In this document: positions 1-38,527 of the stretch, in pieces
Numbering within the stretch: the stretch's first letter is position 1
Layout of the letters: each line of letters starts with the position of its first letter
Virus record (IMG/VR): IMGVR_UViG_3300025910_000020
Span: 1-38,527 of that record
DNA length: 38,527 nt
Direction: 5' to 3' (one strand)
From: a virus
Notes under the pieces: model-generated
Databases searched by the model: none
Told to the model about the DNA's origin: nothing
Seen by the model: only the letters and a program-made list of their open reading frames with translations
Made by a program: the position numbers and the translations under genes

Positions 1-450
1 GGCGTCGTCGGCGTCGGAATGAGCCTTCCTCGCAGCCTCTCCTGTCCCTTCCTTCTCGCACTGGTCGGCCGCAGCCATGCACCTCGCATCGTCCTTCAGC
101 ACTTCCCGGAACAGGGTCGGAATCAGGACACGAATGGTCTTTTCGACCATCAGTTTCGAGAACTGACCGGGCCTCAAAACGTCCTTCGTCCCAAGCTGCG
201 CGATGGCCAGATCCCGCAGACCCTTGGCCCGTGCCTTAGCGCTGCTCCAGTTGGAGTCATTCAGCCGGATCTTGAAGGCTCGCACGTCCGAGACAACGCA
301 CTTGGGATCGTCTCCATGAGGCAGTCCCAAAGCCTCACAGATGGCAGCCTCGACGCAGACCTGTTTTCCGGCCGTCCCGAGACCATTCGATAGGCCACGC
401 TTCAGGATCTTGTCGATCTTCGGAACCAATACGGCAAAGTCCATGCTCAT
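1..450 (-). CDS. Ala-rich repeat protein, N-terminal part (runs off the window end)
   Basis: An open frame of 150 codons starts at ATG 450 and is still open at base 1. The first ~130 residues are a globular domain with motifs KQVCVEAAICEALGLPHGDD and VRAFKIRLNDSNWSS. The last visible residues turn into an Ala/Asp tract (SDADDA). The start overlaps the upstream stop (TGATG). The other end of the window holds the matching Ala/Tyr/Arg/Asp repeat and C terminus on the same strand, so this is one gene cut by the contig end. I recall this N-terminal domain followed by Ala repeats as a recurring hypothetical family, with no function known to me. Role: unknown accessory protein in the operon starting near 1037. 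Confidence 0.8.
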   Translation of the reverse strand, partial: MSMDFAVLVPKIDKILKRGLSNGLGTAGKQVCVEAAICEALGLPHGDDPKCVVSDVRAFKIRLNDSNWSSAKARAKGLRDLAIAQLGTKDVLRPGQFSKLMVEKTIRVLIPTLFREVLKDDARCMAAADQCEKEGTGEAARKAHSDADDA

Positions 451-677
451 CAGAAACCTCCAGCGTCAATGATGTTCTGTACGGCTTCCTCGGGGGTCAG
501 GATTTCCTCGCGCTGCTGGCCGCTACCATGGCAAGCAGAGCAAGAACCAGCATTGGCGCTCTCCTCGCTTGTCTGCTCACAATGGCAACAGTAATGCTTC
601 ACGCAAGAAGACATGCCATGATCGCGGCCACACGCATTCGTATCCCCGCTTCCGAAGCAAGCCCGACAGGTTGCCAT
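450..677 (-). CDS. Small Cys-rich zinc-finger protein (DnaJ-like CxxCxGxG)
   Basis: 75 residues. The protein starts MATCRACFGSGD and has further pairs near residues 30-33 (CCHC) and 46-49 (CSACHGSGQQ), so it carries DnaJ-type CxxCxGxG motifs that would bind zinc. It has no J domain. The ATG overlaps the upstream stop as TAATG, and the stop overlaps the next gene as TGATG, which indicates translational coupling. Function is unknown. It belongs to the many CxxC microproteins of this genome. Confidence 0.8.
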   Translation of the reverse strand: MATCRACFGSGDTNACGRDHGMSSCVKHYCCHCEQTSEESANAGSCSACHGSGQQREEILTPEEAVQNIIDAGGF

Positions 678-817
678 TAGAATTCCTCCTCGTAGCCGAA
701 GTCCCGTTCCTGATCCATGAGCCGGTCAGGGTCGGATTCCTGCTCGTCCACGTCCTCGTAGTCGGGGACAGACTCTTTCCAGAGATCGAATGAGACGCTG
801 GGGAAATCGCTGATCAT
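677..817 (-). CDS. Small acidic protein
   Basis: 46 residues, starting at the ATG just after the stop of the 822-1037 gene; a GGAG lies 8 nt upstream. A longer frame upstream has no such signal. The C-terminal half is very acidic (SVPDYEDVDEQESDPDRL...DFGYEEEF). It ends in a TAATG overlap with the next gene. I do not recognise the family. Very acidic small phage proteins are sometimes DNA mimics or inhibitors, but nothing here shows that. Confidence 0.65.
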   Translation of the reverse strand: MISDFPSVSFDLWKESVPDYEDVDEQESDPDRLMDQERDFGYEEEF

Positions 818-821
818 TGGC

Positions 822-1037
822 CTACTCCCATCCGTAAGGCGTCTTGACCATGCCCAAGGACCGCAAGGCATCGGCCCGTTCGCGCTGGTTTCGGTTGGCC
901 CGGCGGGTACGCTTGCGGGCCTTGCAGATGCGGCAGTCAACCATGTGCGCCAGAGCTTCCGGCCGACCCTCATTGGTGGTCAACGCGGAAGCGAAACCAA
1001 GGTCGATCATGTGTGCCTGCCACTCTGCCTTGCTCAT
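822..1037 (-). CDS. Small basic protein with a CxxC pair
   Basis: 71 residues. Positions ~34-37 carry CRICKARKRTRRANRNQRER, a Cys pair followed by a strongly basic stretch that could contact nucleic acid. It is the first gene of the left accessory operon. A sigma70-like promoter ends only 6 nt before the ATG, so the transcript may be leaderless or nearly so; no good Shine-Dalgarno is visible. Function unknown. Confidence 0.75.
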   Translation of the reverse strand: MSKAEWQAHMIDLGFASALTTNEGRPEALAHMVDCRICKARKRTRRANRNQRERADALRSLGMVKTPYGWE

Positions 1038-1043
1038 GACCAG

Positions 1044-1072
1044 AGTATGCGTCAGTCAAGAGGGACTGTCAA
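1044..1072 (-). promoter_or_regulatory. Sigma70-like promoter for the left accessory operon
   Basis: On the minus strand TTGACA (1072-1067), a 17-nt spacer and CATACT (1049-1044). The start codon at 1037 lies where the transcript would begin. The 15-bp string at 1068-1082 that contains the -35 region recurs exactly at 36792-36806, again in front of an operon. Confidence 0.7.
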
Positions 1073-1136
1073 GCGATTTCTTGGGGCTATTCGGCCTTAT
1101 TGGGGCTTCGGGAAAGATTACGTATCAGACTGGAGA

Positions 1137-1397
1137 CTAACCGATTGATGCGTTCCCGATACGTTCCACCTTGATCGAATGCCCTTGCGGCATGATTACC
1201 CGATAGAGCCTCCAGACCGCTACCGCTAAGGGCATCCCACGCTGCGAGGTGAACTCAGCCCGCCAGCGAGAGAAGACGTGATCCGCCATCGAGGGACCTT
1301 TCTTTTTGGGCTGCCCATTCCTGCGAGAGCCACGACACGAACCGAGGCATTGACGGGAGAACAGCGGTCCACCGCAATTGAGGTACCATGGCATCAT
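1137..1397 (-). CDS. Small hypothetical protein with N-terminal Cys residues
   Basis: 86 residues from ATG 1397, chosen because it overlaps the upstream stop as ATGA. The first 40 residues contain YLNCGGPLFSRQCLGSCRGS and then a basic stretch (RRNGQPKKKGPS), which could form a zinc-binding element. The C-terminal 50 residues (from MADHVFSRWR) look globular; a second start there is possible. Function unknown. Confidence 0.6.
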   Translation of the reverse strand: MMPWYLNCGGPLFSRQCLGSCRGSRRNGQPKKKGPSMADHVFSRWRAEFTSQRGMPLAVAVWRLYRVIMPQGHSIKVERIGNASIG

Positions 1398-1651
1398 AGT
1401 TCCACCTCGTCGGCCGGTATGTCGATTCTGGCAGCTTCCTTTTCCCTCAAGGCTAGAGCCACCTTCTCCCAATGCTCGCAGGCTTGGAGCCTCGCTTGGA
1501 GGGTCGGAGCAAAGACGGCCTCCATGAGCAAGTCCGTCAAGTCCTGCTGGCCCTCAAAACTGGCCCGGACTACCTCCTCGATCTGCTGGCGAGTCACCTT
1601 GGCCAGAGCGGCCTCACGCTTGTCCCTCGGCTGAACCTTAGTCTTCCTCAT
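1394..1651 (-). CDS. Small helical protein
   Basis: 85 residues, basic at the N terminus (MRKTKVQPRDKREAALAK) and then helical, with residues such as RQQIEEVVRASFEGQQDL. No domain is recognised. A GGAG lies 7 nt before the ATG. It ends in an ATGA overlap with the next gene. Confidence 0.75.
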   Translation of the reverse strand: MRKTKVQPRDKREAALAKVTRQQIEEVVRASFEGQQDLTDLLMEAVFAPTLQARLQACEHWEKVALALREKEAARIDIPADEVEL

Positions 1652-1766
1652 TTGGCTCCTTTCCCATGCGATACACCTCCGGCATTCTTCCAGCCCCTAT
1701 ATAAGCGGGCCAGGATGGTAGCTCCTGTACTTACCGCTTCCAGTCCTTCTTAGGTCGGTAAGCCAT
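1638..1766 (-). pseudogene. Short gene with strong SD, interrupted by an in-frame TAA
   Basis: A very strong Shine-Dalgarno (AAGGGGAGG, 7 nt before ATG 1766) starts MAYRPKKDWKR, which stops at TAA 1733-1731. The same frame stays open for 30 more codons (it reads ELPSWPAYIGAGRMPEVYRM) to a TAA at 1640-1638. Another frame over the same stretch (ending GGVSHGKGAK) closes in an ATGA overlap with the next gene. So either the 11-residue peptide is real, or one base change or shift has broken a ~42-residue gene. I cannot decide between these. Confidence 0.4.
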
Positions 1767-1913
1767 TTGTGCCTCCCCTTTGTATGGGCGTTGAAACCTG
1801 GTCGGGCCGGGAACCGTTGCCGGGCAGTTCCATCCGTTCCAATAAGGGACGAGATGGCGAGAGGCTTGTGTTACAGGGACTATGCTGTAGATCCGCCCAC
1901 TCGTATGTCGCAT

Positions 1914-2168
1914 CTAAGGTGCCTCGACCAATGGGGAGAGACTGGCTTCAGCTGGTGGCAACATCCATTCGTTGATTCGGCACTTCTCGATCATGACCGC
2001 CTTAAGCCCGTCCTTGATAGCCTTGTTCGCGGCTTCAGTCGCACGGGCTGAGTCGGTGAAAATGCCGACAGAACGACGCCCCACGCGGCCATCGCTGCGC
2101 CGCCGGGGTAGGGCAAAAACAACCCACGCTTCGGGTGGCTTCTGTCTTGGAGTTGTGTTACGATCCAC
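1914..2168 (-). CDS. Small hypothetical protein, start uncertain
   Basis: About 84 residues from a GTG at 2168; the frame is open to a GTG at 2288, but the extra N terminus is unconvincing. The core AWVVFALPRRRSDGRVGRRS followed by VGIFTDSARATEAANKAIKD reads like a real folded domain (a strand, then a helix). No family is recognised. No clear ribosome binding site fixes the start. Confidence 0.5.
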   Translation of the reverse strand: MDRNTTPRQKPPEAWVVFALPRRRSDGRVGRRSVGIFTDSARATEAANKAIKDGLKAVMIEKCRINEWMLPPAEASLSPLVEAP

Positions 2169-2348
2169 TTTGCTAGGCGCCCTTATCGCCTGGCTCCTGC
2201 CGTATCGCGCCTCGGGGCTTTCTTCCCGGGGCGTCGACCTTTTAGGCAAGGCCGGTACTATTGCCGGTAGCGTCCCCGACGTCACCACCGGGTACTGTCA
2301 GCCCCCTATGACTACTCGGGGCGGGGCAAGACCATCTTCGCACGGTCG
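2169..2348. other. Stretch without a convincing gene
   Basis: Short frames are open on both strands, but none has a ribosome binding site and protein-like composition together. I see no strong hairpin or promoter here. The region may be decayed coding sequence. Confidence 0.4.
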
Positions 2349-2489
2349 TCAATGGGTCCGTAGAAGTTCCGCGAGTTTCTTGGTCCCCTCAAGGAAGCCC
2401 CCCCACCGCTCCGGACTGATCCAGGAAGGCCGCTGAGGATCGGTTTCCTGCTGAGATAGCCTTGCTGGAAAGCGTAGAATCCGAGCCAT
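2349..2489 (-). CDS. Small basic protein, head-to-head with a plus-strand gene
   Basis: 46 residues starting MARILRFPARLSQQETDP, with WISPERWGGFLEGTKKLAE near the C terminus. AAGGAG lies 4 nt before ATG 2489, a strong signal. Its start codon shares the palindrome CCATGG with the start of the plus-strand gene at 2488, so the two genes diverge from overlapping start codons. Function unknown. Confidence 0.6.
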   Translation of the reverse strand: MARILRFPARLSQQETDPQRPSWISPERWGGFLEGTKKLAELLRTH

Positions 2490-2814
2490 GGGTCTCCTTG
2501 TCGCCTTGCTGGTCATAGGACCGCCCCAATCACCCAAGAACGGTCAAAGCCTCGTTAAGGTCGCTTGCGTGGTCACTGGAGCCGATCTAGCGCTTACAGA
2601 AGGCATCCTGGCGCGTGGAGGTAGGGAATTCAACCCGGTTCTAAGCAATCGGGCGGTTCGGGTGTCCGCTGGAACTTTGGGCTGTGCTGGTCTCTTGGTC
2701 CTTTCGGGAAAGAATCCTGATAAGGCTAGGAAGGTAGCCATTGTGACAATTATTGTCCGAGGGTTGGTCATAGGCTGGAACATCCGACAGTTAACGAAGC
2801 CGACGCAACGATAG
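2488..2814 (+). CDS. Small membrane protein, paralogue of 3062-3394
   Basis: 108 residues on the plus strand, against the rest of the genome. It begins with a hydrophobic stretch (MGLLVALLVIG) and has the core LARGGREFNPVLSNRAVRV, then hydrophobic segments near residues 57-70 and 80-97. The second plus-strand gene shares this plan and much of the sequence. The pattern of an Asp, a GG-E-NP-type motif and several hydrophobic segments resembles DUF5658-type membrane proteins; this is from memory and uncertain. The SD is weak; a TAGAAT sits 7 nt before the ATG, so the transcript may be leaderless. The start overlaps the minus-strand gene by 2 bp. Confidence 0.7.
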   Translation: MGLLVALLVIGPPQSPKNGQSLVKVACVVTGADLALTEGILARGGREFNPVLSNRAVRVSAGTLGCAGLLVLSGKNPDKARKVAIVTIIVRGLVIGWNIRQLTKPTQR

Positions 2815-3061
2815 AGCCGTTATAGCTCCAGGTGCGAGCTTCTCAACGGCATCGTCCGGTCTGGCGGACGAACATTGTCCGGTTTCTGGATTCAGCCAAC
2901 ACCCCGCAGCCGCTATAAAGTCCGCTTCCTGGACTGCCTGCGTCTCTGTGGGAATTATTGCCGATTCCAGGCTTCCGGTTTGGCAGACTTGAGCCTGGGG
3001 GACGCAAGTAATCGTGACTATCCAGCCTCCCAAATCACGTATAGTCCCTTCGGAGGAAGCT
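2815..3061. other. Spacer between the two plus-strand paralogues
   Basis: About 247 bp. A minus-strand frame crosses the spacer and has a protein-like C-terminal part with four Cys (for example GCWLNPETGQCSSARPDD), but no start codon with a binding site lies inside the spacer. On the plus strand TATAGT (3040-3045) precedes the second paralogue and may be its -10 box. Confidence 0.4.
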
Positions 3062-3394
3062 ATGTGGCTAATCGCCTTGCTATTGATCGGTCCGACCCAG
3101 CCAGAATCAAAGCCGTGGTATGACTCTCGAGCGGCCCACAAGGACGCTTGGAAGGTCTGTGCGGTCACCGCTGCGGACCTTGGATCTACCGAACTGATCC
3201 TGGCTCGTGGAGGCCGGGAGTACTCTCCGTTAGTCCGCAACAGAGCCGTTAGGATTGGAATCGGTGCCCTCGGTTGCGTCGCGCTGCACGACATGGCCAA
3301 GAGAGATCCCGAGAAGGCTAGGAAGTGGGCCAAGGTCGGAATCATCGTCCGCGGACTCGCCTTTGCCTGGAACGTTCGGCAGATCGCACGTTAA
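3062..3394 (+). CDS. Small membrane protein, paralogue of 2488-2814
   Basis: 110 residues. ATG 3062 is preceded by GGAGG at a 5-nt spacing and by TATAGT further upstream; longer in-frame starts lack these. The N terminus MWLIALLLIG is a signal or anchor. The core LARGGREYSPLVRNRAVRIG and the C-terminal IVRGLAFAWNVRQIAR match the first paralogue closely. Its TAA overlaps the TAA of the minus-strand tail fibre within a TTAA palindrome. The gene pair is thus exactly nested between two minus-strand genes, as expected of an acquired module. Function unknown; likely acts in the host membrane. Confidence 0.8.
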   Translation: MWLIALLLIGPTQPESKPWYDSRAAHKDAWKVCAVTAADLGSTELILARGGREYSPLVRNRAVRIGIGALGCVALHDMAKRDPEKARKWAKVGIIVRGLAFAWNVRQIAR

Positions 3395-4887
3395 TACTGA
3401 ATCACCAGTATCAGTCCGTTCCCTCCGTCTCCACCCTTGCCGGAGTTTCCGACCGCATCTACGGCCGCTCCTCCTCCACCTCCGGCTCCTCCGTAGAGCC
3501 CTCCGTTACCACCAGCTCCGGCGTTGCCAGCGGTTGATCCACCCCCTCCACCCCCTCCTCCACCACCGATAGCAGAGTTGACCGGGGCAGGGAGTCCGAC
3601 TCCCCCGGCTACCCCGGCCGCGCCGCCGGCTCCAGCGGTGGCCGTGGAAGACCCCCTAGCGCCAGCCCCACCAGCCGTACCAGCGGAAGCCGCGTTGGCT
3701 GCGGTGATTCCTCCCCCGGAACCTCCACCACCTCCGGCAATATTAGATGGGACTCCACCGACTCCACCTACACCTCCGGCTGCATCGGCTGTTCCACCAG
3801 TACCACCGATGAAGGCGAATGAACCCCCGTTGCCTCCTGTACCTCCAGCTCCGGCCTGTCCGCCGGCTCCCAATAGTCCACCTTCGGCATTGAGGAAGGC
3901 TCCAAAGTTTGTAGAACCTCCGTTGGTGCCGTTGTTCCCGTTCGTGGAGTTGGTGCCTTGCGCCGCTCCTCCGGTTCCTCCTGTACCGACCGAAACCGCG
4001 ACCGTGGCGGTAAGCTGGGAGGCTTGGATTTCAAGGAGCGAAACGGCCCCGCCGCCGGCTCCACCTCCTCCAACCCTCGCAGTACCAGCGGCTCCCTTAC
4101 GTCCTGATCCTCCACCCCCTCCGGCTCCGACGCAGAGGACGCGGACTTGCTTAGCGTCAGGGTGTTTGGTCCAAGTGTCCGCTCCCGGAGTGGTGTAGAA
4201 ATTCAGTCTGGCAAGAGATGAAGGAAGCCACTGAGATGTAACAATCGAAGTAGTACTGTCGGCCTGGGCAACGATTCTTGGATTGATAGGGTCGGGAGTA
4301 GCTATGATCTGACCGATGAAGGCTCCGCCGTTGATGTAATAGACTGCTCCAGCAGTCAGCCCTGCAAATCCCTCCAGCCTTCCAAGAATCCTAATGGCCC
4401 CGGTGGTACCGCTGGCTATGGTCTCAATGGCAAAGCCGACACTGTGGGCAGAAACAGACGAATAGGTGTTTGAAGCATTACACCTGTACCACCGACCGGC
4501 GGTAAGACCTCCATCACCAGCAGACATATAACAAACGTCGTTGATCTGGAGCGACTCCCCAGCGGTGACTTGAATGTCTACCTGGACATTGAATCCGGCA
4601 AGCGAAAGGATGTTATCCCGCGTCCATATTGGCGATGACGGGGGATCGGTATCATTCGGAGGAGCAAGGACAAACTTATAGGACGTGGCAGAAAGGAAGA
4701 TCGTTGCACGGCCAGCGGAATCCAGAACGATAGGATTGGTGTTCGGAGTCGTTAGCGCAGCGTCGGAGTAGGTATTGATCTTCGTAGTTGTTCCGGCAGC
4801 ATAGCAAAAGAGCTTGTAGCCCGCCGCGATGGTTCCATCATTGGCAAAGAACTGCGGAGGTACGTTTGGGATGACAGTTCCGCTCAC
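3391..4887 (-). CDS. Tail fibre with Gly-rich C-terminal domain
   Basis: 498 residues. The N-terminal ~90 residues (VPPQFFANDGTIAAGYKLFC, then IVLDSAGRATIFLSATSYKF) are the typical base domain of podovirus tail fibres. The middle region is beta-rich. From about residue 255 to the end, the chain is dominated by Gly, with GGGGG and GG-T/A repeats, after the lead-in VRVLCVGAGGGGG. Such Gly-rich domains in T4-like adhesins form a polyglycine-II sandwich with receptor-binding loops; the same is inferred here. It starts at GTG with GAGG upstream and is the last gene of the late operon, a usual place for receptor-binding proteins. Confidence 0.85.
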   Translation of the reverse strand: MSGTVIPNVPPQFFANDGTIAAGYKLFCYAAGTTTKINTYSDAALTTPNTNPIVLDSAGRATIFLSATSYKFVLAPPNDTDPPSSPIWTRDNILSLAGFNVQVDIQVTAGESLQINDVCYMSAGDGGLTAGRWYRCNASNTYSSVSAHSVGFAIETIASGTTGAIRILGRLEGFAGLTAGAVYYINGGAFIGQIIATPDPINPRIVAQADSTTSIVTSQWLPSSLARLNFYTTPGADTWTKHPDAKQVRVLCVGAGGGGGSGRKGAAGTARVGGGGAGGGAVSLLEIQASQLTATVAVSVGTGGTGGAAQGTNSTNGNNGTNGGSTNFGAFLNAEGGLLGAGGQAGAGGTGGNGGSFAFIGGTGGTADAAGGVGGVGGVPSNIAGGGGGSGGGITAANAASAGTAGGAGARGSSTATAGAGGAAGVAGGVGLPAPVNSAIGGGGGGGGGGSTAGNAGAGGNGGLYGGAGGGGGAAVDAVGNSGKGGDGGNGLILVIQY

Positions 4888-5697
4888 TTAGATCCTCGTC
4901 CGTGGAGCCATGATCATCTTCATTACTTCCTTCCAGGACTCAGGGAAAGCCTGTTGTGCTGCTTGAGTGATCTCGATCTTGTTCGCTCCGGAAGTCTGCG
5001 CCAACTGTCTGAGCTTGGCTATGATCTGTAGGCTCTCAGGATTGAACTGTGCCGGAGTCGTAGCAGCGGCCTTTGCTACAGATGGGGCAGCCTCGGAAGC
5101 CATCCGCGCAACGGCATTCTGTGCAGCCTTACTTGCTGCTTCTTTAGTCCAGCCAGATTCAATCAATGTCTTGGCTATGCTTCCAGCAGCTTCAGCGGCC
5201 GGAGCAGTTTCAGCCGCTACCGCAGACCGTCCCAACTGCGAAGCCAAGAGGGCGGGGATAGACTTTCTAACTATCAAACCTGGGGAGATTCCACCCGCGA
5301 GAGCACCTACCATCTCGCCGGCCATCGGAGGAGCACCCACGGCTCGAGCGACAGAGCCACCGATTTTAGAGCCTTCGTGACCGGCAACTAGAGATGCAGC
5401 GGTAGCAAATGGTGCAGCCGCAAAAGACGCTCCAGTAGCAACAGCCGCAGGAATGGTCGCTCCGACTATGGCTTGTGTCTTGGCGAACTCGGGAGTAACC
5501 AACTCTCCCATGTCTCCGCGGCCACCATAGAACGTCTCGCCCTGTTTGCCTCTCTGTTCAGCACCAGCAACGGCTTGCTTCTCTCCGGTATCAACCGCTG
5601 TCTTCATCAGATAGGACTGTATGGCCTTGGTCATGTCTTCCGGAGGTGTACCCTCTGGGAAGTTAGCCGTCGTCCCGTCTGGAAGATGAACCTTCAT
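4888..5697 (-). CDS. Virion-associated protein, probably ejected or internal
   Basis: 269 residues. The N terminus VHLPDGTTANFPEGTPPEDM is a short motif often seen at the start of phage virion proteins. The middle (residues ~75-170) is rich in Ala/Gly with hydrophobic stretches, and the C-terminal 100 residues are helical with Gln/Ala. It overlaps the upstream gene as ATGA. Its place between the ejection-type proteins and the tail fibre suggests an internal or ejection protein. No exact family is identified. Confidence 0.65.
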   Translation of the reverse strand: MKVHLPDGTTANFPEGTPPEDMTKAIQSYLMKTAVDTGEKQAVAGAEQRGKQGETFYGGRGDMGELVTPEFAKTQAIVGATIPAAVATGASFAAAPFATAASLVAGHEGSKIGGSVARAVGAPPMAGEMVGALAGGISPGLIVRKSIPALLASQLGRSAVAAETAPAAEAAGSIAKTLIESGWTKEAASKAAQNAVARMASEAAPSVAKAAATTPAQFNPESLQIIAKLRQLAQTSGANKIEITQAAQQAFPESWKEVMKMIMAPRTRI

Positions 5698-6974
5698 TCC
5701 AGTTGACCAGTCTTCGAATTGAACGTCAGTTCGCCTTTAGGCTTGCCACGTCCACGATTGGCCACAACTTCAGCGGCGGTATCAATCCCACCGATACCGG
5801 CAAGCAATGATTCTGGCGTCTGTTTTGTGGTAAGAAGGCTGTTGATGTCATCCGCGAACTTCGTAGCGCGGAAACCGTGGATATTAGGCTGGAGAGCAGA
5901 GTAACTCTTGAGCATCCCTACCAACCTAACAGCAGTAGGATTGCCCTCCCCGAATGCCTGGAGCAGGCTGTTATAACGCCCCATGAGCGGACCTATCTCG
6001 GCTTGTACCTCGGGCTTCTTGAGGTAGTCCTTGATTTCATCAGAGGCAGAGAGCGCAGCATGGGCGGAAGCGATGCGATTAGCCTCAGCACCAGTTGCCT
6101 TCGGAGTAACTCCCTTCGGGAAGGGCTTCACCGCTCCCGAAGCCATGTCATACATGATGGGATTGCCCTGATCGTCTTCGCCCTGAGTCCACTTGGGTTC
6201 TTTTGGAGCAATCTCCTTCGCCTTGGGCTGACCGATGACCGGTCCCAACGTTCCCTTGGTCGGGTCAAAGGCTTGGATACCACCAGCAGTCTCTACGTGC
6301 TGGAAAGATGGAGCCTTCTCCTCTTTCTGTCTCAGTCCTTGAGCGAACTTGATAGCCTGCGCGTCGAATTCATCGCTCCTCTGCTCCGGAATCTGTGAGG
6401 GGTCTTGAATCACCCCGGACTTGAGAACCGTCTCACGCAAATGTGGCCAGAACGCGCCCCGAGCCTCCGGACTCAGAGTGGAATAGGCTCCAACCAGATC
6501 CGGAAGCTCCTTCAGCGCCTCCCCTCCCGTCTTGCGTCCCATCTCTTTGTAAGCCGCAAGGCCCTTGATCATCTCCAAGCCGTCTTGAAGACCATAAAGA
6601 CCAAGGATCTTCCGCGGGTCGGGGTCTTCGCCGGTAGAGAGCAACTGTAGAAACTGCTGGTCTCTTTGAGCCTTCTCGCTTACTGCCTTGTCAGCCAGAG
6701 CCGTTCTCTGCTCCTCACGCTGTGCCTGAGCCTCGGCTCTCTGAGTCAAAGCCTTTTCGCGTTCCGTCTGTGCCTCAAGTTGCTTCTGCCGTGCTATCTG
6801 TCCAGGGATCTCCCCTAACTGTCCCACCGTATTCGCCAACTGTCCGAACATCTGCTGTTGAATCTGTGCTCTCTGTTGACCAGCACGCAGAATCAAGTCG
6901 GCTATGGACGTGTTGGGTTCAAACGTTCCACGAGGCGCGTAAGGAACGGGCATCCCGCCAGGATAATTAGGCAT
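5694..6974 (-). CDS. Large coiled-coil virion protein, probable ejection protein
   Basis: 426 residues. Residues ~40-120 form a long Gln/Glu/Arg/Ala coiled coil (for example EKALTQRAEAQAQREEQRTA). The remainder is mixed helical and mostly hydrophilic. Long coiled-coil proteins downstream of the tail accessory genes are typical ejection (pilot) proteins of P22-like phages (the gp7, gp20 and gp16 role), and I infer that role. The start overlaps the end of a zinc-ribbon gene by 8 bp. Confidence 0.65.
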   Translation of the reverse strand: MPNYPGGMPVPYAPRGTFEPNTSIADLILRAGQQRAQIQQQMFGQLANTVGQLGEIPGQIARQKQLEAQTEREKALTQRAEAQAQREEQRTALADKAVSEKAQRDQQFLQLLSTGEDPDPRKILGLYGLQDGLEMIKGLAAYKEMGRKTGGEALKELPDLVGAYSTLSPEARGAFWPHLRETVLKSGVIQDPSQIPEQRSDEFDAQAIKFAQGLRQKEEKAPSFQHVETAGGIQAFDPTKGTLGPVIGQPKAKEIAPKEPKWTQGEDDQGNPIMYDMASGAVKPFPKGVTPKATGAEANRIASAHAALSASDEIKDYLKKPEVQAEIGPLMGRYNSLLQAFGEGNPTAVRLVGMLKSYSALQPNIHGFRATKFADDINSLLTTKQTPESLLAGIGGIDTAAEVVANRGRGKPKGELTFNSKTGQLE

Positions 6975-7107
6975 AGAAGGGTTTCCCCGCTGCCTTCCAG
7001 CAGTCAGAACAGAGCCACTTCATCGGTGCTACTCGCGCATAGAGACGATTGGAATCTACATTCCCGCAAGTAGAGCAACCGGTGCATGGAACCTTCGGAG
7101 GCTTCAT
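6967..7107 (-). CDS. Zinc-ribbon microprotein
   Basis: 46 residues, fitted between two virion genes. It has two Cys pairs, CTGCSTCG near residue 8 and CSDCWK near residue 33, a typical zinc-ribbon spacing. The ATG overlaps the upstream stop as TGATG, and the end overlaps the next ATG by 8 bp, so translation is coupled in both directions. It is one of at least three such genes placed between structural genes here. Confidence 0.75.
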   Translation of the reverse strand: MKPPKVPCTGCSTCGNVDSNRLYARVAPMKWLCSDCWKAAGKPFYA

Positions 7108-7850
7108 CAGTAATCCGGAGGCCGACTATTGAGAATCATCTGCTGACGGAGGAAATCCTGATTGACGCCGAACTGATAGTTTTCCCAAGCCCTCCGTCTT
7201 TCCTCCGCAGTTTGGCCGAATTGGTTCTGATACTGAGCCAGATAGGGAGCATACTGGTCCTTCGCTCTCTGCCAGATGTTTCCAAACTCGTTAGACGCAT
7301 AGTCCTGGCCGAACTTGTTGATGTCCTGAAGCGTCCCTCCGGTATTCAAGACTCCCTTCGCGGCTGCAGAAGACTCCAGAGCACCTAGGCCCTGTTTGAG
7401 ACGGAACTTATATCCGGGGTCACTGAGCATCCCTTCCGCGGTAGGCATCTGGAATTTGGGAAGGTCGGGGAAGTTGTAGTTGGCAGCATAGGGAGGACGG
7501 TAACCACCGCTAAAAAACCCGCCTCCACCGAACCCACCACCACCTTGGCCGGGAATCTCTCCCACCGGTCTGCATTCGTTCTGGCCAAAGGCTTGAGTGC
7601 CGGGAGGACATTCGTCGGGGTGCTCGAACTGATTACCTTCGATGGGCTTGCCATACATCGTCTTGGAGCTTCGGAAGGCGTTCGTATTGGCATCCCACAA
7701 CGGGAACCATGCTCTAGCCTGTCCCTCCGAGAAGTGGGCGGGATCGAAGCGGTTTGGATTGGCTTGAATGGTGTTGTGGTACCAGTCAAGGAAGGGGTCT
7801 TGCTGTCCCTGTGGAGGTGTCTGGTTGGGATAATCGTAAGGGGGAGCCAT
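7107..7850 (-). CDS. Virion protein, DNA-transfer/ejection type
   Basis: 247 residues from ATG 7850 (TAATG overlap with the upstream gene). The C-terminal half carries LSDPGYKFRLKQGLGALESS, then AAAKGVLNTGGTLQDINKFG and QDYASNEFGNIW. I know this motif set from many phage proteins annotated as DNA transfer or internal virion proteins. The middle has a Gly-rich linker (GGGGFGGGGFFSGG). The C-terminal ~60 residues are Gln-rich and helical. It probably leaves the virion with the DNA. Confidence 0.7.
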   Translation of the reverse strand: MAPPYDYPNQTPPQGQQDPFLDWYHNTIQANPNRFDPAHFSEGQARAWFPLWDANTNAFRSSKTMYGKPIEGNQFEHPDECPPGTQAFGQNECRPVGEIPGQGGGGFGGGGFFSGGYRPPYAANYNFPDLPKFQMPTAEGMLSDPGYKFRLKQGLGALESSAAAKGVLNTGGTLQDINKFGQDYASNEFGNIWQRAKDQYAPYLAQYQNQFGQTAEERRRAWENYQFGVNQDFLRQQMILNSRPPDY

Positions 7851-8500
7851 TAGCCACCCGCCGATCCGCCGATGGCCTGCTGCCAGTCGGCCCAATTGTA
7901 GAGGTTCGATAGATCAACCGGACCGCCTTGAATCTGACTCGTAGGAGGACCAGCCATCTCCGGTCCATCATAAGGCGTCATGGGAGACATGGCATAGCCC
8001 GGCCCGCCTTCACCAAGGCCAATTCCACCGCTCCCACCGACCCCGGGACCGAAGGTATTCGGGTTGCGACTGGAGAGATATGCTTGGAGTGCTCCCGCTC
8101 CAACCCCAAGGCCCAACCCAAGAGCACCATATCCGCCGCTTCCTCCTCCCATCTGGCGTCTAGGGTCCATTACCGGGGCAGGCATACCACCCGGCATTCC
8201 AAACCCGGGGGGCATCGGAATGTCCTCCACATTGGTGTCAATGCCATACTTTCCAAGAACCGCTGCCCTGGCTAGTCTATATGGCTTCAGATTGGCTTGC
8301 TGAACCTTCCATTGATAGGCAGCGGCTTCCTGCTGCTTTTCCCATTCTCTCTTACGCTCAACTTCTTGTTCGCGAGCCAGAGCAATGGCAGCATCGGACG
8401 CTTTCCCCTGAGTCTGGGCGGCCTTGTGTGACCCAAAGAGACTACTAGCCCCAGCGATTCCGCCAGCAATGAGTGCTGCTGTACCAGTCGCTACCGCCAT
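7850..8500 (-). CDS. Virion protein with N-terminal hydrophobic segment and coiled coil
   Basis: 216 residues. Residues 4-24 are a Gly/Ala hydrophobic segment, followed by a charged helix with REQEVERKREWEKQQEAAAY. The C-terminal half is rich in Gly, Pro and Met. This design (membrane segment, helix, flexible tail) is common in small ejection proteins of podoviruses, next to DNA-transfer proteins as here. The start overlaps the GNAT gene stop. Function inferred only. Confidence 0.6.
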   Translation of the reverse strand: MAVATGTAALIAGGIAGASSLFGSHKAAQTQGKASDAAIALAREQEVERKREWEKQQEAAAYQWKVQQANLKPYRLARAAVLGKYGIDTNVEDIPMPPGFGMPGGMPAPVMDPRRQMGGGSGGYGALGLGLGVGAGALQAYLSSRNPNTFGPGVGGSGGIGLGEGGPGYAMSPMTPYDGPEMAGPPTSQIQGGPVDLSNLYNWADWQQAIGGSAGG

Positions 8501-8925
8501 TAGAGACTCCTCTGGTAAGAGACTTCCACTGGCTTGTATCCAAGCCTTTGATACAACGTCCCAACTCTCTCATTGGGCGCAACCATCTGGATCTTATGAA
8601 TCCCTTGCTCTTTGGCCCAACCTTCAACGGCTTTCAAGAGTTTGATTCCATCTCCCCTTGCTTCCGGATTGACCCACCAGACGATTTCAAAGGCCGTGCG
8701 TTCTCCCGAGAATGGATGGTCATAGGCCAGCATGGCAATCATACCAGTAGGCGTCCCGTTTCCGGAGATAAAACACACGCTGTCGGGATTCGCCATCAGA
8801 CTCTTGATAGAAGCTTCAACGTTCTCAGCCTTGATATCGAGCACGTCCCGGTACTCAGTCTCAACGGCAAACCGACGCGCCATTCCCAGGAGAGCATCCA
8901 GGTCTTCAATCGTGGCCCGTCTCAT
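8500..8925 (-). CDS. GNAT-family N-acetyltransferase
   Basis: 141 residues, close to a minimal GNAT domain. It starts MRRATIEDLDALLGMARRF and has the strand TGMIAMLAYDHP, motif A with ARGDGIKLLKAVEGWAKEQG (the R-G-x-G acetyl-CoA loop) and the C-terminal GTLYQRLGYKPVEVSYQRSL. It would transfer an acetyl group from acetyl-CoA to an unknown amine. It lies between tail accessory and ejection genes with overlaps on both sides. GNAT genes occur at this position in other podoviruses; the target is unknown. Confidence 0.85.
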   Translation of the reverse strand: MRRATIEDLDALLGMARRFAVETEYRDVLDIKAENVEASIKSLMANPDSVCFISGNGTPTGMIAMLAYDHPFSGERTAFEIVWWVNPEARGDGIKLLKAVEGWAKEQGIHKIQMVAPNERVGTLYQRLGYKPVEVSYQRSL

Positions 8926-9392
8926 ATCGCCACGCTCAGGATTGCAATATACAACTCGTACTCCGCTTCGTTCGCAGCATTCGAGGCATACGTAGTCGAG
9001 TAGGTCAAAGCCGTTGATGCATCTATGTAGACCAGCTTCGTCTCGCTCTGCCAGGAAGTCACCGTATTACCGGTGATCGCAGCCCCTGAAAACGTCTGCG
9101 CCACTCCGTGATCGGTCCAGTTGAGAGTAACCGTGAGGCTACTGGAGACCGCCCCAACTTTTGTAATCCTGGCGTAATAGGTCAGCCAGTAGAGACCAGC
9201 CGCGGAAAGATTGGGAGCAATCGCCGTCGATGCAATGGATGCGTTCTGCGTCGTCTTCGCAATTGGTGGAACGAGCCTAGTAGCCACTCGGCTCAACTGT
9301 TCACTCTGAGTGTTGAAGAACCTCGCCCATGGATCAGTGACGTACTCCTTCTGGGTCAGCTTATCGGGTTCTGGGGCGGGAAGAGGATTCAT
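8922..9392 (-). CDS. Small virion protein, beta-rich
   Basis: 156 residues from ATG 9392 (ATGA overlap with the gp10-like gene). The N terminus MNPLPAPEPDKLTQKEYVTD includes a proline-rich arm; the rest is beta-rich with many Thr/Ser/Ala (for example SSLTVTLNWTDHGVAQTFSG). It resembles small head or tail surface proteins. No family named. Confidence 0.65.
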   Translation of the reverse strand: MNPLPAPEPDKLTQKEYVTDPWARFFNTQSEQLSRVATRLVPPIAKTTQNASIASTAIAPNLSAAGLYWLTYYARITKVGAVSSSLTVTLNWTDHGVAQTFSGAAITGNTVTSWQSETKLVYIDASTALTYSTTYASNAANEAEYELYIAILSVAI

Positions 9393-10846
9393 GGAGTGGT
9401 AATGTGCGCTCCGAGAAGTTTCCAAGGTACCGGATCACTCACAGAGACCTCAAAGACCCTCCTACGGCCTTGTCCACAACGATTCCACATTACCCGCGTC
9501 TCGTACTCCCCGATCTTCCCTCCACTCCTCATATGCTCAGTCCCGAACGTCTTCCCTCCGTCGTTGCTAATTCGCATCATGACTTGAGGGTCTGAGGCAG
9601 GATCTACCGTGTTCCCGAGACCCACTTCCATATCCAACTCGAAAGCCGAGACATAGATTCTCTCATTGGCATTATAGAGCGGGGGGGGTTGTCTCAGTCT
9701 GCGGATGACTCTATCGTCCACGTCCGTAGTGAATGACTCATCCATGTGGTAAATCTTGCCTGTCTGAGAATCGAGCATTCGATGCTGTCCGTAGGCGAAT
9801 GCATGGAACCTCGGACGCCAGGAAATATACTCGTTGTCTTCTGGAATCCAAGTCCCCCGGTCGTGCCATAGTTGAGTGTTGAAGTCGTAACAAATCGTGG
9901 TGTCCTGTTCCGGGAAGCTGAGCAGGTAAAACGTATGACCCCGGGAGGTATAGGTGTCACCGATGGCATCAGAGAGCTTGGAGTAACCGTTAAGAACGTT
10001 GGAGAGGGCATAGGTGGAAACCACTGTCGGAGAGAATCCGGTAGACTGGAGAACCTGTCCCACTCCGGATCTAGAGGCTCCTAGCCAGGAGATGACCCCA
10101 TTCCCAACTGAGGCAGAGAACGAAGCCACACATCCGTAGGGCATGACCGAAGTCACATAGGGATCGAACGGGCGAGGGAATCCACCCGAGTTCCACCAGA
10201 CCTCGGAAGTGAGTTGACCCAAGAGCCAAATGTACCGATTGACCACCTTGAGTGATATCCACGGGTCGGAAGACAGGCTCCTCTTGACGAAATTGGTTCC
10301 GGGAACCCATGTCAGTCCATCATTTAGTGCTGAGAAGTACCACGTGGAAGTGTCAGCATCCAAGATGATGAAGTAACCATCCAGAGAATCCCCCATCGTG
10401 GCTAGTCCGTTGAGGGCAGGGATGTTGGTGAAAGCACCGCTATGGAAGTTGTAGATAGCGACGTTTCCACCGCTGGTGATCATGATTTGACCGCCAGCCT
10501 CACCGTTGCTGCTCAGTGTTGCGGGGTTCCCGTCAATGGCTACCGTGTCTATGAAGGTCGGTGCTCCGCTGGAGTTGATCTCGTAGAACCCCGTTCCAAT
10601 TACCGCGAACTCCCTACCGCTTTGGACTAGATGAGCCTTGCCGGGAGTCTGGTTCGTTCCGGGACCTATCGCAGTTGCGGTGCTTCCAATGACCTCCACC
10701 CCAGGAGTGGGATGCATGACCATCTTGTTGACCGCGTTGGTTTGGATGTTCTCTGGGAACCAGTTTACCGATCTCTCATCATCCGCAAGAGGATTAAAGT
10801 TCTGATAACTCCCGCCGCAGAATCCGGGCCACTCAGCAACGCCCAT
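9389..10846 (-). CDS. Packaged DNA stabilisation protein, P22 gp10-like
   Basis: 485 residues; P22 gp10 has 472. It begins with FCGGSYQNFNPLADDERSVN and WFPENIQ, the typical start of this family, and continues as repeated beta blades. The C-terminal part carries MMRISNDGGKTFGTEHMRSG and RRRVFEVSVSDPVPWKLLGA, also family hallmarks. In P22, gp10 follows gp4 at the portal vertex, closes the DNA channel and forms part of the tail hub. Directly upstream lies the gp4-like gene, in the same order as in P22. Confidence 0.88.
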   Translation of the reverse strand: MGVAEWPGFCGGSYQNFNPLADDERSVNWFPENIQTNAVNKMVMHPTPGVEVIGSTATAIGPGTNQTPGKAHLVQSGREFAVIGTGFYEINSSGAPTFIDTVAIDGNPATLSSNGEAGGQIMITSGGNVAIYNFHSGAFTNIPALNGLATMGDSLDGYFIILDADTSTWYFSALNDGLTWVPGTNFVKRSLSSDPWISLKVVNRYIWLLGQLTSEVWWNSGGFPRPFDPYVTSVMPYGCVASFSASVGNGVISWLGASRSGVGQVLQSTGFSPTVVSTYALSNVLNGYSKLSDAIGDTYTSRGHTFYLLSFPEQDTTICYDFNTQLWHDRGTWIPEDNEYISWRPRFHAFAYGQHRMLDSQTGKIYHMDESFTTDVDDRVIRRLRQPPPLYNANERIYVSAFELDMEVGLGNTVDPASDPQVMMRISNDGGKTFGTEHMRSGGKIGEYETRVMWNRCGQGRRRVFEVSVSDPVPWKLLGAHITTP

Positions 10847-11560
10847 TTATGGACCGGTCCGGATTGACCAATTGGGATAACTGATGCTCACTAGAGATGC
10901 AGGCTCGAAGCTAAGGTCTAGGGGCCGGATGTTGGCCCGCTTAACTGTTGCGAGACTATCCGCCGCTGCTCTGGCTACTCCCGGAGGTACTGGCTTTTCG
11001 TAGTCCGAAGACAGTTCAATCGCAAGGTTGTTGATGAGCATCCTACGGTAACCCGGAGGGAGGCTGACCGTAGTCGTCAGCGCCGCGAACTCCGTTACCG
11101 CCGTAGGAGCATAGATGACTCCCTGAAGTCCGCTCTGAGTAGGAATGGGATAGAGAGTCAGCGTCCCCAGCGGATAGGTCGGGTTGTAGTACCAGTAAAC
11201 CGGGAGGGTACTCGTAAGGCCCTTGATCGTGACTGCCGCGAAGGCGTCATCCGTGAGCGGCTGCATCGGATATTCGATGTCCGGATTAGGAACGGTGTCG
11301 ATGAAGTTGACGTGATCTATGTAGACCGGTCTAGCAATGTTGATCGTTCCTCCGGTTCCAACGGTGTACGGAATACTTCCGGAGATGGTCCAGGTTGTAC
11401 GAGTCACCGTGAAGATTTGGAGTCTCTCTGCGGCCCACTGATCCATCAGGGAATTGAGAGCGATCAGCCCGTCATTGGACATATCGAATGAAGGCACCTC
11501 CCCCTCGGCTAGAACTCCGAGCCTTTGAAGCGCCTTCGTAACGATATCGTTGACCGTCAT
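10847..11560 (-). CDS. Head-tail adaptor, P22 gp4-like tail accessory factor
   Basis: 237 residues; P22 gp4 has 166. The N-terminal 45 residues (TVNDIVTKALQRLGVLAEGE, then ALNSLMDQWAAERLQIFTV) are the gp4 signature. The C-terminal helix region (GYRRMLINNLAIELSSDYEK) is also typical. The insertion between them is beta-rich and makes the protein longer. In P22, gp4 binds under the portal and recruits gp10. The gene overlaps the upstream gene as ATGA. Confidence 0.88.
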   Translation of the reverse strand: MTVNDIVTKALQRLGVLAEGEVPSFDMSNDGLIALNSLMDQWAAERLQIFTVTRTTWTISGSIPYTVGTGGTINIARPVYIDHVNFIDTVPNPDIEYPMQPLTDDAFAAVTIKGLTSTLPVYWYYNPTYPLGTLTLYPIPTQSGLQGVIYAPTAVTEFAALTTTVSLPPGYRRMLINNLAIELSSDYEKPVPPGVARAAADSLATVKRANIRPLDLSFEPASLVSISYPNWSIRTGP

Positions 11561-12120
11561 GCGGCTGCGTCGTCCTTGGGCTTGTTCTTGCTGCCCTTCG
11601 GTCTTCCACCGCGACGCTTGATAGGCTGAGCAGGGATTTCCGGCATATGACCGAAGGTATCGGCCTGGATCTGATCCGACTCAGCCTTGGCCTTATCAGT
11701 CATTCTCCGATCTTCCCAATTCCGCTCCGCAGCCGCATCGCCAATTATCTTGTCAAGCTTGGCGCGGAACTCCATCGCCTCGTCGGGAGTGTCCCTCCAG
11801 CCTTCCTCGCGAGCCTTCTTGTGCGCCGTCGCATCGTTCACGATCAACTGACAATTCTTCGTAAACTGAGCCGCTTCCTGACACGCTCTGTCCCAATCGT
11901 CCGAAGACTGGAAGCCGAAATTCCTCGGAGGAGCCATCGCCGTAGCCCACTTACCACTCCCCGGAAGATGATCAGCTTTGTAAAGCATGGCCGGATAGGG
12001 TCGATAGACGTAGGGATTCCCGGGCTTCAGACCTCCAAGCGTTTTGAGAGTCTGGTGCTGTTCGTGCTTGGCTTCCTCGATAGCACTGACGGACCCTGGA
12101 TTGATCAGGATTGTAGACAT
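11557..12120 (-). CDS. Hypothetical protein of the head module, AT-hook-like tail
   Basis: 187 residues, starting MSTILINPGSVSAIEEAKHE. The middle is helical and charged. The last 20 residues include KRRGGRPKGSKNKPKDDAAA, which resembles an AT-hook and could bind the minor groove. The SD AGAGGTG lies close to the ATG. Proteins of this type often sit between coat and adaptor genes. Function not established. Confidence 0.7.
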   Translation of the reverse strand: MSTILINPGSVSAIEEAKHEQHQTLKTLGGLKPGNPYVYRPYPAMLYKADHLPGSGKWATAMAPPRNFGFQSSDDWDRACQEAAQFTKNCQLIVNDATAHKKAREEGWRDTPDEAMEFRAKLDKIIGDAAAERNWEDRRMTDKAKAESDQIQADTFGHMPEIPAQPIKRRGGRPKGSKNKPKDDAAA

Positions 12121-12140
12121 TCACACCTCTAAAGATAGGC

Positions 12141-12158
12141 GGGGGGCCGAAGCCCCCC
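12141..12158 (-). terminator. GC hairpin with UUCG loop after the decoration-like gene
   Basis: Perfect 7-bp stem GGGGGGC/GCCCCCC with loop TTCG on the minus strand, then GCCTATCTTT. It lies between the genes at 12172 and 12120. The T-run is short, so this may be a weak terminator or an mRNA stabiliser that sets coat-module expression. Confidence 0.6.
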
Positions 12159-12171
12159 AACCGTAAGAACC

Positions 12172-12807
12172 TTACGCGAGAGACGGACCGGAAACGGATG
12201 CTGTTGCTGTCGCCAGCGGCCCCAGGAGGTTCCAGACACCGTTGATTGCGATGCACTGGAAAGCCTGAGCCTGAGTCGCACTGAACGTCATCACGTCGGC
12301 AGTCGCACCGACTCCGCCGAATCCGGTTGTGGTGTAAGTCACCGTATGAGCTGCTGCCGTACCTCCACCGATGGTCAAGACCGACCCGTCCATGTCCTTG
12401 GTAGGACTGGTGAGTGTCATTGCCTTTGCGGCACCGATGATGATCGCCAGCATGTCACGCCCACCGACGGGGTTGGTGATCGCCCCAGCGGCAGCGTAGT
12501 ACCGCACGTCACGTCCCCTCTGCTGGGGATAGGTGATCGGTGCGATACCTCCGGGGATGGGAGTAGCAAAATCCGTCCCCGTTCCAACGGTTGCGTTGGT
12601 GCCGACAACGTGTGCGATCTGCTGCGTACCATCCTGACCCCTCAGAACAGGAATCTGAAGGCCGGAGACATACTCCTTGGTGACCTGCATGAGTTCGACA
12701 TCGACCAGTACCAGGGAACCAGCGGCGAACCCGGTAGCGGAAGTGACCGAAATCACCTTGTCGTTGAGTGCGATTGCGGCAGTAGTGGTTGTGGTAGTGA
12801 GTGCCAT
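12172..12807 (-). CDS. Putative head decoration or minor capsid protein
   Basis: 211 residues, rich in Thr, Ala, Gly and Val, beta-sheet type throughout (for example KVISVTSATGFAAGSLVLVD and MDGSVLTIGGGTAAAHTVTY). It lies directly after the coat gene. Composition and location fit a head fibre or decoration protein, but I cannot place it in a named family. It is followed by a UUCG hairpin. Confidence 0.6.
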   Translation of the reverse strand: MALTTTTTTAAIALNDKVISVTSATGFAAGSLVLVDVELMQVTKEYVSGLQIPVLRGQDGTQQIAHVVGTNATVGTGTDFATPIPGGIAPITYPQQRGRDVRYYAAAGAITNPVGGRDMLAIIIGAAKAMTLTSPTKDMDGSVLTIGGGTAAAHTVTYTTTGFGGVGATADVMTFSATQAQAFQCIAINGVWNLLGPLATATASVSGPSLA

Positions 12808-12817
12808 TGGTTACTCC

Positions 12818-14047
12818 TTACCCGACCACTCGGCAAGCAAGCCGGGGCTGAAGTGGAGCGGCTCCGAACAGACAGTCAAGGCGACTGCCATTCTGATCCG
12901 ATCCAATGAGGTACTGTTGAACGAAACGGATCGAGATACCCCAATCCCGAGACCGGGCGAACGTAGCCTTTGCGCCACCCACCGGGTCAACAAGATCCGC
13001 CATCACGAACGCTGCGAAGTTCTCGTTGAAAATGAGTGACTGCTTGCTCGCTGTGGTAGCCAGTGTTCCGCCGGCAGGGTTCGCAGACCACACCGTAATA
13101 GCTGCGTTGTCCGCCGGAAGCGCATTGACTGTCTGGAGAGGACCGGTAGCAATGATCGAGGGGGAAATAGCGATGGTCATGGCACCAGCGGTATCACTGA
13201 TATCCGCCGTAACCACGAACTGCTGAAGCCTTCCAGTAGAGACGTAAGAGAGCCCGTTCACTCCGAAGACGTTGGCGATGGTGAACGTATCGCCCTTCTT
13301 CAGTGAACTGGCACCAGCCGCCCAACCGTCCGTAATCAGCGTTGAACCACTCTGACCCGCACCGTTGGTCAGGGGAGTAGAAGCAGTGAACGTACCCGTT
13401 GTATGAGTCGGTACGTTCTGGTCGTAGTACCACTCAGAAATCCCAAGCTGGTCCCGACCGAACTGGCCTCTACGATAGTTTTCCGAGATGGTTGCGGAAG
13501 GATTGAACAGCGTCGAGGAGGTATTGGCGATAGTAGACATCGCCAGGGTATCCAGAACGGCGCACAGAGCATCCGAGTTGGCTCCATCCAGGATCTTCGT
13601 GACACCCTGGAGGTAGAGCAGCGTGGTCGAAGGAGTCGTTCCGGGTGTACCCACCGCGTTCCAGACTGCGGTGTAAACGTCCTGCATGCCCTGTGCGTCC
13701 GCATCCGATGCAATGGCATCGGCGGCAGGATTCACATAACGCTCTCGGACCCGATCCACGTCAGTGGTCCCCTGAGCCGAAGACCACTCGAAGTCCCAAC
13801 CACTCTGATAGGACAGAGTAACCGGGACGGTCTGATCCAGTAGCGCCGCAGGAGCCCATGCCTGACCCCTGCGAACCTGGGCGCGCTGAGGCAGACGAAC
13901 CTGAATGGTTGCGCCTACTTTTGCGCCTGACTGACGGAAAGAATCGTCGTAGGTACGGTTGAAGTTAGCCACGCCCTTGACTGAGTTCATGAACCGCAGC
14001 GCGGTCTCATTGGTAACCCAAGTAGGCGTGACCAGTGTATTGGCCAT
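12818..14047 (-). CDS. Major capsid protein, P22 gp5-like
   Basis: 409 residues; P22 gp5 has 430. The N terminus MANTLVTPTWVTNETALRFM and VRLPQRAQVRRGQAW, and the C-terminal QSLIFNENFAAFVMADLVDP followed by SRDWGISIRFVQQYLIGSDQ, are typical of the P22 coat family (HK97 fold with an inserted domain). It assembles around the scaffold upstream and forms the icosahedral shell. A short spacer with AAGG precedes the ATG. Confidence 0.9.
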   Translation of the reverse strand: MANTLVTPTWVTNETALRFMNSVKGVANFNRTYDDSFRQSGAKVGATIQVRLPQRAQVRRGQAWAPAALLDQTVPVTLSYQSGWDFEWSSAQGTTDVDRVRERYVNPAADAIASDADAQGMQDVYTAVWNAVGTPGTTPSTTLLYLQGVTKILDGANSDALCAVLDTLAMSTIANTSSTLFNPSATISENYRRGQFGRDQLGISEWYYDQNVPTHTTGTFTASTPLTNGAGQSGSTLITDGWAAGASSLKKGDTFTIANVFGVNGLSYVSTGRLQQFVVTADISDTAGAMTIAISPSIIATGPLQTVNALPADNAAITVWSANPAGGTLATTASKQSLIFNENFAAFVMADLVDPVGGAKATFARSRDWGISIRFVQQYLIGSDQNGSRLDCLFGAAPLQPRLACRVVG

Positions 14048-14068
14048 CGAGGAACCTTCTAGTTAGCT

Positions 14069-15205
14069 CTAAGCCTTTTTCTTCAACCTTCGCTGTGCAA
14101 AGGTATCGAAGTCGATATCACCGAAGATATCGGGCTCAGAGGCAACCGGCGAACCTGTCACGGGTTGAACAGGTGGCTTCGCCTTACTACTCCCCTTTGG
14201 GACGGTAACCGTGGAGGCAGCCCCATTGAGGGTACGTGCGAGCAAACGCATCTCTACCTGAACTTCCTGAAAGGACTGGAGATTACGAATCCGCTCCAAG
14301 TCCTCTGGATTTTCAGAGAAATGTAATTTGATGGCTGGTGCCATCTTGTCCGCCATGAATAACTCGTCTGCGATCACATTGTCATTGTTGCCTATTTCGT
14401 GCAGATCGAGAGCGAACGAAGGCTTGAGAGCAATGGCCTTGACCTCATCTGAGACCTTGCTCAGATACTCGGGATCGGTCTTGGCATATTCCTTCTCAAT
14501 CTTGGCGTTCTTGCCGAGGATTGCATCAAGGGTACCAGTGTATTCCTTGATCTGTCTTTCGGTCTCACGCTTGGCTTCGTATTCCTTGACCTTTTCCTCA
14601 GCCTTATGGGCCGCAATGGCTTCTATGTAGTCTTCGTCAGACTGATAGGAGGCCCGTACGGGCTTCGTGGGAGCCTCAGCGGGCTTCTGTGGCTCCTTGG
14701 GTGCCCGGGCGGCTTCTAGTTCACGCTGGAGGGCATCGTGCTTAGCCTGGAGGGCGTCCTTCTCGGCTTTGATTCGATCCCTATCCCGCTTGGCCTCGGC
14801 TTCCTTGCGGGTAGCTTCGAGCATCCGCGCTTTAGGATCGTGGCGAGGCTTACCCAGAGCCTCTTTCTTGGCCTCAGCATCCTTTTCCTCGGGAGACTCC
14901 TCTTTCTCCGGCTTTTCCTCAGTCTCGGTTTCCTCCTGGGGATGCTCGTCTACCAAGCCCTGAGTCTTCTGCTCAGCCTTCTTCTCGGCTGCGGCCTTGC
15001 CCCCCTTCTTTCCAAGCGCAGCCGCAGCTTCGGAAACCTTGATTTCCTCCTCGCGTTCTGAATCTACTTCCTTGCCCTTTTCGATCAGAATCCTGGGCTC
15101 TGCCGATTCCTTGGGCCTGGATAGAACAGAAACCATGTCCGCCGCTTGTTCATGGTTACTGCTGATTTCAAGTCCTCCCGCGAGAACTGTACTCGTGTCA
15201 CTCAT
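14069..15205 (-). CDS. Scaffolding-like protein
   Basis: 378 residues, highly charged, with long Lys/Glu/Ala coiled-coil tracts at residues ~40-220 (for example AEKKAEQKTQGLVDEHPQEE). It lies directly upstream of the coat gene, the place of the scaffold in P22 (gp8, 303 residues). The C-terminal tail is basic (DFDTFAQRRLKKKA); in P22 a basic C-terminal helix-turn-helix binds coat, so this tail could play that part. The assignment rests on composition and location. AAGG lies just before the ATG. Confidence 0.75.
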   Translation of the reverse strand: MSDTSTVLAGGLEISSNHEQAADMVSVLSRPKESAEPRILIEKGKEVDSEREEEIKVSEAAAALGKKGGKAAAEKKAEQKTQGLVDEHPQEETETEEKPEKEESPEEKDAEAKKEALGKPRHDPKARMLEATRKEAEAKRDRDRIKAEKDALQAKHDALQRELEAARAPKEPQKPAEAPTKPVRASYQSDEDYIEAIAAHKAEEKVKEYEAKRETERQIKEYTGTLDAILGKNAKIEKEYAKTDPEYLSKVSDEVKAIALKPSFALDLHEIGNNDNVIADELFMADKMAPAIKLHFSENPEDLERIRNLQSFQEVQVEMRLLARTLNGAASTVTVPKGSSKAKPPVQPVTGSPVASEPDIFGDIDFDTFAQRRLKKKA

Positions 15206-15221
15206 TGCCTTTTATTATGCC

Positions 15222-15374
15222 TCACAAGTCAATCAAATCCCTGAAAGCCGCTCTGAGACGCCGAACCGAGTAGAAATCAGCCTCACAGATGTAGGACCGG
15301 CAGAGTCTACAGAACTTCACCGGACGGGGGGGCAAATCATCGTCCAAACGCTTACAGACCTCACACGTAGCCAT
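15222..15374 (-). CDS. Zinc-ribbon microprotein
   Basis: 50 residues between portal and scaffold genes. It starts MATCEVCKRLDDDLPPRP and has a second pair in KFCRLCRSYICEADF, so four Cys in CxxC pairs plus one more. The C-terminal 15 residues are a basic helix. No function is known. The location inside the capsid assembly genes suggests co-expression with late genes. Confidence 0.75.
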   Translation of the reverse strand: MATCEVCKRLDDDLPPRPVKFCRLCRSYICEADFYSVRRLRAAFRDLIDL

Positions 15375-15388
15375 CCATTCAGACCAAC

Positions 15389-15592
15389 TCAGAACTTACC
15401 AGTAAACAGCCAACGGAGCCTTGAAAGGAACGGTCTACCAAGAACCTGCTCTATGACCGTCACTCTCGCTCTAGTCGCTTCCTCGTTCCCATAGGCTGCT
15501 TCGGCAATCTTCCGGACCTCAGTGTCCAGTTCCTTGTATCGGTGCTGGAGGCTGCGCCTTTCGGTCTTATGGTCGAACTGAATCAGACTCAT
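15389..15592 (-). CDS. Small helical protein downstream of the portal
   Basis: 67 residues starting MSLIQFDHKTERRSLQHRYK, helical and charged; the last 15 residues end in RLRWLFTGKF, an amphipathic basic end. The ATG overlaps the portal stop (4 bp). No family recognised; it could be a small head protein. Confidence 0.7.
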   Translation of the reverse strand: MSLIQFDHKTERRSLQHRYKELDTEVRKIAEAAYGNEEATRARVTVIEQVLGRPFLSRLRWLFTGKF

Positions 15593-17769
15593 ACGGGCTC
15601 ACTCGGCTGTGGCTGCCCTAGTTCGGGCATCTGTGCCGTCTGTGCGGCCATTGCTGCTTCGTGGGCTCGGTCCTGTTCGGCCTGTTCTGCCTCGTGGGCG
15701 TGCTGAAGACCAGTAGCCAAAGCTTCGTTCTCGTCCTCCGTAGCCGCCATTCCTACCTTGGCTTGAGCATTGATCTGAGCCACCGCGATCTTGGCCGCAT
15801 TGTCCATCTTGGCGAGTTGGATCTGCGTTTGAGCGTCGATCTGAGCCTTGGCAATCATGGCTTGTTGCTTGGCCTGATCGGTCTTGATCTGCTCCACCGC
15901 CATTTGAAGCTGCTGAGCCTGCTCCTGACCCTGCTTCTGCATGGCCTGAATCTGGCTCTGTAGCTGCTGCGGAGTCGGAGCCTGTCCCTCATCGTCAGTC
16001 AGCCCGGGGAAGTGCTGATCACGGTACTTCGTCATGATCTCGGCGGCTTCCTTCGACCCCGGAGAATCCAGGAACTTCATGTACACCGGGAGCAAGAGAG
16101 CCTGAGCCTCCGGAGGAAGATGCTGCATCAGTTCCCCCATGGACTCTTGTCCTTGCTGAAGTCTCGTCTGATACGACTTGCCGATACTCACCGAGATGGA
16201 ATACTTCCCCTTGCTCAGATCATAGACCTTGGCTCTCGGATTGCTCTCCGGTGCCGGCTGTGGATGACCTGTTTCATCAGGAATGAACGGAGCATTGAGC
16301 ATGACCTTCTTGCTCTTTTCGTCCTCCCCTCCAAGGATCTCCGTCACTCTTCCCGGACGGTCATAGATTGCCGGGATGAGATCCAGGACCACCTTGGCCT
16401 CGTAGGGCATGGAGATATTCGCTAGGTTCTGGAGATAGTTACTCGTTCCAGCGTCTGCTTGCTGCTGTTGAGCGATGACTGATCTACCGGACTGACCGCG
16501 CTTGGGAGTCTCTCCAAGGGACGGATCGAACATCGCCGTAGCGGACTGGACAAGTCCCCTCGACTCCTGCATCCCCATCATCGCAAGGCTCATTCCGGTT
16601 GAGTCCAGTTGAGCCCTTTGCGGAGGAGGAGCGGCGGTCTGTGTCCCTTGAATCGTCGTCGCCTTGTACTGGAGGGCAACGAGGTTCCTGACGTTGCTCT
16701 GCTGCCATTCGGCTTCGTGGCCTTCCATGAAGCCTTCCGGACCTACCCACGGAATCTTGGGCTCAAGAGCCATCCGCTCGATGAACGTAGAGATTGAGAA
16801 GTTGTAGGCCCTCTGACCATCTCTTGCCGGCCTAATCATCCCTTCAAAACGGCGCTCTGAATCGAACGGCTGAAGCTCTCTACCAATGACCGGAATCAGG
16901 GGAATGTGCTTGCCGTTCCAATCACCTTCCTCCAAGACCTCAGCCGCATTAAGTTTGCACCACTTGACCGAAACCTTATCCTTCTTCCGAGTCTGCTTGT
17001 CTCCGTACTTGATCTCCTCATACTCGTGGTCTTTGTAAAAGTATTCGGCAACGAGGTAAGCAGTCTCCTCTCCAGTTCCATCAACCCATTCGGGAGTGTC
17101 CTTGAGGTACTCGCTGAATTCCAGATCGCTGGTAGCCTCAGAAAGCTTTGCCTTGGGGTACAGTCTCTTGAATGTTTCACGTGGAACCCAGGACGTAACA
17201 AAGGCCCATTCGGCATCCGAGAAATCAGGTTCTTGAGCCGCAGGGTCCATGTAGACACAGTCTTGATGCAGAATGCGCTTTATGACGATTTCCTGGTCTG
17301 AAGGATCGTCTCCTTCGTCGTCCCATTGAGTGATAACCCTGTACCAACCCCTTCCGCACTGTTTGGCACGATCAAATGCCCACAGTCTCACCTGTTCGGC
17401 GTTAGAGTCTCTCTCAATGCGCCTGTAGAGCCCCTGTTTGATCTCGGCTAGTTCCTCATCCGCCAGTTCACTGACTGGATGGATGTTGACTCCCAAGTCG
17501 GCTGCCGCGGCTTGGTTCTGTACAAGCTGCATCGGCTGCTGAACCAGCGACACGGAAAGAATGGGTCGCGGAGGAGTGCTGAGAGATTCCTGTGTACCTC
17601 CCCTACGGGCTTGAAGCGCAGCATCGTCCCACTGGAACTCGGGAACCTGAAAACGTAGGTCTTCCTTTTCGCGCTTCCTCTGCTCTGCTTCAGCCTGAGT
17701 CACTAGACGGAAGCAGCGAATGGCCTCCTTGAGAAGTCCTTCCTTGCCGTTCTTGCCTTCATAAGCCAT
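15589..17769 (-). CDS. Portal protein, P22 gp1-like
   Basis: 726 residues; P22 gp1 has 725. Hallmarks in order are an N-terminal charged helix, RPILSVSLVQQPMQLVQNQA (~95), WAFDRAKQCGRGWYRVITQW (~155), LHQDCVYMDPAAQEPDFSDA (~190), the long stem and wing region, and a C-terminal Gln-rich coiled coil (QQAMIAKAQIDAQTQIQLAK) that fits the P22 portal barrel. It forms the dodecameric ring at one vertex through which DNA is packaged and ejected. ATG overlaps the upstream stop (TAATG). Confidence 0.92.
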   Translation of the reverse strand: MAYEGKNGKEGLLKEAIRCFRLVTQAEAEQRKREKEDLRFQVPEFQWDDAALQARRGGTQESLSTPPRPILSVSLVQQPMQLVQNQAAAADLGVNIHPVSELADEELAEIKQGLYRRIERDSNAEQVRLWAFDRAKQCGRGWYRVITQWDDEGDDPSDQEIVIKRILHQDCVYMDPAAQEPDFSDAEWAFVTSWVPRETFKRLYPKAKLSEATSDLEFSEYLKDTPEWVDGTGEETAYLVAEYFYKDHEYEEIKYGDKQTRKKDKVSVKWCKLNAAEVLEEGDWNGKHIPLIPVIGRELQPFDSERRFEGMIRPARDGQRAYNFSISTFIERMALEPKIPWVGPEGFMEGHEAEWQQSNVRNLVALQYKATTIQGTQTAAPPPQRAQLDSTGMSLAMMGMQESRGLVQSATAMFDPSLGETPKRGQSGRSVIAQQQQADAGTSNYLQNLANISMPYEAKVVLDLIPAIYDRPGRVTEILGGEDEKSKKVMLNAPFIPDETGHPQPAPESNPRAKVYDLSKGKYSISVSIGKSYQTRLQQGQESMGELMQHLPPEAQALLLPVYMKFLDSPGSKEAAEIMTKYRDQHFPGLTDDEGQAPTPQQLQSQIQAMQKQGQEQAQQLQMAVEQIKTDQAKQQAMIAKAQIDAQTQIQLAKMDNAAKIAVAQINAQAKVGMAATEDENEALATGLQHAHEAEQAEQDRAHEAAMAAQTAQMPELGQPQPSEPV

Positions 17770-18506
17770 TAGAAGGGATAGGTTCTACCAGTACCACCGT
17801 TATAGAGGAATGCGATCTCGCTTTGACTCAAAGCCCGCTTCCAGAAGCCCACTTCGTCAATGAGCCCAGACCAATTGGCTCCTGGAGTCTCTCCGGCTTG
17901 TCCAATCGCAAATCCGCCCGTCTCCACGTTGGTTCCAGTCGTCCAGGCTTGAGTGTCCGCCGTTCCTGCATTGACTGAGATGCTGATGAGATTCGCTACC
18001 GAATCATGCTTGCACATGAAAAAGTACCACGTATTCAACGACAAGGCACCGAATGTGTTCGCGGTCACCGACCCTAGGCTACTACCATCGAACACGCTGA
18101 AGACGAGCTTGTCGAAGGTGATCCCGGTGGTGTTGAGTCTATAGGGCCCATTTACTCCATTTGCATTCTTGCCGAACACCATCCTAGTGACCGTTTCATC
18201 GCTGATCTGAATCCATCCAGTCCACGTGAAGTCTATGTCTCCCGCCTGAAGGCTGGAGTTACTTGCCCTGCTCAGAAACTCCAGGTTCGTAGCAACTGGA
18301 GCAAGACAGTTTCCGATCTTGCCAGTTCCATTCGGAGTCGTGTTGTTGTCCGTGAGCGTGTTACCTGCCGGCGCGGAATCCAATCTAGGTACAGCACCAG
18401 CACCGCTAGAGGCTTCGTCCATCTTCCAGTACGAAACGAGTCCGTTACTCACTCCCGAACCTCTGTTGCTAGCCCCAAGAGCCAATGCAAACCGTGGAAA
18501 GAACAC
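17769..18506 (-). CDS. LamG-like (concanavalin fold) virion protein
   Basis: 245 residues. After a short N-terminal stretch, the segment NGLVSYWKMDEASSGAGAVP starts a LamG/jelly-roll domain, and GLIDEVGFWKRALSQSEIAF ends it, both standard for Laminin_G_3-type domains. Such domains bind sugars or proteins and are found on phage particles. It starts at GTG, overlapping the upstream stop (TAGTG). Its place upstream of the portal suggests a surface-exposed virion component; ligand unknown. Confidence 0.8.
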   Translation of the reverse strand: MFFPRFALALGASNRGSGVSNGLVSYWKMDEASSGAGAVPRLDSAPAGNTLTDNNTTPNGTGKIGNCLAPVATNLEFLSRASNSSLQAGDIDFTWTGWIQISDETVTRMVFGKNANGVNGPYRLNTTGITFDKLVFSVFDGSSLGSVTANTFGALSLNTWYFFMCKHDSVANLISISVNAGTADTQAWTTGTNVETGGFAIGQAGETPGANWSGLIDEVGFWKRALSQSEIAFLYNGGTGRTYPF

Positions 18507-18763
18507 TAATACATACCCACGAGCAACGTAGCGGTTGTGCTGGTCGAGAACACCTGCCTTGCTCTGATGGCCAGAGTCGTACCGGCAGGAACGGCAGAGA
18601 TCAGCGTCGGGAATCCGTCACCGATAGCCCACACATTGATGTTCCCAGCCCCACCGACCCAGATCGCTCTCGTTTCCGCCTGTAGCTCCGTATTGTCAGC
18701 GGGGGTAATCGTGAACAGCCTCGTTGCTGGTTGATCGCCACCGCCTGAACGTTCCTCAGCCAT
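18506..18763 (-). CDS. Small spike-base-like virion protein
   Basis: 85 residues. The pattern TRAIWVGGAGNINVWAIGDG, then AVPAGTTLAIRARQVFSTST and TATLLVGMY, matches my memory of the small RCAP_rcc01079-type spike base family of gene transfer agents and phages. It is a compact beta domain. The neighbouring LamG gene supports a surface or spike assembly. The identification is moderate. Confidence 0.6.
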   Translation of the reverse strand: MAEERSGGGDQPATRLFTITPADNTELQAETRAIWVGGAGNINVWAIGDGFPTLISAVPAGTTLAIRARQVFSTSTTATLLVGMY

Positions 18764-18765
18764 GC

Positions 18766-18897
18766 TTACTCCTTAGAGCAATCCGGACAATCGCCAGATG
18801 TCCCAACCCATCTCTTGTCGCAATGAGGGCAGTAGTATTCCCGCTCTGCTTCCTCGGGTTCGTCCGATTCGCCTTGGTCAGACTTTCTCTTGGTCAT
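18766..18897 (-). CDS. Zinc-ribbon microprotein, rubredoxin-like knuckles
   Basis: 43 residues; an acidic linker (KSDQGESDEPEEAEREYY) is followed by CPHCDKRW and CPDCSKE, two CxxC knuckles. GGGGG precedes the ATG. It is placed between virion genes. Function unknown. Confidence 0.78.
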   Translation of the reverse strand: MTKRKSDQGESDEPEEAEREYYCPHCDKRWVGTSGDCPDCSKE

Positions 18898-18905
18898 ACA
18901 TCCCC

Positions 18906-19244
18906 CTATGCTGCGTTCTGTTGCCCTTCTATCGTAATCGTCAACGTCGTGTTGGCCGAAGCTCCACCCACCAGGAAGTCAGTAGAAGCCATGAACAATC
19001 GTCCGTACCAGTCATAGACCGTATTGGCCCCTACGCTCTGAGCAGACCATACCTCAGTACCCGCAGCATTGGCTCCAGTAGCTCCAAGCCACAGCGAAAA
19101 CGTAGCTGCCGCTCCAGTCTTGTTGACCACATGGATATGGTTGATCTCGGAGACTATAAGAGCAGAGGCTTGGTTGAAGATGTTGCTGGTAAGAGTAGTA
19201 GTCAACGCCAACGGACCCGCGAGTCTCTTGAGCGTTCCGGCCAT
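18906..19244 (-). CDS. Small virion protein
   Basis: 112 residues, beta-rich and hydrophobic, starting MAGTLKRLAGPLALTTTLTS and continuing with SEINHIHVVNKTGAAATFSL. The family of ~110-residue beta proteins with this start is common in phage tails and heads. A GAGGAG lies 7 nt before the ATG. Exact role unknown. Confidence 0.65.
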   Translation of the reverse strand: MAGTLKRLAGPLALTTTLTSNIFNQASALIVSEINHIHVVNKTGAAATFSLWLGATGANAAGTEVWSAQSVGANTVYDWYGRLFMASTDFLVGGASANTTLTITIEGQQNAA

Positions 19245-19246
19245 TC

Positions 19247-20458
19247 CTATCTCCTCAGATCCACGACGTAAGTATCTACCGAATCCGATCCCATCCAGTC
19301 CGAACCGAAGGCGATCTGCTTACCGCTCGGAGAGATCACCGGATGAATCTCACCCCAATATCCCCAAGGACACTGATCGTGCTTAGGACCACAGTCCGTC
19401 CCGGCCTTGGTTCTGGCGTGAGCTAGCCGACAGACTTCTCCGGAGTCCACATTCGCTAGGATAATCTCGTTATCCAAGACCGTTTGGCCTGTATGGGCAC
19501 CCACAGAACCCACCACAACCCACCCAGGAGCCTTTGTGGCGATAGCGGAGAGGTGCGTACCGCTCTTGGGGTCCGGCCAACCCGTTGAAGGCCCCACAAT
19601 GACCCGCAGAGCCTTTGTGACCAGATCCCAGGAGACAAGAGTGCCGGTAGGAGAACCATCGAAGGCAACCGCGTTCCAGCGGTCATGACCTTGAGCATCC
19701 CGCCCCATGCTTGCGTGCTCGCCGGGATTGGCCATCTGGAGGGCTCCAAGGTCTCGGAGGCCCATATCTAGAACATGACCGTCAAGGAATACTCTGGTCT
19801 CAGAAGGTCCGACTATCGGAGCATTGGGAGTGGCTTCGTTTCCTACCACTAGCACCTTGTCCTCGGTGATCGAGTAGAGAAACTTCCGATCCCCGCACTG
19901 AAGACCAATGATCTTCCGGTCGTACCCCATCCATTGAGGATCTGAACCGAGCTTCAGCAAGTCCGACCAAGTTACCGGACAGTTTGTCGGAGGAGTCCGA
20001 AAGTCGTGATAGCCCTTCGTCTCCCATGGCTTGATGGTCTGCTTCATCAGGACGTGGATCGCACCCTCGAGCCCGAAACTGAAGTTGCTTGGGTACCAGA
20101 GCACGTTAGGGTCGCTTGGATCCCATAGGACTTGTTCGATGTCCGTAGGATGAAAGGGATTCAGGAAGGCAAGCGGCCAGTAGGTCGGCTGACCATAGAA
20201 CAGAACATGACCTAACTGGCGGCTCCAAAGAAGCAAGAGCGTCTCGTCAGCATTCCAAGCCGGCATCGTGGAGTACATCGGCTTGAAGATGTCGCTACCA
20301 TCCCAACGGTCTGTAACCCGTGTGATCTTCGTTCCAAATGCCGGATCAACATAGGTCTGACCGTAAGCAGGCTTCGGAAGGGACTGCATGGGATGCGGAG
20401 CCTTATCCGTCACCCTTCCAGCACAGAGCGCAGTCTGAAGAACGAGGGCTAAGATCAT
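19247..20458 (-). CDS. Secreted beta-propeller-like protein
   Basis: 403 residues from ATG 20458, chosen for its ATGA overlap. Residues 1-14 (MILALVLQTALCAG) form a signal peptide. The body has repeated blade-like segments, for example DPAFGTKITRVTDRWDGSDI, STMPAWNADETLLLLW and IHPVISPSGKQIAFGSDWMG, which resemble TolB/PD40-type propeller blades as in oligogalacturonide lyase-like proteins. No catalytic residues could be assigned. A signal peptide on a protein encoded among virion genes is unusual. It may act outside the host membrane or on surface polysaccharide; this is inference. Confidence 0.7.
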   Translation of the reverse strand: MILALVLQTALCAGRVTDKAPHPMQSLPKPAYGQTYVDPAFGTKITRVTDRWDGSDIFKPMYSTMPAWNADETLLLLWSRQLGHVLFYGQPTYWPLAFLNPFHPTDIEQVLWDPSDPNVLWYPSNFSFGLEGAIHVLMKQTIKPWETKGYHDFRTPPTNCPVTWSDLLKLGSDPQWMGYDRKIIGLQCGDRKFLYSITEDKVLVVGNEATPNAPIVGPSETRVFLDGHVLDMGLRDLGALQMANPGEHASMGRDAQGHDRWNAVAFDGSPTGTLVSWDLVTKALRVIVGPSTGWPDPKSGTHLSAIATKAPGWVVVGSVGAHTGQTVLDNEIILANVDSGEVCRLAHARTKAGTDCGPKHDQCPWGYWGEIHPVISPSGKQIAFGSDWMGSDSVDTYVVDLRR

Positions 20459-21957
20459 TCCTCGATCCATTCCTCAACGCCAAGAACGATACCGCTGATC
20501 TGATCACCGACCTGAATGTTGGTTACACCGCTACGAATGCGGAATCCCTCCAAGACCTCGAGCCCAATCGGAAGCTCTATGTACTGCCTCAGTGAGCCAG
20601 TAGCGGGAGCAAAGGCCCTAGGACTCGCTCCAGGGCCAACAGCATACACAGTCGTCTGACTGGCAGTCTGAGCCGTTCCAGCGACCGCGTTCCACAGAAC
20701 ATTGGTTCCGTCGTCCACGATCAAGGACAAGATCCGGTTGGCTACGTTGGCATCCGCTACTATTGCAAAACTCACCGACATGATCCGCCAGTGAGCATTC
20801 GTCGGAACCGTTACCGTGAAGTTGGTTCCGACGGTTGGCTGCGCTACCGCTACGGATCTCGTCCAACCGTGTCCACTGACTGAATTGGTCGGTCCGGGCC
20901 TACCATAAGGCCAGGACAAATGCCCCGAAGTCTCCAAATAGCTCTTGGGAATGAGCGAGATCCCTTCGTGCATGTTGAAGACACCACGATTGATCTCGCA
21001 TTCAAACATGCTCTGACCGGGCTTCGGAGTCCCTTGCCAATAGTTGATATCGACCCCAACTACCCAGCCGTCTCCAAGCTCTAATCCGTCTTGATCCCCT
21101 AGCATAATAGGGTCGATCTTCAGGACTCCCGTACCGTTGGGATTCACTACCAGCGAAGGCTTGACCGTAACCGTGGTGGAGTTGGTGAAACCTATGATCA
21201 CTCCATCATAGGTAACATTGGGAGCCCTTACAGGGAACTTCGGCCCCTGAGCAGGAGATGTAGGAGTCGTTCCCGCCCACGGCTGACCAGTGCCCCACGT
21301 ACCATCTTGGTTGGCTGTTGAGCCACCGACGCTCAAGGTAATGTTCTTGCCTACGTCTCCAACAGTAAAGGCCGCAGTAGCGCTCGTCAGCGTCCTCGAT
21401 GTAACTACTGTACCAGTACCAGTTCCGCTTACGTTCAAAGCAATGTTGAATGTAGACCCCGATGCGTTCTGGACGTACCACAGTCCGTCAGCATTCGGAG
21501 TGCTGGTAGAGCCAGAGATCAAAACTAGGTCGCCAGTAGTCAGCGTGTGCGGTGTTCCAGTGGTTACCTGGGTAGGGTTGGCCACAGAAAAGGCCGTGAT
21601 ACTCTTGCTGTTGAACGTACAGTTGGCGTCCGTAACCTGTCGCTGTTTGTTCGCTGCAACACCGAACGGAAGCGCAATGATCCCACCCGACGCAACTCCA
21701 TTCAGCGCTCGGTCGTTGTCCATCGTCCCGATCTTGGTACACGTGATTATCACGGTAGGATCAGAGAGACGCACAAACTTCACAACGAGTTTGAACTGGA
21801 AGTTCTCCGGACCAGCAACAGACCGTAACGGATCAGTCGTTACAACCTGCTCAGCCTGAGGCCAGGAGTTGAATGCCTTGATTCTCAGGGTATCCAAACC
21901 TGAGACACGGTAGGAAAGAGGCGCTCCGAAGCTACCTACTTCGTCAATCTTGCTCAT
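20455..21957 (-). CDS. Large beta-rich virion protein (fibre or spike-like)
   Basis: 500 residues, rich in Thr, Val, Asn and Gly. The middle has FSVANPTQVTTGTPHTLTTG and DLVLISGSTSTPNADGLWYV, an Ig-like or ubiquitin-fold type repeat seen in phage structural proteins; the C-terminal domain is a beta jelly-roll type with YIELPIGLEVLEGFRIRSGV. No catalytic motif is visible. It is the first large gene after the terminase and probably encodes a surface fibre or a decoration protein. Confidence 0.65.
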   Translation of the reverse strand: MSKIDEVGSFGAPLSYRVSGLDTLRIKAFNSWPQAEQVVTTDPLRSVAGPENFQFKLVVKFVRLSDPTVIITCTKIGTMDNDRALNGVASGGIIALPFGVAANKQRQVTDANCTFNSKSITAFSVANPTQVTTGTPHTLTTGDLVLISGSTSTPNADGLWYVQNASGSTFNIALNVSGTGTGTVVTSRTLTSATAAFTVGDVGKNITLSVGGSTANQDGTWGTGQPWAGTTPTSPAQGPKFPVRAPNVTYDGVIIGFTNSTTVTVKPSLVVNPNGTGVLKIDPIMLGDQDGLELGDGWVVGVDINYWQGTPKPGQSMFECEINRGVFNMHEGISLIPKSYLETSGHLSWPYGRPGPTNSVSGHGWTRSVAVAQPTVGTNFTVTVPTNAHWRIMSVSFAIVADANVANRILSLIVDDGTNVLWNAVAGTAQTASQTTVYAVGPGASPRAFAPATGSLRQYIELPIGLEVLEGFRIRSGVTNIQVGDQISGIVLGVEEWIEE

Positions 21958-22189
21958 GATTCACATTCCAAGTGTACCAGCCATGTAAAGCCGGAAGCCC
22001 ACCTCTCCGGCAACGATTGCGCCTGTGGAGCATTGAGTTGACTAGACTCAAAGGTTGACCCTCCACACTGGCTCGGGCCCCATCTGCGTTGCAATCCACC
22101 CGGACGCTAGGCCGGTCAGAGAAGCCCCGACGCTGAGAGCGCCGGCCGCTAGGATGCTTAGCGGGGACAAGACCTAACTCCATTGCCAT
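21944..22189 (-). CDS. Doubtful small gene between terminase and virion gene
   Basis: The spacer of ~215 bp after the terminase stop is open in two ways. One is this 81-residue frame from ATG 22189, basic and Arg-rich in its first half, ending in an overlap with the next gene. The other is a TTG-started frame of ~40 residues directly after the terminase stop, preceded by GGAG, which reads SILAAGALSVGASLTGLASG, a membrane-like segment. I cannot choose between them, and at most one is likely real. Confidence 0.3.
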   Translation of the reverse strand: MAMELGLVPAKHPSGRRSQRRGFSDRPSVRVDCNADGARASVEGQPLSLVNSMLHRRNRCRRGGLPALHGWYTWNVNHEQD

Positions 22190-23670
22190 TCGGCAGGCAT
22201 AGGCATAGACTGTTTCTTCACCACACTCGGTCCCACTGGAGCAGCAAACGTTAGCGCCAGCGCATCTCCATCGTCCGGGCTTGCTGCTCCTCGCTTCATC
22301 ATGTCCTCTTTGCTCTCGATCACTAACTTGTCCTGCTTGTTGATATGGTAACCCGGAGCAGTCAAATCAGTCTCTAGTTTCTGGTCCTTGGGATCAATGG
22401 CTCCGTGACTCAACCACTCCTTCATCTTGGCCCACATGTACGCTCTGAGGTTGGCCTGATGAACGTCTAGGCTTTCAGATCCAAACCTAACTTCCTGCAC
22501 GTTCTTGTAGCCCATGACATGGAGTCTCTCGACATACGGAGCACCGAAGGCTGAGTCTATGAACATCACCGCTACTTTGTGCCCGTCGTGCTCCTCGTTC
22601 AAGACCTCAACCAATTTCCCCAGGAACGGTCCGCGGTCCCCTCTTACCTTTTCCCCCGGTACCCTGATAGGAGATATCGACCGCGCGTCATGGCCTCTGC
22701 GAAACCGGACCACGTTCCAGGCAGAGCCTCCGTCGCTAACGTCAACGCCGGCAATGAGGGACTCATCTCCAAAGACGGTAGGCAAGGCTCGCTTCTGTGC
22801 CTGCCAGACCCTTTCTTGATCAATGAACTGAAGTTCTGAGGCTCTTGGAGGGAGACCCCTAACACGGACGCGAACGAAGTCGCTGTCTTCGCCATAGGTA
22901 TCTATCCACTCCTGAATCAGTGCTTTGTTCGTGAACCTACTAGATCTTGAGTCAATGGATCTCGGATGCCATAGATCACGTCCGGAGCCGAAACAGGCTT
23001 GGTGGAAGTGTCCAGAGTTACGGGTGGGGTTGCCAAAGAGAAAGATCATTGGCTCACCGTCTGTGAGTCCTCCCTCGGCTACCTCGTGGATCTTATCGGG
23101 GATGGCTGAGTCCTCGTCGAAGAAGTAGACACTAGAGCCTTGCTCAGAATGCTGGCCGGCGAAGGCTTCACTGTTCTCTTCCTTAGAGCTTGCTGGATGG
23201 CAGAACCAGTCCTCTTTGCGGCCCTTGGCGTAGAGCTTACCTGTATTGCACTCGAACCAATGGCTGAAGATACACAGTTTGGTCCACTTCTGGATGCTGG
23301 CCCACGTCTTCGTTTCCAACTGGTCAAAGGTGTTGGCCGTGACCGTTCCGTGGGTCTCGGGCCTCGTAACCATGAGCCAGTCAACCAGCCACGCCACCAG
23401 GGTAGATTTCCCGATTCCGTGACCACTCGCTATAGCACGGCGAATGGGCATGAATGGAGCCTTCTTACCTACGTGAGCCTTGACCTCGTTACCTAGGTCG
23501 GTCAGGAACTCCCGTTGCCAGTCATCCGGTCCAGGATGGTCCTTTAAAGGCCCTGACTCTGACCAGGGATAGCTGTAGAGCACGAAGCCTAGTGGATCGG
23601 CGTAGAAGGCTCCTGCGGCCTCTACAAGAGCATCCTCGGCGGTTTGGCTAGCCGCGAGCACGCTCGTCAC
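22174..23670 (-). CDS. terL: Terminase large subunit
   Basis: 498 residues. The ATPase domain has Walker A SGHGIGKST (~83-90) and Walker B VYFFDEDS (~180), with the coupling-type motif FLFGNPTRNSGHF (~215). The nuclease domain has the acidic residues of GVDVSDGG (~309), MFIDSAFG (~365) and SPDDGDAL (~470). It pumps DNA into the prohead through the portal and cuts the concatemer. It starts at GTG and overlaps a zinc-finger frame. The partner small subunit gene lies upstream. Type of packaging (headful or other) cannot be told by eye; the P22-like portal makes headful plausible. Confidence 0.92.
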   Translation of the reverse strand: MTSVLAASQTAEDALVEAAGAFYADPLGFVLYSYPWSESGPLKDHPGPDDWQREFLTDLGNEVKAHVGKKAPFMPIRRAIASGHGIGKSTLVAWLVDWLMVTRPETHGTVTANTFDQLETKTWASIQKWTKLCIFSHWFECNTGKLYAKGRKEDWFCHPASSKEENSEAFAGQHSEQGSSVYFFDEDSAIPDKIHEVAEGGLTDGEPMIFLFGNPTRNSGHFHQACFGSGRDLWHPRSIDSRSSRFTNKALIQEWIDTYGEDSDFVRVRVRGLPPRASELQFIDQERVWQAQKRALPTVFGDESLIAGVDVSDGGSAWNVVRFRRGHDARSISPIRVPGEKVRGDRGPFLGKLVEVLNEEHDGHKVAVMFIDSAFGAPYVERLHVMGYKNVQEVRFGSESLDVHQANLRAYMWAKMKEWLSHGAIDPKDQKLETDLTAPGYHINKQDKLVIESKEDMMKRGAASPDDGDALALTFAAPVGPSVVKKQSMPMPAEWQWS

Positions 23671-23803
23671 CGCACAGAGGACATTGGATCTCTAACGCCC
23701 GGCCGGATTCATAAACCACCTTGAACACACGCCCACAACGACAAAACCACGATTCGCCTTTGCCGCGTCGGTGGTTACGCGAGATTGCAACACGTTTGGG
23801 CAC
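23648..23803 (-). CDS. Zinc-ribbon microprotein between the terminase genes
   Basis: 51 residues from GTG 23803. A basic N terminus (RVAISRNHRRGKG) precedes CRCGRVF and CPLCGDERARG, two knuckles. It overlaps the large terminase start by 23 bp. The start is uncertain because the frame is open further upstream. It could help the terminase bind DNA, but that is only suggested by location. Confidence 0.5.
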   Translation of the reverse strand: MPKRVAISRNHRRGKGESWFCRCGRVFKVVYESGRALEIQCPLCGDERARG

Positions 23804-23882
23804 ACTCGGTCCAGCCGGCTGATCTAGATGACGAGCAATCGACTGCAAAGCCCCGCGAAGGACTGAGCGGCCGTATCTAAGC

Positions 23883-24299
23883 CTAGTTAGGTTTGGCACG
23901 AGCCCTTGCCGCCCTGATACGCTCATCTAGGCCCGTCACCGTAAGGTCAACCTCTACTGGCTGTTCCTTGGGCTTGTCCAAAGCTCTGTTCATCAGGTCT
24001 GTGTAAGCCTGGACGCTGGGACGTTCCTCCCAAACCTCTACGATCACGTTATCGTCGCCTAGGATGGCTTCAGCCTCAGATTCCTTGACCTTGGCGAACT
24101 TGCCGCCCTTCTTGTCCCGGTAGACCAAGTAACTGATGCCCTTGGCGTTCTTGATCTGAGCTTCAGTCATAGGCCCCATTTCGGCCATGACGTGTTGACG
24201 CAGGATTTCCCGGGCTTCTTCCTTAGCAAGAGTCTTCTTGGCTTTGGTTCCCTTGGTTCTTCCCTTGGGATTGCCACTCTTACCCTTTACGAAGGGCAT
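23883..24299 (-). CDS. Probable terminase small subunit
   Basis: 138 residues. The start FVKGKSGNPKGRTKGTKAKK is the basic KGxSGNPxGR-type N terminus (DUF5681-like) found in many phage small terminase or terminase-linked proteins. A helical middle follows, and the C terminus is helical and basic (ERIRAARARAKPN). It lies directly upstream of the large subunit with only the zinc-ribbon frame between, as expected for DNA recognition in packaging. Confidence 0.7.
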   Translation of the reverse strand: MPFVKGKSGNPKGRTKGTKAKKTLAKEEAREILRQHVMAEMGPMTEAQIKNAKGISYLVYRDKKGGKFAKVKESEAEAILGDDNVIVEVWEERPSVQAYTDLMNRALDKPKEQPVEVDLTVTGLDERIRAARARAKPN

Positions 24300-24340
24300 T
24301 GTTGTAACTCTGCAACATTCGCAATATCAGAATTGCAACG

Positions 24341-24553
24341 TCACTTGGCACTTTTTGTCGCTTGGTCTAAGTCGGGATTCTTTCGCGGCAGTTCCAAGGC
24401 AGCAACTCGCATGGAGAGATCCTGTAGCTTCATCTCCAGCCTAAGCAGCCTAAGATCATAGACTACAAGGAGATTGGCTATCTCCGGATATTGGACTGAC
24501 CATCCTTTGAACCCAGGCAGTTCATTGGGCCGTCTCGATTCGAAAGTCTCCAC
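24341..24553 (-). CDS. Small coiled-coil protein
   Basis: 70 residues from a GTG. Residues ~28-55 (YDLRLLRLEMKLQDLSMRVA) form a leucine-rich coiled coil. The C-terminal tail is basic. No family is recognised. It sits between the lysis-type genes and the small terminase. Confidence 0.65.
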   Translation of the reverse strand: METFESRRPNELPGFKGWSVQYPEIANLLVVYDLRLLRLEMKLQDLSMRVAALELPRKNPDLDQATKSAK

Positions 24554-24555
24554 CC

Positions 24556-24840
24556 TTACGTGCCTGCGTTCCAGTCGAAGCCGGCTTTCTTAGCTTTCTT
24601 GGCTTGTTTTGCTGTGAGGACTACTTCGCCCTTGTGTAGCAAGGCTTTACCGGTTTCTTTGACCTTGCCGCCCTTCTTGTAACTGCCTCGATCTATTAGA
24701 CCTGACATGTTCTCTCCTTTGGTTCCTTCGGCTATCACTTGATTTGCGAATGACTTAGAGAATCCTGCGGCTTTACCTGTGGGCTTGAAACCGTGTTTCA
24801 CGGCTTCGGCCAGTTTTACCTGCTTGCGGCTCCAAGGCAT
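24556..24840 (-). CDS. Small basic phage protein
   Basis: 94 residues, very Lys-rich. The C-terminal half includes KKGGKVKETGKALLHKGEVV and VLTAKQAKKAKKAGFDW, a motif I know from many short phage proteins. An internal ATG in good context (MSGLIDRG, after GGAGAGAAC) could start a 49-residue form. The ATG overlaps the upstream stop (TAATG). Function unknown. Confidence 0.65.
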   Translation of the reverse strand: MPWSRKQVKLAEAVKHGFKPTGKAAGFSKSFANQVIAEGTKGENMSGLIDRGSYKKGGKVKETGKALLHKGEVVLTAKQAKKAKKAGFDWNAGT

Positions 24841-25097
24841 TAGCGCTTACTCCGTGCTTCCAAGAGTCTCAAGCGGTCCTCTTGGTCCTCTTGAGCCTTT
24901 TCCAAAGCGAGGATTCAATAGTCGTGGGCTTGGATGGCGTTTCCATGAGCATGGCCCATCTTATAGTGCTCGTTCAACCTGTGAAGGTCCAAGGCTTCGC
25001 TGTTGCCGTTCTTGCGTTTGATCAGCCATGTAACCAAAGCTACCAAGGCACTGATCACGGCTAGGGCTAGACCAATGATCTTCTCGGTTTCTCCCAA
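24840..25097 (-). pseudogene. Holin-like one-TM protein with an in-frame TGA
   Basis: The first 60 codons start MGETEKIIGLALAVISALVA and give one membrane segment (residues ~7-25) followed by basic residues and a His-rich stretch, stopping at TGA 24917-24915. The frame is then open for 24 more codons that read as a charged coiled coil (LEKAQEDQEDRLRLLEARSK) and ends in a TAATG overlap with the next gene. The TAATG coupling suggests that the longer form (TM plus coiled coil) is the ancestral product. The TGA may be a mutation, an error or a readthrough site. The short form could still be a holin or accessory lysis protein. Confidence 0.6.
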
Positions 25098-25598
25098 TCA
25101 CCGCTTCTCCCACTGATCTATCGCCTTGATGATAGCACCTACTCCAGCATCTACAGCTTCGTCGTAGCGTCCCTTCTGGATGTGTGGTCTCATGACCTCA
25201 CGGCAGATTCTCACGGCTTCACGGTCTGGAATCGCTGCCTCTAGTCCGTAACCTACCGTGATCCAACGCATGTCATCCCTTGCAAAGAGCCAGAGGACTA
25301 CTCCATCGTCGTAGTTTTCTCTACCTATTCCCCAGGCATTGAAGACACGAAACGTGAAGTCCTGATAGGGTTCGCCCTTTGTTGAGTCTCCGATCCAGAC
25401 GAAGACCTGATGCTTGCTGCGCTTTTCATAGGCTTCCAATGCTTTGTCCAGGCGTTTGACTGTCTCTGGATTCAGTAAGCCTACATTGTCGGTGAGCCAT
25501 CGGTGAGGAGTTGGAGGGAGGGGCTTGGGATGGGAGCAGGCTATCGCCAGAGCAAGAATCAAAGCCGCTCGATCTATCCGCGTGTTAGCGACCTCCAC
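25098..25598 (-). CDS. TPM-domain lipoprotein
   Basis: 166 residues from GTG 25598, which has GGAGG a few nt upstream and gives a clean lipoprotein signal (RIDRAALILALAIAC, Cys at position 21). The remainder is a TPM domain: LTDNVGLLNPETVKRLDKAL (~35), HQVFVWIGDS (~65), FTFRVFNAWGIGRENYDDGV (~85), WITVGYGLEAAIPDREAVRI (~120), and a C-terminal helix. TPM domains occur in chloroplast and bacterial membrane proteins, one linked to photosystem II repair and a phosphatase activity. A lipidated TPM protein in a phage lysis region is unusual; it should sit at a membrane face. Role unknown. Confidence 0.8.
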   Translation of the reverse strand: MEVANTRIDRAALILALAIACSHPKPLPPTPHRWLTDNVGLLNPETVKRLDKALEAYEKRSKHQVFVWIGDSTKGEPYQDFTFRVFNAWGIGRENYDDGVVLWLFARDDMRWITVGYGLEAAIPDREAVRICREVMRPHIQKGRYDEAVDAGVGAIIKAIDQWEKR

Positions 25599-25692
25599 CA
25601 CCACCGCCTCCGGTTTGTCCGCCTCCCGGTTCAGCATCAGCCGGTCTAGGCTTGGGCTTCGTTGCTTTCTTACTACCCTTCTTCTTTGCCAA
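25585..25692 (-). CDS. Tiny basic, Gly-tailed protein
   Basis: 35 residues from a TTG directly after the upstream stop. It is bipartite: MAKKKGSKKATKPKPRPADA followed by a Pro/Gly tail ending in seven Gly and Arg. An AGG lies shortly before the TTG. Such Lys/Pro/Gly tiny proteins are seen in phage genomes. The 3' end overlaps the TPM gene start. It may only couple translation. Confidence 0.5.
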   Translation of the reverse strand: MAKKKGSKKATKPKPRPADAEPGGGQTGGGGGGGR

Positions 25693-26160
25693 TCAACGCC
25701 TCGCTTTCATTTCCGCCGTGAGGAGTCTCAACTGTAACGTCAGTTCATGAGTAGCCTGGGTCTGTAAATCCACCCTCGTACTCAGTGCATTGACCGATCC
25801 TGTCAACTGCTGGGTCTGAGCCTCTACCACCGCTACACGCTCAGAGAGTCTCGCTTGATATTTAGTCGGAGCGTCGGCTATCGAAGCACTCAAATGCTCT
25901 ATCTGAGCGTCCCGGAACATCTGAAGCCTTGAGACCAACGCTCCGACGACTCCAGCGCCGCAAATGATCACCAGGAGCAGAAACCACCGTGGGGCTATGT
26001 GCTTCCAATCTGGATGTTCCTCCGTCTTGGGCCCCCTTACCAGATTGATACTCTGCATTAGCCGTTTCACGTCTCCTATGTAGCCATCCGTGAGTCGCGC
26101 TATGTTCCCTGTACTGAGCTTGCGTTCTCTCGGTTGTTCAACAAGCCTTATGGCGTCCAC
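25693..26160 (-). CDS. Membrane-anchored coiled-coil protein, spanin-like
   Basis: 155 residues from GTG 26160, which overlaps the upstream gene by 13 bp. A cytoplasmic N terminus of ~80 residues is followed by one TM segment (RWFLLLVIICGAGVVGALVS) and then a long helix to the end (for example ERVAVVEAQTQQLTGSVNAL). This N-in, TM, periplasmic coiled coil layout resembles inner-membrane spanins (Rz), although the cytoplasmic part is longer than usual. The lipoprotein two genes downstream could act as an outer partner, but its domain (TPM) is not a spanin type. Confidence 0.6.
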   Translation of the reverse strand: MDAIRLVEQPRERKLSTGNIARLTDGYIGDVKRLMQSINLVRGPKTEEHPDWKHIAPRWFLLLVIICGAGVVGALVSRLQMFRDAQIEHLSASIADAPTKYQARLSERVAVVEAQTQQLTGSVNALSTRVDLQTQATHELTLQLRLLTAEMKARR

Positions 26161-26399
26161 ACCAGTTCCGCCTCTGCGCCCAACTTGCCCTTGTATGGTT
26201 TGTAAGCCGCCGCGAGAATAGACCATTCGTCACCAAGTCTGATCATCGCCGTAAGCGATGCGCTTGTCTCGCCATCCCTGCGGTCCGCATGAGCCACAAC
26301 CGCAATAGGCTTGTTAGCTGGGACCTGGGCCAATACTCTGTCTATCTGCGCTTGAAGTGCGCTGTCGCTGAATCGACGGATCTCCACCGTCTCAGGCAT
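26148..26399 (-). CDS. Small soluble protein, function unknown
   Basis: 83 residues, starting MPETVEIRRFSDSALQAQID, with a mixed alpha/beta pattern (KPIAVVAHADRRDGETSASL). No Cys and no TM. It overlaps both neighbours. Not recognised. Confidence 0.65.
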   Translation of the reverse strand: MPETVEIRRFSDSALQAQIDRVLAQVPANKPIAVVAHADRRDGETSASLTAMIRLGDEWSILAAAYKPYKGKLGAEAELVWTP

Positions 26400-26583
26400 C
26401 CGGAGCTTCTACCTTCGGCTTAGGACCATCAGGAAGGAACCCCAGCTTCAGCAGAGTACCAATCCCCAGGATGGAATCCGAGATGTTCTCATGGCCTGTT
26501 GCCTTGAATCCGCCGGCCAAGAACAAGAGAGCCACCGCGGCCCAGCCCTTGTGACTGTGGATGAAGTCCAAAACCTTGTCCAT
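26392..26583 (-). CDS. Small one-TM protein, possible holin
   Basis: 63 residues from ATG 26583. Residues ~13-27 (KGWAAVALLFLAGGF) form one membrane segment; the C terminus is Pro/Lys-rich (DGPKPKVEAPDA). The ATG follows the upstream stop by one base. Small TM proteins clustered downstream of an endolysin may be holins, but there are several candidates and none is diagnostic. Confidence 0.6.
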   Translation of the reverse strand: MDKVLDFIHSHKGWAAVALLFLAGGFKATGHENISDSILGIGTLLKLGFLPDGPKPKVEAPDA

Positions 26584-26584
26584 G

Positions 26585-26707
26585 TCAGCAACAGTTGTGA
26601 GCACAGCCGGAACAATGACTGTCTAGGTCGAAAGTCACAGGCTGAGTCTTGGTCTGTGAAGCAACCGCCAGAAGCGCAGCGACCAGAACGACAAAAGCAA
26701 GTCTCAT
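26585..26707 (-). CDS. Secreted Cys-rich micropeptide
   Basis: 40 residues. A strong SD (AAGGAG, 5 nt) precedes ATG 26707. Residues 1-16 (MRLAFVVLVAALLAVA) are a signal peptide; the predicted mature peptide of ~24 residues ends HCSGCAHNCC with four Cys and two His. The set could bind metal or form disulfides outside the cytoplasm. No family known to me. Confidence 0.65.
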   Translation of the reverse strand: MRLAFVVLVAALLAVASQTKTQPVTFDLDSHCSGCAHNCC

Positions 26708-26817
26708 TCTCTCTCCTTCGGTTTAACCGCTGCCACCAATAGTAACCCAATCGCTGCTAGATACATCAGTCTTTCCATGGGATCTAACTTCTCAGCCTTG
26801 GCCAGATTCTCCAACAT
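26704..26817 (-). CDS. Small one-TM protein
   Basis: 37 residues from ATG 26817 (an in-frame ATG at 26868 would give 54 residues; neither has a good SD). It contains LDPMERLMYLAAIGLLLVAA, one membrane segment, and a basic end. It overlaps the next gene as ATGA, which supports translation. Confidence 0.5.
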   Translation of the reverse strand: MLENLAKAEKLDPMERLMYLAAIGLLLVAAVKPKERE

Positions 26818-26990
26818 GAGTTTTGAAGGTTGGGGAGAATGCGAGGCGAGCAACGAGCAGGATCTCATCACTCGCGACCTACTGAGCTAGGCCGTGGACT
26901 CGCATCCGAAGTTGTTAGCATTTCGGACGTAGTGGCTTCCACCGCTTCTGTCGCCACATGCTGTGAATCACTAGGCACATGACCCTCTGG
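26818..26990. other. 173-bp gap without a supported gene
   Basis: Only very short frames are open. The minus strand holds TAGCTCAGTAGG, which resembles a tRNA D-arm, but no anticodon arm or T-loop follows. No promoter or terminator is seen. Confidence 0.5.
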
Positions 26991-28058
26991 TTAGGGAAAC
27001 GTTACCACGTTGGAGCAATTCGACTTTCCGCAAGCCTTCAAGGTTCCATGCCCACCGGTCACCTTGCAATTGTAGGGGTTTCCATCAAAGCCGGGGATGA
27101 TATCTAGGCCCTGCGAAGCCTGCCACTCAGGAACACCAGAGAGGACTTGCTCACAGACGATGGCGTTCTGATTACCCCCATCGACCCCCAACGTACAGCA
27201 TTTCGTCCGGCAGTTTGCAAACACATCGCTCCGTACCGGGATGCCGCAGTAAGCCGCCGTCGCTGTGTACTGCTGGGGATTGTGCCCAATCATTCCGATG
27301 TGGAGATCAACGTAATAGTCCCCTCCCACAGTCACAGGACAGGAAGGACCGGGGCTAGGCGTGGGCCCCGGCGTTGGGGTGGGTGTCGGCGTGGGAGTCG
27401 GGGTAGGACCGGAATCTATAGAGCATACGCCCTTTGTAGGAATCCAACTAGGTCTAGCGGCTCCGGGACTCCATACGACTTTCCCGGAACCGAAATTGGC
27501 CACGTGGTAACCCTCGAATGGTCCGTCACAAGCGGTATTCACCGCTATCTCATCAGTCAGTCCAACCTGATGCTGGGTTGCACAGAGGCCGCGCTTTCTC
27601 AACTCAGCGTTAACCCGGGCCATCCATTTCTGAGCACCTTGCTCTCCCGGGCCTTCGCCGTGGAAGCAGTCCGAACCCTCCGAGCAACCCGTCAGATCGC
27701 TCATGACCCGGTTGACCATGGGTCCGATAGCCAGCGTAGTAGGCCCTGGACCGCTCCAGGATGCGTTGAGAGGCCCTGTACAGATCGGGCGAGGGGTAGG
27801 AGTCGGGACTGGTGTCGGGAGGGGCGTAGGCGTCGGAGTAGGGGTTGGAATGGGGTCCGGGGGCCTAGTCGTGGTCGTTGTAGTCGTCGGAGGGGTCTGG
27901 CAAGCCTTGATGACCTCAGCACACCCAGGAAGCTCTGGATGCTCCAAACAAGCCTTGCAGACCTCCGGAGAAGGTTTGTCGCAGGACTTGAGGCCAGAAA
28001 CCAGAATCAACGCCATCGACCATGGGAACCAAACTCCTAAAGCCAACGCTCGTCTCAC
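26991..28058 (-). CDS. Secreted Cys-rich protein with two Pro/Thr linkers
   Basis: 355 residues from GTG. The N terminus has a hydrophobic segment (ALILVSGLKSC, possibly a weak lipobox). A small domain with four Cys follows (PSPEVCKACLEHPELPGC). Linker 1 is a Thr run and PTP repeats; domain 2 (~95-220) has CSEGSDCFHGEGPGEQGAQK and QHQVGLTDEIAVNTACDGPF; linker 2 is again PTP repeats; domain 3 (~250-355) is Cys-rich (NCRTKCCTLGVDGGNQNAIV). Pro/Thr linkers are typical of extracellular enzymes and binding proteins and rare in phages. It lies right downstream of the endolysin gene. It could act on the cell surface; function unknown. Confidence 0.75.
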   Translation of the reverse strand: MRRALALGVWFPWSMALILVSGLKSCDKPSPEVCKACLEHPELPGCAEVIKACQTPPTTTTTTTRPPDPIPTPTPTPTPLPTPVPTPTPRPICTGPLNASWSGPGPTTLAIGPMVNRVMSDLTGCSEGSDCFHGEGPGEQGAQKWMARVNAELRKRGLCATQHQVGLTDEIAVNTACDGPFEGYHVANFGSGKVVWSPGAARPSWIPTKGVCSIDSGPTPTPTPTPTPTPGPTPSPGPSCPVTVGGDYYVDLHIGMIGHNPQQYTATAAYCGIPVRSDVFANCRTKCCTLGVDGGNQNAIVCEQVLSGVPEWQASQGLDIIPGFDGNPYNCKVTGGHGTLKACGKSNCSNVVTFP

Positions 28059-28072
28059 TCAACCCCCTTGAA

Positions 28073-28330
28073 TCACAACAGCCAATCGGGCAAAATTCCC
28101 GGGAGAGCGAAACCCTGTCCGGTCCTGCCCTCCCGGGCGCTTGCAGTCAAACAGTCTGTCGCAGTTTTTATTGGCACCTCTAGATTACCAGCGGGCCGCG
28201 CTGGCGCGGTAAGATCGGGACTAAAAGCCTTGCAGGTACAATTCGCGCCATGGCAAACAATGCAGGCTTTGGGGTCAGCACAATGACGGATCGCGCTATG
28301 ACCGCAACGGCACCATTTTACCCGCGCCAT
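28073..28330 (-). CDS. Zinc-finger small protein
   Basis: 85 residues from ATG 28330, overlapping the endolysin gene by 13 bp. Residues 7-35 hold WCRCGHSAIRHCADPKACIV and CHGANCTCKAF, a cluster of seven Cys and two His. The C-terminal half is Ala/Pro/Gly-rich and likely disordered. No TM. Function unknown. Confidence 0.7.
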   Translation of the reverse strand: MARVKWCRCGHSAIRHCADPKACIVCHGANCTCKAFSPDLTAPARPAGNLEVPIKTATDCLTASAREGRTGQGFALPGILPDWLL

Positions 28331-28770
28331 GTTGCCAACGTGACTTCGGGTCTCAAATCTATGTGGACGTGGCCTCTCGGCCCCTCGGAAGGATAAAGCC
28401 CCACTCCGCGAATGATTCCGCGTTTGTTCGCTTGCTCCAGGCAAATTTTCCCGAAGTCCTCGACTAGCATCCCTGCCGGCGGACCCAAGTCCAAAGCCCT
28501 GCCAAAGAGATGTTGGCTCGCTCCCACCCCTCCGACCTTGGCGTTCTGTGCCTGAGTCCGATAGGCGCTGATTATGTCTATGGGGGCTTCATCTACCGCC
28601 ATAAACCTGGCGCAGGCTTCACGGATGGATTCAAACTCAGATGCAAGAGCTATGGCGCGGTCTATCCACGTCTTCGGGTAAGGGCTACGGGCGGCATCGT
28701 GACAGCCAAGTTCAGCCCAAGAGCAGTTCTTGCTCGGACCATCGCTTACCACCGGGCCACCCCCGTCCAC
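28318..28770 (-). CDS. Endolysin, M15-type peptidase
   Basis: 150 residues. Zinc-site motifs of M15 (peptidase M15_3-like) peptidases are visible: IISAYRT (~87), GASQHLFGRALDL (~101-113; His and Asp ligands) and HVHIDL (~136; His ligand and catalytic neighbour). These enzymes cut peptide stems of peptidoglycan. There is no signal peptide, so a holin would be needed for release; several small TM proteins are encoded downstream. The start is a GTG; a second GTG 18 bp further is possible. Confidence 0.85.
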   Translation of the reverse strand: MDGGGPVVSDGPSKNCSWAELGCHDAARSPYPKTWIDRAIALASEFESIREACARFMAVDEAPIDIISAYRTQAQNAKVGGVGASQHLFGRALDLGPPAGMLVEDFGKICLEQANKRGIIRGVGLYPSEGPRGHVHIDLRPEVTLATWRG

Positions 28771-28819
28771 TTTGAACCCGTCATAGTTTCCGCTTTGCTC
28801 ACCGGAGAGTCAACGGGTT

Positions 28820-29197
28820 TCACGCTGCTATCCCCAACTGATGCGCTCGTTGTCTCAGGCTCTCAACCAACATGGGATAGTCAGGCTTCGTCACCTTCAA
28901 GGCTTCCCATCTCAGCCGGCTCCATGTCTCCTGTCCCATTTCGTTGATGCACCACTCATCCCATTCAATCGGGCGATGGGTGTAGAACACATGATCGCCA
29001 GCGCAAAGACAAAACGCGTTTCCCTCGTCCCACCGTGTCCCAAGATATCGCCTAGAGAAAACGTGAGCGCATTGGAGACCATCGGCCGTTCCGCAACGCT
29101 GACAGGCCCCCCGACTTCGAATGATCAGCGAGAACAAACGGTCAGCCTGACGCTTGAGCTTGGACTTACTCGGCTTCTTAGGCTTCTTCAGTCGCAT
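28820..29197 (-). CDS. NinG/HNH-like nuclease
   Basis: 125 residues. A basic N terminus (MRLKKPKKPSKSKLKRQADR) leads into RGACQRCGTADGLQCAHVFS, which is a CxxC zinc pair followed by the (Q/H)xxH motif of NinG and HNH-type proteins; NAFCLCAGDHVFYTHRPIEW follows. Lambda NinG (Rap) is a structure-specific recombination nuclease. The match in motif order and basic start is good. It overlaps the upstream gene by 10 bp. Confidence 0.75.
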   Translation of the reverse strand: MRLKKPKKPSKSKLKRQADRLFSLIIRSRGACQRCGTADGLQCAHVFSRRYLGTRWDEGNAFCLCAGDHVFYTHRPIEWDEWCINEMGQETWSRLRWEALKVTKPDYPMLVESLRQRAHQLGIAA

Positions 29198-29451
29198 TGG
29201 ATTTGATGCTCACAGACAGCATAGCCATAGGAGTAAGTCAGTCCCATTTCCTCAAGAGACTTGCGTGTAACCCTCCAGACAAACTTAGTGCCGCAGATAC
29301 GTCGATCTGGATTCGGTTCCTCCGGTGGCAATTCAATCTCAATCCACTTGCCACGCCAATTTTTCCAGCCCCCACGCGCCAATCGTTCCGGCCCGTCTTT
29401 CGCGTGGCCGGGGAATATGACGGCATCAACAAGCCGTACCATGGTTGTCAT
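29188..29451 (-). CDS. Small hypothetical protein
   Basis: 87 residues starting MTTMVRLVDAVIFPGHAKDG, with RRICGTKFVWRVTRKSLEEM in the second half and two further Cys. A good SD (GGAG then AAGGG) precedes the ATG, and it overlaps the upstream stop (ATGA). Not recognised. Confidence 0.7.
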   Translation of the reverse strand: MTTMVRLVDAVIFPGHAKDGPERLARGGWKNWRGKWIEIELPPEEPNPDRRICGTKFVWRVTRKSLEEMGLTYSYGYAVCEHQIQCD

Positions 29452-29606
29452 TTGCCCTTCTCCTGGCCTTCCACAATTCTCAACAGTCGCTCTAGATAAG
29501 CCCTGAACGTTTCATTGGGATGCTGCAAGTTCTCGCGACAAACTTTTATCCAGTCCTCGTGCTCGTTCTGCGTAGGCTTACGAGGTCTACCGTTCTCCTC
29601 AGTCAT
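29448..29606 (-). CDS. Small helical protein
   Basis: 52 residues, starting MTEENGRPRKPTQNEHEDWI and ending in a leucine-containing helix (FRAYLERLLRIVEGQEKGK). GGAATTCG precedes the ATG; it overlaps the next gene as ATGA and the previous by 8 bp. No Cys pair. Could be a small DNA-binding or adaptor protein; unknown. Confidence 0.65.
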   Translation of the reverse strand: MTEENGRPRKPTQNEHEDWIKVCRENLQHPNETFRAYLERLLRIVEGQEKGK

Positions 29607-29745
29607 CGAATTCCGGGAAAAGAGGGGGCAAACAAAAGCCCACTATCATCATTACCGGTAGCACCCACCATGTCTCCCAAGCCCGAGGAAGAACCAGAGC
29701 AAAAAGCAAAAGTACCGTGAATGTCTTCCATCGTATTCGTTTCAC
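29599..29745 (-). CDS. Small membrane protein with Trp-rich segment
   Basis: 48 residues from GTG 29745 (GTGA overlap). A basic start (MKRIRWKTF) precedes a hydrophobic segment TVLLLFALVLP and a second one WWVLPVMMIVGFCLPPLF, so one or two TM passes. Another frame over the same bases gives a Gly/Ser-rich product and is less credible. Function unknown; possible lysis or superinfection role is speculation. Confidence 0.65.
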   Translation of the reverse strand: MKRIRWKTFTVLLLFALVLPRAWETWWVLPVMMIVGFCLPPLFPEFDD

Positions 29746-30002
29746 GATACGGCCTCCAACCAATGCTTGTAAGCCTGCTCAACTGGTCCAGCCCAATACA
29801 AGAGCGTTCGGCCTTTGCCCTTGCAGTCCTCGAAAGCTCTGAGCACGATCCGGAGCGGAATGTCACGATCCATCCACGTTGAAACCACGAACCATTCCGC
29901 AGGAGTCATCAGGTCCAAGGTTAACCGGGGGCTTCCGACACTATGTTCCTTCAGTGCTCCCCAAACTGCACGGGCGTACTGGTAACGCTGATCGCTAGTC
30001 AT
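29742..30002 (-). CDS. Small soluble helical protein
   Basis: 86 residues from ATG 30002 (ATGA overlap). It contains MTPAEWFVVSTWMDRDIPLR and IVLRAFEDCKGKGRTLLYWA, then VEQAYKHWLEAVS. A domain with this W-x-DR-IPL and R-x-L-x-Y-(C/A) pattern occurs, as I recall, in uncharacterised bacterial and phage proteins of replication regions. No function can be assigned. Confidence 0.65.
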   Translation of the reverse strand: MTSDQRYQYARAVWGALKEHSVGSPRLTLDLMTPAEWFVVSTWMDRDIPLRIVLRAFEDCKGKGRTLLYWAGPVEQAYKHWLEAVS

Positions 30003-30346
30003 TTCAACTGACGCAAGATCATATTCCAGACGTAGTAATCCGGATTGAGAAAGAGAGTCAATAACCAGTACGCACCAATCCAAGCGAGCATCAGTCCGAA
30101 GACAATGCCGATACTTGGCAAGCAGGCTGGGAATTGGCCCCATTCATTGATGAAGTCCTCATCAGCAAGCCAATGCTTGATCAGTCGGAAACAACCATAA
30201 GCAATAGCTAGCCCCACAAGCACCCCCACGAGATCATCCAAGGCACAGATGGGCAGTTGCTTTCGATAGAGTTGCAACAGATTCTCGGCCGTGGTTCCTA
30301 GTTTCGCAGCCAAGAGGGCCAGTTGATCTTGTAATTTCTCAGTCAT
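29999..30346 (-). CDS. Membrane protein with several hydrophobic segments
   Basis: 115 residues. A soluble N-terminal helix (MTEKLQDQLALLAAKLGTTA) is followed by hydrophobic segments near 38-55 (LVGVLVGLAIAYGCFRLI) and 78-98 (IGIVFGLMLAWIGAYWLLTL). It is the first gene after the promoter at 30365-30393. It could be a holin-like or other inner membrane protein. Confidence 0.7.
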   Translation of the reverse strand: MTEKLQDQLALLAAKLGTTAENLLQLYRKQLPICALDDLVGVLVGLAIAYGCFRLIKHWLADEDFINEWGQFPACLPSIGIVFGLMLAWIGAYWLLTLFLNPDYYVWNMILRQLK

Positions 30347-30364
30347 CCCACTTTCTCCAGACCA

Positions 30365-30393
30365 GCACTATTCGGTGTTATGTAAGATGTCAA
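30365..30393 (-). promoter_or_regulatory. Sigma70-like promoter before the lysis/late block
   Basis: TTGACA (30393-30388), 17-nt spacer, TAGTGC (30370-30365, weak -10) on the minus strand. It shares the CGCTTGAC context with the promoters at 1067-1072 and 36791-36796. It would drive 29999-30346 and the genes below. Confidence 0.5.
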
Positions 30394-30433
30394 GCGTACA
30401 CCTCTCCCATTCCCACGTCATCGGCCTTCCACG

Positions 30434-30673
30434 CTATCCGCCCTCGGCCTCTTCGGCGTACCGGATAGCCCTCGTGGCGGTTCTTTTTGGACGGTATGAC
30501 TGTGGACCTGGGCGTATGGGGTACATCGCTGGATCAACCACCAGCCCGGAGCCAGGTAGAAACTCTTTCGAGAAGAACCTTTGAGGCAGGAACGCGACCG
30601 TCCTTTGGGTCCGTGGGCGCGTATGTTGTGATTCAAGGCGAGTATGACTCGACTCGCCCGTACTGACCGCCAT
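30434..30673 (-). CDS. Small basic protein
   Basis: 79 residues. GGGGAGG at a 6-nt spacing before ATG 30673 is one of the best ribosome binding sites in the window. It starts MAVSTGESSHTRLESQHTRP and continues with FLPQRFFSKEFLPGSGLVVD. No domain recognised. A longer overlapping frame up to 30846 is judged less likely. Confidence 0.6.
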   Translation of the reverse strand: MAVSTGESSHTRLESQHTRPRTQRTVAFLPQRFFSKEFLPGSGLVVDPAMYPIRPGPQSYRPKRTATRAIRYAEEAEGG

Positions 30674-30826
30674 AGTTCGCCTCCCCTTGCCGCTGAGGCT
30701 TGACGGACTCGGGATAGGGAACTATATTGGGCTTGTCTTGCCCGCGTTCCCGATTCAGCCGGGTACGCCAAGCCGCCCGAGTTAACTCCTCGCGGCGGCT
30801 TTCGTTCGTCAGGAGACAAGTTACGC
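30633..30826 (-). pseudogene. Small helical protein gene with a probable +1 frameshift
   Basis: ATG 30826 has AGAGG 6 nt upstream and starts MRNLSPDERK. One base further, another frame reads SRREELTRAAWRTRLNRERG and NIVPYPESVKPQRQGEANYG to a stop at 30633, which is far more protein-like than the first frame's continuation, yet has no start codon of its own. One extra base near 30795-30800 would explain this. The alternative is real frameshifting or coincidence. Confidence 0.45.
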
Positions 30827-30846
30827 ATCCGAAACCTCTTTGTCAA
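30818..30846 (-). promoter_or_regulatory. Sigma70-like promoter inside the end of a zinc-ribbon gene
   Basis: TTGACA (30846-30841), 17-nt spacer, TAACTT (30823-30818) on the minus strand. It overlaps the 3' end of the gene at 30821-30997 and precedes the genes at 30826 and 30673. Confidence 0.6.
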
Positions 30847-30997
30847 GAGGCTTTGGTTTTCTCCTGCCGTCCCTTCTTACCAGGTCCACGTCCGCACACT
30901 CCTCACACCTATCCCCGGTATCCAAAGGCTTGTTCCCACAAATCGAACACTTACCCTCGGCTATCTTCCGTAACTGCCAACGACGTTGACGTGTCAC
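30821..30997 (-). CDS. Zinc-ribbon microprotein
   Basis: 58 residues from GTG 30997 (GTGA overlap). A basic helix (MTRQRRWQLRKIAEGK) leads to CSICGNKPLDTGDRCEEC, two CxxC knuckles 14 apart, then a basic tail (RRDGRRKPKP). Basic helix plus zinc ribbon suggests nucleic-acid binding. Gene order pairs it with another zinc ribbon just upstream. Confidence 0.75.
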   Translation of the reverse strand: MTRQRRWQLRKIAEGKCSICGNKPLDTGDRCEECADVDLVRRDGRRKPKPLDKEVSDA

Positions 30998-31161
30998 TTC
31001 GGAGTCTCAACATGGTCCAGAGTCGGCCGTGATTCCTCATAGCCACACCGAAGGCAGCGATACCAAAGTCTCTCATCCTCCATGACCGTGCTTCCCCATT
31101 GCACCTTGCGATACTTCGGCCCGGAGATTTCAAAGCTCCCACACTTCGGGCAACGGTTCAT
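30994..31161 (-). CDS. Zinc-ribbon microprotein
   Basis: 55 residues, starting MNRCPKCGSFEISGPKYRKV; second knuckle RCLRCGYEESR near residue 35. The pattern CPxCG...RCxxCG with ~28 residues between is that of TFIIS/RpoM-type zinc ribbons. ATG overlaps the upstream stop (ATGA) and the stop overlaps the next start (GTGA). Confidence 0.8.
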   Translation of the reverse strand: MNRCPKCGSFEISGPKYRKVQWGSTVMEDERLWYRCLRCGYEESRPTLDHVETPK

Positions 31162-31478
31162 TTCCTGACTACTCTCCAGATCCTTGAGATTCGCCCTGCC
31201 TTAGTCCTGCCATAGTCCCCGCTAAACTCCAGTTTTCCAAGAGCCACCAGTTCAGCCCGCCGGCTACGAAACCCCGATGGACTCACCCAGCCCTTACAGT
31301 TCATGGCCTCGTACATAGCTTCGTCCGTATGCGGTCCCCATAGCTCGAAGTAGTCCCAAATCATGCGTTGTAGGTCTGAGATGTCCTTCACACTCTCTGC
31401 CGCTTCGTGACTCGTTTCGGGGTCGGTTCTGCGGGCTACTGCTCTCTCGCCCAGGCCAAAGACCTCGCTTGCGCTCAT
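31158..31478 (-). CDS. Winged-helix-like phage protein (RTDPETSHEAA family)
   Basis: 106 residues. RRTDPETSHEAAESVKD near residue 16 is a motif of a widespread phage family; the rest, DLQRMIWDYFELWGPHTDEA, GFRSRRAELVALGKLEFSG and RISRIWRVV, has the helix-turn-helix-wing order of a winged helix. It probably binds DNA; a regulatory role is inferred. It overlaps the next gene as ATGA. Confidence 0.75.
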   Translation of the reverse strand: MSASEVFGLGERAVARRTDPETSHEAAESVKDISDLQRMIWDYFELWGPHTDEAMYEAMNCKGWVSPSGFRSRRAELVALGKLEFSGDYGRTKAGRISRIWRVVRK

Positions 31479-31660
31479 TAGTTCACCCGCGTCTCTGAAG
31501 GCTCAACAGTTACCTTGGCCAGTTCCTCGCGGAGCATCTTGGCACTCAGTTCATACATGTATTCGCTCGGATCACCCACAGTCATTCCTGCCTTACGCAT
31601 CCCCATCACCATGTTATCGATCCATCGCTTAGAAACCCTATAGGCCCAATCCTCGCTCAT
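31478..31660 (-). CDS. Small helical protein
   Basis: 60 residues starting MSEDWAYRVSKRWIDNMVMG, helical throughout, with YMYELSAKMLREELAKVTVE in the second half. Overlaps both neighbours. Not recognised. Confidence 0.7.
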   Translation of the reverse strand: MSEDWAYRVSKRWIDNMVMGMRKAGMTVGDPSEYMYELSAKMLREELAKVTVEPSETRVN

Positions 31661-31899
31661 CCAATACGCTCCTTTCGGAAAACCACTACCTCAGCCTTTT
31701 TAATCAGGCGCAGAGACTTACCTACCGGTTGGTCGGTTAGTGGCATCTCCCCCGTGCTCCAGCGATCAAGGTGCATCCCCTGTCGGATTCCTTCTCGTGC
31801 GGCATGGCGTCTCAACTGTTCTACTTCACGAAGCTTGGAGATACGGTTGCCTAGATGCAGGGCTATGAGGATCAAGGCTAAGGCTAGAGCGTAGGTCAT
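31657..31899 (-). CDS. One-TM protein with a basic coiled tail
   Basis: 80 residues. Residues 2-16 (TYALALALILIALHL) are a signal anchor; a charged helix follows (RISKLREVEQLRRHAAREGI). The overlap with the upstream gene is ATGA. It probably sits in the inner membrane with its tail in the cytoplasm. Function unknown. Confidence 0.7.
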   Translation of the reverse strand: MTYALALALILIALHLGNRISKLREVEQLRRHAAREGIRQGMHLDRWSTGEMPLTDQPVGKSLRLIKKAEVVVFRKERIG

Positions 31900-32147
31900 G
31901 ATTTGGCCTTAGTCTCAGCCAAAACGGCCGCATAGGTTTCATTGGCAACCATTGCTTCGTAGGGATCGCATCCGCAATTCGGACATTCCAGTTTTTCGTT
32001 TCGCTTTGTTCGACACCAAGCGCAGGTTCCAAAGTCCATTTGCTTCCTCCGTCCTTGTCCCGAAGTCGCAGGACCAAGCCACAGAACAAACCAGCAAAGG
32101 AAGGCCGAGACAAAGCCTATTGCCAGCATGGTCAACCAGGGCTTCAC
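31896..32147 (-). CDS. One-TM protein with zinc ribbon
   Basis: 83 residues from GTG 32147, chosen for the GTGA overlap and the AGG upstream; an ATG at 32186 is an alternative. A TM segment (LAIGFVSAFLCWFVLWLG) is followed by a zinc ribbon (CAWCRTKRNEKLECPNCGC) and an Ala-rich tail. A membrane-tethered zinc ribbon is unusual. Function unknown. Confidence 0.7.
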   Translation of the reverse strand: MKPWLTMLAIGFVSAFLCWFVLWLGPATSGQGRRKQMDFGTCAWCRTKRNEKLECPNCGCDPYEAMVANETYAAVLAETKAKS

Positions 32148-32284
32148 TTCAACCTGTCCATGATTTGATCCCTCCATCGTCTCCACACAGCTAGATCCTC
32201 CGGATTCAAGGTCAAAGCCAAGTACAGAACCAGACAGTTACCAGCCAGGACCAGAAGCAAAGCCACGAAGATTAGGCTAGTCAT
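32144..32284 (-). CDS. Small one-TM protein
   Basis: 46 residues, starting MTSLIFVALLLVLAGNCLVL (TM ~3-24) and ending in a basic amphipathic part (AVWRRWRDQIMDRLK). Overlaps on both sides (8 bp and GTGA). Unknown. Confidence 0.7.
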   Translation of the reverse strand: MTSLIFVALLLVLAGNCLVLYLALTLNPEDLAVWRRWRDQIMDRLK

Positions 32285-32495
32285 GCTTCGCCTTCCTCCG
32301 CAGCGCGCGCCCGAACGATACCGACAGGCACGCAGGATTCCGGCACGGTCGCGGTTGCAGCGCCTTCTTCAGCGCCCGGCGCAGGATAGCCTCGACCACC
32401 CGCCGATCGGGCCAATGGGCAGCAGCGATCTCGTTGATACTCATTCCCGAGAGCCACTGTGCCACCACTCCGCGCCCCTTACCCGGGCGTTTCAC
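32277..32495 (-). CDS. HTH protein
   Basis: 72 residues. GVVAQWLSGMSINEIAAAHW followed by PDRRVVEAILRRALKKAL reads as a helix-turn-helix of the type found in small phage regulators or terminase-like N-terminal domains. The C-terminal part has two Cys and is basic. It is followed by the membrane protein gene and preceded by another HTH gene, so this is the best candidate for a control locus. Confidence 0.65.
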   Translation of the reverse strand: MKRPGKGRGVVAQWLSGMSINEIAAAHWPDRRVVEAILRRALKKALQPRPCRNPACLSVSFGRALRRKAKHD

Positions 32496-32731
32496 CGCTT
32501 GTGCTCGGCCAGAAACTTCACCACGGCGTCGATGGTCTCTGCGCTTGGCGATTTACCTTCCATGAAGCGGAAGAAAGACGCACTCGTCAGACCCACACGC
32601 GTCGCATCTGAGCGCACCGTCCCGCGCCGAACGTGCCCACAAGTGGGGCAAGGCTTGTAGCCGAGAGCCGCTTCCAGCTTTGCCCGAAGACTCGCGGTGA
32701 AACCTTCCGGCCCCGGCTTGCGGTGGGTCAC
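32492..32731 (-). CDS. HTH (XRE-like) regulator with zinc knuckle
   Basis: 79 residues from GTG 32731, which has GAGG 6-7 nt upstream. A basic helix precedes CPTCGHVRRG, then DATRVGLTSASFFRFMEGKS and PSAETIDAVVKFLAEHKR, the recognition helix pattern of XRE/Cro-type HTH domains. Only one Cys pair is present, so full zinc binding is doubtful. It probably acts as a repressor or activator; target unknown. It overlaps the next gene as ATGA. Confidence 0.65.
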   Translation of the reverse strand: MTHRKPGPEGFTASLRAKLEAALGYKPCPTCGHVRRGTVRSDATRVGLTSASFFRFMEGKSPSAETIDAVVKFLAEHKR

Positions 32732-32744
32732 TTCGGGGCCTCGC

Positions 32745-33341
32745 TCACACTCCGCACCCGCAATCGGGGTCAGGTATGAAATTCCCATGCTGGCACCGCC
32801 CCTCCTCGGCCCCAGCGGCGAGGGCCTCATCCAACGCGCCGACCCAGCCGAGCCAGTAGCGGTCATGGGTCACCTGATCGCCCGGCAGTTCCCGCAACTC
32901 AACCGCATCAGGCGGGTACAAGTTCACGATGCACAATCGCAGAGCGACAAGCTGGGCCTCGGCGCGCTCGGCTCGCTCCTCCATCTGGTCAAGTTCAAGG
33001 GCAAGGCGCTGCTGGTATTGATAGGCCAAGCACGTCTCGTCATGTTTCGATTGCAGATCGTCCTTGAAGCGGTCGGCAATCTCCAACTTGGCGGTCAGGT
33101 CATGGATGATCTCCACGGCCTCAGACTCGCTGCGCTTCAGCCGCTCGATCTCAGCCCGGAGCGCGGCCTCGCGGGTGGTCAGGAGCCGGGCAAGGTCACG
33201 CTCCCACAGCAGACAACCCTCGCACGTATAGCCGCCCTGTGAGCACATCATGCAGCGCGGCGTGTTCTGCAAGCGGTACTCCCTCGCCGCCTCCTCTGGC
33301 GTCTGCTCCTGCACCTTCACCGGGTCGCGCGGGTTAGTCAC
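32745..33341 (-). CDS. Coiled-coil protein with N- and C-terminal Cys motifs
   Basis: 198 residues from GTG. Near residue 30 CMMCSQGGYTCEGC gives two Cys pairs; residues ~48-130 form a long coiled coil (for example TREAALRAEIERLKRSESEA); the end has CQHGNFIPDPDCGCGV. Coiled coil flanked by metal sites suggests a dimeric adaptor. Base composition here is more GC-rich by eye than in the neighbours. Confidence 0.65.
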   Translation of the reverse strand: MTNPRDPVKVQEQTPEEAAREYRLQNTPRCMMCSQGGYTCEGCLLWERDLARLLTTREAALRAEIERLKRSESEAVEIIHDLTAKLEIADRFKDDLQSKHDETCLAYQYQQRLALELDQMEERAERAEAQLVALRLCIVNLYPPDAVELRELPGDQVTHDRYWLGWVGALDEALAAGAEEGRCQHGNFIPDPDCGCGV

Positions 33342-33462
33342 TGAGATCGCTCCAAGGCCAAGATCCCCATTCCAGGCGGTGGTAGATCAGCCCACCTAGA
33401 AAGATGCCGAATCCCACTCCGAGACCGAATCCACAGATCAACGCAAAGGTGGGCTCACTCAC
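33334..33462 (-). CDS. Small one-TM protein
   Basis: 42 residues from GTG 33462 (GTGA overlap with the upstream gene). LICGFGLGVGFGIFLGGLIY is a Gly-rich membrane segment; the C terminus has three Trp. It overlaps the next gene by 8 bp. Unknown. Confidence 0.65.
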   Translation of the reverse strand: MSEPTFALICGFGLGVGFGIFLGGLIYHRLEWGSWPWSDLSD

Positions 33463-34196
33463 TGGCTGCCTCCTCGGGCGCGCAGCGCATGAAGCGCAGA
33501 GGCAGAACACAATAACTCTGCCCTGTCGCTGTAGTAGTGCGGAGTTTCATGTGTCCAGTTGCCAGCACTGTTCGGTCCCTTTGCTGGTCCTCCTGCCGCT
33601 CGTTGGCCGCAGTACATACAGATACTTCGTATTGCTTCCTCCAGGGCCTTCTTCCTCGCAGCAGCCTCGGCGGCACGCACGAGCGGAGCGATGCGCTCGA
33701 CAATCCTCGTAGTGCTCATACGGATGGCTATATCATAGGGGATTTCGATGCCCTCCAGTGGGCCGACGGCCGCTTCCGCAATCTGCTCAAGGCTCGCCCC
33801 CGCCTTGTCTGCTGCACCGCCCAACCGACCAATGAGAGCGTCAGCATTCAGCGAGGGGCCGAATCTCTCCTGTGCTCTCCGGTCTATCTCGGTCGCCTCA
33901 GCCGCCTTGTCTGCGGGCTCCGGGGCCACAGGATCATCGAGGATCGGATCGTCCACTGTAGGCGTGAAGTCGATGTTCTCCTCGCTCTGCGCTTTATCTC
34001 CAGAGCCAGCCACGATATGAACCTTCAACGTCCTCTCCTCGGCCTTGTGCGCGGAGGCGGGCTGGCCGCAGTAGGCTCTCTGCCCGGGTGAAATGTGGTG
34101 GCAGTAATCTACGTCCAGTAGCACGTTATGCGCGTGCTCAGGTTCATTGCATCGCCTGTAAGCGTGCCCAAGCGGCCCCTTGTCCTGCTCAGTCAT
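33459..34196 (-). CDS. Hypothetical protein with Cys/His sites
   Basis: 245 residues from ATG 34196 (8-bp overlap). The N-terminal 60 residues contain RRCNEPEHAHN and CHHISPGQRAYCG, a Cys/His set that may bind metal; residues ~95-115 are acidic; the rest is helical (NADALIGRLGGAADKAGASL); near 205 there is CMYCGQRAAGG. Multidomain and unrecognised. Confidence 0.65.
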   Translation of the reverse strand: MTEQDKGPLGHAYRRCNEPEHAHNVLLDVDYCHHISPGQRAYCGQPASAHKAEERTLKVHIVAGSGDKAQSEENIDFTPTVDDPILDDPVAPEPADKAAEATEIDRRAQERFGPSLNADALIGRLGGAADKAGASLEQIAEAAVGPLEGIEIPYDIAIRMSTTRIVERIAPLVRAAEAAARKKALEEAIRSICMYCGQRAAGGPAKGPNSAGNWTHETPHYYSDRAELLCSASALHALRARGGSQ

Positions 34197-34341
34197 CAGC
34201 ATGGTCTCTATGAATGCTGCGATACTGGTGACACTCGCAGCAGACTTGCCTGATATAGCCGTCTGGAAGCGTGATCCAATGTGGCTCGGTGGAATGATGC
34301 CAGCAGTGCTCATGCTGCTCCGCAGGCTTCGGAGCGGTCAT
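34189..34341 (-). CDS. Cys/His-rich microprotein
   Basis: 50 residues from ATG 34341 (ATGA overlap). It starts MTAPKPAEQHEHCWHHSTEP and ends with RQVCCECHQYRSIHRDHADD, so Cys and His pairs ~25 residues apart could bind zinc. The sequence at its start repeats that of the next gene upstream (17 bp, see 34523-34539). Confidence 0.7.
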   Translation of the reverse strand: MTAPKPAEQHEHCWHHSTEPHWITLPDGYIRQVCCECHQYRSIHRDHADD

Positions 34342-34538
34342 CCCTCGTACTCCTCTCGGTTCTGCTCGGCCCACGCGCGGAAGGCTTCCATTCCCGTTTC
34401 GATGAGCCAGTCCGAGAATGCCGCTGCCTGCCAATCGCAGTTGAAGCCCAGGAAGACCTCATGCTCGGCGGGCCTCACCACCACTTGTCGGTCAATGCTC
34501 GGGAGCGAAATCTCATCACGGCGCTTCGGAGCGGTCAT
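34338..34538 (-). CDS. Small hypothetical protein
   Basis: 66 residues starting MTAPKRRDEISLPSIDRQVV, a mixed alpha/beta pattern with FNCDWQAAAFSDWLIETGME. It overlaps both neighbours as ATGA. Not recognised. Confidence 0.65.
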   Translation of the reverse strand: MTAPKRRDEISLPSIDRQVVVRPAEHEVFLGFNCDWQAAAFSDWLIETGMEAFRAWAEQNREEYEG

Positions 34539-34846
34539 CGGGAGACCGACTCCAAGACTTCTTGCACCAGTGTTACCCGCAGCTTGAACCCGCCAGATGG
34601 CCCGGGTCCATTCCTCACCAGATCGTTATTGAGCCAACTGAGAACTTGGTCCAGCGCCTCCGCGAGCTTCAGCTTGTCTTGCGCTAGCAATAGAGTTGGA
34701 CAGGGCCAGAGCACCGTTGAATCCGTCTCAGCGTCACATGGAGAACAAACCGCTCCACGTGCGGGCGTATTGCGGCTTGGATGCTTTGCTTGCACCCGTT
34801 CCACTTCCGCCCTGATCCTCTCGATGGGCCGCGCCTTGTCCGTCAT
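34535..34846 (-). CDS. Small hypothetical protein with a CxxC
   Basis: 103 residues; a basic helix (RIRAEVERVQAKHPSRN) is followed by CSPC near residue 34 and LWPCPTLLLAQDKLKLAEAL. The C-terminal half is helical with an FKLRVTLVQEVLE strand-helix. Overlaps both neighbours as ATGA. Unknown. Confidence 0.65.
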   Translation of the reverse strand: MTDKARPIERIRAEVERVQAKHPSRNTPARGAVCSPCDAETDSTVLWPCPTLLLAQDKLKLAEALDQVLSWLNNDLVRNGPGPSGGFKLRVTLVQEVLESVSR

Positions 34847-35049
34847 GAAACTTCTCCGCGATCACGCAACTTCATTGGCCCATTGATCGGATAGGGATCA
34901 TTTGGGCCGGAAGGCAATAGCGGTCGCCCCGTAGAATGTGCGAAACACTTACCGGTATCTATGTATGCCTTCCATTCACAGTCCGGGACAGAGCACATTG
35001 GAGTCGCATCCAAAATGGCCCGCTCCTCCGCTGTGAAATTGTCTCTCAC
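34843..35049 (-). CDS. Zinc-finger-like small protein
   Basis: 68 residues from GTG 35049 (GTGA overlap); longer starts are rejected because they run into the upstream gene. MCSVPDCEWKAYIDTGKCFA and the following His give a Cx4C...CxxH set like those of some phage zinc fingers. It ends with PINGPMKLRDRGEVS. Unknown role, placed beside the NinB-like gene. Confidence 0.65.
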   Translation of the reverse strand: MRDNFTAEERAILDATPMCSVPDCEWKAYIDTGKCFAHSTGRPLLPSGPNDPYPINGPMKLRDRGEVS

Positions 35050-35461
35050 GGTGCCACCTCCATTCCCTCTCCGCTTACGTCGATCCCATGGCTCGCAAAG
35101 AACGCCAAGCACCTTTCCAGGTACGCGCTGAACTGCTCCCGATCCAGTAATGCCGTGCTCTTGATCATCCGCTTCTGACCGAACACCACCACCTCGGTCG
35201 GTGGGCAGTACTCCTCCTTCAAGAACTCATGCAATTCCTTCTCGGTATGGCCGTGTACTCCTCCATTCCCCTCATGCCTTCTCGATAACTGGCCCACAGT
35301 TTTCTATTGGCCTGGAGGCTACGCTTGACTCTGAGTCGCTGGATGCTGACCTCGATGCGCTTCCCGTCCAAGGCTGCAATGAATCCCGAGACTGTACCGG
35401 GTTGATCGAAGTGCAGCCGGCCGTGATCAGCCAAAGCCAGGAAGCGACCGATCCTAGGCAT
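35046..35461 (-). pseudogene. NinB-like recombination protein, split by a -1 frameshift
   Basis: The N-terminal part starts MPRIGRFLALADHGRLHFDQ and has KRIEVSIQRLRVKRSLQANR, the NinB-type signature. It is open to 35219, but after ~70 residues it loses sense. The C-terminal part continues in another frame from about 35250: HTEKELHEFLKEEYCPP, then STALLDREQFSAYLERCLAF, the C-terminal NinB pattern. Reading one base back at GGCC (35249-35256) joins EEYTG and HTEKELHEF smoothly. NinB proteins bind ssDNA and support recombination (orf family). Either a base is missing in the sequence, or the gene is broken, or a -1 slip occurs. Confidence 0.7.
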
Positions 35462-35738
35462 TGCCCTCAGCCTTGGCGATGGCCTTATCGGCCATAACTT
35501 TCAAGTCCGGAAACCTGCATTGCATTCTGAGGGCCTTCAGGGCTTCCAAAAGATCAGGCGCGGCTAGCATAAGGGCCATGTCAGCGGGAGATGGAGCCAC
35601 ACCCTCCGTGGGGTAATACTGTGTGTCATCTCCAAAACCACAGACCTCCTCGCCGTTCGGCCCAAAGAATCCGCCAAGATCAGAATCCCAAGTGCTCGCC
35701 TTTAGAAAACTCCATGGCCCCGGCGTATGCTTAGTCAC
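35454..35738 (-). CDS. Small phage protein (HTPGPW...AAPDLLEAL family)
   Basis: 94 residues from GTG 35738 (8-bp overlap). HTPGPWSFLKAS at the start and DMALMLAAPDLLEALKALRM near the end are the signature of a common phage family of unknown function. The gene at 37946-38203 carries a similar LIAAAPELHEVLRRF, so the genome holds two members. Confidence 0.75.
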   Translation of the reverse strand: MTKHTPGPWSFLKASTWDSDLGGFFGPNGEEVCGFGDDTQYYPTEGVAPSPADMALMLAAPDLLEALKALRMQCRFPDLKVMADKAIAKAEGNA

Positions 35739-35943
35739 GGAAGCCCTCGAAGGCATCGTCAGGGCACGGGTAGTCCATGTCCTTCTTGATCGCTCTACGT
35801 GTCGCCGCTACCGTCCGACGATGCTCTACTTCCTGACGGTACTTCTCGGCCTTGCCACAGATGACACAGATGGCCCAAGGCAAGCCTGGACCATCTCCCG
35901 GGGTTACGGTCTCATTGCAGCGGTAGCAGGTGATTCGCTTCAT
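35731..35943 (-). CDS. Zinc-ribbon small protein
   Basis: 70 residues. CYRCNETVTPGDGPGLPWAI then CVICGKAEKYRQEVEHRR gives two CxxC knuckles ~20 apart; an acidic tail ends FEGFRD. It lies directly downstream of the SSB-like gene. Could bind nucleic acid or act as an adaptor; unknown. Confidence 0.75.
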   Translation of the reverse strand: MKRITCYRCNETVTPGDGPGLPWAICVICGKAEKYRQEVEHRRTVAATRRAIKKDMDYPCPDDAFEGFRD

Positions 35944-35945
35944 GG

Positions 35946-36431
35946 CTAGACCAGCAGGCTTCCCAAGGTCAGGAGCGGAAGCAGAATGGGGAGCAAGAGG
36001 CTAAATGGCACATCATCGTCCGAGGCCACGAAGTCATCCCGCAGGGTTTCCTCGGTCTCCTGCGGCTCTTCATACCCCTTGGGCGGCGCAAGCTTCCGAG
36101 TAGCCTCTCGCTGCGGCTGGGTCTTCGGGGCTCGCACGCGGATGCAATCGACCATCTCCCCCGAGAACTCGGTCTCAGTGGGATAGAGAACGATTTCCAC
36201 CCCCCGCCACTCGTCCGTCTCATCCGTGCCGGCGATCTTCTGAATGGTCCTGGAATTGGTCTTGTTAAGCACCAGCCCCTTGTCCTTGCCCTTGAAGTAC
36301 AGCACCGGCTTTTCGTCCTTGTCTCGGCCGATGTCCTCCACCTTGACGGCGTTAATGGTCACGGTGACGGCGTTACCGTTCAGATCCGCCGCCTTCAGGT
36401 ACTTGTTCGGGAACGCTGATCCAATCTTCAC
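35946..36431 (-). CDS. SSB-like (OB-fold type) phage protein with altered C-tail
   Basis: 161 residues from GTG 36431, with a strong SD (GGAGG, 6 nt). It starts MKIGSAFPNKYLKAADLNGN; KPVLYFKGKDKGLVLNKTNS and EWRGVEIVLYPTETEF follow. This is a widespread phage family of OB-fold character that sits in replication regions, so an ssDNA-binding role is inferred. Residues ~138-143 read DDDVPF, the acidic tip that normally ends SSB-type proteins, but here 18 hydrophobic residues follow (SLLLPILLPLLTLGSLLV). A TAG lies one base out of frame right after the tip. The long structured leader precedes this gene. Confidence 0.75.
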   Translation of the reverse strand: MKIGSAFPNKYLKAADLNGNAVTVTINAVKVEDIGRDKDEKPVLYFKGKDKGLVLNKTNSRTIQKIAGTDETDEWRGVEIVLYPTETEFSGEMVDCIRVRAPKTQPQREATRKLAPPKGYEEPQETEETLRDDFVASDDDVPFSLLLPILLPLLTLGSLLV

Positions 36432-36449
36432 TCAAAACCTCCTATGAGA

Positions 36450-36598
36450 ACTCAAGGAGCCGATGGCGGGATTCGATGTACCCGCTGCACGGTGCTGTTT
36501 GCCCGTTCTGCTAAGGGGCATCTGCTACTCCCCATCGTGCCGTAGCACGGGCCTACCGACTCGATCAGGACAACCCTGACGGCATCGGCTCCTTGAGT
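36450..36598 (-). ncRNA. Structured RNA element closed by a 16-bp stem, in the leader of the SSB-like gene
   Basis: A perfect 16-bp inverted repeat (36450-36465 with 36583-36598) encloses four local hairpins: 36466-36485 (5-bp stem GCGGG/CCCGC stacked directly on the closing stem, loop TACATCGAAT, T-arm-like), 36515-36533 (GGGG/CCCC), 36536-36549 (CGTGC/GCACG with a UACG tetraloop) and 36565-36579 (TCAGG/CCTGA). Alternative pairings exist: 36501-36506 with 36547-36552, and 36487-36491 with 36536-36540, which exclude the UACG hairpin. The 3' end lies 18 nt before the start codon of the SSB-like gene and just above its SD. It may be a cis-regulatory RNA (riboswitch-like or protein-bound) or a processed small RNA. 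Confidence 0.7.
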
Positions 36599-36767
36599 CC
36601 TCTAGTGGCGGCCTCACCCACCCTAGCCGCCCGGACCATGCCTCACGACTTCTGGTCTCCCCACCCCGGCGCGCCCCGAGGACAGGCTCCAACCCTCTCC
36701 GCTCGATTGCATTCCGCTTTCGAGCCGGAACGTCGGAAGGCCGGACATGGCATCTCATGACGTTCTA
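36599..36767 (-). other. Upstream part of the long leader, GC-rich and structured
   Basis: About 170 nt between the promoter and the 16-bp stem. A hairpin GGCGGC/GCCGCC spans 36607-36631, and other short stems are possible. The only frame here (36525-36758) is Arg-rich, not protein-like, and crosses the stems, so I treat it as noncoding. Confidence 0.5.
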
Positions 36768-36796
36768 AGTGTGCGCCTTGAACGTCCCACAGTCAA
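36768..36796 (-). promoter_or_regulatory. Sigma70-like promoter before the structured leader
   Basis: TTGACT (36796-36791), 17-nt spacer, CACACT (36773-36768) on the minus strand. The upstream edge shares a 15-bp exact match (36792-36806) with the promoter at 1068-1082. It would drive the leader RNA, the SSB-like gene and the operon below. Confidence 0.6.
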
Positions 36797-36999
36797 GCGA
36801 TTTCTTTCGGGTTTGATTCCCGATTTATGGCCTCGATCAGTGTCCAAAGCCGCCACATATCGCTCTTACACAGCTTCGTGACCCATACGCTAGGGTGGCC
36901 CTCGGCTTCGATGCGGTAAGCCGCTGGTCTGTCGCAGCACTGGCACTGACCGTCATATGCCGTTGCGATCACCACGCGGAGCCTTTCACGTCCGCTCAT
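36793..36999 (-). CDS. Zinc-ribbon-like small protein
   Basis: 68 residues. YDGQCQCCDRPAAYRIEAEG near residue 15, then KLCKSDMWRLWTLIEAINRE: three or four Cys for a zinc site plus a helix. The stop codon lies inside the -35 box of the next promoter. Last gene of the left accessory operon. Confidence 0.7.
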   Translation of the reverse strand: MSGRERLRVVIATAYDGQCQCCDRPAAYRIEAEGHPSVWVTKLCKSDMWRLWTLIEAINRESNPKEIA

Positions 37000-37313
37000 G
37001 GCCGCAGATCCACCAGTCTCATGTTCAACCGGATGCCCACAGGACCCTCCAGAATGCCCTGGGCGGCCTCCAAAGTCAGGCAGCCGGACTGGACTACCCT
37101 ACCCGTGGTTTCCTGCACCCACCAGAGCTTGTAGTGCTTCTCACCCAAATCGGGAAATTTTACCGGATAGAACCCCCCGCAGACTTCGCAGATGGGGTCC
37201 CAGCCAGTTGACGAGTGATAGCCGCGTGCATAGCAGACTTCCCAGGACTCGAGCCGGTCCTCGGCTGTGACTGGAATGGCCTCGTTGTGCTGCTCTACCC
37301 ATCGGTCGGTCAT
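36996..37313 (-). CDS. Small protein with zinc knuckle
   Basis: 105 residues from ATG 37313 (ATGA overlap). YARGYHSSTGWDPICEVCGG has a CxxC pair; FPDLGEKHYKLWWVQETTGR and AAQGILEGPVGIRLNMRLVD follow. Alpha/beta; unknown function. Confidence 0.7.
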   Translation of the reverse strand: MTDRWVEQHNEAIPVTAEDRLESWEVCYARGYHSSTGWDPICEVCGGFYPVKFPDLGEKHYKLWWVQETTGRVVQSGCLTLEAAQGILEGPVGIRLNMRLVDLRP

Positions 37314-37600
37314 TGCCTTGCCTCCGCGGCCTTGCGCGTGTGCTCCATGAGCCAAGCCGGAATGTCCTGATCCGTCCTCAGGAGGTACTGCGCGAGGCTG
37401 TCCTTACCGTCGAAGAAGTTATCCAGGAGCTTCATGGCCAGATCGCCCCGGCATACCCTCGTAACCTCAGGACCGTTCTGCTCTGTTCCCTCCGGTTGGG
37501 CGTAAAGCCCTCCCTCGGATTCACTGAGATCCTTTCCACCTTCTCTGCGTAGGGTGTACTCGATGTGGTCGATGTTGCAGATGTAGCCCTCTCGTCTCAC
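37310..37600 (-). CDS. Small hypothetical protein
   Basis: 96 residues from GTG 37600 (GTGA overlap). It starts MRREGYICNIDHIEYTLRRE; the C-terminal half (AMKLLDNFFDGKDSLAQYLL) is helical. No metal site. Unknown. Confidence 0.65.
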   Translation of the reverse strand: MRREGYICNIDHIEYTLRREGGKDLSESEGGLYAQPEGTEQNGPEVTRVCRGDLAMKLLDNFFDGKDSLAQYLLRTDQDIPAWLMEHTRKAAEARQ

Positions 37601-37788
37601 TTGTCCATTCTCCAGATGAGTTGACGCTGAAGCCGCTTGCGGAGAGCCTCCCGGTATTCCCGTTGACCAAGATCGGCCCTCTCATCCAATTCACGCATGT
37701 GCCGCATGGCATCAGAGATGGCTGCGCTGTAACCCCAATTGTAGCCACGTAGCTCAATCTGGTCTTCGGTCTTAGGAGATGGCTTCAT
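37597..37788 (-). CDS. Small helical basic protein
   Basis: 63 residues starting MKPSPKTEDQIELRGYNWGY; the remainder (AMRHMRELDERADLGQREYR) is a charged helix. Overlaps both neighbours as ATGA/GTGA. Not recognised. Confidence 0.7.
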   Translation of the reverse strand: MKPSPKTEDQIELRGYNWGYSAAISDAMRHMRELDERADLGQREYREALRKRLQRQLIWRMDK

Positions 37789-37949
37789 CGTCCCTCCGCT
37801 TTGGCTATGGCCACATCAATAAGTCGCATTTCGGGGCTGTTCTTCTCATAGATATCCCAACCCGGCTCACCATGAAGAGCCGCTATTGTCTCCCTTGCTT
37901 TGTATAGTGCTTCCAAAAGATCAGCAATCAAGTCAAGATGGGATCTCAT
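37785..37949 (-). CDS. Small helical protein
   Basis: 54 residues, starting MRSHLDLIADLLEALYKARE and ending IDVAIAKAEGR. ATG overlaps the upstream stop (ATGA), and the end overlaps the next ATG. It resembles short helical phage proteins that accompany the AAPxLLEAL family (neighbour upstream). Unknown. Confidence 0.7.
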   Translation of the reverse strand: MRSHLDLIADLLEALYKARETIAALHGEPGWDIYEKNSPEMRLIDVAIAKAEGR

Positions 37950-38199
37950 TGGCCCCCCGCTTTAGCAAGCACACGATCTGCATCTAAGACAAGTTCTACG
38001 TGATCTTCGGAGCAGGCTCCTCCAGAACCATGAGCTTCCCGACAATCCACAAACCGCCTAAGTACCTCATGCAACTCCGGCGCAGCCGCGATCAAGTGCG
38101 CGTTGGCCTTGGAGCACCAAGGAAGATGAGCTACCTTCCCCTCTCCGTCGTACACATCCCAGGCGTTAGGATCGTTCGGAGCCTGACGGACTTCCCACG

Positions 38200-38203
<4 letters not shown>
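37946..38203 (-). CDS. Small protein of the AAPxLLEAL-type family
   Basis: 85 residues from GTG 38203 (GTGA overlap with the Ala-rich gene). It contains NAHLIAAAPELHEVLRRFVD, similar to the motif of the 35454-35738 protein, and a C-terminal CSEDHVELVLDADRVLAKAG. The fold is likely a short alpha/beta unit. Function unknown. Confidence 0.7.

Positions 38204-38527
<324 letters not shown>

Follow-up and report, generated by a model that had tools for sequence, protein, structure and literature searches.

The operator of T4 gene 32 combines a pseudoknot of ~28 nt at its 5′ end with a less structured region exceeding 40 nt, in which UUAAA/UAAA repeats extend over the ribosome-binding site (PMC535899). 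RNase III prefers uninterrupted duplexes (PMC3997798). The element considered here lies directly upstream of a phage gene for an SSB-like protein and is best regarded as a real, rare and lineage-specific long-range helix, for which an ordinary role is plausible. We tentatively prefer the reading that it is an intercistronic stem confined to one lineage, which would probably act as an RNase III-type processing or insulation site in a leftward mRNA.

The window (the whole stretch of DNA analysed, 38,527 nt) is a 38.5-kb linear phage record from a soil phage, in which a P22-type portal and a head-closure protein suggest a podophage. Genes around the element are ordered leftward on the - strand. 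Between the end of the upstream same-strand gene at 36793 and the GTG of the SSB-like gene at 36431 lies an untranslated gap of 361 nt (36432-36792; Table 1), which agrees with a preliminary description of this DNA, in which about 330 nt without a credible gene had been noted. The sole long ORF inside the gap has no SD, encodes an Arg-rich sequence, differs from the window's genes in its GC profile (0.71/0.63/0.63), and matched no Pfam or PHROG family; six-frame translation of the gap and comparison with relatives likewise gave no credible match. The gap showed neither direct repeats nor iterons, was nowhere A+T-rich (GC 0.57-0.67) and contained no switch in skew, which argues against a DNA-level element such as a replication origin, a cruciform or a bipartite operator; such an element is improbable, even though the inverted symmetry exists in the DNA too and the gene next to it resembles replication or recombination genes. 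At its end (38320-38527), the window carries a long GCC/GGC repeat, the gene-strand reading of which is Ala-rich with Tyr and Asp, and a repeat of the same kind occurs at 3030-3330 of L015, a distant relative.

Table 1. Positions of the gene, the gap and the predicted RNA features around the element.
Feature	Position in window	Strand	Remark
SSB-like gene, GTG start	35946-36431	-	phrog_21613, E 4.3e-16
SD AGGAGG of the SSB-like gene	36438-36443	-	2 nt below helix, 6 nt before GTG
3′ arm of long-range helix (CATCGGCTCCTTGAGTTCTC)	36446-36465	-	includes CTCCT, complementary to SD
Interior, 117 nt	36466-36582	-	folding at shuffle level
GCGGG/CCCGC hairpin stacked on closing helix	36466-36485	-	pair probability ~0.86
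Open frame, 77 codons	36525-36758	-	judged non-coding
5-bp hairpin, cUACGg (UNCG-type) loop	36536-36549	-	pair probability ~0.7
5′ arm of long-range helix (GAGGACTCAAGGAGCCGATG)	36583-36602	-	pairs with 36446-36465
Upstream half of gap	36603-36792	-	weakly structured, z -1.4

The product of the downstream gene has no Pfam match, and no solved homologue was found. Members of its family end in DD[DE][IV]PF, an acidic tail of the SSB type, and tails of this type are used by bacterial SSB proteins for partner binding. The motif stands at or near the C-terminus in relatives, and distant family members in cultured phages adjoin an exonuclease gene. An SSB-like identity of the product is suggested by the tail of its family. 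In the protein of the window (35946-36431, - strand), the motif reads DDDVPF and is followed by 18 mostly hydrophobic residues (SLLLPILLPLLTLGSLLV).

The inverted repeat that defines the element is above chance. It comprises two segments of 23 nt (36446-36468 and 36580-36602) that are complementary at 21 of 23 positions, and is thus longer than the perfect 16-bp closing helix originally noticed. With a match scored +1 and a mismatch -2, it reaches 17, more than any other inverted repeat of the window, and none of 100 Markov-1 simulated windows attained this score (best 16). Across related phage contigs totalling about 0.74 Mb, one pair of repeats alone, in L134 (the contig also termed L050), scores at least 17 outside long genes. 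Read as mRNA (- strand), the arms are predicted to form 20 uninterrupted pairs including one G-U, with pair probabilities of 0.86-1.0, whereas the equivalent of the G-U on the + strand is an A-C mismatch; the duplex energies are -37.5 and -33.5 kcal/mol on the - and + strands, respectively. The whole element folds with a z of -4.8 because of this closing helix.

In contrast to the closing helix, the interior is at chance level. Folded alone, its 116 nt gave z values of -0.81 and -0.55 on the two strands; when the arms were kept and the inside was shuffled, z was -0.71 (p 0.22, that is, 22% of the shuffles fold equally well or better); and 16 possible interior helices were counted, as against 15.9 in shuffles. 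The set of four hairpins proposed earlier is therefore indistinguishable from shuffled sequence, and an elaborate folded interior RNA is not supported. The crossing or mutually exclusive pairings that had been thought to form a pseudoknot fare no better, with ensemble probabilities of 0.02-0.04 and 0.00 in a model that does not cover pseudoknot energies. The hairpin likened to a T-arm has a loop of 10 nt, as opposed to the 7-nt T loop, and ARAGORN detected no tRNA or tmRNA. What does stand of the interior is the hairpin with the UACG loop, the single interior feature rarer than background: it exists on the mRNA strand only, and from its rate in related phages about 0.005 such hairpins would be expected per 116 nt, a figure counted post hoc. 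Together with the G-U pair of the helix, it provides a weak strand-specific hint in favour of RNA. Elsewhere in the window, an 8-bp hairpin with a cUUCGg loop occurs on the mRNA strand at 12140-12159 (-), and all four UNCG hairpins of at least 5 bp in the window lie on the gene strand.

As the preliminary description had stated, the SD of the SSB-like gene lies only a few nucleotides below the stem (Table 1). The CTCCT of the 3′ arm can pair with it (CTCCTTGA-GTTC-TCATAGGAG), which would allow a two-state translational switch: with the arms paired, the SD would be exposed and translation on, and with the 5′ arm taken up by a protein, for instance the SSB-like one, or by a ribosome that reads a six-codon frame (ATGCCGTCAGGGTTGTCCTGA), the 3′ arm would mask the SD and turn translation off. 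The predicted pairing fits such a switch, the SD core being 0.99 paired without the 5′ arm and its GGAGG 0.02-0.33 paired with it. However, this masking is unremarkable, since the SD is masked equally well by 2.6% of 20-mers drawn at random from genomic sequence and by 9% of shuffled arms; moreover, in the predicted fold of the whole gap most of the SD is paired anyway, its predicted accessibility varying with the assumed 5′ end, and the arrangement is not conserved. A switch is accordingly doubtful. An autogenous operator of the T4 gp32 type, in which the SSB-like protein would repress its own mRNA by cooperative binding, is very improbable, although the family of the product carries the SSB-type C-terminal tail and the element abuts the SD of the product's own gene. 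The distance from the 16-bp core of the stem to the start codon is only 18 nt (TCTCATAGGAGGTTTTGA), a stretch free of UUAAA/UAAA repeats. The analogy to gp32 drawn in the first reading of the sequence finds no support on either count, be it the pseudoknot or the less structured region above 40 nt with its UUAAA repeats.

Other assignments made at the outset were not borne out either. A sigma70-like promoter had been placed upstream of the element, but a scan of 35400-38200 at a threshold of 9 of 12 matches found none where 1.0 was expected, by a criterion that may not fit the promoter type of the host. In the Rfam covariance search that had been proposed for the element, no family came near its gathering score, and the matches at E 0.6-3.6 were judged to be chance. 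With no match in Rfam or by ARAGORN, and with the element found at none of 88 homologous loci, a riboswitch or a processed tRNA-like RNA is left without positive support.

The search for relatives covered 88 loci, 80 of them viral and 8 bacterial, at which a homologue of the SSB-like gene occurs. At none of them was there a comparable gap or repeat upstream of the gene, the largest gap being 164 nt. The closest relative shares the portal and the SSB-like gene (about 50% identity), and its preceding gene ends at the start codon of the SSB-like gene. That every relative found lacks the repeat is the outcome that the preliminary description had set down as speaking against its leader RNA. Comparison at the DNA level revealed no copy of the element in 50,697 phage records, 72,556 plasmid records or 397 genomes from the order of the Mesorhizobium locus L103, and nothing similar to the element and its surroundings in the 31 records behind the loci. 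The T-arm-like hairpin used as a search pattern and the upstream gene used as bait also retrieved no relative. R1, a covariance model derived solely from the element, matched the window and, at E ~5e-5, a different long stem in L048/L050/L134; the latter match runs through the long stem only and was not counted as homology. Plasmid matches of 21-31 nt were chance pieces, and exact stem patterns at various spacings in viral contigs fell in coding sequence with other interiors and were likewise put down to chance. As far as can be seen, the element is confined to this lineage, because it is missing from all 88 loci and R1 matched nothing else but the different stem. The contig of the close sister L008 (portal 98% identical) ends before the region of the element.

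Orphan status of this kind can be explained equally well by two events that require no function in RNA. One is a MITE-like, non-autonomous insertion of 157 bp with 23-bp terminal inverted repeats, in which the repeat would be a relic of transposase recognition and any effect on RNA would be incidental. Short bacterial MITEs are comparable in size and in the length of their terminal repeats, relatives lack the element at the place where this phage has it, and a loosely placed TA stands on either side (flanks ...CCTAT / TAGTG...). On the other hand, the element is a single copy in the window and has none in the phage, plasmid or 397-genome collections, which may not include the host, and the TA duplication, offset by one base and palindromic, is weak evidence; the insertion is therefore a rather unlikely explanation. 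The other event, about as unlikely, is a functionless inverted duplication left in the gap by a template switch or a repair event. The orphan status, the random interior and the lack of relatives are as it would predict, and the near-perfect arms suggest youth. It does not account for a position exactly before the SD, nor for a non-coding gap of 361 nt, which is unusual here given the gaps of at most 164 nt before the 88 homologues; the sole mismatch in the 20-bp helix, moreover, is a G-U on the mRNA strand, for which the chance is even with any transition.

Because the interior is at chance level, only the helix shows design, and for that reason explanations in which the helix suffices are placed first. 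Among them, an intercistronic processing or insulating stem is supported by a repeat that is above chance and unique in the window, by the non-coding gap directly before the SD, by pairing that is better on the - than on the + strand, and by the UNCG-type hairpin on the mRNA strand only. In such a model, the gap is probably transcribed within a longer message, because the flanking genes run in the same direction and no promoter was seen in the gap. As the 3′ arm emerges, it would pair with the 5′ arm, transcribed some 117 nt before it, and form the predicted 20-bp helix 2 nt before the SD. An uninterrupted duplex is the kind of substrate on which RNase III acts, and the helix predicted for the transcribed strand spans about two turns, so that the RNase III of the host may cut it. 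Cutting, or simply the stem, would isolate the SSB-like cistron from the message upstream and provide it with a short leader bearing its own SD, so that stability and translation of this cistron could be set independently; the interior would then be a spacer and not a sensor. Against an intercistronic stem, homologous operons (the 88 loci; L015) do without the element, the whole-gap fold predicts a largely paired SD, and there appears to be no relative with the element in which compensatory changes could be counted.

Closed elements of another sequence occur in an SSB-type phage operon at 2817-2922 and 2925-3065 of L048/L050 (13441-13689 of L134), where two of them follow each other in about 400 nt of apparently non-coding DNA. 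They carry a 22-bp perfect and a 22-nt near-perfect inverted repeat and are followed by a hairpin resembling an intrinsic terminator (3149-3186). The interior of the first folds beyond chance on both strands (z ~-3.4), and no relative of these elements was found in phages, plasmids or 199 genomes. These elements may deserve their own study more than the element of the window. It is conceivable, but quite unlikely, that the latter is a lineage-specific cis-acting RNA at the SD of a replication gene that would sense the state of infection through exposure of the SD, and would form a loose class with the long-helix RNAs of L048/L050 in SSB-type operons of soil phages. A similar arrangement was observed at 4620-4750 of L007 (also in L090, L021 and L130), where a 20-nt, 90% inverted repeat surrounds 91 nt; the SD of a 74-codon ORF lies in its right arm, and the ORF begins directly after the repeat. 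The L007/L090 repeats were rejected as relatives of the element: they are 17-20 nt long with mismatches, stand before a different gene and share no sequence with it.

If the element is a processing or insulating stem, it would represent another way in which phages separate the cistrons of a long message, gained by one lineage while its relatives do without. The locus also calls for caution in naming orphan structured RNAs, as an inverted repeat alone gives the region a z of -4.8 though the interior is at chance. Compared with known systems, the element shares with the T4/RB69 gene 32 operator (PMC535899, PMC3014915) its place before the gene for an ssDNA-binding(-like) protein, but differs in having neither a supported pseudoknot nor a long unstructured UUAAA-rich stretch. 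With the RNase III stems of phage and bacterial polycistronic RNAs it has in common a long uninterrupted helix in a gap between same-strand cistrons, near the next SD; its helix, however, closes a 117-nt loop and not a short hairpin, is not conserved, and is only a putative site of cleavage. Small bacterial MITEs of the TA-targeting IS630 type are similar in length (~157 bp), in terminal inverted repeats of ~23 bp and in sporadic presence, whereas the element is a single copy with no clear target duplication, and neither a source transposon nor a second copy was found. The closed elements of L048/L050 likewise have closing helices of 22 bp, perfect or nearly so, and lie in a related operon within a non-coding gap; they show no sequence similarity to the element, lie below the SSB-like gene, and include one whose interior folds beyond chance.
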